The position numbers were made by a program, and so were the translations under genes. Source: Comamonadaceae bacterium (GTDB taxonomy: Bacteria; Pseudomonadota; Gammaproteobacteria; Burkholderiales; Burkholderiaceae_C). Taken from it: 48,141 nucleotides of DNA. Location: contig VIKI01000018.1 of the NCBI GenBank assembly GCA_008080595.1, positions 1-48,141 of the forward strand, in the 5' to 3' direction. The notes below the pieces were generated by a model. It did not search any database and was not told the origin of the DNA. It saw only the letters and a list, made by a program, of their open reading frames with translations. This document shows, piece by piece, positions 1 through 48,141 of this stretch; position 1 is the stretch's first letter; the number at the start of each line of letters is the position of its first letter.

Positions 1-1
1 G

Positions 2-175
2 GGCCAGGAGCGCCGGGCGGTGGGAACAACCCCCAAGGGTGCAGCCGCACGCGGCCACAGCGCAGCTCCAAGCCGCCCTGCCCCCGCTCAACCGGCAGCC
101 CCGGCACCTCTGGCTGCCCCCAAACCAGCCGCCAAAGCCAGCGGCAACAGTGATGGGGATTGGGAGACATTTTAA
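2..175 (+). CDS. C-terminal end of a methyl-accepting chemotaxis protein (partial)
   Basis: The gene enters from the left edge and only its last 57 codons are visible. The reading frame starting at base 2 gives an Ala/Pro/Lys-rich tail that ends in GDWETF followed by TAA. Beta-proteobacterial chemoreceptors commonly end with a flexible Ala/Pro-rich linker and a terminal pentapeptide of the xWxxF kind, which tethers the CheR methyltransferase and the CheB methylesterase. The signalling and sensing domains lie outside the window, so the assignment rests only on the tail. The gene converges on the ampG-like gene that follows. Confidence 0.6.
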   Translation, partial: GQERRAVGTTPKGAAARGHSAAPSRPAPAQPAAPAPLAAPKPAAKASGNSDGDWETF

Positions 176-213
176 ACGCCATCAATACAATTGCTTTTAT
201 GCTTGTTGCATAT

Positions 214-1551
214 TCAAGTGCATTTGATAGACCCGTTTTGCCTGGAAGTCAGCCACACCAGAAGCAACACGGGCACTCCCAGTAAAGCCGTCGCCACAAA
301 AAAATTGGCATATCCAAAGGCATCCACATACCGGCCCGAATAACCCGCCAGAAACTTGGGAAACAACAGCATCATTGAGCTGAACAGCGCGTACTGTGTG
401 GCTGAGTAATTCACATTGGTCAAGCCTGATAAGTAGGCAATAAACGCAGCAGAGGCGATGCCGCTGGACAGGTTGTCCGCCGAGATCACAAAAATCAGGC
501 CATTGAGGTCATGGCCACGTGTGCTTAGGGCGGCAAACAGCAGGTTGCTGGCCGCACTCAGTGCCGCACCCAGCATCAGCACACGCATCACACCCAGACG
601 CATGGACAACACGCCGCCGACAAAGGCCCCCAATAGCGTCATGATGACCCCAAACACCTTGGTGACGGCTGCCACCTCATCCTTGCTGTAGCCCATGTCT
701 ACATAAAACGGGTTAGCCATGATGCCCATCACCACGTCACTGATGCGATAGGTTGCAATCAATGCCAGGATCAGCACGGCTTGCCAGCGGTAGCGTTGCA
801 CAAAGTCGGCAAAGGGCTCAACCAATGCGCCACGCAACCAGTCCCAGGCATTTTTGGCTGGCGGCAGGCTGCGATGCAGGGGTTCGCTGGAGAGCAGCAC
901 CGTCAACACGCCCGGCATCATGCTGGCCGCCATGACCAAATAGGCGAAATGCCATGCGCCATGCTGGTAGCCAGCGGTATCGGCCACTTCGGCCCTGGCG
1001 GCCAGCCACAACACACCGGCTCCGGCCCAGATCATGGCCAGTCGGTAGCCGGTTTGGTACGCTGCGGCCAGCGCGGCCTGGCGATCCATGTCGGCAGACT
1101 CAATGCGAAACGCATCCAGTGCAATGTCTTGCGTGGCCGAGCCAAACGCCACCGCCAGAGCACCCCAAACCACCGGCAGCAGGGCCACTTTGGGATCATT
1201 GAACGACATGGCCACCAAACCGATCATGATGGCGATTTGCGACATCAGCAGCCAACTGCGCCTGCGCCCCATGACGCGGGTCAGTACAGGAATGGGCATG
1301 CGATCCACCAACGGAGCCCAGACCCATTTGAACGCATAGGCCAGCCCGACCCAACTCAGATAACCAATGGTGGTGCGGTCGATGCCCGCTTCGCGCAACC
1401 AGAAACTCAAGGTACCCAGCACCAGCAACAAAGGTAAACCTGCAGAAAAACCGAGCGAGAGCATTCGCAAAGAGGCTGGTTCAAGGTAGACCTTGAAAGC
1501 GGTCAGCCAAGGCCGTGAATCGGGCAAAACAGGTGTCGTTGAAATAGTCAT
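214..1551 (-). CDS. ampG: AmpG-type muropeptide permease (MFS)
   Basis: This 445-residue protein is a polytopic inner-membrane transporter of the major facilitator superfamily. Its N-terminus (SLGFSAGLPLLLVLGTLSFWLREAG) and the stretch with SATQDIALDAFRIE near residue 150 are characteristic of AmpG, which imports GlcNAc-anhydroMurNAc peptides released during cell-wall turnover into the cytoplasm for recycling. The start at 1551 (MTIS) is preferred over an in-frame site eight codons upstream because it is the first ATG close to the conserved region. anmK and a mepM-like endopeptidase, also peptidoglycan-turnover genes, lie about 14 kb away in the same window. The gene is transcribed away from the bcs operon, and the two share the 1552-1762 intergenic region. 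Confidence 0.88.
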   Translation of the reverse strand: MTISTTPVLPDSRPWLTAFKVYLEPASLRMLSLGFSAGLPLLLVLGTLSFWLREAGIDRTTIGYLSWVGLAYAFKWVWAPLVDRMPIPVLTRVMGRRRSWLLMSQIAIMIGLVAMSFNDPKVALLPVVWGALAVAFGSATQDIALDAFRIESADMDRQAALAAAYQTGYRLAMIWAGAGVLWLAARAEVADTAGYQHGAWHFAYLVMAASMMPGVLTVLLSSEPLHRSLPPAKNAWDWLRGALVEPFADFVQRYRWQAVLILALIATYRISDVVMGIMANPFYVDMGYSKDEVAAVTKVFGVIMTLLGAFVGGVLSMRLGVMRVLMLGAALSAASNLLFAALSTRGHDLNGLIFVISADNLSSGIASAAFIAYLSGLTNVNYSATQYALFSSMMLLFPKFLAGYSGRYVDAFGYANFFVATALLGVPVLLLVWLTSRQNGSIKCT

Positions 1552-1661
1552 TGAAAGATAATAATCAACTCCCAAGAAGATTTATCGCCATCATTGATTA
1601 AATGAGTTAACCGAATTCGTCAACTTATTCACCAATGCTTGGTTTGATTCGAGCTAATGTT

Positions 1662-1736
1662 GTTACATATCTACCAAATCCGTTACATATCAACTATAGT
1701 TTGCTCCTAAATTCCGCTGGAGTATCCACTGGATAC
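1662..1736 (+). promoter_or_regulatory. Candidate control region of the bcs-like operon
   Basis: Two identical direct repeats, GTTACATATC, start at 1662 and 1682, so their centres are 20 bp apart, about two helical turns. They are followed by a TATAGT hexamer at 1695-1700 and a perfect inverted repeat GTATCC-ACT-GGATAC at 1722-1736. The first bcs gene starts at 1763. The spacing suggests tandem binding of a regulator on one face of the helix close to a promoter. No convincing -35 element pairs with TATAGT, and the regulator is unknown. Confidence 0.4.
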
Positions 1737-1762
1737 CGCCATCTGACTGACCAATCACTGCC

Positions 1763-2236
1763 ATGACCCACAGCACATTCCAAACATATTTTCGTCAACA
1801 TCAGGTTCCACCCCAGTGGCTATCGGTGCTTCGTGCCATGGCTTTGGTGCTTGAGGACTCTCTGGAGCCCGAGGACTTGAAAGGTATTTTTTTCAAAATT
1901 GGAGAGCAAATGGCACAGTCCATTGAAGCCCAATTTGCCGACATCGAAACTCTGGACGACCTTGCCACCCAGATCAATGCCCACTGGGACACCATGCATT
2001 GGGGTTGGGTCTCGCTGCGCGAACTCGATGATGCCATTGGCATTGAGCACCATGCCGCACCACTGGCCGAAGCTTTTGGTGACGCGGCTCTGCCGTGGTC
2101 AGTGGGCTTGCTTGAGGGGTTTTACCAGACAGTTTTTAAAGTGCTGGGTGCCGGTGACTCCATGCGGATTGAAACCGTGCAAGAGCAAGTGTCAGACATG
2201 TTGATCCCTCTGCGCTTTGGTCAACCCCACGCTTGA
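1763..2236 (+). CDS. bcsD: Cellulose synthase subunit D homologue
   Basis: The 157-residue product matches the size and appearance of BcsD/AxCeSD (about 156 residues), a periplasmic octameric ring protein that in Komagataeibacter helps crystallise cellulose strands leaving the synthase. Visible family-like segments are the N-terminal TYFRQHQVPPQW, the acidic centre and the C-terminal WSVGLLEGFYQTVFKVLGA. As in other BcsD proteins there is no signal peptide. It is the first gene of the operon and is followed after 10 bp by the bcsP-like gene. The recognition is by overall pattern rather than by a catalytic motif. Confidence 0.75.
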   Translation: MTHSTFQTYFRQHQVPPQWLSVLRAMALVLEDSLEPEDLKGIFFKIGEQMAQSIEAQFADIETLDDLATQINAHWDTMHWGWVSLRELDDAIGIEHHAAPLAEAFGDAALPWSVGLLEGFYQTVFKVLGAGDSMRIETVQEQVSDMLIPLRFGQPHA

Positions 2237-2246
2237 TGCCAAGATC

Positions 2247-3071
2247 ATGATCAAATCCCAAGACAAGTTGGCACCGATTTTCAGATCACTGCATCCCGAC
2301 GAATCCGTGATGACCAAGGCGGTCAGCGCCAGCGCACAAGAAGCTGCCGAGAAATGGCCTTTGTTCAGAGTCTTGGCACCCAGAAAAACCATGAGCACAC
2401 CGGCTTTGTCTGAAGTTGACAAGCAAAACCGGCTGAGCCCCCATTCTGAACGCTTGATGCCCCAGCCATCAACCCTGGCTGTCGTCAGCCTGGGTGAGAA
2501 GCTGGCTGATGGACTGACCAAAATGACTGGTCGCAATAAACCGCTGAACCGCCAGCCCAAACGGGCAGCCCAAGTCGCCGAACAAGCCACCACAGCACAG
2601 GCCAAGCCAAGCGCCAAACCGACCACGCCTGAGCGGCATGCGCAGCAGGTTAGCGAGAAGCTCGCGGCATCATTGTCTGAATTCGCAAATGAACACAAAG
2701 CCCAGCCAGCCCCAGTCACCGAGACACCTGCAGTTTTGGCAGCGGCACATGGCCCTACGGCCAGCGTGACGCCTTCAAGAGCGGTTCTTCCTCCACAAGC
2801 CACCAGAAAATCGCCTGCACCGACCAAAGCCCCCAAAGAAGCTGTCAGTGAACCAGTCCTCCACAAAGCGCCCGTTCAACCAATTGCCGCTGCGCACAAA
2901 ACACCCGAGCCAGCAGCCCCGATCCAACAACCGCAAACGACAGGTTCGATCAAATCCTTGTTCAACAAACTTCAAAATCCGGTCAATGCATCCCCCCTAC
3001 CCGAAGCAGCGACTGAGGCCACAGCCACAGTTAAAGCCCCGGCTTTTTTAAATCGGTTGTTTAAAAAATGA
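2247..3071 (+). CDS. BcsP-like proline/alanine-rich cellulose biosynthesis protein
   Basis: The product has about 274 residues and is mostly low complexity, rich in Pro, Ala, Lys and Thr. It has short conserved-looking ends: a segment with EKWPLFRVLAP near residues 35-45, SIKSLFNKL, and a C-terminal FLNRLFKK. BcsP proteins of type I bcs operons are accessory proteins of this kind, with a short N-terminal helix, a variable Pro-rich middle and LF-R-L motifs. The ATG at 2247 is the first ATG after the bcsD stop; a TTG at 2217 would overlap bcsD. The last codons overlap the start of bcsQ in an ATGA. Its function is inferred from position and composition. Confidence 0.55.
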   Translation: MIKSQDKLAPIFRSLHPDESVMTKAVSASAQEAAEKWPLFRVLAPRKTMSTPALSEVDKQNRLSPHSERLMPQPSTLAVVSLGEKLADGLTKMTGRNKPLNRQPKRAAQVAEQATTAQAKPSAKPTTPERHAQQVSEKLAASLSEFANEHKAQPAPVTETPAVLAAAHGPTASVTPSRAVLPPQATRKSPAPTKAPKEAVSEPVLHKAPVQPIAAAHKTPEPAAPIQQPQTTGSIKSLFNKLQNPVNASPLPEAATEATATVKAPAFLNRLFKK

Positions 3072-3832
3072 GTGTCATTGGTGTCGTTTCTATGAAGGGT
3101 GGAGTGGGCAAAACATCCACCACCGCCAACCTTGCCGCCGCCCTGGGTAGCCAGTTGGGTGATGAACGGGTGTACACGGTGGACCTAGACCCGCAAAATG
3201 CGTTGCACTGGCACTTTGGCTTGTTTGATCAAGTTGACTCCGGCGTGTGTGAAATGTCTTTGCAAGGGGACAACTGGCGCCAAGCCATGCTCAAGAGCGA
3301 CTACAACCTGCGCTGCCTGCCTTACGGGAACGTTACGGAATCCAATCGGGAAGCCTTTGAAGACCTGTTAAGCCAATCGAATCACTGGGTGGCCGACCAG
3401 CTCCAGGTCGCCAAACTGACAGGCGACCTGATGGTCGTCATCGATTCACCACCCGGGCCCTCGGTTTACCTGAAACAGGTATGCGAGTGTGCGGATTTGC
3501 TTCTGATTGTGCTGCTGGCAGATGCCGGGTCCTACGCCACCATTCCAGAAATGGAAACATGGCTTGATGAGTACACCACCAAAAGACCCGATTTGAAGGT
3601 GTATTACGTCCTGAATCAGATCGACCGCAGCGAAGCACTCAACCGCGATACCGCCGCTTTTTTGCATCGCCAACTCAAACCACGACTCTGCCCTATTGAC
3701 CTTCATAATGACGAAGCCGTTGCTGAAGCCCTGGCTTTTCAGCAACCCGTTGTCAGCTATGAGCCCAACAGTCAAGCCAGCCATGATTTCGCCCGCTTGG
3801 CCAAGTGGGCCATCAGTACGCTGAACAAATGA
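3068..3832 (+). CDS. bcsQ: BcsQ, MinD/ParA-like ATPase of cellulose biosynthesis (first copy)
   Basis: The 254-residue protein is a deviant Walker A P-loop ATPase with KGGVGKTS at about residues 10-17, VDLDPQNAL near 38-46 and DSPPGPS near 124-130. The late motif NDEAVAEALAFQQPVVSYEP corresponds to the HRDEAMAECLAAKQPV region of E. coli BcsQ. BcsQ proteins bind the inner membrane with BcsR and are needed for polar localisation and assembly of the cellulose synthase. The gene is joined to both neighbours by ATGA overlaps (start 3068, stop 3832), pointing to translational coupling. A second bcsQ lies downstream at 8266. Confidence 0.85.
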   Translation: MSVIGVVSMKGGVGKTSTTANLAAALGSQLGDERVYTVDLDPQNALHWHFGLFDQVDSGVCEMSLQGDNWRQAMLKSDYNLRCLPYGNVTESNREAFEDLLSQSNHWVADQLQVAKLTGDLMVVIDSPPGPSVYLKQVCECADLLLIVLLADAGSYATIPEMETWLDEYTTKRPDLKVYYVLNQIDRSEALNRDTAAFLHRQLKPRLCPIDLHNDEAVAEALAFQQPVVSYEPNSQASHDFARLAKWAISTLNK

Positions 3833-5934
3833 CACCGCTGCGGCTACTCTCACTTTGGCGTGAACGCTGGGGCAAGGAACTTCCTGAAAATCGGATGCAC
3901 CCTTATCAAAAGGGCGGTTTCGGCGCTTGGGGAGAGCGCACCAGTGAATCCATTGCAGGCTCCATACCTGTCCTGGGTTTGTTCGCAGTCATGTCGTTTG
4001 CTATTCTGAGCTTGATTTTGCTTGGTGTGACGTTTTCCTTGACCGACCAGTACGTGCTGTCGGCATTTGTATTGATCGCCACCCTTTCGATCAGACGCTA
4101 CCAGGGCATGATCCCTACCCTGGTGTTAATGGGTTTCGCCATTATCACCACCACACGCTACCTTTACTGGCGTTTTGATAGCACCTTGGATCCAGCGTTT
4201 CAACTGGATTTTTTCATTGCTTTATTGGTATGGTTTATCGAACTGTATGGGGTTTGTCTTTTTTCAGTGGTCGTACTCAATGGCCTATGGCCGATCAAGC
4301 AAATAACCAAGTCGCTACCAGAAGATACGGCAACTTGGCCTAAAGTCGCAGTATTTATCTGTGCTGCCGACCATTCTGAAGATGACATCCTGCGCAGTTT
4401 GTCTGCACTGAAGCTCACTGACTGGCCATTGACCAAACTGAGCCTGACCGTGGTGGACAACGAAGAGCGTGTTGGCCTGCTGCACAAGCTGACAGCCATG
4501 AATGTCAGTTATTTGCCACCGCCCATCACTGCTGACGAAAAATTTACCCAGAGGCTAAACCGGGCCATGACCGATGCCGACTCTGAATTGGCCGTTATTT
4601 TGAGCGCAGGCCAAATGCCTGCACCCGATTTTTTAAAAGAAAGCTCGGGATGGTTTGTCGTAGATAGCAGCTTGGGTCTGGTTGCTACTCCAAATCATTT
4701 TTTGCTTCCTGAACCAAATTCTCAATTGCTTGATCGACTTGCGGGACAACCGCATCCTGCAGAAGTCATGATCACTCGTGTTTCCCATTTTTTGAAAGTA
4801 GGTGGTGTTCCGATTGATGCCATGTCGGCTCAAAACCATATTGCCCAAAAACTGCACAATTTTGGATTTGGGCATGCGTATTGGCTTCAAGACGTAGAGA
4901 CGGCTTATCGGATTCACCAACCTCTTGCCAGAAAAGCCTTGGGGCTGAGAATGTGGGTTGCGCGTGCATGCGAAGTTTTGGACTTTTACCAACCCATTTT
5001 GCGGTATACGCTACTCACACTACCATTGCTTTATTTGCTGGCAGATTGGCAACCCATGGATGCCCCCCTTGAGCTGTGGATCGCCTATGCCACCCCCCAT
5101 TTGGTTCAGGCCTATGCATTATTCAGCCGTACCAATTCAGCCTTTCGTTGGCCACTCTGGCTGGAGCTGCGTGAAGGCATATTTGCCACCTACATGCTGA
5201 TTCTGACTTTCTTCACCGCTGTCTGGACTTGGCTTCGCAACCGGAAATCGCCCTATGCCGATACCCTATCATCGAGTGAACTCAAAGAGCTTCGTTTAAG
5301 CCGACTCGATGGCTTGCTGCTCGGGCTTCATGGCATGGCGCTGGCCGAAGGCTTGCTCATGCTGCTGCAAGCCGATCAGGCCCTACTGCCGAGCATCAGC
5401 TTCTACATGGCATGGTCAGGCATTGTGCTGTTGTTGCTGGTTGCCAAATTTGCCGTCTACCAAGAAGCTGCCGAAGTGGCCCGGCAAAAAGCGCGGCTGA
5501 GCGCGATGCCGGGAATGATCCGCTTACCCAACAACCGCACCATGACGTGCCAGACCCAAAACTTTCCACAACTTGAACTGGTGTTAGATTGTTCGACAAC
5601 ACCAAGTGTGAAGAGCGGTCAACGCCTCAAGCTGTCGATTTTTCACGCCCTGGATGAACTTGCCGTGGATGTCACAGTCGTCCTGAGCGCAGCCACTTCC
5701 TTGACGGTCAAGGTAGACCCCGCTTGGCAAGGGCCCTACCGCCGGTTCAGCCAGGCCGTGTTTGCGCGTGGCCCCGATTGGCCAGACTGGTTACCCAACC
5801 AACATGTCGACAAGATCATTCCGCAATGGCTGGTTCTTGTGTGTTCCTGGCCCTTGAACTTAGTGGCCAAATGGTTGCACCGGTTATCCAAAAAACCAAG
5901 CACACAGGCTGTCAGCAGCCCTCCCACGAAATGA
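3829..5934 (+). CDS. BcsA-like membrane protein with degenerate glycosyltransferase and PilZ regions
   Basis: The 701-residue protein has the BcsA plan: four N-terminal membrane segments (about residues 43-66, 72-88, 94-110, 125-150) with the family motif RYLYWR at 110-115, a cytoplasmic region of about 155-380, then four to five membrane segments and a C-terminal soluble part. Motifs needed for catalysis are not recognisable. DDG reads VDN at 209-211, the DxD site reads LSAGQM near 259, the FFCGS block is absent, TED is replaced by SAQ near 333, and QxxRW is not found. In the PilZ part the RxxxR arginine pair and the glycine of DxSxxG are lost (RLSAM, DCSTTP). The gene starts in an ATGA overlap with bcsQ. 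It is probably a non-catalytic paralogue retained as a partner of BcsB. Confidence 0.75.
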   Translation: MTPLRLLSLWRERWGKELPENRMHPYQKGGFGAWGERTSESIAGSIPVLGLFAVMSFAILSLILLGVTFSLTDQYVLSAFVLIATLSIRRYQGMIPTLVLMGFAIITTTRYLYWRFDSTLDPAFQLDFFIALLVWFIELYGVCLFSVVVLNGLWPIKQITKSLPEDTATWPKVAVFICAADHSEDDILRSLSALKLTDWPLTKLSLTVVDNEERVGLLHKLTAMNVSYLPPPITADEKFTQRLNRAMTDADSELAVILSAGQMPAPDFLKESSGWFVVDSSLGLVATPNHFLLPEPNSQLLDRLAGQPHPAEVMITRVSHFLKVGGVPIDAMSAQNHIAQKLHNFGFGHAYWLQDVETAYRIHQPLARKALGLRMWVARACEVLDFYQPILRYTLLTLPLLYLLADWQPMDAPLELWIAYATPHLVQAYALFSRTNSAFRWPLWLELREGIFATYMLILTFFTAVWTWLRNRKSPYADTLSSSELKELRLSRLDGLLLGLHGMALAEGLLMLLQADQALLPSISFYMAWSGIVLLLLVAKFAVYQEAAEVARQKARLSAMPGMIRLPNNRTMTCQTQNFPQLELVLDCSTTPSVKSGQRLKLSIFHALDELAVDVTVVLSAATSLTVKVDPAWQGPYRRFSQAVFARGPDWPDWLPNQHVDKIIPQWLVLVCSWPLNLVAKWLHRLSKKPSTQAVSSPPTK

Positions 5935-8246
5935 AAGTACCCAACATGACATCACCATTTGAAATTTCTCCAGTCCGTCAACTCACTCTTGGATTTACCG
6001 CGCTGGCCGTGGCAATTTCGTGCTCACTTTTCAGCTCACCGGTGATGGCCAAGGCCAAAACCAGCAAGTCAAAGGCAGTCATCGAAGAGGTGATTGAGAC
6101 TAGCCCTGCAACCGCACCCAAACAAAGAGTGGTCTCTCTGAGTTTCAAACAACTGGGTGCTTGGTCTGCCGTTAACCTGAAAGGGGCTGACGGATCGAGA
6201 ACGCTGAATTTTTCTGTCAGATCCGATGAAATGGTGGTGGGTGCCAAGCTGAAGTTGCTATACGACTATTCACCCGCATTGATCCCTGAATTGAGCCACT
6301 TAAGAATTCTCCTCAATGAACGTGTAGCTGCGGTAGAAGGCTTGCCCCAAGGCAAAAACCTGGGTAATTCACGTGAGATTGATCTTGATCCCCGGCAAAT
6401 GACCGATGTGAATTTTTTACGTTTTAATCTGATTGGTCATTACACCCGCCAATGCGAGGATCCATTCCATTCGTCGCTATGGCTCACCTTGAGTGACCTG
6501 GGCCGTCTGGAACTGACGCTGGCCCCCAAATCAATGGTCAATGACCTGAAGTTCCTACCTGCCCCATTTTTCGACAAACGTGACGATGCCACGTTGAAAT
6601 TGCCCTTTGTCTTTTCCAACACGCCAACGGCTGGCACCGTCAAGGCGGCAGGTATTGTGGCTTCATGGTTCAGCATTCAAGCCGGCAATCGAGGTGCACA
6701 GTTTCCAGTGTCCCAAAATACCCTGCCTGATGGCAATGCCGTGGTTTTTCTTCAAGGCAGTGAAAAAATCCCTGGTGTTGAAAGCCCAACCGGCCCGACC
6801 CTGAGTATCAGCAACCATCCGACCAACCCGTTGGCCAAGTTGCTGGTGGTCACCGGCAGCAATGACGACGAAATCTTGCGCTCGGCACGTGCCCTTGCCT
6901 TGATCAGCAGCACCCTGGCAGGGCCATCGTTGACCATCACCAAAGAAACTGAAACCACCCCACGCAAGCCCTACGATGCCCCCGCTTGGATACCCTCGGA
7001 TCGTCCGGTGCGTTTTGGTGAAATTGCCCGCCCGGAAGAGCTCCGTGCTCAGGGTTGGTATCCAGAAATTATTCGAGTCAATTACCGCGTGTCGCCCGAC
7101 ATTTTCACGTGGAGAACACCTGGGGTGCCGCTGAACCTGAAATACCGGTATACCCGCCTGCCTGAACACAAGGCATCCAGCCTGAATGTCGGTCTGAACA
7201 ATGACTTTATCCATGCCTTACCGCTGAATTACCCCTACAAAAACCCCGATGAAATCAACCGGCTCAATCTTGCTGGCAGTAACAATGTCTCCAAGCGATC
7301 TGATTTGTTGTTTATTCCACCCTATGCGGTTGGTGGTCGTGACCAATTGCAACTGGGCTACTACTTTGACATTTTGAAACACGGCGAATGTCAAAACATG
7401 CCACCCGAGAATTTGGTGGGAGCGATTGACCCTGAATCCACTCTGGATTTCAGCGCTTTCCCACACTATGTGGCACTGCCCAATCTGGCTTATTTTTCCA
7501 ATATTGGATTTCCCTTCACCCGTTTGGCTGACCTGTCAGAAACTGCAGTGGTTATGCCAGACCGCCCTAACAGCCATGAACTTGGCATGTACCTGACCTT
7601 GATGGGGCGCATGGGCGAAGCCACTGGCTACCCGGTCTTGAACCATGCGCTGACCACCGCTGCGGATATTGAAAAAATGGCGGATCGGGATGTCCTGGTG
7701 ATTGGTTCTGCCAACAGCCAACCGCTCCTGAGCAAATGGGCTGACAAATTGCCAGTGGTGCAAATCAATGGCGAACGACATGTCCGTGAGCCAGAGGTCA
7801 CATGGAAACCCATCTACCGCTGGGAACAACAAGACAATCAATTTACCCCCTTGCCCAAAGGCGATTTGAATTTATCCAACAGTGGTGACCTTACCACCCT
7901 GATGGCCTTTGAGTCCCCCATGAAAGCTCAACGCAGTGTGGTCATGGTTCACTCAGACCGCTCTCCTGATTTGCAAAAAATCACGGATGTACTGACCAAC
8001 ATCGAACGCATCAGCACCATCAAAGGTGATTTGGTGGTATTTAATGAGAAAGACGTCAACCACACCAAAGTCAGTGCGACTTACTATGTGGGGGCTTTGC
8101 CATTCATGAACAAATTGCAATGGCTGTTTGCAGATCATCCTCTCTGGGTGGGGGGGCTCGTCGTGCTCGTTTGCTTGCTATTGGCTGTTTCTGCTTACCG
8201 CCCCTTGCGCAAGTTGCTCAGCCGTCCGGCCAAAGTGAAACTCTAA
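5931..8246 (+). CDS. bcsB: BcsB, periplasmic/membrane-anchored cellulose synthase subunit
   Basis: The 771-residue product has an N-terminal hydrophobic export segment (about residues 15-40), a long periplasmic region and one C-terminal membrane helix (HPLWVGGLVVLVCLLLAVS) followed by a short basic tail, the standard BcsB topology. Family-like segments include the jelly-roll regions, NHPTNPLAKLLVVTGSNDDEI and the DRDVLVIGS region. BcsB contacts BcsA through its tail anchor and guides the emerging glucan through the periplasm. The start at 5931 forms an ATGA overlap with the bcsA-like stop; an ATG at 5946 is also possible. In contrast to its BcsA-like partner it looks intact. Confidence 0.85.
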   Translation: MKVPNMTSPFEISPVRQLTLGFTALAVAISCSLFSSPVMAKAKTSKSKAVIEEVIETSPATAPKQRVVSLSFKQLGAWSAVNLKGADGSRTLNFSVRSDEMVVGAKLKLLYDYSPALIPELSHLRILLNERVAAVEGLPQGKNLGNSREIDLDPRQMTDVNFLRFNLIGHYTRQCEDPFHSSLWLTLSDLGRLELTLAPKSMVNDLKFLPAPFFDKRDDATLKLPFVFSNTPTAGTVKAAGIVASWFSIQAGNRGAQFPVSQNTLPDGNAVVFLQGSEKIPGVESPTGPTLSISNHPTNPLAKLLVVTGSNDDEILRSARALALISSTLAGPSLTITKETETTPRKPYDAPAWIPSDRPVRFGEIARPEELRAQGWYPEIIRVNYRVSPDIFTWRTPGVPLNLKYRYTRLPEHKASSLNVGLNNDFIHALPLNYPYKNPDEINRLNLAGSNNVSKRSDLLFIPPYAVGGRDQLQLGYYFDILKHGECQNMPPENLVGAIDPESTLDFSAFPHYVALPNLAYFSNIGFPFTRLADLSETAVVMPDRPNSHELGMYLTLMGRMGEATGYPVLNHALTTAADIEKMADRDVLVIGSANSQPLLSKWADKLPVVQINGERHVREPEVTWKPIYRWEQQDNQFTPLPKGDLNLSNSGDLTTLMAFESPMKAQRSVVMVHSDRSPDLQKITDVLTNIERISTIKGDLVVFNEKDVNHTKVSATYYVGALPFMNKLQWLFADHPLWVGGLVVLVCLLLAVSAYRPLRKLLSRPAKVKL

Positions 8247-8265
8247 GTTGCGATTGCGATCTACT

Positions 8266-9015
8266 ATGCATGTCATTGCTTTCATTTCCGGCAAGGGTGG
8301 TGTGGGTAAAACCACCATGGCAGCCAACGTGGCGGTGGCGCTGGCCCAACGTCAAAAACGTGTTTTATTGATTGATCTGGATCCGCAAAATGCCCAGCGT
8401 TTTCATTTGGGAATGGATCCAGAGGAAATCGCAGGCTTGGTGCGCGAAGGCATCAAACTCACCTCGATCTTTGAGAGCCCTTTTGGTGTCAGCTTCATCC
8501 CGTTTGGGCGCGTCAGCGAACCTGAGCTGGAAGAGTTCGAGTCACAGCTTAAATTCAATCCGCATTGGCTGGATCAAGGCCTGCGCTCACTCGGCGCGGA
8601 TATTTTTGACTATGTGGTGCTTGACACACCACCGGGGCCGTCGGTTTTTTTGCGCCAAGCACTTGAAGCCGCCAACAAAGCCATGGTGGTGTTGCTGGCG
8701 GATGCCGCATCGTTTGCCACCATTGACAAGATATCCTCACTGGTTGAGCAATACACCGCTGATCGCAGTGACTTTGCTGGCGCGTACCTGTTGATCAATC
8801 AAATGCCGCTCAATGGCAAATTGGGGCATCAAGTCCGAACAGCGTTGTACGCCAACTATGCAGACCATCTGGTGCCCGCCTCGGTTCACCGCGATGCACG
8901 GGTCTCACAGGCACTGGCCTTTGAGCGACCGGTACTCCAGTACGAGCCCGGCTGCAAAGCCAGCCTAGACATCCAATATGTAGCCGAATGGCTACTCAAC
9001 AGCACCGAGACATGA
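8266..9015 (+). CDS. Second BcsQ-type MinD/ParA ATPase
   Basis: The 249-residue protein carries a deviant Walker A (SGKGGVGKTT at about 8-17), LIDLDPQNAQ, DTPPGPS and the BcsQ-like late motif HRDARVSQALAFERPVLQYEP. It is clearly related to the first BcsQ of the operon but diverged along its length. The ATG at 8266 is preferred to an upstream in-frame TTG at 8248. Its stop overlaps the GH18 start in an ATGA. Two BcsQ-like ATPases could form a heterodimer or serve two membrane partners; this is inference. Confidence 0.75.
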   Translation: MHVIAFISGKGGVGKTTMAANVAVALAQRQKRVLLIDLDPQNAQRFHLGMDPEEIAGLVREGIKLTSIFESPFGVSFIPFGRVSEPELEEFESQLKFNPHWLDQGLRSLGADIFDYVVLDTPPGPSVFLRQALEAANKAMVVLLADAASFATIDKISSLVEQYTADRSDFAGAYLLINQMPLNGKLGHQVRTALYANYADHLVPASVHRDARVSQALAFERPVLQYEPGCKASLDIQYVAEWLLNSTET

Positions 9016-10127
9016 TCCCACGCGGGTGGCGGATTTTCCTGGTTTTTTGTCTGATGGCATGGAACCTATCGCCCGCCACCGCCCAACCCCTGAAGGCCAT
9101 GGGCTATCTGGCTTGGTGGATGCCACAGAGTTGGCAAACCCTGCCGCTGCAAGAGATTGATCGGCTCTTTTTCTTTGAACTCAAAGTCGACGCATCAGGT
9201 GCCATTTCAGAGCGCCATGGCTGGCCAGAACAATGGGGTGAACTGCAACAGGCCACCCAAAGGGAAAAAGTTCCCCTGGATTTGACCCTGACGTTGTTCG
9301 ATTCTGAAACCTTCAATCGGCTCTTCTCATCCCCACAAGCCGTCAACAAGCTGCTGACAGACAGCCTTGAATTGGCCGCGCATCCGAATGTGAGCGGCTT
9401 GCATCTGGATTTTGAAATTTATGGCGGCGCATCCAGCAAGGCCATCACCAGCTACAAGGCATTTTTGGCCCAACTCTCACAACAGCTGCGTCGGCTGTCG
9501 CCCTCGCGAAATTTGTCGGTTTTTCTTCCGGTACAAACGGATGATGCACTCTACGATGCACCTAGCCTGGGTTTGATGGATTGGGTGGTCTCGCAAAGTT
9601 ACGACGCGCATTACCGCAGCAGCAAAAATGCGGGGCCTGTGGCACCTTTGGCCGGACAAGACGGGCTCACGTGGGAAAAAGCAATGTCTGATGCGCTGGG
9701 ACTGGGCGTACCCAGGAACCGCCTGATTTTGACTTTCCCCTTGTATGGATACGAATGGATTGTGAAAGACAAGCAAGCCCGCAGCCCGACTCAGCAACCT
9801 GGGCTCACCACCACTTTTTCAGACGTGGACAAAGAATTCTTGCCCGATGTTCAAATCAGCATCACCCAACGGGTTCGGCAATTTGGCGCAACCCATGACC
9901 CCTCCAGCGGATCGTCTTACTATCAATTTCAAAACGAACAAGGCCAACAAGTGCAGGGATGGTTTGAAGACTGGTGGTCTCTGAGCCGAAAAATTGATTT
10001 TGTCAAAGCAGAAAAGCTCGGCGGACTCGCCTTTTTTGTTTTTGGCTATGACAAAGAGCAACTTCTCGGATATTACTTGTATCAAAAGAGACCGAAAAGC
10101 CTGATTGATTTGATCAATCTGCAATAA
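9012..10127 (+). CDS. Exported GH18-family glycoside hydrolase in the bcs-like operon
   Basis: The 371-residue product starts with a Sec signal peptide ending near ATAQ (residues 22-25). Residues 128-135 read SGLHLDFE, which aligns with the GH18 consensus DGxDxDxE. The catalytic Glu (E135) and the preceding Asp (D133) are kept, while the first two Asp are Ser and His. SQSYD near 194-198 resembles the MxYD motif, and GGLAFFVFGYD near 337-346 resembles the last barrel strand. GH18 enzymes cleave beta-1,4-linked GlcNAc polymers or related glycans. Cellulose operons usually encode a GH8 endoglucanase (BcsZ), so a GH18 here suggests a polymer other than plain cellulose. The start at 9012 gives an ATGA overlap with the upstream gene. 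Confidence 0.75.
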   Translation: MIPRGWRIFLVFCLMAWNLSPATAQPLKAMGYLAWWMPQSWQTLPLQEIDRLFFFELKVDASGAISERHGWPEQWGELQQATQREKVPLDLTLTLFDSETFNRLFSSPQAVNKLLTDSLELAAHPNVSGLHLDFEIYGGASSKAITSYKAFLAQLSQQLRRLSPSRNLSVFLPVQTDDALYDAPSLGLMDWVVSQSYDAHYRSSKNAGPVAPLAGQDGLTWEKAMSDALGLGVPRNRLILTFPLYGYEWIVKDKQARSPTQQPGLTTTFSDVDKEFLPDVQISITQRVRQFGATHDPSSGSSYYQFQNEQGQQVQGWFEDWWSLSRKIDFVKAEKLGGLAFFVFGYDKEQLLGYYLYQKRPKSLIDLINLQ

Positions 10128-10154
10128 CCACTGAAACACCCCACCCGACAAAAC

Positions 10155-10182
10155 CCGGCTTCTGTGCAGCAATGCACGCCGG
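10155..10182 (+). terminator. Possible hairpin after the bcs-like operon
   Basis: CCGGC at 10155-10159 pairs with GCCGG at 10178-10182, and inside it GTGC pairs with GCAC around the loop AGCAAT, with a four-base bulge on the left side. It lies 27 bp after the GH18 stop and 50 bp before the next start. No T-run follows, so it is not a classical intrinsic terminator. Confidence 0.3.
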
Positions 10183-10232
10183 AAGTAAACACATTCAGGC
10201 ATGATAGAGGCCTAGATTTACAAGGAGTGCGG

Positions 10233-12776
10233 GTGTATTCATCTATTTCCTTGCCCCCCTCTGAGGGGCAAACGAACTCTCTGAGCTTGCTGCCCAAAGA
10301 CGCGCAACATCAAAGTCAAGTCAAGAGCTTCAGTTGGCCTGCGCCGCCGTACGCCATTTACACCGCGGCGGAACCTTGGGTTGAGCCACAAATATGTGAA
10401 TTGGAGGGCTTGAATGGGGCCATTCGACGCTGCACCCTGGTGTCCGTCACACCTGCCGAGCAAACCATCCTGATTCAGATTGAACACAGCAAAACGCCGG
10501 TTCCGGTAACTTTTTCGCAGTTCCGCCGTCTGGCGCTGAAAAAACCGATTTATCCACAGGAAATCATCAGCACCGAGCAATTTGCAGACATTTTGGGTTA
10601 CCGCGCCACCGTGCAATACAACCTGGTGCTGGAAAACGGCAACACCGTCACCGGTACGACGGTAGGTTATGTCGAAACCCATTTCGGCTTGTTTTTGTTC
10701 ACCCCACTGGATGACCATGGCTCGGTTGAACGGGTGTTTGTGCCGCGCGAAGCCTTCACCCGCGTCACTCTGGGTGACCACATTGGCCAGATGCTGGTGG
10801 AGCAAAAAGTCGTCACCCCGCAGCAGGTTGAAGATGCCGCCACCGAGCAGAACAGTTTGCGCAAACGCAAGCTAGGCGACTATTTGGTGGACAACGCCGT
10901 GGTGTCACCTGACCAATTGATGCTGGCACTGGATCAGCAATCCAAAATGCCGATGATCCGAGTGGGTGAAGCCTTGACCCGATTGGGCTACATCGACGAT
11001 GACCAACTCGCACAAGCACTAGCCAAACAAAAAACCGAGCGCTCGGTGCCGCTGGGCCAATTGCTGGTGAATATGGGCTTTCTGACCCGTGCTGACCTGA
11101 ACACCGCGCTGGCCCGCAAGATGGGCTACCCCGTAGTGGATGTCACCCAGTTCCCGATTGATGAAGCAGCCTTGAAGAAGGTGTCTGCCAACATGGCGCA
11201 ACGCCTCAATATCATGCCACTGCTGTGGCGCGACAAGTTGCTGGTGATTGCTGCGGTTGACCCGACCCAACGCAAGATGCTCGAAGAGCTTGAGTTCTCA
11301 GTGCAAGGGCGGGTGATCGCCACCCTGGGGGATGAAGTACAAATCACCCAGGCGATCAAAAATGCTTATGAAAAAATGGGGGTACTTGCATGGCCCTCAG
11401 AAGAAGACTTGCTCACCCCTGCCTCTGATGGTCAACACCAGGCCAGTGGCACTCAATTGCTGGAATCGATGCAGCTGCAAGATGTCGGCCTGGAAGAAGA
11501 GCTCGATGATGGCCAGCAAATTGCCCAATCCGACAACACCTTGGTACGCCTGATCAACACCATGATCATTGAGGCCCACGCCCGTGGGGTGTCAGACATT
11601 CATGTCGAGTCCCAACCCAAACGCGCAAAAGTGCGCATCCGTTTTCGCAAAGACGGCCTGCTCTCGCCCTACCTGGAACTGCCTCACACCTACCGCGCCG
11701 CCTTGGTGGCACGCCTGAAAATCATGGCCGATCTGGACATCTCGGAGCGGCGCAAGCCACAAGATGGCAAGATTGATTTCAGCAAGTTTTCCCAACGTCA
11801 CCGGCTGGAGTTGCGCATTGCCACCATCCCCACGGCCAATGGGCTGGAAGACGTGGTGATGCGCCTGCTGGCCTCCAGCAAGCCCATTGCGATAGAAAAG
11901 CTCGGACTCTCGGCAGACAATCTGGAGCAACTGACCCAGTCGGTCAGTCGCCCCTACGGCATGGTGCTGTGTGTGGGCCCCACCGGCTCTGGAAAAACCA
12001 CCACGCTGCACTCGGTGCTGGGTTTTCTGAACACCCCCGAGCGCAAAATCTGGACGGCTGAAGACCCGATTGAAATCACCCAGCCTGATTTGCGCCAGGT
12101 GCAGGTCAACCCCAAAATTGACTGGACTTTTGCCAAAGCGCTGCGCTCATTTTTGCGCGCCGACCCCGACATCATCATGGTCGGTGAAATCCGTGATGCC
12201 GAAACCGCCCAGATCGCCATCGAAGCCTCACTGACCGGGCATCTGGTGCTGTCAACCTTGCACACCAACAGCGCGGCGGAAACCGTCACCCGCCTGGTTG
12301 ACATGGGCATGGATCCGTTCAACTTTGCCGACTCCTTGCTGGCGGTGCTGGCCCAACGTTTGGCGCGGCGCTTTTGCAACGAATGCCGAACCGTGCAGCC
12401 CGCCTCAGAGGAAACCATTGACGAATGGGTCTCCGACTATCTGCACTCTTTTCCTGAGAGTTGGCGGCCTACCCGCGACGATGTGCTGGCGCAATGGATG
12501 GCGCAATACGGCCAAAAAGGCTGGCTCAGCCACCACCAGGCCCCCGGCTGCAGCCAATGCCTGGGCACCGGCATGTCGGGCCGCGTGGGCCTGCATGAGC
12601 TGCTGCGCATCACGCCGGAAATCCGCCGCCTGATCCAAACCGGGGCCCGGTCTGAAGAAATCCAGCATGCCGCTTTTCACACCGGCTTGTTTCGCACCCT
12701 GCGCCAGGACGGCATCACCAAAGTGCTGGCCGGCCTGACCAGCATTGAAGAAATTCGAGCCAACAGCAATGTCTGA
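10233..12776 (+). CDS. PilB/GspE-family secretion ATPase with MshEN-like N-terminal repeats
   Basis: The 847-residue protein is a type II secretion/type IV pilus assembly ATPase. It has Walker A GPTGSGKTT, the Asp-box/Walker B region DPDIIMVGEIRDAET, the His-box LSTLHTNSA, and a Cys4 zinc knuckle (CNEC and CSQC, separated by an unusually long insert). Before the ATPase core are four repeats of the xLGxxLVxxxxx-L-Q type at about residues 182-206, 212-236, 243-267 and 273-297, resembling MshEN modules that in MshE bind cyclic di-GMP. The first 150 residues are not recognised. The GTG at 10233 is chosen because AAGGAG lies five bases upstream. No pilin or PilC gene is nearby; the neighbour is the bcs-like operon. 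Confidence 0.85.
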   Translation: MYSSISLPPSEGQTNSLSLLPKDAQHQSQVKSFSWPAPPYAIYTAAEPWVEPQICELEGLNGAIRRCTLVSVTPAEQTILIQIEHSKTPVPVTFSQFRRLALKKPIYPQEIISTEQFADILGYRATVQYNLVLENGNTVTGTTVGYVETHFGLFLFTPLDDHGSVERVFVPREAFTRVTLGDHIGQMLVEQKVVTPQQVEDAATEQNSLRKRKLGDYLVDNAVVSPDQLMLALDQQSKMPMIRVGEALTRLGYIDDDQLAQALAKQKTERSVPLGQLLVNMGFLTRADLNTALARKMGYPVVDVTQFPIDEAALKKVSANMAQRLNIMPLLWRDKLLVIAAVDPTQRKMLEELEFSVQGRVIATLGDEVQITQAIKNAYEKMGVLAWPSEEDLLTPASDGQHQASGTQLLESMQLQDVGLEEELDDGQQIAQSDNTLVRLINTMIIEAHARGVSDIHVESQPKRAKVRIRFRKDGLLSPYLELPHTYRAALVARLKIMADLDISERRKPQDGKIDFSKFSQRHRLELRIATIPTANGLEDVVMRLLASSKPIAIEKLGLSADNLEQLTQSVSRPYGMVLCVGPTGSGKTTTLHSVLGFLNTPERKIWTAEDPIEITQPDLRQVQVNPKIDWTFAKALRSFLRADPDIIMVGEIRDAETAQIAIEASLTGHLVLSTLHTNSAAETVTRLVDMGMDPFNFADSLLAVLAQRLARRFCNECRTVQPASEETIDEWVSDYLHSFPESWRPTRDDVLAQWMAQYGQKGWLSHHQAPGCSQCLGTGMSGRVGLHELLRITPEIRRLIQTGARSEEIQHAAFHTGLFRTLRQDGITKVLAGLTSIEEIRANSNV

Positions 12777-13842
12777 TTCACAGGCCAGTGCCGACCACCC
12801 TTACCAGGCCCTCACCCCTGATGTGGTGATGGATGCCCTGGCCAGCGTCGGCCTGTGGGGTGATGGTCGCCAAATGGCCTTGAGTTCGTATGAAAACCGG
12901 GTTTACCAGGCGCATTTGGAAGACGGATCGGTGGTGGTCACCAAGTTTTACCGCCCCGGGCGATGGACACAAGCGCAAATTCTGGAAGAACACGCCTTCT
13001 CCGCCGAGCTGGTTGCCGCCGAAATTCCGGTGGTGGCCCCACTGTGCTTGCAAGGACAGACGCTACACCACTTTGCCGGGTTTGACTTCAGCGTCAGCCC
13101 CTGGCGTGGTGGCCGTCAACCCGAGCTTGACGACGGCGAAGTGCTGGAATGGATTGGCCGCTTTTTGGCGCGTATTCACAGTGTGGGTGCGGCACGGCCC
13201 TTTGTTCACCGACCTGCGCTGGATCTGGCAAGCTTTGGCATCAGCTCGCGTGAATGGTTACTGGCAAATGATCAAATCCCGCTGGACGTGCAATCGGCAT
13301 GGGAGAAAATTTCACAAAATGCTATTGATTTAATAGCTTCTTGCGCATATTTAACAAGCACTACAGGCCAAAAATACTCAGAAAATGATGGCATCACATG
13401 TGCCAGCGAGCAGCACGCGGCCCACATCCGCCTGCATGGCGACTGCCACCCCGGCAACATTCTGTGGACTCCCCTGGACAGGCCCGCCAGCGATCTGCCC
13501 GGCCCGCATTTTGTCGACATGGACGATGCAAGAAGTGGCCCAGCGGTGCAGGATTTGTGGATGCTGCTCAGTGGTGACCGCACTCAACAAACACGCCAGC
13601 TTGGCGCACTGATGGATGGCTACGAACAGTTCCGCCCATTTGACCGACGTGAGCTGGCTCTGATCGAGCCCCTGCGCACCTTGCGCCTGCTGCACTACAG
13701 TGCCTGGCTGGCTCGCCGTCGGGATGACCCCATCTTTGCCATTAACTTCCCTTGGTTTGGCACCAGTGACTACTGGCAAGGACAAGTGCAAATGCTGGAG
13801 GACCAAATTGAAGCCATGCAGGAAGCACCGCTGGTGGCTTAA
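12769..13842 (+). CDS. srkA: Stress response kinase A (SrkA/RdoA/YihE)
   Basis: The 357-residue product belongs to the SrkA group of aminoglycoside-phosphotransferase-like Ser/Thr kinases, which counter stress-induced cell death in E. coli. Visible features are the N-terminal SYENRVYQ segment, the ATP lysine in VVVTKFYRP, the catalytic loop HGDCHPGNILW and the metal-binding FVDMDDA. The start at 12769 overlaps the upstream ATPase gene by 8 bp. Between about residues 183 and 207 a low-complexity peptide is encoded by a short dispersed repeat (13316-13384), which makes this protein longer than the roughly 330 residues usual for the family. Confidence 0.88.
   Translation: MSDSQASADHPYQALTPDVVMDALASVGLWGDGRQMALSSYENRVYQAHLEDGSVVVTKFYRPGRWTQAQILEEHAFSAELVAAEIPVVAPLCLQGQTLHHFAGFDFSVSPWRGGRQPELDDGEVLEWIGRFLARIHSVGAARPFVHRPALDLASFGISSREWLLANDQIPLDVQSAWEKISQNAIDLIASCAYLTSTTGQKYSENDGITCASEQHAAHIRLHGDCHPGNILWTPLDRPASDLPGPHFVDMDDARSGPAVQDLWMLLSGDRTQQTRQLGALMDGYEQFRPFDRRELALIEPLRTLRLLHYSAWLARRRDDPIFAINFPWFGTSDYWQGQVQMLEDQIEAMQEAPLVA
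13316..13384 (-). repeat. Dispersed short repeat (core GCGCAAGCAGCTAT family) inside srkA
   Basis: On the minus strand the element reads GGCCTGTAGTGCTTGTT, then GCGCAAGAAGCTATTAAATC and ATAGCA. The end can fold because CTATT pairs with AATAG. It is A+T-rich against a G+C-rich gene and adds about 23 in-frame codons to srkA. Related copies are annotated at 17787, 20971, 22568, 27893, 34618, 39680 and 41229. Confidence 0.65.
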
Positions 13843-13937
13843 CGCACTGTGGTTCGGGTTGGGAGCCTATAACGGCAAGGACGCGTCGAATTCAAAGACC
13901 CGAGAGAAACAAGTACGATGTGCCGCCACACACAGGC

Positions 13938-14162
13938 TCAATGCATGGCGCAGCCCCCCGACCCGGTTGCATTTGGACAAGCGCCACATGGGCTCGGTGC
14001 CATCTGAGAAAAATCTGGTGATGATGCCGTGGTGGCAAAAACAGACAGCTTTTTCTCAAGGGTTTTCGAGTGACAACTCGGGCATTCAGGCGTTGTGCTT
14101 GAGCGCACCAAAGCCTCAAACTGGTGTCCACAGTCACTACAGGCATATTCGTAAATGGGCAT
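13938..14162 (-). CDS. FmdB-family zinc ribbon protein
   Basis: The 74-residue protein begins MPIYEYACSDCGHQFEAL and has a second pair in CPSCHS, giving the two CxxC knuckles of the FmdB/CxxC_CXXC_SSSS regulatory protein family. A further CGAC and a Gly/Cys-rich tail follow. The family is widespread and thought to be a small zinc-binding regulator, but its biochemical role is not well defined. The gene lies 24 bp downstream of tyrS on the same strand and may be co-transcribed with it. Confidence 0.85.
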   Translation of the reverse strand: MPIYEYACSDCGHQFEALVRSSTTPECPSCHSKTLEKKLSVFATTASSPDFSQMAPSPCGACPNATGSGGCAMH

Positions 14163-14186
14163 GACAATTCCTAGAGTGAAAGCAAA

Positions 14187-15440
14187 TTATGGATGGTTCA
14201 CCAACGTGACGCGGGCAAACTTGCGCTTACCCACTTGCAGCACATAGGTGCCTGCACCGAGTTTGAGCCCCTTGTCGCTGACCACGTTGGAGTCAATCCG
14301 CACGCCACCACCGTCAATCAAACGATTGCCCTCACCACTGGAGGCAGCCAAACCAGCCGACTTCAATAGAGCCGCAATACCCACCATGGCCCCGCCTTCA
14401 CCCAACGGCAAAGTCAGCTCGGTGATTTCGTCCGGAATGCCGCCTTTGCTGCGATTGATGAAATCTTGTTCGGCTGCTTCTGCAGCTGCCGCACTGTGGA
14501 AACGTGCCGTGATCTCCTTGGCCAGCGCCACTTTGGCATCCTTGGGGTTGCGCCCAGCGGCCACTTCGGCTTTCAGCGCCGCAATTTGGGCCTCAGACTG
14601 AAAGCTCAGCAAGGTGTACCAGCGCCACATCAGCACATCAGAAATACTCAACACCTTGGCAAACATGGTGTTGGGTTCCTCGGAAATGCCAATGTAGTTG
14701 TTTTTGCTCTTGGACATTTTCTCCACACCATCGAGGCCTTCCAGCAAGGGCATGGTCAAGATGCATTGCGGCTCCTGACCATATTCGGCTTGCAGGGTAC
14801 GGCCCATCAGCAAGTTGAATTTCTGGTCGGTGCCGCCCAACTCCAGGTCGCTTTTCAAGGCCACGCTGTCATAACCTTGCATCAGGGGGTAGAGGAATTC
14901 ATGCACGGCAATCGATGTCCCGGCCTTGAAGCGGTCGTGGAAATCGTTGCGCTCCATCATGCGTGCCACGGTGTAGCGGCTGGCCAGCTGGATCATGCCG
15001 CGCGCACCCAGCGGGTCGCACCATTCACTGTTGTAGCGAATCTCGGTCTTGTCAGGATCTAGCACCAGACTGGCCTGGCGGTAATAGGTTTCGGCGTTGA
15101 TCTTGATCTGCTCGGCGGTCAGTGGCGGGCGCGTGCTGTTGCGACCTGACGGGTCCCCAATCATGCTGGTGAAATCGCCAATCAAGAAAATCACCGTGTG
15201 GCCCAAGTCCTGTAACTGGCGCATTTTGTTCAACACCACGGTATGACCGATGTGAATGTCTGGCGCAGTCGGATCCAGCCCGAGCTTGATGCGTAGCGGT
15301 GTTCCGGTAGCTTCAGAGCGCGCCAGTTTTTTCAGCCAATCTTCTTGAGGAATAAGCTCTTCACAACCGCGCAAAGTCACAGCCAAGGCCTCTTTGGCAC
15401 GGTCCGTTACAGGATAAGAAGACATTTGGGCTTGGGTCAT
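14187..15440 (-). CDS. tyrS: Tyrosyl-tRNA synthetase
   Basis: This class I aminoacyl-tRNA synthetase charges tRNA(Tyr) with tyrosine in the cytoplasm. The 417-residue protein has HIGH at residues 63-66 and KMSKS near residue 250, and it ends with an S4-like RNA-binding domain ([13 protein letters not shown] and the C-terminal strand). Length and sequence match the TyrRZ-like form of Burkholderiales. The ATG at 15440 is preferred; an upstream in-frame ATG at 15464 would add eight unconserved residues. It is divergent from the mepM-like gene, leaving 77 bp for both promoters. Confidence 0.95.
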
Positions 15441-15517
15441 AGGGTTATCACTGATGCGACCCATGGGGCCGGGTTTATACTCGAAAGCTGATTTTTTTGG
15501 GTGATTTTACGTGGGTC

Positions 15518-16945
15518 ATGCCACGCCTTTTATTCACAGCTGTTGCAGCTTTCCAACAAACATTCAATCTGGATTCTGTTTTGATCAACACATTGACAAC
15601 CTGCGGAAATTTCATCGCCAACACTGCCACCCGTTTACTGAACGAACACCCCAAGCGCATCACCGCCTTGGTGGCGGCGCTGTTGCTTGGCGGCGGCGGC
15701 GGCGCATTTGCTGTGGCCAATCTGGCTCCGGACGCATCCGACCTGCCGGTGCACGAGGTGCTTGAAAACATTCAACCCGCCTACACCACCTCTTTGGACA
15801 ACCCGGTGACTGAGGGCTTGACCCTGTACCGCTCAGACCTCAGCCGCAGCAGTGACAGCACCGATACTTTGCTCAAACGTTTGGGCATTGATGATGCTAA
15901 GGCTGCCGCTTTCTTGCGTAGCAACCCTTTGGCACGGCAGGCTTTGCTAGGCCGCGCTGGGCGCAACATCACCGCTGAAGTGCAGCAGGACCAGAGCTTG
16001 CGTATGCTCACCGCCCGCTGGAGCCCGGATGACACGGGCAACTTCCAGCGCTTGGTAGTCAAACGCCAAGGCCCATCGTTCACCGCCAACATCGAAACGG
16101 CGGCGTTGCAAGCCAGCAGCCAATTGGCCAGTGGCACGATTCAAAGCTCGCTTTTTGCGGCCACCGACGAAGCCAAAATCCCCGACAACATTGCCGTACA
16201 GCTGGCCGAAATTTTCGCCACCGAAATCGACTTCCGCCGCTCCTTGCGCAAAGGTGACCGTTTTTCAGTGGTGTATGAAACCTTGTCAGGCGACGGTGAG
16301 CCCCTGCGTACCGGGCGTGTGCTCAGCGCCGAATTTGTCAATGCGGGCAAGGCTTATCAGGCCATGTGGTTCCAGCCCAGTGGGCCGGACGCTCAAGGCA
16401 GCAAAGGCGGTTATTACGCGCTGGACGGCACCAGTCTGCGCCGGGCATTTTTAAGTTCACCGGTCGAGTTTTCACGGGTCAGCAGTGGTTTTGCCATGCG
16501 TTTTCACCCCATTCTGAAACAAACCCGCCCCCATTTAGGTACCGACTTTGCCGCCAGCACCGGCACACCGGCCCGTACCGTGGGTGACGGTGTGGTAAGT
16601 TTTGCCGGGTGGCAAAACGGCTATGGCAACGTGGTTTTCGTCAAGCACCGCAACAACACTGAAACGGTGTACGCTCACCTGAGCAAGATTTTGGTTACCC
16701 GTGGGCAAGGTATCAGCCAGGGCCAGACCATCGGCCTGGTCGGCTCCACCGGTTGGGCCACTGGCCCGCATCTGCACTTTGAGGTGCGCACCAATGGCGT
16801 GCAGCATGACCCAATGAAATTCGCTCAGAAAAGCGAAACCATCCCGGTGCCCGCCGCACTCAAACCCAACTTTGATCGCTTGGCCCAACAAACCAAAATT
16901 GCACTGGGTGCAGCCGCCAGCATCAAGATGTCCAGCGTGCAGTAA
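15518..16945 (+). CDS. M23 family murein DD-endopeptidase (MepM-like)
   Basis: The 475-residue protein has an N-terminal membrane segment (TALVAALLLGGGGGAFAVA) and a C-terminal LytM/M23 domain with HPILKQTRPHLGTDFAA and HLHFEV. The zinc ligands H and D of HLGTD and the HxH of HLHFE are present, so it should be active against peptidoglycan cross-links. Such enzymes open the cell-wall mesh during growth and are anchored at the inner membrane facing the periplasm. ATG 15518 is the first ATG after the divergent promoter region. anmK follows with a gap of under 20 bp, linking wall cleavage and anhydro-sugar recycling in one unit. Confidence 0.88.
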   Translation: MPRLLFTAVAAFQQTFNLDSVLINTLTTCGNFIANTATRLLNEHPKRITALVAALLLGGGGGAFAVANLAPDASDLPVHEVLENIQPAYTTSLDNPVTEGLTLYRSDLSRSSDSTDTLLKRLGIDDAKAAAFLRSNPLARQALLGRAGRNITAEVQQDQSLRMLTARWSPDDTGNFQRLVVKRQGPSFTANIETAALQASSQLASGTIQSSLFAATDEAKIPDNIAVQLAEIFATEIDFRRSLRKGDRFSVVYETLSGDGEPLRTGRVLSAEFVNAGKAYQAMWFQPSGPDAQGSKGGYYALDGTSLRRAFLSSPVEFSRVSSGFAMRFHPILKQTRPHLGTDFAASTGTPARTVGDGVVSFAGWQNGYGNVVFVKHRNNTETVYAHLSKILVTRGQGISQGQTIGLVGSTGWATGPHLHFEVRTNGVQHDPMKFAQKSETIPVPAALKPNFDRLAQQTKIALGAAASIKMSSVQ

Positions 16946-16963
16946 CACTCCCTGTTGGCTGCC

Positions 16964-18079
16964 GTGTCAGAGTTGTACATCGGCCTGATGTCGGGCACCT
17001 CGCTGGATGGGGTGGATGGCGTTCTGGCCGAGTTGGGTGCATCTTCCTGCCGGGTACTGGCCCATGCCAGCAGCCCCTTGCCCGAGCCCCTGCGCGCCGA
17101 GTTATTGGCGCTGAATCAGACGGGGCAGAATGAATTGCATCGGGCCGCGCTGGCCGCCAATGCCTTGATGCAGGTGTATGCCGATGTGGTTCAACAACTC
17201 TTGTCCACCACCAGTACACCGTCCAACCAGGTGATCGCCCTCGGTGCACATGGACAAACTGTGCGCCACCAGCCACAAAGTCACGGCGGCACAGGCTACA
17301 CCCTTCAACTCTGCAACCCTGCATTGCTGGCCGAGCTGACCGGGATCGATGTGGTGGCAGATTTCCGCAGCCGCGATGTGGCAGCCGGCGGCCAGGGCGC
17401 ACCTTTGGTACCGGTCTTTCATCAAGCCGTATTTGGCCGCGTGGGCGAAACCACGGCGGTGCTCAATATCGGCGGCATGGCGAATCTGACCGTGATTGGC
17501 CCCCAATTGGGCCACGATGTGAAGGGGTTTGACTGCGGCCCGGGCAATGTGCTGATGGATGCCTGGTGTCAGCAACATCTCGGCCAGGCTTTTGATGCCA
17601 ATGGCGCATGGGCTGCTGGCGGGAAAGTCCACGCCGAACTGCTGAACACCTTGTTGGCCGAGCCCTACTTTGCCCTGCCCGCCCCCAAAAGTACCGGGCG
17701 CGATTTGTTCAATCCGGATTGGCTTCAGGCCAAGTTGGCCGCGTACCCTGATCTGGCAGCGCAAGACATTCAAGCCACATTGACAGAATTAACCGCTAGC
17801 TCTTGTGCAGACTGCGCAAACAGCTATGCAAAAGATAGCAAATCAGTTTGGGTATGTGGCGGTGGGGCTTTCAACCAGCACCTGATGCAGCGTTTGCAGA
17901 CCTTGCTGCCCCGGTTCACGGTGCAATCCACCACGGTACTTGGGCTCCCCCCCCTTCAAGTGGAAGCCGCCGCCTTTGCCTGGCTGGCACGCAAAACGGT
18001 TTTGCGTGAGCCACTGGCCTTACAAAACATCACGGGGGCTCAAGGCCCCCGGATTGCAGGTGGAATTTTCCCGGCCTGA
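16964..18079 (+). CDS. anmK: Anhydro-N-acetylmuramic acid kinase
   Basis: AnmK hydrolyses the 1,6-anhydro ring of anhydroMurNAc and phosphorylates it to MurNAc-6-phosphate in cell-wall recycling. The family hallmark IGLMSGTSLDGVDG is near the N-terminus, and DFRSRDVAAGGQGAPLVP and CGPGNVLMD follow. No ATG is available near the conserved start. GTG at 16964 is chosen, giving 371 residues; a TTG at 16955 is an alternative. A segment near residues 275-295 (TASSCADCANSYAKDSKS) coincides with a short dispersed repeat. It stops 1 bp before the convergent erpA stop. Confidence 0.92.
   Translation: MSELYIGLMSGTSLDGVDGVLAELGASSCRVLAHASSPLPEPLRAELLALNQTGQNELHRAALAANALMQVYADVVQQLLSTTSTPSNQVIALGAHGQTVRHQPQSHGGTGYTLQLCNPALLAELTGIDVVADFRSRDVAAGGQGAPLVPVFHQAVFGRVGETTAVLNIGGMANLTVIGPQLGHDVKGFDCGPGNVLMDAWCQQHLGQAFDANGAWAAGGKVHAELLNTLLAEPYFALPAPKSTGRDLFNPDWLQAKLAAYPDLAAQDIQATLTELTASSCADCANSYAKDSKSVWVCGGGAFNQHLMQRLQTLLPRFTVQSTTVLGLPPLQVEAAAFAWLARKTVLREPLALQNITGAQGPRIAGGIFPA
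17787..17847 (+). repeat. Dispersed short repeat inside anmK
   Basis: The plus strand contains CTAGCTCTTG, then CTGCGCAAACAGCTATGCAA and GATAGCAAA, which follows the same order as the other family copies. The copy is in frame and replaces or extends a variable loop of AnmK. It is locally richer in A+T than the surrounding gene. Confidence 0.55.
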
Positions 18080-18080
18080 A

Positions 18081-18446
18081 TCAAGCTGAGAAGCTGGAAC
18101 CACAACCACAGGTGGTGGTGGCATTGGGGTTTTTGATGACAAACTGTGCGCCCTGCAAGTCTTCTTTGTAATCAATTTCAGCACCCACCAGATACTGGTA
18201 GCTCATGGCATCAATCAACAATGACACCCCGTTTTTGGTCATGGTGGTGTCATCCTCATTGGTAATCTCATCAAATGTGAAACCATACTGAAAACCCGAG
18301 CAGCCTCCACCTTGAACGAACACACGCAGTTTCAGATCAGGGTTGCCTTCCTCGGCAATCAGATCCGCCACCTTGGCGGCGGCACTGTCGGTGAACAAAA
18401 TCGGGGCAGGCATTTCGGTTGGAATGGTTTCGGCAACAGCACTCAT
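18081..18446 (-). CDS. erpA: Iron-sulfur cluster insertion protein ErpA
   Basis: The 121-residue A-type carrier has the three conserved cysteines (GGGCSGF, C49, and CGCG, C113 and C115) that hold an Fe-S cluster for transfer to apo-proteins such as those of isoprenoid synthesis and respiration. Length and the motif [14 protein letters not shown] match ErpA/IscA. No isc genes are adjacent. It is convergent with anmK and lies downstream of the bactofilin gene on the same strand. Confidence 0.92.
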
Positions 18447-18503
18447 CTATCTCTCCAGTAAGTTGAACGGGTAAATACTACAGTAAATTCTTCAGGTATT
18501 GCG

Positions 18504-18917
18504 CTACTGGTTATTTGCCGCTAGTTTGAGTGTGGGTTTTTCTTCGATCAGCAATTCTTTTGGCTCGCCGACAAGGGGGCAAAGTTTGCCACTGACCAGC
18601 GCACCTTGGTGCATTTCCAACAATTTGTAGGTCACGTCCCCGGTGATACGGGCTTTGGGTTGCAGCTCCAGCATCTGGCGCGCATGCACCGGGCCATCTA
18701 CTCGGCCATTGATGATCACATGGTCTGCATGCACTTCACCTACAACCACCGCAGTTTCGGCAATCACCAAAATACTGGGGTGCTCGGCTTGGCCAATCAA
18801 GCTCCCACGAATACTGCCATCCAGTCGCAGCCCATCTGCGAAGATGAAATCACCTTCAATCTTGCAACCCAATGCCACCAGACTTTTGATTGGGGGCTGC
18901 TTTTTTCTGTTAAACAT
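18504..18917 (-). CDS. Bactofilin (polymer-forming cytoskeletal protein)
   Basis: The 137-residue protein starts MFNRKK and contains the beta-helical bactofilin core (about residues 15-115) with repeated hydrophobic-Gly patterns such as LDGSIRGSL, VVVGEVHADHVIINGRVDGPV and ARITGDVTYKLLEMHQGALVSGKL. Bactofilins form nucleotide-free filaments at the membrane and often recruit cell-wall enzymes or exopolysaccharide synthases. The gene is 34 bp downstream of the DUF6776 gene, so the two probably form one unit. Confidence 0.9.
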   Translation of the reverse strand: MFNRKKQPPIKSLVALGCKIEGDFIFADGLRLDGSIRGSLIGQAEHPSILVIAETAVVVGEVHADHVIINGRVDGPVHARQMLELQPKARITGDVTYKLLEMHQGALVSGKLCPLVGEPKELLIEEKPTLKLAANNQ

Positions 18918-18951
18918 GAAACGCTCCTGTCAATATTGAAACCGCAATCAC

Positions 18952-19680
18952 TCAAAGTTTGAGGGTGTGTACAGCCCGCACCGATTGTCCGTCCAGAACT
19001 TTGGCAGTAAGACCAGTCACCGTTACATTTTTCGGCACAGCAAACACCCCTTCCAGTCGCCCGTACTGCGTGATTTGAACCGCTTGCGGACCCGCAGGCA
19101 AGAGACTAGACCACGGCTTTCCGTTTTCTGTGCCCGCAAAACCCAACTCCAAACGCCCTTTGAATTCAGCCGGATTTTTTTCGGGCTGAATGATCAATAC
19201 CTGCCATTTCAACTCACCGGTCTTCAACAGTTCGGCTTGCAAACCACGAATCGTTAACCCGGCCACGCCTGAGGTAGGAATGAGCCGCTCAAAAAACCCC
19301 AGGTCATTTCTGAGCCGTTGATTGTCGGCTTCCAATTTTCGGTTCAATTCCGAGAGTTTTTGTTGAGTCACTTTTTCGGTGGTCAGCAAGGTGTCCGCCG
19401 TATTAACCACCGACTGCGCCCTGTTGTGTTCGTCTTTCAAAACACTCAGCTGCGCCTGCAAGGCTGCGTTTTCTTGCTGCAGGCGCTCCAGCTGCGCCTT
19501 GTTACCTTTGTCCAGACCCGCAATGTCTTTGCCAAACTCAAAGGCCCATAAACCAATCGCGGCACAAAACCCGGCCACGATGGCCAGCATGACCCAGCGC
19601 AGTGGCCACGGCAACGCGCTGTGCACCGCCATGCGTGGCGCACTGACCGTCAAGCGGCGCATCAACAATCGAAGTCGCAT
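18952..19680 (-). CDS. DUF6776-type membrane protein with coiled coil
   Basis: The 242-residue protein has a short basic N-terminus, one membrane helix (PLRWVMLAIVAGFCAAIGLWAFEFG, about residues 25-50), a coiled coil (about 58-130, rich in Leu, Gln, Glu) and a beta-rich C-terminal domain. I recognise it as the uncharacterised family commonly found upstream of bactofilin in Burkholderiales, now called DUF6776; the function is unknown. The ATG at 19680 is preferred because AGAGGA lies eight bases upstream. It may anchor or position bactofilin filaments at the inner membrane, which is inference from gene order. Confidence 0.7.
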   Translation of the reverse strand: MRLRLLMRRLTVSAPRMAVHSALPWPLRWVMLAIVAGFCAAIGLWAFEFGKDIAGLDKGNKAQLERLQQENAALQAQLSVLKDEHNRAQSVVNTADTLLTTEKVTQQKLSELNRKLEADNQRLRNDLGFFERLIPTSGVAGLTIRGLQAELLKTGELKWQVLIIQPEKNPAEFKGRLELGFAGTENGKPWSSLLPAGPQAVQITQYGRLEGVFAVPKNVTVTGLTAKVLDGQSVRAVHTLKL

Positions 19681-19705
19681 TCCATGTTCCTCTGACCCCA
19701 AAAAC

Positions 19706-19741
19706 AAACAGCCACCAGAACCTGCATTCGGGTGGCTGTTT
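19706..19741 (-). terminator. Intrinsic terminator after rpsI
   Basis: AAACAGCCACC (19706-19716) pairs perfectly with GGTGGCTGTTT (19731-19741) around a 14-base loop. On the minus strand the stem is followed by a T-rich run (TGTTTGTTTTTGG). It sits 17 bp after the rpsI stop and should end the rplM-rpsI transcript. It also lies just upstream of the DUF6776 start. Confidence 0.8.
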
Positions 19742-19757
19742 GTCGGATAAGGCGAAA

Positions 19758-20150
19758 TTAACGCTTGCTGAACTGCTTGCGACGGCGGGCACCGTGCAAA
19801 CCGACCTTCTTACGTTCGACTTCGCGGGCATCGCGGGTCACGAAACCGGCTTTGCTCAACTCGGATTTGAGAGTTGCGTCATAGTCGATCAGGGCACGGG
19901 TGATGCCGTGGCGCACTGCACCAGCTTGACCCGACTCACCGCCGCCAGCCACATTGACCATGATGTCAAAGGTTTCAGCGTGGTTGGTCAGCATCAGGGG
20001 CTGTTTGCAGATCATGATCGAAGTTTCGCGGCCAAAGAACTTTTGAATGTCTTTGCCGTTGACAACGATTTGGCCGGAGCCTTTTTTCAGGAATACACGG
20101 GCAACGCTGGATTTGCGACGACCGGTACCATTGTTCCATTCACCAATCAT
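19758..20150 (-). CDS. rpsI: 30S ribosomal protein S9
   Basis: The 130-residue protein is uS9, with the family start [21 protein letters not shown], the central [23 protein letters not shown] and the basic C-terminal tail RRRKQFSKR that reaches towards the P-site tRNA. It is the second gene of the rplM-rpsI pair, 10 bp after rplM, and appears complete. Confidence 0.96.
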
Positions 20151-20160
20151 TTAAAGCTCC

Positions 20161-20561
20161 TTAAAGAACCAACACTTTGGGTTGCTGGGCAGTGTGCGGG
20201 TGCTCAGCACCACCGTACACCTTGAGCTTCTTGATCATGGCGTAGCCCAGAGGGCCTTTAGGCAGCATGCCCTTGACGGCTTTTTCCAAAGCGCGGCCAG
20301 GGAATTTGGCTTGCATGTCACGGAAGTTGGTGGAACTGATGCCACCGGGAAAACCGGAGTGGCTGTAGTAGATCTTGTCCAGAGACTTGGCACCGGTCAC
20401 GCGCAGTTGAGCTGCGTTGGTGACGATGATGAAGTCGCCGGTATCGACGTGAGGCGTGTGAGAGCAACTTCGCTGGCTACTCGTCCGAGGACCTTGTCGG
20501 TCGCGTCAATCACAAACCACTCGTGCACGACCTCAGCGGGTTTTGCGCTGAAAGTTGACAT
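20161..20561 (-). pseudogene. rplM: 50S ribosomal protein L13, frameshifted by an internal deletion
   Basis: Reading from ATG at 20561 gives the normal uL13 start ([20 protein letters not shown], then [11 protein letters not shown]). The frame for the rest ([24 protein letters not shown] through [15 protein letters not shown]) continues in another phase. Between the Leu codon at 20460-20462 and the ACG of TPHV the family has about ten codons (RLRGKHKAIY-like); here only two bases remain, so about 28 bases are missing next to 20459/20460. The product as written is truncated. Because L13 is normally essential and the rest of the gene is well conserved, an assembly error or a second intact copy elsewhere is likely. 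Confidence 0.85.
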
Positions 20562-20722
20562 GAGATTTCTCTTTTAAAAAGGAGGGGTTTGCTGGGCTCT
20601 TTTCTACGGTCGGCGTTCCTCTGATGGGAATCTCTTAGGTAGGGGTTCACTCGGCACACGGCCCGTTGGGTCGATACTGAGACGCTTCGCCGCGGAGCCA
20701 CAAAAGCGCTGCGAAGCCGGGC

Positions 20723-20752
20723 ATTATACAAATTTCCCGGGCAAGCGGGTAA
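20723..20752 (-). promoter_or_regulatory. Promoter of the rplM-rpsI operon
   Basis: On the minus strand a perfect -10 hexamer TATAAT (20723-20728) is preceded, after 18 bases, by TTACCC (20747-20752). It would give an untranslated leader of roughly 155 nt before rplM. The leader contains an inverted repeat GCTTCGC/GCGAAGC with arms at 20684-20690 and 20711-20717, which could form a stem near the 5' end. Whether it takes part in ribosomal-protein autoregulation cannot be judged. Confidence 0.6.
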
Positions 20753-20761
20753 CATCGACCC

Positions 20762-21709
20762 ATGTTCAGTTATCGCCACGCCTTTCATGCCGGCAACCAT
20801 GCCGATGTTCTCAAGCACACCGCCTTGATCGCCGTGCTGCGCCACATGACGCAAAAAGACACGGCTTTGAACGTGTTTGACACCCACGCCGGGGCCGGCC
20901 TGTACCGGCTGGACGGCGATTACGCCCAAACCAGTGGTGAAGCAGCAGACGGTTATCTGCGCTTGATTTCCAAGCAAAATGAGGCTCTAGCCCTTGTCAA
21001 ACAAGCGCAAGCAGCTACAAAAAAAATCGAAGCAGCGCCCCTGCCGGCTGCGTTGCAAGACTATCTGGACATCGTGGCCAGCTTCAACAAAGGGGTCAGC
21101 CACACTGTTTATCCCGGATCCCCCTTCATCATTCACAGCCTGCTGCAAGGGCGTGACCGTGACCGCATCAAGCTGTTTGAACTGCACCCCACCGATGCCA
21201 AAACCCTACGGGCCAACATTGCCCAACTGGATGCCGGCCGCCTGATCACAGTGCATCAGGAAGACAGCTTTGAAGCGTTGAAGAAATTCCTGCCTCCGCC
21301 CTCACGCCGTGCGCTGGTGTTGTGTGACCCCAGTTACGAGATGAAAACCGACTACGCCCGTGTGCTGGACATGATGACCGATGCCGTCAAACGTTTTGCC
21401 ACCGGCACTTACATGGTGTGGTATCCGATCATTCCACGGCCTGAAGCGCATGACTTGCCGCGCCGACTCAAAACCCTGGCGGTGCGTGAAGGCCGCCCCT
21501 GGCTGAACGCTTCTCTGACCGTCAAGTCCAGCAAACTCACCACCGACAACGAAGGTGAAGTGGTGCGCCCCGGCCTGCCCGCCAGCGGCGTGTTTGTGAT
21601 CAACCCGCCGCACACCCTGAAGGCCGCGTTGAAAGACGCGCTCGGCGCTGCCGCCAAGTTTCTGGCGCAAGACAAAAACAAGGGGTTTGAGGTGGAGTCG
21701 GGCGGGTAA
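20762..21709 (+). CDS. rlmJ: 23S rRNA (adenine(2030)-N(6))-methyltransferase RlmJ
   Basis: The 315-residue enzyme methylates A2030 of 23S rRNA using S-adenosylmethionine. It starts with the family hallmark MFSYRHAFHAGNHADVLKH and contains FDTHAGAGLY (SAM site) and LCDPSYE, corresponding to the catalytic DPPY-type motif. It is about 30 residues longer than E. coli RlmJ, partly because of a repeat-derived segment near residues 70-92. It is divergent from rplM, and its ATG is only about 35 bp from the rplM -10 box. Confidence 0.9.
   Translation: MFSYRHAFHAGNHADVLKHTALIAVLRHMTQKDTALNVFDTHAGAGLYRLDGDYAQTSGEAADGYLRLISKQNEALALVKQAQAATKKIEAAPLPAALQDYLDIVASFNKGVSHTVYPGSPFIIHSLLQGRDRDRIKLFELHPTDAKTLRANIAQLDAGRLITVHQEDSFEALKKFLPPPSRRALVLCDPSYEMKTDYARVLDMMTDAVKRFATGTYMVWYPIIPRPEAHDLPRRLKTLAVREGRPWLNASLTVKSSKLTTDNEGEVVRPGLPASGVFVINPPHTLKAALKDALGAAAKFLAQDKNKGFEVESGG
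20971..21033 (+). repeat. Dispersed short repeat inside rlmJ
   Basis: The plus strand reads GAGGCTCTAGCCCTTGT followed by AAGCGCAAGCAGCTACAAAA, in the same order as other copies of the family. It encodes an in-frame Ala/Lys/Gln-rich peptide (about residues 72-91) in a loop between conserved blocks. Confidence 0.6.
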
Positions 21710-21717
21710 ATTTTTCC

Positions 21718-22344
21718 CTAGGGCCAGCGTGTGACCTGTTGTGGTGCGTTCCAGGCCTGCTCAAACCACACATCCCCCTCCAGATAGGCTTTGAGCATCG
21801 GCAGCGCGTCAAATCCCCAGAACAGCTTGCCATCGACTTCCAACGTGGGCACACCAAACACACCCTGCGCAATCGCCTGATCGGTATTGGCTTTGAGTTG
21901 CGCCTTCACCGCCTCGCTGCGCGGGTCTTGCTGGGGAGCCAACTGCTCGGTCAGCGCGTGCAGGCGTTGGGCATCGGCAGCATCCGCACCACCTTGCCAG
22001 ACATGACGAAAGATGGTTTCAGCCACATAGCGATTGATCAAGCCATCATGCCCACAAGCCAGCGCCAGCCGCAACAAACCCAGCGGATTAAACGGATGCT
22101 GGGCAGGCATTTGCATGTCCACACCATGACGATATGCCAGCCACAACACCTGCCGGTAAGTCCATTCACGCTTGCCAGGAATTTCGGCTGGCCCGAGCTG
22201 GCCATGGTGCTTGAGCAGACCCGCAAACAGCAGCGGCTTGTAGCTGACGTGAATGTTGTGCCCCATCAGCACCTCAGGCAGTTTTTCAAACGCCAGGTAG
22301 GCGTAGGGCGAAATGAAATCCAGGTAAAAGGTGATGTGTTTCAT
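21718..22344 (-). CDS. 2-hydroxychromene-2-carboxylate isomerase family protein (DsbA superfamily)
   Basis: The 208-residue protein starts MKHITFYLDFISPYAYLAFEKLP, the thioredoxin-fold start of HCCA isomerases and kappa-class glutathione transferases, with Ser in FISPYAY at the glutathione-activating position. The C-terminal QGVFGVPTLEVDGKLFWGFDAL is also typical. The archetype, NahD, isomerises 2-hydroxychromene-2-carboxylate in naphthalene degradation, but homologues are common without that pathway and the substrate is unknown here. It starts 8 bp after the DUF1289 gene and is the last gene of a minus-strand operon. Confidence 0.85.
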   Translation of the reverse strand: MKHITFYLDFISPYAYLAFEKLPEVLMGHNIHVSYKPLLFAGLLKHHGQLGPAEIPGKREWTYRQVLWLAYRHGVDMQMPAQHPFNPLGLLRLALACGHDGLINRYVAETIFRHVWQGGADAADAQRLHALTEQLAPQQDPRSEAVKAQLKANTDQAIAQGVFGVPTLEVDGKLFWGFDALPMLKAYLEGDVWFEQAWNAPQQVTRWP

Positions 22345-22351
22345 TGTGCGC

Positions 22352-22633
22352 TCAAGGGGTGGAGTCAAAAAGTTCGTCAGCCGCTTGCAGCCGGGGGGCG
22401 ACTCGCGCCTCAATGGTCGACCAGACCTGCCGCTTGAAGGCTTCGTCCGCTTGGCCCCAGGCGCGAATTTCAGCCAGCGTGCGCAGGCAACCGCAGCACA
22501 AGCCACTGGCCTCGTCCATCCGGCATACCGACATACAGGGCGAGGGCAAACCTTTGGCGTATTTTTGGCCTCCAGTGCTTATTTCACTTGCGGTAGCAGC
22601 TATAAAAAACAGAGCTTTTGAATCAAATGTCAT
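22352..22633 (-). CDS. DUF1289 domain protein with repeat-derived N-terminus
   Basis: The 93-residue product contains the DUF1289 core PSPCMSVCRMDEASGLCCGCLRTLAEI (about residues 31-57), with cysteines spaced as in the family, and a hydrophobic/charged C-terminus. These small proteins are thought to bind iron or zinc; their function is not established. The first 15-20 residues (MTFDSKALFFIAAT...) are encoded by a dispersed repeat, so the native start may have been lost or replaced. The ATG overlaps the ybaK stop in an ATGA arrangement. Confidence 0.75.
   Translation of the reverse strand: MTFDSKALFFIAATASEISTGGQKYAKGLPSPCMSVCRMDEASGLCCGCLRTLAEIRAWGQADEAFKRQVWSTIEARVAPRLQAADELFDSTP
22568..22625 (+). 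repeat. Dispersed short repeat at the 5' end of the DUF1289 gene
   Basis: The plus strand shows GGCCTCCAGTGCTTATTT followed by TTGCGGTAGCAGCTATAAAA, matching the GGCCTCTAG...GCGCAAGCAGCTAT order of the family with a few changes. It spans the junction between ybaK and the DUF1289 gene and supplies the start codon region of the latter. Confidence 0.6.
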
Positions 22634-23145
22634 ACCGCCCCCTGCTCCACCACATCGACCACCGGCGCACCGGTGAGGTGCTGCAAATCATCCGGGTGCA
22701 GCCGGAACACGCCGTGCGGATGCCCCGCCGCCGCCCAAATCTCTTCAAAGCGCAACAAGTCGCGGTCGATCAGTGTCACCGGCGCACTGACATGCCCCAC
22801 GGGCGACACGCCACCGATCGAAAACCCGGTGCTGGTTTTGACAAAGTCGGCATCGGCACGGCCCAGTTTTTGGCCGTCTACACACACCAGCGCCTGCACC
22901 TTTTTCTCATCCACCCGGCGATCGCCCGAGGTGATCACCAGCACCGCTGCCGCATCGGGCTTGCGCTTGAAGATGATGCTCTTGGCAATCTGCCCCAGCT
23001 GAATGCCCAGCGCATCAGCCGCCTGCTGCGCGGTGCGGGCTGCGTCATCCAGCATCACCGGCGCGTGCGGGTGACCCTTGTCTTGCAGCACCCGGGCGAC
23101 TCGTTGCACCCCATCGGGCAGGGGTTTGAGTTCAGCGGCACACAT
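22630..23145 (-). CDS. YbaK/EbsC family aminoacyl-tRNA deacylase
   Basis: The 171-residue protein belongs to the YbaK/ProX fold, free-standing editing domains that hydrolyse mischarged Cys-, Ala- or Ser-tRNAs. Seen are QIAKSIIFKRK (the conserved lysine region), AAVLVITSGDRRVDEKKV and the late FSIGGVSPVGH with the GxxxP loop. Which mischarged tRNA it edits is not clear from sequence alone. It starts 1 bp after the mvaB stop and overlaps the DUF1289 gene, so translation is likely coupled. Confidence 0.85.
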   Translation of the reverse strand: MCAAELKPLPDGVQRVARVLQDKGHPHAPVMLDDAARTAQQAADALGIQLGQIAKSIIFKRKPDAAAVLVITSGDRRVDEKKVQALVCVDGQKLGRADADFVKTSTGFSIGGVSPVGHVSAPVTLIDRDLLRFEEIWAAAGHPHGVFRLHPDDLQHLTGAPVVDVVEQGAV

Positions 23146-23146
23146 C

Positions 23147-24005
23147 TCAGGAATTCCTTTTGTTGAACAGCGCCTTGCCAGCGCGTGCGTTGGTCGGGCG
23201 GCCCAGAAAGTCGCTGATGAACTGGCCTGCGTCGATCAGCTTGTCCAGGTCAATACCGGTGGCGATGCCCATGCCATGCAGCATGTAGACCACGTCCTCA
23301 GTGGCGACGTTTCCAGTCGCACCCTTGGCATACGGACAGCCGCCCAGGCCCGCCACCGAGGCATCAAACTGCCAGACCCCCATTTGCAAACAGATCAGCG
23401 TGTTGGCCAGCGCCTGACCATAGGTGTCGTGAAAATGCCCCGACACCTCATCGAGGTCAAAGTGTTTGAGTGTGGCCTCCACAGCCCGCTGCACCTTGAG
23501 CGGTGTGCCCACGCCAATGGTGTCGGCCACGCCCACATGCTGCACGCCAATACCTTTCATCAACCCGGCCAGGTAGCCGACACGTTCCGGCGACACCTCA
23601 CCTTCATACGGACAGCCCACGGCGCAGCTCATCGCACCACGCACAAAAATGCCCGCAGCCCGTGCCGCCGCCACCACCGGCGCGAAGCGCTCAATACTCT
23701 CGGCCATGCTGCAATTAATGTTCTTCTGGCTGAAGGCCTCGCTGGCCGCGCCAAACACCACGATCTCATCGGGCTTGGACAGCAGCGCCGCCTCAAAGCC
23801 TTTGAGGTTGGGGGTCCGCGTTGTCGGCCATCTGTGGCACCCATTTGGGCGAGACAAAACTGGTGACCTCGATCTCGGTCAGGCCTGCGGCCTGCAGCCG
23901 GTGCACCAGCTCGATCTTGACCGCCGCCGGCACGGTTTGTTTTTCATTCTGCAAGCCGTCGCGTGGGCCGACTTCGACGAGTTTGACTTTGGAGGGGAGG
24001 TTCAT
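23147..24005 (-). pseudogene. mvaB: Hydroxymethylglutaryl-CoA lyase, frameshifted by an internal deletion
   Basis: HMG-CoA lyase splits HMG-CoA to acetoacetate and acetyl-CoA, the last step of leucine catabolism. From ATG 24005 the N-terminal part is normal ([32 protein letters not shown]), then the frame changes and continues from [12 protein letters not shown] to the end, including GHFHDTYGQAL, GGCPYAKGATGN and the catalytic-Cys loop. Family members have about 17 codons (VMAGI...VRYSVL-like) between DNA and TPNL. Here one base remains at 23816, so about 50 bases are missing. The rest is well conserved. It lies far from the liu genes at 34-40 kb but serves the same pathway. Confidence 0.82.
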
Positions 24006-24048
24006 AAACAAGCTCTTAAAAATAGGAAAGAAAGGGGATCAGGCCGCA

Positions 24049-26835
24049 TCAAGTTCGACGCACGTATTCCTCAAATCCCTCAACTGGCAATGGTCGGCTG
24101 AAAAAATACCCCTGATAACTATGACATCCTGAACTCGCAAGAAAATCACGTTGCGCCACCGTTTCAACGCCTTCAGCGATGACACTTAACCCAAAACTCT
24201 GGGCCAATGCAACAACCGTCTTGGCAATGACGGCATCGTTCGGGTCGGTCAGCACATCACACACAAATGAACGGTCGATCTTCAGTTGATCCAGAGGAAG
24301 CCTTTTGAGGTAGGACAGGGAAGAATATCCTGTACCGAAGTCGTCTAAGGAAAATCCAACACCCTTGGCCTTTAGCGCATGCATTTTCTCAATGATGTCT
24401 TGAACGTTATCGACGAGCAGGCTTTCAGTCAGTTCCAATTTAAAACGGTATGGATTGACCCCAGTCTTCTTGAGTACTTTCAATATCCCGTCGACGAAGT
24501 CTGGTTGTCTGAATTGATGGGCACTGACGTTCACAGCAATGGTCAGTTCGGCCATCACGGGGTCGGTTGCCCATTGTGCCAAGCGGACGCATGCGGTTTC
24601 CAGTACCCAATGACCGAGAGCCAGGATCAAACCAGTTTCTTCGGCCAGGGGAATGAACTCAGCTGGCGAGATCATTCCTCGTTGCGGATGCTGCCAACGC
24701 ACTAAAACTTCGGCCCCGGTCACAAGACCATCACCCACCACCTGAGCCTGGTAATAAAGCAGAAACTGCTTTTCATTGATCGCTTGTCGGAGATCATTCT
24801 CCAGAGCCGCACGTTCTTTCACAGTGGACTCCATGTGTGGATCGAAGAAACGATAGGCATTGCGGCCCGCTTCCTTGGCTTTGTACATGGCCAGATCCGC
24901 CTGCTTCATCAGGTCATCAATGGACGTTGATTGCCCCTGAAAAAGGGTAATACCGATACTGGCCGTGTTGTGAAAACCCAAGTGTTTGAGTTGATAGGTT
25001 TCGTCAAGAGTCGAAAGAATTTTGTCTGCAATCGCTTCAATTCCGATTGCCGCTTCACTTTCACTTGCACTCAAGTTGGTCAACATCACCACGAATTCGT
25101 CACCACCCAAGCGCGCCACCGTGTCTCCATCACGCACGCAATCCATCAAACGCTGTGCAGCTTGCTTCAAAAGCAGATCGCCCATGTCATGCCCCAGGGT
25201 GTCGTTCAGCGTCTTGAAATTGTCCAGATCGATGAACATCAGCGCACCATGACATCCGTTACGCGAACTGGCTGTCATGGCCTGCTTCAATCGATCCATA
25301 AGGAGCGTACGGTTGGCCAGGTTCGTCAGCTGGTCAAAGTAGGCCAACTCATTGATTTTCTCTTCTGCTTTCTTGCGCTCTGAAATGTCCAAATGAGTTC
25401 CGATGAGGTGCGTCACAGCACCATCAACGCCCTTCACTGCCGAGATGGTGAGCCATTTGGGGTACTCCTCGCCATTCTTGCGCCGGTCCCAAACTTCACC
25501 CTGCCATCCGCCCGTGCTGTTGATGCTTGCCCACATCGCCCGATAAAAATCGATGTTGTGACGGCCTGATTTGAGCAGCCGGGGGGTCTGACCCACAAGT
25601 TCGTCGACCGCGTATCCCGTGATCTCCGTGAAGGCCCGGTTGACCCGCAAAATGACGGCATTGGCATCGGTCACCATCATGGCTTCTTGGGAATCGAATG
25701 CAGCTGCAGCCAGGCGCAGATCGGTCTCGGCCCGCTTTCTCTCGGTGATGTCAGTGGCAACGCCGCAAACAGCGTAGATTTCACCTGAAGAATTGCGGAT
25801 CGGGATTTTCACCGAGCTGTAGGTGTGAATACAGTCATCCTGCAACGCCAGCTCCTCAACCTCAACGGATTGCCCGGATTGAACGACTCTCTGATCATTT
25901 TTGACAAATGCGTCGGCCAAGTCTGGTGGAAAGATATCGTGATCGGTTTTGCCTTGAATCTCAGAATTGGTCACATGAAACAAGCGCTCGTATTGCCGAT
26001 TAATGTAGAGATATCGCCCTGCCAAATTCTTCAGAAAAAACACCGTGCCAACGTTGTCGACGATGGCACGCAACTTTTCCTCGCTCTGCTGCAGCGCAGA
26101 TTGAGCCTCTTTCTGCTGTGTCACGTCGCTGACGAGAACAAATAATCCCTTCACACCACCCTGCGCAGAAATATCCGGGACATAGTGAACCCATGTATGA
26201 ACCATACTTCCATCCGCTTTGACCAGTGTGCGCTCGAATTGTTGCGCCTGGCCAGCAAGAGCAACTTCGATATAGCGTTTGTTCTGGGCAAAAAGCTGAT
26301 CACCATGGAGATCTCGCATGTTCATCCCGATGATTTCCTCTGGCCGTCGCCCAAAGCATTCGAGATAGGGCTTGTTGGCGAAATGGCAGTTCAAATCGCG
26401 CTGGGTGGCGTTTTGAATCGACTCAGCCATCAATGCCTTTGCAATTTCGGCCTCAGTCAATGCCTTTTCTGCACGCCTATTGGCGCGGCGCATAGCCTCG
26501 GCGACTCCGCAAATCATCAAACAGGTCAAAATAAAAACCGCCATACCGAGCCAGTCAGCGGTATGGTTGATAAATGGTTGGGCGACGAAGATCGGCCAAA
26601 GATAAACGACGGTGAGGCAAGCCAGCAGTGTTGACAAAAATCCGGCAACAAATCCGCAATAAACAGCGACAAACATCACAGCCGGATAAAAAGTGAGCCA
26701 GGTCAAGCTCGATCCCAGTGCTTGTAATGGCCATGCTCTCAATGCGGTCGCCAAACCAACCGCGACAAAAGCAATGGCAACGCTTTGCCACGTATGAAAA
26801 TTCACATTCTGGCGATTGACAAGAGAATCCGGCAT
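24049..26835 (-). CDS. Membrane-bound PAS-GGDEF-EAL cyclic di-GMP enzyme
   Basis: The 928-residue protein has an N-terminal membrane module of about four helices (residues 15-115, DUF4118/MASE-like), three PAS domains (about 140-240, 250-365, 370-490), a GGDEF domain (LGGDEFVVML intact) and a C-terminal EAL domain. The EAL site reads EVLVRW and the downstream motifs DDFGTGYSSLSYL, KIDRSF and EGVET are present. Both diguanylate cyclase and phosphodiesterase activities are plausible; which dominates cannot be told. The ligand of the PAS domains is unknown. The stop is 43 bp before mvaB. It could set cyclic di-GMP levels relevant to MshEN-like or PilZ proteins, but no direct link is visible. Confidence 0.92.
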   Translation of the reverse strand: MPDSLVNRQNVNFHTWQSVAIAFVAVGLATALRAWPLQALGSSLTWLTFYPAVMFVAVYCGFVAGFLSTLLACLTVVYLWPIFVAQPFINHTADWLGMAVFILTCLMICGVAEAMRRANRRAEKALTEAEIAKALMAESIQNATQRDLNCHFANKPYLECFGRRPEEIIGMNMRDLHGDQLFAQNKRYIEVALAGQAQQFERTLVKADGSMVHTWVHYVPDISAQGGVKGLFVLVSDVTQQKEAQSALQQSEEKLRAIVDNVGTVFFLKNLAGRYLYINRQYERLFHVTNSEIQGKTDHDIFPPDLADAFVKNDQRVVQSGQSVEVEELALQDDCIHTYSSVKIPIRNSSGEIYAVCGVATDITERKRAETDLRLAAAAFDSQEAMMVTDANAVILRVNRAFTEITGYAVDELVGQTPRLLKSGRHNIDFYRAMWASINSTGGWQGEVWDRRKNGEEYPKWLTISAVKGVDGAVTHLIGTHLDISERKKAEEKINELAYFDQLTNLANRTLLMDRLKQAMTASSRNGCHGALMFIDLDNFKTLNDTLGHDMGDLLLKQAAQRLMDCVRDGDTVARLGGDEFVVMLTNLSASESEAAIGIEAIADKILSTLDETYQLKHLGFHNTASIGITLFQGQSTSIDDLMKQADLAMYKAKEAGRNAYRFFDPHMESTVKERAALENDLRQAINEKQFLLYYQAQVVGDGLVTGAEVLVRWQHPQRGMISPAEFIPLAEETGLILALGHWVLETACVRLAQWATDPVMAELTIAVNVSAHQFRQPDFVDGILKVLKKTGVNPYRFKLELTESLLVDNVQDIIEKMHALKAKGVGFSLDDFGTGYSSLSYLKRLPLDQLKIDRSFVCDVLTDPNDAVIAKTVVALAQSFGLSVIAEGVETVAQRDFLASSGCHSYQGYFFSRPLPVEGFEEYVRRT

Positions 26836-26962
26836 ATCAGCGAGTGAGCTAAGTATTCGTTTTTTCCAACGCAGTGAACTATGGTGATAGAAAAACCACT
26901 TCTCTACAGGCCGCAGTGTAGACCCGTGTCACCTGATCGGCAGGCCTCTGCCAATCGTTTCC

Positions 26963-27892
26963 TCAATACCCCCGTCCCACATCCACCCTTCCCGCCACCG
27001 ACTCCCCGCGCGCCATGGCGGCAATCTTGCCGACGATCTGCGCAATGCTGTCCTCGCGCAGGGTGCGGGCCGAGGTATGCGGGGTCAGCGTGATCCTGGG
27101 CTCGCGCCAGAACGGGTGCTCGGCAGGCAGCGGCTCGGTGCGAAATACGTCCAGCAGCGCACCGACCAACTGGCCGCTGTGAATAAGCGCCAGCAAATCC
27201 TCATCCACCAGATGCGCACCTCGCGCCACGTTGATGACGTAGCCGCCGGGTTGCAAGCGACTCAAAGTGTCGCGATTCAGGATATTGGCGGTCTCGGGCG
27301 TGAGTGGCAGCAGGTTCACCAGTACGCGGCTGCTGGCCAGAAAGTCATGGAACTGCGCCGGGCCGTGAAAGCCGCGCACGCCGTCGAGCTGCTTGGGTGT
27401 TTGGCTCCAGCCCAGCACCGGAAACTCGAAGTGCGCCAAAGCCTGCGCCACCCGCGCGCCCAGCACGCCCAGGCCCATCACCCCCACGGGAAAGTCGCGG
27501 CGCTGGCGCGGCGGGTAATACGTCCAATGCCCAGCGTGCACATCGTCGGCATAGGCGTTGAGGTCACGGAATTGGCGAATCACCGCCTGACACACATATT
27601 CGGCCATCTGCACCGCCATGCCCGCGTCTTCAAGCCGCACCACCACAGCCTGCGGCGGCAAGCGCAGCTTGAGTAACGCATCCACTCCCGCGCCGATATT
27701 AAATATGGCCTTGAGCTGGGGTTGCTCGTCAAAAAACGCCTGTGGCGGCATCCAGACCACGGCCACATCTGCCTGCGCAGCACCTGGCTGCCACACGGCC
27801 ACATCTGCCTGCGGCAAGGCCGTGCGCAGGCCAGCCAGCCAGGGTTCAGGATCAGTGTTGGTGCAGCAGAAGCTGATGCGAAAGGGGGTCAT
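26963..27892 (-). CDS. ghrA: Glyoxylate/hydroxypyruvate reductase A
   Basis: The 309-residue NAD(P)H-dependent 2-hydroxyacid dehydrogenase reduces glyoxylate and hydroxypyruvate. It has the Rossmann motif VGVMGLGVLGARVAQAL, the catalytic Arg in VINVARGAHLVDEDLL, the Glu in FRTEPLP and the His in LTPHTSA. Length matches GhrA. The ATG at 27892 is chosen over one four codons upstream. Near the N-terminus a 20-nt sequence beginning CACGGCCACATC recurs 36 bp apart (27758 and 27794), giving ADVAVWQPGAAQ-ADVAVVW, so a small tandem duplication may have occurred. Confidence 0.9.
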   Translation of the reverse strand: MTPFRISFCCTNTDPEPWLAGLRTALPQADVAVWQPGAAQADVAVVWMPPQAFFDEQPQLKAIFNIGAGVDALLKLRLPPQAVVVRLEDAGMAVQMAEYVCQAVIRQFRDLNAYADDVHAGHWTYYPPRQRRDFPVGVMGLGVLGARVAQALAHFEFPVLGWSQTPKQLDGVRGFHGPAQFHDFLASSRVLVNLLPLTPETANILNRDTLSRLQPGGYVINVARGAHLVDEDLLALIHSGQLVGALLDVFRTEPLPAEHPFWREPRITLTPHTSARTLREDSIAQIVGKIAAMARGESVAGRVDVGRGY

Positions 27893-27955
27893 GATTGCTT
27901 TCAATTAAATAGCTGCTTGCGCAGAAGGTACGGTGGCTAGAGGCCAATTTTGTTC
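27893..27955 (-). repeat. Dispersed short repeat upstream of ghrA
   Basis: The minus strand reads ATTGGCCTCTAGCCACC, then CTGCGCAAGCAGCTATTTAA and TGAAAGCA, one of the best matches to the family consensus. Unlike the other copies it is intergenic, lying directly before the ghrA start and possibly inside its 5' untranslated region. Confidence 0.65.
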
Positions 27956-28029
27956 ATAAATTTGTATCAATCCCCAGCGTTGACGATGCGGATGGCCCTT
28001 TCACCTTGATCACCCGTAGGTCACACTGC

Positions 28030-28422
28030 TCATTCCGGCTCATGGCAGGCCACACACAGCTTGTTGCCATCCGGGTCACGAAAATAGGCCCCGTAGTAAT
28101 GCGCGTGGTACTCAGGGCGCAACCCCGGCTGGCCTTCAGAAGTGCCGCCGTTTTGCAGGGCCACTTCATACGCTTGCCGAACCATGAGGCGAGTAGCGGC
28201 CATAAACGCCACCATGGTGCCATTGCCCGGCGAGGGGGCCTGCCCGTTGTGAGGATGCGCAATCACAAACAAAGGCCGCGCCACCGGCTGGGATTGCCAG
28301 CCCGCCCAAGGCCGATCGGGCTCACAAAAGCGCTGCTGAATACCCAGCACGCGCATCAGCGGCTCGTAAAACACCAGGGCGCGGTCAAAGTCTGTGATGC
28401 CTACGAATATGTGCGAAAACAT
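28030..28422 (-). CDS. VOC-family (glyoxalase/bleomycin resistance-like) protein
   Basis: The 130-residue product has the paired beta-alpha-beta pattern of the vicinal oxygen chelate fold: start MFSHIFVGITDFDRALVFYEPLMRVLG and end YYGAYFRDPDGNKLCVACHEPE. The metal ligands are presumably the early His and the Glu of the terminal strand. Substrate unknown. This subgroup is common as an orphan gene. It lies upstream of ghrA on the same strand, about 140 bp away. Confidence 0.82.
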   Translation of the reverse strand: MFSHIFVGITDFDRALVFYEPLMRVLGIQQRFCEPDRPWAGWQSQPVARPLFVIAHPHNGQAPSPGNGTMVAFMAATRLMVRQAYEVALQNGGTSEGQPGLRPEYHAHYYGAYFRDPDGNKLCVACHEPE

Positions 28423-31084
<2,662 letters not shown>

Positions 31085-31179
31085 GGCGGATGTGATGATG
31101 GCCTTGGCCTGCGGGTCAAGGTCACCTGCATTCGCGTGGAGCCACCGGATCAGTGCCACAGACATCCGTGCAAAGGGGT

Positions 31180-31605
31180 TCACCGTTGAAGACGGCTTGA
31201 GAACTGGCTTTCCGGCGGCGGCGCACTGCGCAAGGTGAGAATCCAGCGGGCGAGCATCAAAGCTTCCTCATCCGAGATGGCGTTCGCGGGCATTACCGCA
31301 GCCCCCCAGGCACCGATGCTGCCGTGTTTGATTTTGCTGGCCAGAAAAAGCTCCGTTGCCGGGTTGTGCTCGTACCGGTTGGCGATGTCGCTGTAGGTGG
31401 GGCCAACACGTTTCACACCCAGGGTATGGCACCCCAAACAGCCTCGATCCACCGCTATTTCTGACCCGCGCACCATGCTGTGGCTGTTGCAAACCTGGAA
31501 TTCATTGCGGGCCAGAGAAGGCAGTGAGATGAGTGCCGAGCCCCAAAAAATCACCCGGCTGATCAAGACCAATGCCAACTTGCCGAAGAGAATAAGTTTC
31601 ATCAT
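31180..31605 (-). CDS. Small exported class I cytochrome c
   Basis: The 141-residue product has an N-terminal membrane/signal segment (about residues 3-32) and a single haem-binding CLGCH (C56, C59, H60), with a likely axial Met in AAVMPANA (M105). These match c551/c552-type cytochromes, which shuttle electrons in the periplasm. Such cytochromes can also donate electrons to peroxidases, but katG is cytoplasmic and transcribed convergently, so no link is implied. ATG 31605 has GAGGG upstream; ATG 31602 is an alternative. Confidence 0.82.
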   Translation of the reverse strand: MMKLILFGKLALVLISRVIFWGSALISLPSLARNEFQVCNSHSMVRGSEIAVDRGCLGCHTLGVKRVGPTYSDIANRYEHNPATELFLASKIKHGSIGAWGAAVMPANAISDEEALMLARWILTLRSAPPPESQFSSRLQR

Positions 31606-31672
31606 GATGAAGCCCTCGGTTGACAAATATGCAGGCAAGCCGCCATCCTAGCCATTAGAAGCCAAGTTTGAC

Positions 31673-31690
31673 ATCCCCCATTTGGGGGAT
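31673..31690. repeat. Perfect palindrome upstream of the MFS gene
   Basis: ATCCCCCA and TGGGGGAT form 8-bp arms around TT. A second palindrome, CGCCCCT-CC-AGGGGCG, lies at 31738-31753, and a TATAGT hexamer at 31732-31737 partly precedes it. They may be regulatory sites of the MFS gene or generic small repeats; neither is matched to a known regulator. Confidence 0.4.
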
Positions 31691-31816
31691 TTGCACATGG
31701 CGATTGGCCTACGGCACCTGCTTCCATCCCTTATAGTTCGCCCCTCCAGGGGCGAGGTCGCTAGACCACCTGCTCTGCCAAAACTAAAGGTGCGTGGCAC
31801 CCATGCCAAGGACACC

Positions 31817-33037
31817 ATGACTGCAACCAAAGAACCCCGCCCGTTGACACGGCTGCAAATTGGCCTGGTGATCTTGGCGCTGGCCTGCGGCGGCTTTGGG
31901 ATCGGCACTGGAGAATTCGCCATCATGGGCCTACTGCCTGATGTGGCACACACCTTTGCGGTGACGACCCCGCAGGCCGGTTATGTCATCAGCGCCTACG
32001 CGCTGGGCGTGGTGGTGGGTGCACCGCTGATCGCCATGGCAGGTGCGACATCCTCGCGCCGCACCCTGCTGCTGATTCTGATGACGGTTTTTGCCATCGG
32101 CAATCTGGCCAGTGCGCTGGCTCCTGATTTTTTGAGCTTCATCGTGTTGCGCTTTCTCACCGGCCTGCCGCATGGGGCCTACTTTGGTGTCTCAGCGCTG
32201 GTTGCGGCCTCTCTGGTGCCGGGGCATATGCGAGCCCGGGCGGTGGGCTATGTGATGCTGGGGCTCACGGTAGCCACGCTGATTGGCACGCCGGTTATGG
32301 CGCTGTTTGGCCAAGCCTTGAGCTGGCGCGTGATGTTTCTGACGGTGGGGCTGATCGGTGTTCTGACCATGACGCTGATCTGGCTCTACCTGCCGCGCGA
32401 CAAGCCCGCCGCAAGTGCCAGCGTGATGCGGGAACTGGTGGCCTTTACCCATCCGCAAGTGCTGCTGACACTCACGCTGGCCGCCACCGGCTTTGGCGGC
32501 ATGTTTTCGGTCTTCTCCTACATCGCCAGCACGGCCACCGAGGTGGCGCACCTGCCTGTGGTCATGATCCCGGTGATCATGGCCCTGTTTGGCATCGGCA
32601 TGAATGTGGGCAATGTGGTGGGCTCCAAATTGGCGGATCGGTCGCTGTTGGGAACCATAGGCGGCATGCTGGTGTTCAACATCGTGGTGATGACGCTGTT
32701 CAGCCTGACCGCGGCCCATCCGCTGATGCTGTACGCCTCGACGTTTTTGATCGGCTGCACCTTTGCCGCAGGTCCGGCCATCCAGACCCGGCTGATGGAC
32801 GTGGCAGCCGACGGTCAGACCTTGGCCGCCGCCTCGATGCACTCGGCCTTCAACGTCGCCAACGCCTTGGGCGCATGGCTAGGCGGGCTGGTGATTGCCT
32901 TGGGTTACGGCTACGCAGCTACCGGTTATGTGGGCGCGGCGCTGTCATTTTTGGGGCTGTTTGTGTTTGCTGCGTCTGTTTTGCTGGAGCGACGCAGTGG
33001 GTGCGCTTGTGGCAATGCTTGTGCGGCGGGGACATGA
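31817..33037 (+). CDS. MFS drug/sugar efflux transporter (AraJ/YdhP-like)
   Basis: The 406-residue protein has 12 predicted membrane segments and the DHA1-type signature GIGTGEFAIMGLLPDVA in TM1, with GVVVGAPLIAMAGAT and RFLTGLPHGAYFGVSALVAA further on. These are typical of AraJ/YdhP exporters, proton-driven efflux proteins whose natural substrates are often unknown. ATG 31817 fits the conserved start. The C-terminal tail has an unusual RRSGCACGNACAAGT ending. Confidence 0.85.
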   Translation: MTATKEPRPLTRLQIGLVILALACGGFGIGTGEFAIMGLLPDVAHTFAVTTPQAGYVISAYALGVVVGAPLIAMAGATSSRRTLLLILMTVFAIGNLASALAPDFLSFIVLRFLTGLPHGAYFGVSALVAASLVPGHMRARAVGYVMLGLTVATLIGTPVMALFGQALSWRVMFLTVGLIGVLTMTLIWLYLPRDKPAASASVMRELVAFTHPQVLLTLTLAATGFGGMFSVFSYIASTATEVAHLPVVMIPVIMALFGIGMNVGNVVGSKLADRSLLGTIGGMLVFNIVVMTLFSLTAAHPLMLYASTFLIGCTFAAGPAIQTRLMDVAADGQTLAAASMHSAFNVANALGAWLGGLVIALGYGYAATGYVGAALSFLGLFVFAASVLLERRSGCACGNACAAGT

Positions 33038-33136
33038 GGTGCTGCGGTGCCGAAGAACACCCACGCTGGACTCGTGGCGGGGATGAGTGCGCTGGAGATA
33101 TCCGTAGCAACTGGAGATGTTTCGGTGCATCAAGAT

Positions 33137-33162
33137 GTCGGGTTACGCTACGCTAACCCGAC
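33137..33162. repeat. REP-like palindrome
   Basis: GTCGGGTTA and TAACCCGAC form perfect 9-bp arms around CGCTACGC. On the minus strand it reads as the GTAGGTCGGGTTAGCG-type intergenic repeat often seen in proteobacterial genomes. It lies just before the left end of the truncated liuD copy. Confidence 0.6.
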
Positions 33163-33169
33163 CTACGCG

Positions 33170-33540
33170 ACGGCCCTCCACCACCTGATCACCCGGCGCG
33201 TAGAGCAGCTCGGTCACCACGCCGTCTTGGGGGGGTGATGGTGTGTTCCAGCTTCATTGCATCCATCACGGCCAGCGCCTGGCCTTTTTTGACGCTGTCA
33301 CCTGCACGGACGGCAAACGACACCAGTTTGCCGGGCACGTGGGCGGTCAGGCAGCCGCCTTCGGCGTGCACTTCACCGGCGTGCGCCAGCAGGTCCACCG
33401 CTATGATTTGTGTAGCTCTTTGCGCAGTGTAGATGTGCGTTACCTCCCCTTTTCGATACACATTCACTAGCGTGCGCTGATCCGCAAAGCGCAGGTCAAT
33501 GCCCTGCGGGGTGGCAGCAAATTCGAGAACGCCTGCTGCA
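33170..33540 (-). pseudogene. Truncated, frameshifted copy of the liuD 3' end
   Basis: About 370 bp match the 3' end of the liuD gene (34390-34765) at roughly 85-90 percent identity by eye. The translated copy contains GVLEFAATPQGIDLRFADQ, a barrel-like middle and the biotin-attachment motif VMDAMKLEH. After that motif a small deletion shifts the frame (TPPRRRGDRA...). The remaining 5' part of the gene is absent. It carries the same repeat-like stretch as the parent copy, so the duplication happened after that stretch arose. The parDE module lies between the two copies. Confidence 0.82.
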
Positions 33541-33753
33541 GCGGCCAGCGTCTGAGCAAGTCGCGGGACGCGGTTGCCCGTGTCTCCAACTATGATGGTC
33601 GGCCAGATTCGGGCGAGGTCAAGCAGAGGTAAGTGAGTAAGTATTTTGTTCCCGTCGAAATAGTGGTAAAAAAGCAAGGTGCATGAGCTTTTTTCCCCTG
33701 AGCGTTTCCCAATGAGCACATCGCCCCACCAGATCACAAGAAATGGACATCCC

Positions 33754-34023
33754 ATGACCGCCGCTACCCACTATGAGAATGCCAACTTCTTGCGCGAACT
33801 GGCGGAGAGCCTGCCGCGCATTCGGCCGCAGGGCCACAGCCAGAGCCAGGCCGAGCTACTGCAACGGCTGGCTGACGAGGAATTGGCCCAGGCCCAGCAC
33901 GATGAGTGGATTCGCGACAAGGTTGCTGCAGCACGCGCCGACAACAGGCCCACGGTCTCCACCGACGACGTTCTGGCCCGCCTGGATGCTCGCCACGATA
34001 GGGTGAGCCGTGCATCGCGTTGA
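33754..34023 (+). CDS. Type II antitoxin (ParD/StbD-like)
   Basis: The 89-residue protein is largely helical and charged, with a C-terminal region (TVSTDDVLARLDARHDRV) typical of antitoxins paired with ParE/RelE toxins. The toxin gene overlaps its end by 14 bp. In-frame ATGs at 33712 and earlier exist; 33754 is preferred because the conserved-looking part begins there. The DNA-binding domain is not clearly recognised. Confidence 0.7.
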   Translation: MTAATHYENANFLRELAESLPRIRPQGHSQSQAELLQRLADEELAQAQHDEWIRDKVAAARADNRPTVSTDDVLARLDARHDRVSRASR

Positions 34024-34306
34024 TTGGAGTGCTTCGGCCCTTGAAGACATCGAGGCCCTGTTTGACTACCTGACTGAAAACGCCTCTTTATGGGATGCGG
34101 CGAACCTGTGCAAGAACCTGGTGCGCAGCACAGAGCGCCTGGCCGAGTTCCCGAGACTTTACGAAGCCGCGCCTCAATACGGAGAAGGCGTGCGCCGCAT
34201 CAGCCTGTCCGGCCAGCATGTCCTCTACGAGGTGAATGACCAGGCGCAAGCCGTCACGGTGCTGGCTGTTGTGGGCCAGCGTCAAAACCCACGGCTGGTT
34301 CGATAA
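34010..34306 (+). CDS. ParE/RelE-family toxin
   Basis: The 98-residue product starts at GTG 34010 and shows the ParE fold pattern: VDWSASALEDIEALFDYLTEN, two helices, then RRISLSGQHVLYEVNDQAQAVTVLAVVGQRQNP. The final strand with VLAVVGQRQNP is highly characteristic of ParE. ParE toxins poison gyrase, while RelE relatives cleave mRNA; the sequence is closer to ParE. It forms a module with the overlapping antitoxin gene. Confidence 0.85.
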   Translation: MHRVDWSASALEDIEALFDYLTENASLWDAANLCKNLVRSTERLAEFPRLYEAAPQYGEGVRRISLSGQHVLYEVNDQAQAVTVLAVVGQRQNPRLVR

Positions 34307-34617
34307 GAACCCACAAAATTCCCCACCTTGCGGCAAAAACAACGCCACGCATCCCCTCACACAGCCGCATCCCCCAACCTCAGCAACTCCGCCCCCTCCA
34401 CCACCTGATCCCCCGGCACGTAGAGCAGCTCGGTCACCACGCCGTCTTGGGGGGCGGCGATGGTGTGTTCCATCTTCATCGCGTCCATCACCGCCAGCGC
34501 CTGGCCTTTTTTGACGCTGTCACCTGCACGGACGGCAAACGACACCAGCTTGCCGGGCATGGGTGCGGTCAGGCGGCCACCTTCGGCGTGGACTTCACCG
34601 GCGTGCGCCAGCAGGTC

Positions 34618-34665
34618 AATCGCTATGATTTGTGTAGCTCCTTGCGCAGTATGGATGTGGGCTAC
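34618..34665 (-). repeat. Possible partial copy of the dispersed short repeat in liuD
   Basis: The minus strand contains TGCGCAAGGAGCTACACAAA and ATAGCGATT, matching the right half of the family. The same stretch occurs in the truncated copy (about 33396-33435). The left half (GGCCTCTAG) is missing, so this may be a degenerate or half element. Confidence 0.4.
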
Positions 34666-35160
34666 CTCGCCTTTTCGATACACATTCACCAGCATTCTCT
34701 GGCCCGCAAAGCGCAGGTCGATGCCTTGCGGGGTGGCGGCAAATTCAAGCAGGCCTGCGGCATCGCCGACCTTGAACGACAGTGCGCCGTCGTGCAGGTG
34801 GGTCAGTTGGGCCTGCACATGGTCACCGGCAAATTCAAACTCGAAGCGTCGGCGGCAGCGGCCAACGCCAGGCCGATACGCTCCTGGTGGAACAGCACGG
34901 CGGCTTCGCGAGGGATCAGCGCGGTGTCGAGCTGTGCGTTGGCAAACGAGTCGCTGTGCACCACATGGCGCAAGAACTGCACGTTGGTGGTGAGTCCAAC
35001 GATGTGGGTTTGCGCCAGCGCCGTGTCCAGCCGGGCCAGCGCCTGGGCACGGGTGTCGCCATGCACGATGAGCTTGGCCACCATGGAGTCGTAATAGGGG
35101 CTGATGCTGTCACCCTGGCGCACGCCGTCGTCAAAGCGCACGGGGTGCGCGGGGGGCATG

Positions 35161-35210
35161 CCCTCACCCCGGCCCTCTCCCAGGGGGCGAGGGGGAAATA
35201 CCGGGGGCAA
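35161..35210. repeat. CCCTCACCCC-type palindromic repeat inserted in liuD
   Basis: The plus strand begins CCCTCACCCCGGCCCTCTCC and continues into GGGGGCGAGGGGG, forming an imperfect palindrome of a kind common between genes in many proteobacteria. It is in frame and encodes FPPRPLGEGRGEG, located between HVSFLP and VRFDDGVRQGD, where relatives have only a few residues. Confidence 0.6.
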
Positions 35211-36312
35211 GAACGACACATGCGCGGGCTTGCGGTACACGTCCAGGGTGCCGGTGGCGGGCAGGAAGTTGTTGTCGGGGTTCTCAGCGCAGATGCGTGC
35301 TTCGATGGCGTGGCCGGTGATGCTGAGCTGTTCTTGTCTGAGCGGCAGCGGCTCGCCACTGGCCACGCGTAATTGCCATTCGACCAAGTCCTGGCCGGTG
35401 ATCGCTTCTGTGACCGGGTGTTCGACTTGCAGGCGGGTGTTCATTTCCATGAAGAAGAAGGTCATGCTGCCGTCTTCGCGCTGCTCCACGATGAATTCCA
35501 CCGTGCCTGCGCCGACGTAGTTCACCGCACGCGCCGCAGCCACGGCAGCGTTGCCCATTTGCTGGCGCAACGCTTGCGTCATACCGGGTGCGGGGGCTTC
35601 TTCCAGCACCTTCTGGTGGCGGCGCTGCACCGAGCAGTCGCGCTCAAACAAGTAGACGTAATTTCCCTGTGTGTCGCCAAACACCTGGATCTCGATGTGG
35701 CGTGGGCGCTGGACGTATTTCTCGATCAGCACCGCGTCACTGCCAAAACTGTTGATGGCTTCGCGTTTGCAGCTGGCCAGCGCGTCCAGAAAATCTTGTG
35801 ACCGCTCCACCGCCCGCATGCCTTTGCCGCCGCCACCGGCGCTGGCTTTGATCAACACCGGGTAGCCGATCTCGTCGGCCTTCAGATGCAGCAGCGCCGG
35901 GTCTTGGTCTGCGCCGTGGTAACCAGGCACCAGGGGCACACCAGCGCGTTCCATCAGTTGTTTGGATTCGGCCTTCAGGCCCATGGCCTGGATGGCGCTG
36001 GCCGGTGGGCCAATGAACACCAGCCCCGCCGCTGCGCAGGCCTTGGCAAAGTCTTCGTTCTCGCTCAAAAAACCATAGCCAGGGTGGATCGCCTGAGCCC
36101 CGGTGGCCTGGGCTGCGGCGATGATTTTTTCCCAGCGCAGGTAGCTGTCTTGGGGCGCACTGCCACCCAGGTAAACCGATTCGTCGCAGGCGGCGACGTG
36201 TTTGGCGTTGGCATCGGCATCGGAATAAACAGCTACCGTTTTAATAGCTAGTCGCGCAGCAGTGGCGGCAACGCGGCAGGCGATCTCCCCGCGGTTGGCG
36301 ATGAGGATTTTG

Positions 36313-37335
36313 TTAAACATGTCTGGTTTCTTTCCTATCAAAATGAATGGAGGTATCCGCTAGGCAAGCCGTTACGGCATGAAAGGCGGGTTTGGCCTGC
36401 CCTTGTGCATCAAACAGCATGGGGCGCTGGGCTTGTCCGTCGGCACGGCGCTGCCCCTGTGACCAACGGTTGAGCCAGCTGTCAGCGTCGGTCACGTTCC
36501 ACATGACGATCATTTCAACGGCGGGATGGCTCAAACAAGCTTGCGTAAAGTCCCGGTAGAGCGCGGCAATGGCGGCATCCCGCGAAGCCACATCACCCTG
36601 CCACTGCGCATCACTGACATCCAGTTCGGTGACTTGAATACTCAACCCCAAGGCACGTAATTCATCAAAAAAGCGCAGCAGTTTGCTCGCTGAAAATTTC
36701 CGTGACACATTCAGGTGGGCCTGCACCCCCATGGTGTCGATGAGGGTTCCGCGTTGCACCCAGCGCTCCAACATTCGCAGCACCGCGCTGCGGCGCTGTT
36801 CGCACCAGGGCTCGTCTTGCTCCATGCCATAGTCGTTGTAGGCCAGTTTGGCGTGCGGGTCTGCGGCGCGGGCCAGTTCAAACAGCGCGGGGTATCGATC
36901 CACGCCCCACAGCCTGGACAAAACCGATTCGCGCATGCCCGTGGGCTGATCTGCGTCGATGACTTCGTTGAGCACATCCCAGGTGTGGATGCGCCCCTGG
37001 TAGCGCGACAAGGCCAGCGTATGCCCACGCAGTTGGGCCTTCAAGCCATCAGCCATTTCGGCCACCCGATCCGCCTGCGTGTAGTCCGGCATGCCAAACA
37101 TGTTTTCGATATGCCGCCACTTCATGGCGTTCTCTGCCGTGATCACCCCCGCATGCTGCTTTAACAGTTCTTTGACCGGTTGCTTGTCGGCATAACCTGG
37201 GCTGACAGCAAACCCAAAGCGCCGCCCCGATGTGCGTGCCAGCGCATCCAGACCGCCAGGGGTTTGGGCCTGTGCCGCCCCATGCCAACCCACGCAGGCC
37301 AGCGCCGCACTGCCGAGCCATTCACGCCGATTCAT
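36313..37335 (-). CDS. GH10 endo-1,4-beta-xylanase with an internal gap
   Basis: The 340-residue product has a Tat-like signal (NRREWLGSAALACVGWHGAAQA) and GH10 hallmarks: AENAMKW, the acid/base Glu in WDVLNEVI and the nucleophile Glu in VTELDV, plus MWNVTDADSWL. Between RGHTL and RYQGRIHTWDVLNE only a few residues remain, while relatives have about 30 more, including the Trp-His after HTL that line the active site. The gap keeps the frame. The protein may therefore be inactive or misassembled. It lies between liuC and liuD on the same strand, an unusual place for a xylanase. Confidence 0.8.
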   Translation of the reverse strand: MNRREWLGSAALACVGWHGAAQAQTPGGLDALARTSGRRFGFAVSPGYADKQPVKELLKQHAGVITAENAMKWRHIENMFGMPDYTQADRVAEMADGLKAQLRGHTLALSRYQGRIHTWDVLNEVIDADQPTGMRESVLSRLWGVDRYPALFELARAADPHAKLAYNDYGMEQDEPWCEQRRSAVLRMLERWVQRGTLIDTMGVQAHLNVSRKFSASKLLRFFDELRALGLSIQVTELDVSDAQWQGDVASRDAAIAALYRDFTQACLSHPAVEMIVMWNVTDADSWLNRWSQGQRRADGQAQRPMLFDAQGQAKPAFHAVTACLADTSIHFDRKETRHV

Positions 37336-37371
37336 GTGACGGGTGACCAAAAGGGGTTGATGACCATGTCC

Positions 37372-38148
37372 TTAAGCCAGCCAACTCGGCTTGCGTTTTT
37401 GCAGGAAGGATTGCACGCCCTCCTTGCCTTCGCTGCTGGCGCGGATGTTGGCGATGCCCTCCACCGTGCGGGCGATCAGCGCGCTGTCAATCTCTTTGCC
37501 CGCCACGTCGTGCAGCAGGGCTTTGCATTCCGCGACGGCATTCGGGCTGGCATTGACCAGCGCTTGGGTGATCTCGCCAACCTTGTCGTCGAGTTGATCT
37601 GCGCGGGTCACGGCATGCACAAAGCCGATGCGCAAGGCCTCTGCCGCATCAAAGCGCTCAGCCGTTAAAAAGTAGCGATGGGCGGCACGGGCCCCCATGG
37701 CGCGGATCACGTAGGGGCTGATGGTGGCGGGGTACAGACCGAGCTTGACCTCGCTCAGGCAGTAGTTGGCCGTATCCACACTCACCGCCATGTCACACGC
37801 TGCCACCAGGCCCATGCCACCGGCATACACATCGCCCTGGATGCGAGCCACGGTGGGTTTGGGGCAGGTGTAGATCGTGTGCAGCATGCCGGCCAGCTGG
37901 GCTGCATCGGCCAGGTTTTCAGCGTGGCCGTAGTCAGCCATGCGGCGCATCCAGTTCAGGTCAGCGCCAGCACAAAAGGCAGGCCCCTCGGCAGCCAAGA
38001 CGATGGCGCGCACTTGGCTGTCCCGCCCAAGCTGGGTGAAGGCGGCAGTAAGCTCGGCAATCACCTCGTCGTTGAAGGCGTTGCGCACTTCGGGGCGGTT
38101 GAGGGTGACGGTGGCAACCGCACCAGTTTCAATCTTCAGTGTGGCCAT
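37372..38148 (-). CDS. liuC: Methylglutaconyl-CoA hydratase (enoyl-CoA hydratase family)
   Basis: The 258-residue crotonase-family enzyme has the oxyanion-hole motifs FCAGADLNWMRRM and GDVYAGGMGLVAACDMAV and the LSEVKLGLYPATISPYV segment typical of LiuC. LiuC hydrates 3-methylglutaconyl-CoA to HMG-CoA, between methylcrotonyl-CoA carboxylase (LiuB/LiuD) and HMG-CoA lyase. Its start lies 13 bp inside the vapC coding sequence, so its translation may be coupled to the toxin gene. Confidence 0.9.
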   Translation of the reverse strand: MATLKIETGAVATVTLNRPEVRNAFNDEVIAELTAAFTQLGRDSQVRAIVLAAEGPAFCAGADLNWMRRMADYGHAENLADAAQLAGMLHTIYTCPKPTVARIQGDVYAGGMGLVAACDMAVSVDTANYCLSEVKLGLYPATISPYVIRAMGARAAHRYFLTAERFDAAEALRIGFVHAVTRADQLDDKVGEITQALVNASPNAVAECKALLHDVAGKEIDSALIARTVEGIANIRASSEGKEGVQSFLQKRKPSWLA

Positions 38149-38537
38149 GATTTCAGTCCTCTCAAGGTTTCAATCGCATCAAAATCTGCATCGCGGTGCA
38201 GCAGCATGTGGCCGTGGGTGATGCAGTAGCTGGCCAGCAGCACGTCGATCGGGCTGCGGATGGTGTAGCCCTTGGCACGCAGAGCCCGGTCGTGCTCGGC
38301 GGCTTGCAAGGCGTTGGCTATACCGCCGATTTCGACGATGGGCAAGTCGAGCAAAAAGTCCCGTGCCTGCAGCAGCGCACGGTCTGTCCTGAAGCCCCGA
38401 AGCACCTCAAACACGACCAGGTCTGCGACGGCAACTTCAGCAACCCCATCTTGCAGCAGTTCAACCAATTTCAGATTTGCCGGTGTTTTCTGCTGGTTGA
38501 AAAAATCAATCCAAACGCTGGAATCCACCAAAATCAT
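38136..38537 (-). CDS. VapC-type PIN-domain toxin
   Basis: The 133-residue protein has the PIN-domain start MILVDSSVWIDFF (first catalytic Asp), a central acidic residue in VVFEVLRGF, and the late IRSPIDVLLASYCITHGHMLLHRDADFD with Asp residues for Mg2+ binding. VapC toxins are site-specific RNases, often cutting tRNA or rRNA. It overlaps the antitoxin stop by ATGA. Its own stop lies inside liuC, so the last residues are encoded by DNA shared with liuC. Confidence 0.88.
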   Translation of the reverse strand: MILVDSSVWIDFFNQQKTPANLKLVELLQDGVAEVAVADLVVFEVLRGFRTDRALLQARDFLLDLPIVEIGGIANALQAAEHDRALRAKGYTIRSPIDVLLASYCITHGHMLLHRDADFDAIETLRGLKSWPH

Positions 38538-38887
38538 TTGGAGGGTCTCGCTGCGTTGGCATAGCTGGCAATGGGTTCCTGAACCATCGGCGTTGGCATG
38601 GGTTGCACCGATTGCGTCAGAAACACGGGATCAATTTCCCCCTCAAACGGCAAACCCGCAGCCTTGGCCTGTACTTTGGCCAATTGTTCTTCACGGTATT
38701 TGGCCCAGGCCGCTTCATCGTCACCGATCCACTGCAACTTGCCCCGAAGCGCCAACAGTCCGTCATAAACCTTGCGCCGCTTGATGAGTTGCAAGCCCGC
38801 CTCCACCGCCTCGCGTTTGGTTTTGAAATCGCCGGTGGACATGACAAAGTCCATCAACTTGTCGTCAATCTCGATATTGGTTCGCAT
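38534..38887 (-). CDS. VapB-type antitoxin with extended C-terminus
   Basis: The 117-residue protein begins MRTNIEIDDKLM, the ribbon-helix-helix start of VapB antitoxins, followed by KTKREAVEAGLQLIKRRKVYDGLLALRGKLQW. The tail of about 50 residues (Pro-rich, ending NAARPSK) is longer than in most VapB proteins of 70-90 residues. AAGGA upstream of ATG 38887 is a good ribosome-binding site. A perfect palindrome just upstream is the probable autoregulatory operator. Confidence 0.82.
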   Translation of the reverse strand: MRTNIEIDDKLMDFVMSTGDFKTKREAVEAGLQLIKRRKVYDGLLALRGKLQWIGDDEAAWAKYREEQLAKVQAKAAGLPFEGEIDPVFLTQSVQPMPTPMVQEPIASYANAARPSK

Positions 38888-38900
38888 GCTTAAATCCTTC

Positions 38901-38932
38901 GATGTGTATGAATTTCACAAATCATACACATC
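38901..38932 (-). promoter_or_regulatory. vapBC operator/promoter
   Basis: GATGTGTATGA (38901-38911) and TCATACACATC (38922-38932) are perfect 11-bp inverted arms around a 10-base spacer. Read on the minus strand the first arm contains TATGAT, a good -10 hexamer, about 40 bp before the vapB ATG. Ribbon-helix-helix antitoxins typically bind such palindromes to repress their own operon. The site overlaps the last codons of liuB. Confidence 0.7.
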
Positions 38933-40553
38933 ACATGCGGAAAAGTCCAAACCGGGTGTCTTCCACTGGCGCATTGCGGCTGGCCGACAAGCCCAATGCC
39001 AGCACCCGGCGGGTGTCGGCGGGGTCGATGATGCCATCGTCCCACAGGCGGGCGGTGGCGTAGTAAGGGTGGCCTTGCACTTCGTACTGGTTGCGAATCG
39101 GGGCTTTGAAGGCTTCTTCTTCTGCGGTGCTCCATTCGCCACCTTTGAGTTCAATGCCATCGCGGCGCACCGTGGCCAGCACGCTGGCGGCTTGCTCACC
39201 GCCCATCACCGAGATGCGGGCGTTGGGCCACATCCACAAAAAGCGTGGGCCAAAGGCGCGGCCACACATGCCGTAGTTGCCCGCGCCAAAGCTGCCGCCA
39301 ATGATGATGGTGAATTTGGGCACGGCAGCCGTGGCTACCGCCGTGACCATCTTGGCCCCGTTGCGGGCGATGCCTTCGTTCTCGTATTTGCGCCCGACCA
39401 TGAAGCCAGTGATGTTCTGCAAAAACACCAGGGGAATCTTGCGCTGGCAACACAGCTCGATGAAGTGCGTGCCTTTAAGCGCCGACTCGCTGAACAAAAT
39501 GCCGTTGTTGGCAATGATGCCCACCGCCATGCCCTCAATGCGGGCAAAGCCGCAGACCAGCGTGGCCCCAAAGCGGGCCTTGAATTCGTCAAAGTCAGAA
39601 TCATCGACGATGCGGGCAATGATCTCGCGCACGTCAAAGGGCTTGCGGGTGTCCACCGGGATCACACCATACAACTCACTTGCTGCATATTTAGGAGCTG
39701 CTGGCGCATGATCTACCTGAGCTATAGGCTTATTTTTATACAAATTCTTAACCGCCGTGCGGGCCAGCGCCAGCGCGTGCATGTCGTTTTGCGCCAAGTG
39801 ATCCGCCACACCACTGAGGCGTGTGTGCACATCGCCACCGCCCAGGTCTTCGGCGCTCACCACTTCGCCGGTGGCGGCCTTCACCAGCGGCGGGCCACCG
39901 AGAAAAATCGTGCCCTGGTTTTTGACGATGATGGCCTCGTCGCTCATGGCGGGCACGTAGGCCCCGCCTGCGGTGCAACTGCCCATGACCACGGCAATCT
40001 GCGCTAGCCCCAAGGCACTCATGGTGGCCTGGTTGTAGAAGATGCGGCCAAAGTGCTCGCGATCCGGGAACACCTCGTCCTGATTGGGCAAATTGGCCCC
40101 ACCGGAGTCCACCAGGTAGATGCAGGGCAGGCGGTTTTGCTGGGCAATTTCCTGCGCGCGCAGGTGCTTTTTGACCGTCATCGGGTAATAAGTGCCGCCC
40201 TTCACCGTGGCATCGTTGCAGACGATCATGCAGTCCGCGCCACTGACGCGGCCAATACCGGCCACGATACCTGCGCCGGGAGCACTGTCAGAGCCGTCAC
40301 GATCCGGGTACATGCCCAGTGCCGCCAGGGGCGAGAGTTCCAGAAACGGCGTGCCGGGGTCAAGCAGCATTTGCACCCGCTCCCGTGGCAGTAGCTTGCC
40401 ACGGGCCGTGTGTTTGGCGCGGGCCGCTTCGCCACCACCGAGTTCGACCTGAAGCACTTTGGCATTCAGGTCATCCACCAGGGTGCGCATGGCGGCGGCG
40501 TTGGTTTGAAAATCGGCAGAGCGGGCGTTGAGCTTGGTTTCTAGCGCGGGCAT
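38931..40553 (-). CDS. liuB: Methylcrotonyl-CoA carboxylase carboxyltransferase subunit
   Basis: The 540-residue protein transfers the carboxyl group from biotin on LiuD to 3-methylcrotonyl-CoA. It has the family start ([15 protein letters not shown]), [45 protein letters not shown] and the C-terminal [16 protein letters not shown] and [13 protein letters not shown] motifs. ATG 40553 is the first ATG beside the conserved part. Near residues 270-293 a repeat-derived peptide ([19 protein letters not shown]) interrupts the usual sequence. It is the first gene of the cluster and divergent from the AraC regulator. Confidence 0.94.
39680..39745 (-). repeat. Dispersed short repeat inside liuB
   Basis: The minus strand reads CCTATAGCTCAGGTAG, then ATGCGCCAGCAGCTCCTAAA and TATGCAGCAA, a diverged copy of the family. 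It is A+T-rich relative to its surroundings and in frame in a linker between conserved carboxyltransferase blocks. Confidence 0.5.
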
Positions 40554-40658
40554 GGCAATCTTTCTTTGTATCTGAGGTGGCAGCCGTTGAACGATGCCCC
40601 ATTGTGATGGGCCTGAGCATAGAAGCACAAGCCAACAAACAGTTGTCACTCAGGTTGC

Positions 40659-40673
40659 AAATTGCGCCAATTT
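40659..40673. promoter_or_regulatory. Palindrome between liuB and the AraC regulator
   Basis: AAATTG and CAATTT are perfect inverted arms around CGC, 11 bp before the regulator start and about 105 bp from the liuB start. It is a candidate operator for autoregulation or for control of the liu cluster. No functional -10/-35 pair was firmly identified for either gene. Confidence 0.4.
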
Positions 40674-40684
40674 CACGCAAACTG

Positions 40685-41749
40685 ATGCCCATGACAAGAT
40701 TGCCCAACGCCACCGCTGTAACGCCCATTGCCTTCGTTGTGGCCATCGTTCAAGCCTACAAACAAAGAGGCATTGACCCGTTACCGGCCTTGGCCCAGGC
40801 ACAAATTGCGCCAGAACTTCTGAAGAATGCCGATTCACGCATCAGCGCCGCGCAAATGGAGACCATCTCCGGCCTGGCCATGCAGGAGCTGGACGACGAA
40901 GCCCTGGGCTGGTTCAGCCGCCGTCTGCCCTGGGGCAGCTACGGCATGCTGGCCCGCGCCTCCATCAGCGCCCCCAACCTGGGTGTGGCCATGCAGCGCT
41001 GGTGTCGCCACCACGGGTTGATTGCGGATGACATCACGCTTGCGCTCAGCACCTCGGGCACTGTCGCAAGCTTGACCATCACCGAGCAGCGCGACCTGCA
41101 CACACTGCGCGAGTTTTGCCTGGTCTCGGTGCTGCGCAATTTTCTCGGCCTGGCCTGCTGGCTGGTGGATTCGCGCATTCCCTTGACGGCGGTGCAGTTT
41201 CCGTTTGCTGCACCAGCCCATCGGGCTGCTTATTCAGTGCTTTTTAGGGCTCCAGCCCTTTTTAATCAAGCGCAAGCAGCTATCCAATTTGATGCAAGTT
41301 ATTTGGCCCTGCCGCTGCGCCGCGATGAAGCCGCCTTGCGCCAGATGCTCAAGCGCGCCCTGCCGCTGACCGTGCTGCACTACCGCCGTGACCGCCTGCT
41401 GGTGCAGCGCGTGCGCCAGGCGCTGCTGACCCAACCGCAGGCCACCCACAGCGCCGACGATCTGGCGGCAGTGCTCAACCTGTCAGCCCGCACCCTGCAC
41501 CGCCAGCTCAAGGACGAAGGCGCATCGCTGCAAACCCTGAAAGACGAGGTGCGCCAGCAGCGGGCGCAAGACCTGCTGCTGCGCACCAGCCGCCCGATCA
41601 AACAGGTGGCCGAAGCCGCCGGGTTTCAGAACGAGAAGAGTTTCATGCGGGCCTTCAAGGGCTGGACGGGCCAGTCGCCAGCGGAGTTTCGTCGCGCTGG
41701 CCTGCTCAATGTGTCGCCAGCATCGCTGGCAATTCAGCCATGTGTGTGA
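40685..41749 (+). CDS. AraC-family regulator divergent from the liu cluster
   Basis: The 354-residue protein has an N-terminal Arabinose_bd-type domain (about residues 20-200: AIVQAYKQRGIDPLPALAQAQI, MQELDDEALGWFSRRLPWGSYGMLARA) and a C-terminal AraC helix-turn-helix pair (LSARTLHRQLKDEGASLQTLKDE; VAEAAGFQNEKSFMRAFKGWTGQSPAEFR). Position suggests it controls liuB and downstream genes, although many liu clusters use a MerR-type LiuR. A repeat-like insertion occurs near residue 185. ATG 40691 is an alternative start. Its 3' end overlaps the convergent HAD gene by 44 bp. Confidence 0.88.
   Translation: MPMTRLPNATAVTPIAFVVAIVQAYKQRGIDPLPALAQAQIAPELLKNADSRISAAQMETISGLAMQELDDEALGWFSRRLPWGSYGMLARASISAPNLGVAMQRWCRHHGLIADDITLALSTSGTVASLTITEQRDLHTLREFCLVSVLRNFLGLACWLVDSRIPLTAVQFPFAAPAHRAAYSVLFRAPALFNQAQAAIQFDASYLALPLRRDEAALRQMLKRALPLTVLHYRRDRLLVQRVRQALLTQPQATHSADDLAAVLNLSARTLHRQLKDEGASLQTLKDEVRQQRAQDLLLRTSRPIKQVAEAAGFQNEKSFMRAFKGWTGQSPAEFRRAGLLNVSPASLAIQPCV
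41229..41302 (+). repeat. Dispersed short repeat inside the araC-like gene
   Basis: The plus strand has AGGGCTCCAGCCC, then TCAAGCGCAAGCAGCTATCC and TTTGATGCAA, with the exact core GCGCAAGCAGCTAT. The copy is in frame, in the linker region of the ligand-binding domain. Confidence 0.65.
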
Positions 41750-42365
41750 ACAGCCGGCTCGCCCCTACTTGCAGCAAAGCCGCCCCAGCCTCAGGCCTTG
41801 GGCAATAGGCCCAGACGGTCGCCCCAGCAGCCACACCGGCCGTCACCCCCACCGTGGTGTCTTCAATCACCAGGCACTGGTCAGGCGGTGCGTTCAGTGC
41901 TTTGGCTGCCGCCAGGTACACGTCGGGCGCGGGCTTGGAGCGTGGCATTTCATGCCCGCTGAACACCCGGCCCGAGAACAACTCGGCCAACCCCACCTGG
42001 CGCAACTGCATTTCCACCTTGAAGCGGTCTGCCCCGGAGGCGCAAGCAATGCGGCCTTGGGTGTGGGCATGTGCGGCCTGCACCGCCACCAGTGCGCCAG
42101 GGATGATCTCCAGACCCGCCATCAGCGCCTGATTGCGGCGCTGGTAAAAGGCTTGCAGCCAGTCGTCCGAGAAGGGTTTGCCGGTGTGCGCCTCGATCGC
42201 AGCACTTTCCTGGCGCACGGTTTTGCCCACAAAGAAACGCATGCACTCGTCCTGCGACATTGACCAGCCAATTTCTTCCAGCATGTCACGCAGCACGCCA
42301 TTGGTGATGGGCTCGCTGTCCACCAGCACACCGTCACAGTCAAACAGAATTGCTTCAAATTTCAT
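41706..42365 (-). CDS. HAD-superfamily phosphatase (beta-phosphoglucomutase/phosphoglycolate phosphatase-like)
   Basis: The 219-residue protein starts MKFEAILFDCDGVLVDSEP (motif I DxDG), has IACASGADRFK (motif II Ser/Gly region), the Lys of SKPAPDVYL (motif III) and VIEDTTVGVTAG (motif IV). It belongs to HAD subfamily IA with a helical cap. The substrate, probably a small phosphorylated metabolite, cannot be told. It is 37 bp downstream of the patatin gene and probably the last gene of a rhodanese-patatin-HAD unit. Confidence 0.88.
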   Translation of the reverse strand: MKFEAILFDCDGVLVDSEPITNGVLRDMLEEIGWSMSQDECMRFFVGKTVRQESAAIEAHTGKPFSDDWLQAFYQRRNQALMAGLEIIPGALVAVQAAHAHTQGRIACASGADRFKVEMQLRQVGLAELFSGRVFSGHEMPRSKPAPDVYLAAAKALNAPPDQCLVIEDTTVGVTAGVAAGATVWAYCPRPEAGAALLQVGASRLFTHMAELPAMLATH

Positions 42366-42402
42366 AGCGTATTTCGATTGATGAATAAACGGCGATAAAT
42401 GC

Positions 42403-43851
42403 CTATTTCCCTTCGGCCTCGACCTCAACCACCCGCATCGACTCCAGCAGCGCCTTGAATTCGGGCGACTCCTGCAAGATGTGATGCCCGGCATCGATCA
42501 GCAGGCTGACTTCGACTGGGGCGACCGAGAACGCGGTGGGAATTTGCAGCAGGAAGCTGCGCCCGATCATGTCAGGGGCATCACGCAGGTTGACGTTGAT
42601 GACATGAATTTGCGCATCCGGGGCGAACGGGTCGTCTTGCACATCGGACGCGGTACGCCCCAGCTCGCGCCGCCAGGCTTGCGCGGTGTCTTTGAGCAAG
42701 CCCAGTGTTTCGTGTGTAGCGCGGGCTCCGGCACCAAACAGCAGGGTATCAATGACCTGCCCGGTGCTGGGCACCTGGTCGCTGGCATCGATATGTTGCG
42801 CCGGATCACGCTCGGCATTGACGGCAATGATCACCAGTTTTTTGATCTTGGTGCGCGAGATGTGACGCACGCTGTCCCGAATGCCGCCATCGGCCTGCGC
42901 CCGATCCAGCACGCTGCGCAAGCCCAGGTTATCGGCCAGGCCGCCGTCTACCAGATGGATGTAGGGGCGGGCCGTGGCATCCAGATAAGAGCGCTGGCTT
43001 TCGCGCAGCAAACGCGCCCGGTAGTCGGTGGCGGTCGAGACTTTCAAATCCATCGGCTGCGGGCATTCGCCGTTGAAGTTTTTCAGCGTCAGGGGGCTCA
43101 GCGCAAGCGGCACGGCCGACGAGGCCGCCACCGCGAACGACAGGGGCACGCTGTCCAGATCGGAGCAAATCAGTGAAAACTGCCGCCCGGTGAATTCAAA
43201 GTTCGACCCCAGCGACAAATCGGTGGCCGACACCAGCAGGGCTGGCTGGCCGGGGCGCGACTGGATGTCGGCAAAGGTTTTGCCTTTGAACAGCTCGTCG
43301 AGCCGTCGCTCCAGCAGGTTGGAGCGGCCAAACCAGAGCGATGTCAGGTCATGCAGGTTGGTGGGTTTGAGCGCGTAGCTGATCAGGTTGTCCTGAAAAT
43401 TCTTGCGCAAAAACTGCTCCTCGAATGCCGGAAAAGCCTCTTTGCCAAAGGCCGCAAAGTAGGCCGCCATGATGCTGCCCCCGGAGACACCGCTGATCAC
43501 ATCAATCTCATCAAGCAGGTTGGTGTCTCGCCCCTGCCAATGCACCTGGGTCTGGCGCAAGGCATCCAGCACGCCATAACCAAACGCCGCCGCACGCGCA
43601 CCGCCGCCCGACATGCTGACCAGCATCAGCATCGACGGGTCACCCACCACAGGCGTGTCCTGCGCGGCGGCGGCCCGATCCTGGGACACCCGCATCGGCT
43701 GGTTTTGCCAGGGCCGCACGGTGGAACAAGCCCCCAGCAGCAACACCAGCACCATGGCCACTGCCATGCGGCAGCGGCGGCTCAGCGGTTCAACAGACAA
43801 GCTCACCTCGGGCTGATCACTTGGCGTGGCGACGTGTTTTGTGCTGCTCAT
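42403..43851 (-). CDS. Patatin-like phospholipase lipoprotein
   Basis: The 482-residue product has a lipobox LLLGAC (Cys42) after a hydrophobic stretch preceded by SRRCR, so it is probably an exported lipoprotein. The patatin catalytic dyad is visible: the oxyanion GGG at about 82-84, GVSGG with Ser123, and Asp in HLVDGGLADN near residue 297. Patatins are acyl hydrolases acting on phospholipids. ATG 43851 is supported by GGAGA three bases before it (GGAGACTTATG), though it overlaps the rhodanese gene by 35 bp; ATG 43767 would give a shorter signal peptide. Confidence 0.88.
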   Translation of the reverse strand: MSSTKHVATPSDQPEVSLSVEPLSRRCRMAVAMVLVLLLGACSTVRPWQNQPMRVSQDRAAAAQDTPVVGDPSMLMLVSMSGGGARAAAFGYGVLDALRQTQVHWQGRDTNLLDEIDVISGVSGGSIMAAYFAAFGKEAFPAFEEQFLRKNFQDNLISYALKPTNLHDLTSLWFGRSNLLERRLDELFKGKTFADIQSRPGQPALLVSATDLSLGSNFEFTGRQFSLICSDLDSVPLSFAVAASSAVPLALSPLTLKNFNGECPQPMDLKVSTATDYRARLLRESQRSYLDATARPYIHLVDGGLADNLGLRSVLDRAQADGGIRDSVRHISRTKIKKLVIIAVNAERDPAQHIDASDQVPSTGQVIDTLLFGAGARATHETLGLLKDTAQAWRRELGRTASDVQDDPFAPDAQIHVINVNLRDAPDMIGRSFLLQIPTAFSVAPVEVSLLIDAGHHILQESPEFKALLESMRVVEVEAEGK

Positions 43852-44239
43852 AAGTCTCCACCGGCGCACCCTGCTTGGCCCAGGCGGTGAAGCCGCCGTC
43901 GATGTGGGCCACATTGCTCATGCCCATGTCTTGCAGGGCTTTGGCGGCCAGTGCGCTGCGCCAGCCGGCACCACAAAACAGCACAAACTCTTTGCTGTCG
44001 TCGCCAAAAATGGTTTTGAAATACGGTGAGGCCGGGTCAACCCAGAATTCGAGCATGCCGCGCGGGGCGTTGAAGCAGCCCGGCACCGTGCCTTCACGCT
44101 CCAGCTCACGCACGTCGCGAATGTCCACAATCTGCATCTGCGGGTCGGCCAACCGGGCTTGAACGTCTTCAACCGTATACGTTTTCACCTGGGCCATGGC
44201 CTCGGCCACCAGTGTGTTGATTCCTTTGGTAATTGCCAT
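43817..44239 (-). CDS. Rhodanese-domain protein
   Basis: The 140-residue single rhodanese domain has the persulfide Cys89 in the loop FCGAGWRSA and the conserved VDIRDVRELEREGTVPG. Such proteins move sulfane sulfur to acceptors such as cyanide or thioredoxin; the physiological acceptor is unknown. It is the first gene of the unit with the patatin-like and HAD genes. ATG 44239 begins the conserved MAITKGINTLVAEA segment. Confidence 0.9.
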   Translation of the reverse strand: MAITKGINTLVAEAMAQVKTYTVEDVQARLADPQMQIVDIRDVRELEREGTVPGCFNAPRGMLEFWVDPASPYFKTIFGDDSKEFVLFCGAGWRSALAAKALQDMGMSNVAHIDGGFTAWAKQGAPVETYEQHKTRRHAK

Positions 44240-44271
44240 TGAGTGTCTCCTTGTAAAAACCTTGTTTGAGA

Positions 44272-45189
44272 TCAGCGCCCGGCACCAATCTCTTGCGTCA
44301 TCTGCGCCAGCCACTGCGCCCAGTAGTCCGTACAGGCGCGGATTTTGGGCAGGCGGTGGCGCTCTTGCAGCATCACCGCATAAACCGGCACACGTGGGCT
44401 AACAAACTGATTTTGCAACAGCGGCACCAGCCGCCCTTCACGCACCAAGGGCAGGGCAAACAAATCGTTGATGCGCGAGATGCCCACACCGTTGAGCACC
44501 AGACTCAGCAGCAAGGCGCTGTTGTCGGTGCGGGTGTGGCCCTTGATGTGCAGCTCTTTCTGCGCTTGGCCCTGCGCCATTGTCCAGTGGTTCAGCGTCG
44601 GGCTGGCGCTGCTGGCAATCAGGCGGTGCTGTTGCAGCTGATCCGGGTGGGTCGGTGTGCCAAACGCAGCCAGATAAGCCGGGGCCGCGTACAAGGTGCG
44701 GCCATGGGTGCCAATCTGGCGGGCCACCAGGGTGTCGCTGCTGATGCGGCCACTGCGAATGGCAATGTCGATGCCGTCACGCGCCATGTCGGCAATGCGG
44801 TCGTCGGCATTGATGTCAATGTGCAACTGCGGGTAGCGCTGGTACAGACCGCACAGGCTGGGGGCCACCACACATTCGGCCAGCACCGGGCTGACGCTGA
44901 TGCGCACCCAGCCGCTGGGCTCGCTGAGCTTGCCAGTCAACTCACCGGCAAGTTCATCCGAGGTGGCCAGCAACTGGCGGCCATAGGTCAGAAAGGTGTC
45001 GCCCTCATCGGTCAGGCTCAGGCCGTGGGTGCTGCGGTGCAGCAGCCGGACCTTGGCCGCAGCCTCCAGTCGGGCCAGGGAACGGGTGACCTGGCTGACC
45101 GGCACATTGCGCTCCCGCGCAGCCGCTGACAAGCTGCCCAGCTCGGCAATGCGGGTAAACAAGGCGATGTCATCTAGGTTGAGCTGCAT
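44272..45189 (-). CDS. LysR-family transcriptional regulator
   Basis: The 305-residue protein has an N-terminal winged helix-turn-helix (LFTRIAELGSLSAAARERNVPVSQVTRSLARLEAAAKVRLLHRSTHGLSLTDEG) and a periplasmic-binding-like effector domain. Its effector is unknown. It is divergent from a small gene and a tautomerase gene at 45308-46008, so those are its likely targets; a LysR-type palindrome lies between them at 45210. Confidence 0.92.
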   Translation of the reverse strand: MQLNLDDIALFTRIAELGSLSAAARERNVPVSQVTRSLARLEAAAKVRLLHRSTHGLSLTDEGDTFLTYGRQLLATSDELAGELTGKLSEPSGWVRISVSPVLAECVVAPSLCGLYQRYPQLHIDINADDRIADMARDGIDIAIRSGRISSDTLVARQIGTHGRTLYAAPAYLAAFGTPTHPDQLQQHRLIASSASPTLNHWTMAQGQAQKELHIKGHTRTDNSALLLSLVLNGVGISRINDLFALPLVREGRLVPLLQNQFVSPRVPVYAVMLQERHRLPKIRACTDYWAQWLAQMTQEIGAGR

Positions 45190-45209
45190 GGCCTGATTTT
45201 GGCTTGGTA

Positions 45210-45224
45210 TTGCAATAAATGCAA
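45210..45224. promoter_or_regulatory. LysR-type box
   Basis: TTGCA-ATAAA-TGCAA is a perfect palindrome containing the T-N11-A core of LysR binding sites. It lies 21 bp upstream of the lysR start and 84 bp upstream of the divergent small gene. Confidence 0.6.
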
Positions 45225-45307
45225 AACCAATTTGGGTTTTTAGCGGTTTCCAAGCTTTGGATTAATCAATAAAGTTCAAACCATCGACAACCCACACGGA
45301 GTACACC

Positions 45308-45532
45308 ATGAACAACCCAGCCTTGGATGCTGTCAACCAACACCGCCTGCATGACTTGGCCAAAGCCGAGGCAGAGCGCCTGCGCAACGAGGCGGTGGAT
45401 GATTTCTGGCGCGGAGCCAATGCCCTCTGGCAACGTGGCCAGACCACGGCCCAACGCAGTGCCAGCCGTTTGCAAGCCCGGCTGGCGCGACGGGCACAGC
45501 GGCACATCACCCCATCATCCACCGGAGCATGA
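45308..45532 (+). CDS. Small conserved-looking protein of unknown function
   Basis: The 74-residue product is helical and rich in Ala, Arg and Gln (MNNPALDAVNQHRLHDLAKAEAERLRNEAVDDFW...). It has no export signal or metal-binding motif. The start has CGGAG about seven bases upstream. Its TGA overlaps the ATG of the tautomerase gene region, so the two are probably co-translated under the divergent LysR regulator. I do not recognise a characterised family. Confidence 0.65.
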   Translation: MNNPALDAVNQHRLHDLAKAEAERLRNEAVDDFWRGANALWQRGQTTAQRSASRLQARLARRAQRHITPSSTGA

Positions 45533-45534
45533 AC

Positions 45535-46008
45535 ATGCCGACACTGCAACTCAAAATTTCTCCCTTGCAAAACCCGTTGCGCTACCCGTCACTGGCCCGC
45601 GCCCTGACCGATCTGACCGCCCAACTGCTGGGCAAGCGCCCGGAAGTCACCGCCGTGATGATTGAAGACTTGCCCGCCGCCCATTGGCATGTGGGCGGGC
45701 GTGAGGTGCAGCGGCCCACCGCCTACCTGGAGATCAGCATCACCCAGGGCACCAACACGGCGCAAGAAAAAGCCGCCTTCATCGCCGCCGCCTTTGCCGA
45801 GCTGCAAACCCAGCTGGGCGCAGGCCAGCCGCTGGAGCCCGCCAGCTACGTGATCGTGCGTGAAGTACCCGCCACCGATTGGGGTTTTGGCGGTCTGACC
45901 CAGGCGGCACGCAAGCTGGCGGGGGCCGAAAGAAATGAAGACGATGTCGGCGCAACAAAGGCCAAGGATGTGGATGAGTGCAATGGCTCGGTGATTCGGG
46001 CCTTGTAG
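45535..46008 (+). CDS. Tautomerase-superfamily protein with a repeat-derived tail
   Basis: The first about 130 residues (MPTLQLKISPLQNPLRYPSLARALTDLTAQLLGKRPEVTAV...) look like a 4-oxalocrotonate tautomerase/MIF-type domain with Pro at position 2, which becomes the catalytic N-terminal proline only if translation begins at 45535. The coupled ATG at 45529 would add two residues and block it. The last about 27 residues (ERNEDDVGATKAKDVDECNGSVIRAL) are encoded by a 106-bp direct repeat and are probably not native. Confidence 0.72.
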   Translation: MPTLQLKISPLQNPLRYPSLARALTDLTAQLLGKRPEVTAVMIEDLPAAHWHVGGREVQRPTAYLEISITQGTNTAQEKAAFIAAAFAELQTQLGAGQPLEPASYVIVREVPATDWGFGGLTQAARKLAGAERNEDDVGATKAKDVDECNGSVIRAL

Positions 46009-46029
46009 GAGCGTCGGCAGGCGCGAGTT
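45924..46029. repeat. 106-bp direct repeat, left copy
   Basis: The sequence starting GGCCGAAAGAAATG and ending GCGTCGGCAGGCGCGAGTT recurs at 46998-47103 with about seven differences. The 3' part, TTGTAGGAGCG...GCGCGA, resembles the REP core TGTAGGAGCGG...CCGCGA. The left copy runs through the tautomerase stop codon and into the cupin fragment. Confidence 0.75.
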
Positions 46030-46073
46030 GCGGTTTTGCGGAAAACCTGTTGACCCATCAACAGCCACAGATC

Positions 46074-46262
46074 ATGCGGATGGATGGCGCGGCGTGCCCC
46101 AGCGAAGTTCACGATTTCGACGAGGCGCTGCTGGTGATCAGCGGGGTGATGAAGCTTGCCAGGCTCAGCGTGGAAGCCGGTGACCTGATCATCGTGACCG
46201 CGGGCCAGGCACACGCCGTGACACCGGGTAGTTACGGCAGCTTGATGATTGTTGATCGGTGA
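46074..46262 (+). pseudogene. 5'-truncated cupin protein
   Basis: The 62-residue stretch from ATG 46074 (EVHDFDEALLVISGVMKLARLSVEAGDLIIVTAGQAHAVTPGSYGSLMIVD) is the C-terminal two thirds of a small cupin with the GD-x-V-PAG-xxH signature. The usual first strand is absent. An open frame extends upstream to 45978, but that extension is only translated repeat. It looks like a gene cut by the left direct repeat. Confidence 0.62.
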
Positions 46263-46308
46263 TACTCATTGGGTGGTGGTTTACTTACTTTTAACTGGAA
46301 ATACGCTG

Positions 46309-46950
46309 ATGTCGATTGAAACCATTTTGAGCTACACGGCGGTCGCCTGGCTGGCGATAGTCAGCCCCGGCCCGGCCATTCTTCTGGCATTGCGCAATGG
46401 CGCGGCATTTGGCGTGCGTGCCACCCTCTGGTCATCACTGGGCAATATCACAGGGATTTTTGTACTCTCTGCGACAGCCATGCTGGGGCTGGGGGTGCTG
46501 CTGATGTCTTCGGCGCTTTTGTTTGGGGCTGTCAAGCTGCTGGGGGCTCTCTACCTGTTTTATGTCGGTCTGCGCCACCTGCTGGGTCGCAGTTCGGTGG
46601 TCAGCACCCCAGCCGAACTTTCCGCTGACGATACAAGCTCCAGCCCGCGCCGACTGTACCGGGAAGGCTTTCTTCTGGCTGCGACCAACCCCAAACCGAT
46701 TCTGTTCTTCACCGCGCTGTTTCCCCAGTTCGTCAACGCGGCGACACCGCTGCTGCCGCAATTTTTTGTGCTGACCGGCATCTTCATGGCCTTGTCGTTC
46801 ATCACCCTAACGGCTTATGCGCTGCTGGCTGGGCGGGCCAGGTCATTGCTGGTGAAACCGAACTTTGTCAAATGGATCAACCGCATCGTTGGCTCCGTGT
46901 TCATCTCCTTTGGTGCAGCCTTGCTGGCGCTGCGCCGCCCAGCGGCGTAA
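46309..46950 (+). CDS. LysE/RhtB-family amino-acid exporter
   Basis: The 213-residue membrane protein has five to six hydrophobic segments and the LysE signature SPGPAILLALRNGAAFGVRATLWSSLGNITGI near the N-terminus, followed by GAVKLLGALYLFYVGLRHL and TNPKPILFFTALFPQFV. It exports amino acids or homoserine-like compounds by proton antiport; the substrate is unknown. It is the only intact gene between the two 106-bp direct repeats. Confidence 0.88.
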   Translation: MSIETILSYTAVAWLAIVSPGPAILLALRNGAAFGVRATLWSSLGNITGIFVLSATAMLGLGVLLMSSALLFGAVKLLGALYLFYVGLRHLLGRSSVVSTPAELSADDTSSSPRRLYREGFLLAATNPKPILFFTALFPQFVNAATPLLPQFFVLTGIFMALSFITLTAYALLAGRARSLLVKPNFVKWINRIVGSVFISFGAALLALRRPAA

Positions 46951-46997
46951 ACACATGCCACCACGGCAGAACGGCACATCACTTTGAACGCACCCGA

Positions 46998-47103
46998 GGC
47001 CGAAAGAAATGGAGACGATGCCGACGCAACAAAGGCCAAGGAGGTGGATGGGCGCAATGGCTCGGTGATTCGTGCCTTGTAGGAGCGTCGGCAGGCGCGA
47101 GTT
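46998..47103. repeat. 106-bp direct repeat, right copy
   Basis: This copy contains a perfect 9-bp inverted pair TGCCGACGC/GCGTCGGCA and an inner ACAAAGGC/GCCTTGT pair, so it can fold into a long imperfect hairpin. It ends exactly at the last base of the GNAT gene stop. In the left copy the outer pair is degraded by two changes. Confidence 0.75.
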
Positions 47104-47579
47104 CAAGAGCAATTTGCTGCCAGCAGCTTGCTCATTCGCGCATTCGCCAGCACCACCCCAGCCCGCTCCACCTGCTGGCGCACTTCCACACCAAAGCCCC
47201 ATTTCTGAAAAAACGGGTCGGCGTTCAGGCTGACATCGGCAAACAAACAGCCTATGCCCCGGGCCGCCGCAGACTGGTGGATCTGCGCCATCAGCGCCCG
47301 ACCCACGCCACGCCCGGCAAAGCTTCCGGCTACAAAGAAATGGTCCACGTAGCCAGAGTCCTGCAGGTCTGCAAAGCCCGCGATGCATCCGTCCACCTCG
47401 GCAATAAAAGGCCGGTTGCCCCGCAGCCGCTCACCCCACTGCGCCGCATCGTACTGGCGCGGCGCCCACACCGCCAACTGCTCGGCGGTGTAGTGGTGGC
47501 GGGCCAAGTCATGTACCGATGAATAGAAAACGGTGCGCAAAACGGGCTCGTCGCCGGGGTGAAAGTTGCGGATAAGCAT
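47103..47579 (-). CDS. GNAT-family N-acetyltransferase
   Basis: The 158-residue protein has the GNAT fold with the acetyl-CoA pyrophosphate loop FAGRGVGRALM (about residues 88-97), the preceding strand VDHFFVAGSF and the C-terminal FFQKWGFGV. Acetyl acceptor unknown. Its stop abuts the 106-bp repeat, so the extreme C-terminus may have been altered. Confidence 0.85.
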   Translation of the reverse strand: MLIRNFHPGDEPVLRTVFYSSVHDLARHHYTAEQLAVWAPRQYDAAQWGERLRGNRPFIAEVDGCIAGFADLQDSGYVDHFFVAGSFAGRGVGRALMAQIHQSAAARGIGCLFADVSLNADPFFQKWGFGVEVRQQVERAGVVLANARMSKLLAANCS

Positions 47580-47639
47580 CAGGGATTGTGGATAAAGTCA
47601 AATGTTGCAGGTCAGAGAAGCATCCTATTTTGAGTCACC

Positions 47640-47900
47640 TGCCGCCAACGTGCGTGGATGAGATGCGATGGTGACGCACCATTGGGAGAGCTCACTCAAG
47701 GTTTGAGTGCAGGCTGCTCCAATCTTGTATAGGTTGCGGATGGGCTTGGGCCAACCCGGGGTGGGAGCGTGCAGATAGGCGATGCCATGGGCTGACAAGG
47801 CGGCGCAGAAAGCCGATTTTGAAAAGCCTGTTTTGCGCGACAGTGGCAGGTAGCACTTGGTTTTTGAGTGGCGCAGTATGGGGTATGCGTGCTTAATTGG
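47640..47900 (-). pseudogene. DUF488-family remnant
   Basis: One minus-strand frame encodes SRKTGFSKSAFCAALSAHG, then IAYLHAPTPGWPKPIRNLYK, which resembles the core of DUF488 proteins (SR..GFSK.. followed by GI.Y.H...LG.PK..R). The usual start (TIGHS...DVR) is not present and the frame ends soon after in unrelated sequence. No start codon is sensible. It is a decayed piece, together with flanking non-coding DNA that fills 47580-48019. Confidence 0.5.
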
Positions 47901-47950
47901 CCTCTCCGAGGGTTGAACGCCAAGCCGAATTTACACGAAAGTGACTGTAG

Positions 47951-48017
47951 TATCTTCTCCAAGATATTGATATAAAAAGAATTACGGTATAAAACGGCAT
48001 AGTGAACTAATATACCG
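47951..48017 (+). promoter_or_regulatory. Two palindromes upstream of the last gene
   Basis: TATCTT-CTCC-AAGATA (47951-47966) is a perfect small palindrome. CGGTATA (47985-47991) and TATACCG (48011-48017) are perfect 7-bp inverted arms 19 bp apart, ending two bases before the ATG at 48020. The region is A+T-rich, unlike its surroundings. Arms astride a promoter suggest an operator of an autoregulated gene. Confidence 0.45.
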
Positions 48018-48019
48018 AA

Positions 48020-48141
48020 ATGCTAGAAATAAGCCCCACCATCGCCCGCCAGTACATTGATGCTGTCGCCACATTTGAGGCCTTGGAAGAGGCTCAGGAG
48101 GAGGCCGCACATGTGCGCGGCGGCATGTACTGGCATGCGGG
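48020..48141 (+). CDS. Start of a putative nucleotidyltransferase-fold protein (partial)
   Basis: The first 40 codons read MLEISPTIARQYIDAVATFE, then ALEEAQEEAAHVRGGMYWHAG, and the gene runs off the right edge. The start resembles the uncharacterised GSU2403-family nucleotidyltransferase-fold proteins, which have an RGGMYW motif after an N-terminal helix. The catalytic region is outside the window, so this is tentative. The atypical A+T-rich upstream region suggests a horizontally acquired gene. Confidence 0.5.
   Translation, partial: MLEISPTIARQYIDAVATFEALEEAQEEAAHVRGGMYWHA

Follow-up and report, generated by a model that had tools for sequence, protein, structure and literature searches.

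The window, a 48,141-nucleotide stretch of a Comamonadaceae genome assembly, carries on its forward strand an operon in the order bcsD-P-Q-A-B-Q, with a gene for a family GH18 glycoside hydrolase in last place. The first gene is bcsD-like (1763-2236; PF03500, E=6.3e-17) and is followed by a weakly assigned bcsP-like gene (2247-3071, in a reading frame open from a TTG at 2217), which matches the BcsP model NF040718 at E=0.046 only; the assignment is supported by its place in the operon, which homologues also occupy in related loci. A first bcsQ (3068-3832; TIGR03371, E=9.9e-67) precedes a full-length bcsA homologue (3829-5934, frame open from a GTG at 3805), here called pseudo-bcsA, and this is followed by a well-conserved bcsB (5931-8246; PF03170, E=6.7e-212, 705 bits), a second bcsQ (8266-9015; TIGR03371, E=6.8e-54) and the GH18 gene (9012-10127). 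The Walker A motif KGGVGKT is intact in both BcsQ proteins. ATGA-type overlaps join bcsP to bcsQ, bcsQ to pseudo-bcsA, pseudo-bcsA to bcsB and the second bcsQ to the GH18 gene, the last at 9012-9015, where the start of the GH18 gene overlaps the bcsQ stop. A gene for a PilB/GspE-like ATPase with an MshEN domain and an MshE-related c-di-GMP motif lies 37 bp beyond the GH18 gene (10164-12776, forward strand); it adjoins the GH18 gene also in G122, a complete genome congeneric with the host of the window, and not in more distant loci, and is probably a separate transcription unit.

The GH18 gene encodes 371 amino acids without an internal stop and is the single GH18 gene of the host's own assembly. 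The protein matches PF00704 (E=1.3e-25, 91.2 bits against a Pfam cut-off of 29.6), its AlphaFold2 model is a TIM barrel (pLDDT 88.6), and the best PDB folds are the GH18 proteins 4wiw and SleL (4s3j/4s3k), with a TM-score of ∼0.7. The N-terminus resembles a signal peptide (MIPRGWRIFLVFCLMAWNLSPATA, then QP), as judged by inspection alone. The motif corresponding to DxxDxDxE reads S-G-L-H-L-D133-F-E135, retaining the third Asp and the Glu, while the first two Asp are replaced by Ser and His; Tyr197-Asp198 of β-6 is also retained. The initial annotation had described a signal peptide-bearing GH18 enzyme with the catalytic Glu and Asp kept and the first two motif Asp lost, tied to the end of a bcs-type operon by an ATGA overlap, and this description is borne out by the family match, fold, motif alignment and gene arrangement, with the signal peptide likely.

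The catalytic Glu is invariant in ten GH18 homologues, and the Asp-x-Glu pair is present in 10/10 of those linked to exopolysaccharide (EPS) genes, which cluster together in a tree with moderate support (88/96). The first two Asp positions vary also in SleL and YdhD, so the Ser and His are not decisive; since SleL itself carries His at the second position, the missing Asp residues are weak evidence against catalysis. The usual β-8 Trp of the -1 subsite is Phe (F342 in the window protein) in 10/10 aligned EPS-linked sequences, which suggests an altered specificity and is a possible mark of this set. A scan of IMG/VR with the GH18 protein found no relatives. Homologues from Rhodothermales and Bacteroidota (L024, L025) were rejected as a guide to function, their neighbourhoods being unrelated. 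The Bacteroidota locus holds two tandem GH18 homologues (L025:8766-11029) outside any exopolysaccharide cluster, the second with its catalytic-motif Asp replaced by Asn.

The label of a bcs-type operon given by the initial annotation is correct, but it left unremarked that no catalytic motif survives in the operon's bcsA. Most of the window protein can be aligned with E. coli BcsA (6e-46), and a Pfam search of it returned neither a GT2 nor a PilZ match. In an alignment with four intact BcsA proteins, none of DDG, DxD, TED and QxxRW is complete: DDG is replaced by VDN, DxD by SAG and TED by SAQ, a gap falls at QxxRW, and the PilZ motif DxSxxG is lost to NFPQLE. Motif loss of the same kind is found in seven BcsA homologues from other genomes, with TED, QxxRW and DxSxxG gone in 8/8 when the window protein is included; the least decayed, from G202, has DD and DxD present and TED and QxxRW lost. 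Seven of the eight are full length and form a single clade (100/100); the G084 copy is truncated where its contig ends. The eight BcsB partners likewise form one clade (99/96). Reading frames are open in all the homologues and gene order is conserved. Between the window and G122, pseudo-bcsA has a dN/dS of 0.21 (NG86) to 0.33 (YN00) and bcsB one of 0.06-0.08; identity is 65% for pseudo-BcsA and 77-90% for BcsD, BcsQ, BcsB and GH18. The AlphaFold model of pseudo-BcsA is weak (pLDDT 53, five sequences), with a GT-A-like core and a C-terminal barrel at ∼70-85. Judged by its motifs, the window BcsA is a dead glycosyltransferase, and the substitution pattern indicates that it is a retained pseudo-enzyme under purifying selection, not a fresh pseudogene.

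Other cellulose genes were sought in the host's own assembly, which is 89% complete, and in relatives. No intact BcsA was found in this assembly, and no BcsC exporter in it or in the complete G122 genome, which agrees on the absence of both. The initial annotation had proposed looking for BcsZ elsewhere in the genome, and no GH8, for this operon or otherwise, was found in the 89% complete assembly; G122 has one weaker, unlinked GH8. Among 11 genomes, GH8 at BcsZ strength is confined to the four with intact BcsA. Despite the excellent scores of its BcsB, BcsD and BcsQ, the window operon almost certainly makes no cellulose. In G131, a BcsC-like TPR fragment of 287 amino acids (L073:754-1617) lies between bcsB and the second bcsQ, and short TPR-type genes occupy the equivalent place in L018 and L022; these are possibly bcsC remnants.

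A second locus, on contig C140 of the same genome (G000:C140), encodes BcsE (PF10995, 6.6e-77), an outer-membrane barrel assigned by inspection and position and lacking a Pfam match, a GT2 glycosyltransferase of 451 amino acids, and a CE4 deacetylase. On the opposite strand are a second deacetylase-like gene and an AlgX-like gene, and the G122 version of the cluster includes AlgF and AlgX-like genes. The GT2 catalytic motifs are invariant in ten genomes, the CE4 residues of the deacetylase are intact in nine, and the RxxD site of BcsE is present in 8/9. The best NCBIfam match of the GT2 is PgaC (TIGR03937), at 224 bits against a cut-off of 422, followed by NodC (∼113 bits) among others, and its PDB matches include hyaluronan synthase. 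Because the score is well below the PgaC cut-off, the sugar and linkage of the product are uncertain. The second deacetylase-like protein (L015:4116-6170), beside its intact paralogue, seems to have lost its CE4 motifs and looks degenerate, a putative second pseudo-enzyme in the system.

The two loci are joined in other bacteria. A single contig of G203, and likewise of G204, carries three blocks next to one another: the pseudo-BcsA/GH18 operon, MBOAT and AlgJ-like genes, and the BcsE-barrel-GT2-deacetylase cluster. In G013 and G206, the GH18 gene adjoins the GT2 cluster, bcsA and bcsB are not beside it, and pseudo-BcsA is lacking. The GH18 gene of Gallionella (G205) lies downstream of an intact bcsD-P-Q-A-B-Z-C-x-Q2 operon with its own GH8 BcsZ and adjoins the GT2 cluster. 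G202 possesses two separate bcs operons, one intact and including BcsZ, the other with pseudo-BcsA and GH18. These arrangements show the GH18 gene to track a different polymerase. Among 201 genomes of the family, GH18 (E below 1e-90) is present in four and the GT2 in five, the four lying wholly within the five; a plain hypergeometric calculation in which kinship is disregarded, 5/C(201,4), puts the probability of this overlap at ∼8e-8. In a sample of 399 genomes of the order, strong GH18 and GT2 matches fall in the same two. In none of the ∼600 genomes sampled was this GH18 clade present in the absence of the GT2. G131 has the pseudo-BcsA operon and the GT2, with GH18 not found; in G201, GH18 is present and the GT2 was not found, possibly owing to assembly gaps. 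From linkage and co-occurrence we infer a physical coupling of the GT2 to BcsB and pseudo-BcsA.

On balance we favor the view that the window operon and the C140 locus together make up one exopolysaccharide system with its origin in cellulose secretion, in which a Bcs scaffold has been re-assigned to the GT2 and GH18 trims an amino-sugar polymer. Since the GH18 gene travels with the intact GT2 and the deacetylase, export of such a polymer, not of cellulose, is probable, and the suggestion in the initial annotation that the polymer may contain amino sugars is the best reading of this company of a PgaC/NodC-like GT2 and a deacetylase. The GT2 would polymerize an N-acetylhexosamine, most likely β-linked GlcNAc; pseudo-BcsA, BcsB, BcsD, BcsQ and BcsE would act as the export scaffold, with c-di-GMP sensing shifted to BcsE, where the RxxD site is retained; and the deacetylase would strip part of the N-acetyl groups. 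GH18 enzymes employ the N-acetyl group of the substrate itself in catalysis, and the residues needed for this (D133, E135 and Y197) are all present in the window protein. It may thus act in the periplasm on polymer that is newly made or has stalled, cutting where residues retain the N-acetyl group, a role for its own polymer analogous to those of BcsZ, AlgL and the PgaB hydrolase domain. As polymerase and N-deacetylase share the system, the likeliest substrate of GH18 is an N-acetylhexosamine polymer that has been deacetylated in part. We infer substrate and linkage from sequence, β-1,4 being favored by the GH18 family and β-1,6 by the similarity to PgaC. A fuller account is offered more tentatively, as a possible and still somewhat doubtful course of events: the synthase of a Bcs machine might have been inactivated once, retained as a scaffold or channel, and newly joined to a PgaC/NodC-like GT2 of another clade to give a chitin- or chitosan-like exopolysaccharide, with c-di-GMP control through BcsE and its own GH18 editor.

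The main rival, which we regard as unlikely, is that GH18 is a peptidoglycan hydrolase that makes way through the cell wall for an export machine spanning the envelope. SleL, YaaH and YdhD, GH18 enzymes of the spore wall, are among its closest solved structures in both sequence and fold, and trans-envelope machines often bring along lysins. Nevertheless, the gene follows the amino-sugar-type GT2 and the deacetylase, and is absent in G131 although the machinery remains there. Known synthase-dependent EPS systems, moreover, pair the synthase with a hydrolase for its own polymer (BcsZ, PMC5070118; PgaB, PMC5933820). An improbable alternative is that the bcs genes are a remnant in decay and GH18 is simply carried along, the GT2 cluster being self-sufficient. 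The faster divergence of pseudo-BcsA than of its neighbors, the graded motif loss, and the GT2 clusters that do without pseudo-BcsA in G013 and G206 would fit such decay, but the open frames in every homologue, the dN/dS values (0.21-0.33 for pseudo-BcsA, 0.06-0.08 for BcsB), and the membership of pseudo-BcsA in a single old clade whose gene order is conserved are at odds with it.

It is more improbable still that GH18 is a non-catalytic, lectin-like polymer binder, an alternative raised by the initial annotation from the two missing Asp and to which the Phe found throughout the EPS-linked set in place of the β-8 Trp could be added. That case is weakened by the invariant Glu, by the Asp-x-Glu pair in all ten EPS-linked homologues, and by SleL, which has the same His. 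Least credible, and very unlikely, is the initial annotation's view that GH18 stands in the place of BcsZ within a working cellulose operon. Although the gene closes a bcs-type operon and GH8 was not found in the assembly, BcsA is dead and BcsC is missing, GH18 is found next to the GT2 without bcsA or bcsB in G013 and G206, and, because the Gallionella gene lies downstream of an intact bcsABZC that already includes a GH8 BcsZ, it is no simple BcsZ replacement.

BcsA counts as the defining bcs enzyme, and the label 'cellulose' is often given from annotation of bcsA and bcsB. A natural pseudo-synthase offers an opening onto non-catalytic roles of BcsA and BcsB, and an undescribed amino-sugar matrix polymer is predicted for Rhodoferax-like and Gallionella-like bacteria. 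A literature search, with most subscription journals outside its scope, found no inactive BcsA, no GH18-bcs operon, and no conserved pseudo-BcsA operon partnered with another GT2. The iron-stalk sfz cluster and the Leptothrix sheath genes were considered as candidates, and the available portions of their reports (PMC8250860; PMC13386937) describe no matching gene set.

Compared with Bcs systems containing BcsD, BcsQ and BcsE, such as that of E. coli (PMC5727187, PMC7439463), the present one is alike in BcsB, BcsD, the two BcsQ, the RxxD of BcsE and the operon layout, but differs in its dead BcsA, the lack of BcsC and BcsZ, the second locus with another GT2, and a GH18 instead of a GH8 enzyme. 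It shares with the Pga system for PNAG, in which PgaB combines a deacetylase with a GH153 hydrolase domain (PMC5933820), the conjunction of a PgaC-like GT2, a deacetylase and a hydrolase, whereas its GT2 scores below the PgaC cut-off, its hydrolase is a separate GH18, its scaffold is Bcs-derived, and O-acetylation genes are present. The SleL/YaaH/YdhD-type enzymes (4s3j, 4s3k, 3cz8) are the best matches of the window GH18 in sequence and fold and share its catalytic Asp-x-Glu, and SleL also shares the His at the second Asp; unlike them, the window protein has no LysM, bears a signal peptide, has an EPS neighborhood, and carries Phe for the β-8 Trp. The clostridial cellulose synthase with CcsZ (PMC7710045) is likewise a synthase-dependent operon with a dedicated hydrolase, although there the product is that of a cellulose synthase and here BcsA is inactive. 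CcsZ thereby sets a precedent for the exchange of hydrolases between operons, and a dedicated hydrolase that departs from that of E. coli is no novelty by itself. Of the published parallels found, the nearest is provided by the sfz/sfb stalk clusters of Fe-oxidizing bacteria, which, in the available part of their description (PMC8250860), combine a BcsB-like Sfz1 with a non-BcsA GT2, Sfz2, and a predicted glycoside hydrolase; the sfz GT2 has an EpsE-like domain and the hydrolase is annotated as GH10, and that part describes neither a deacetylase nor a pseudo-BcsA, both of which accompany the GT2 in the system proposed here.
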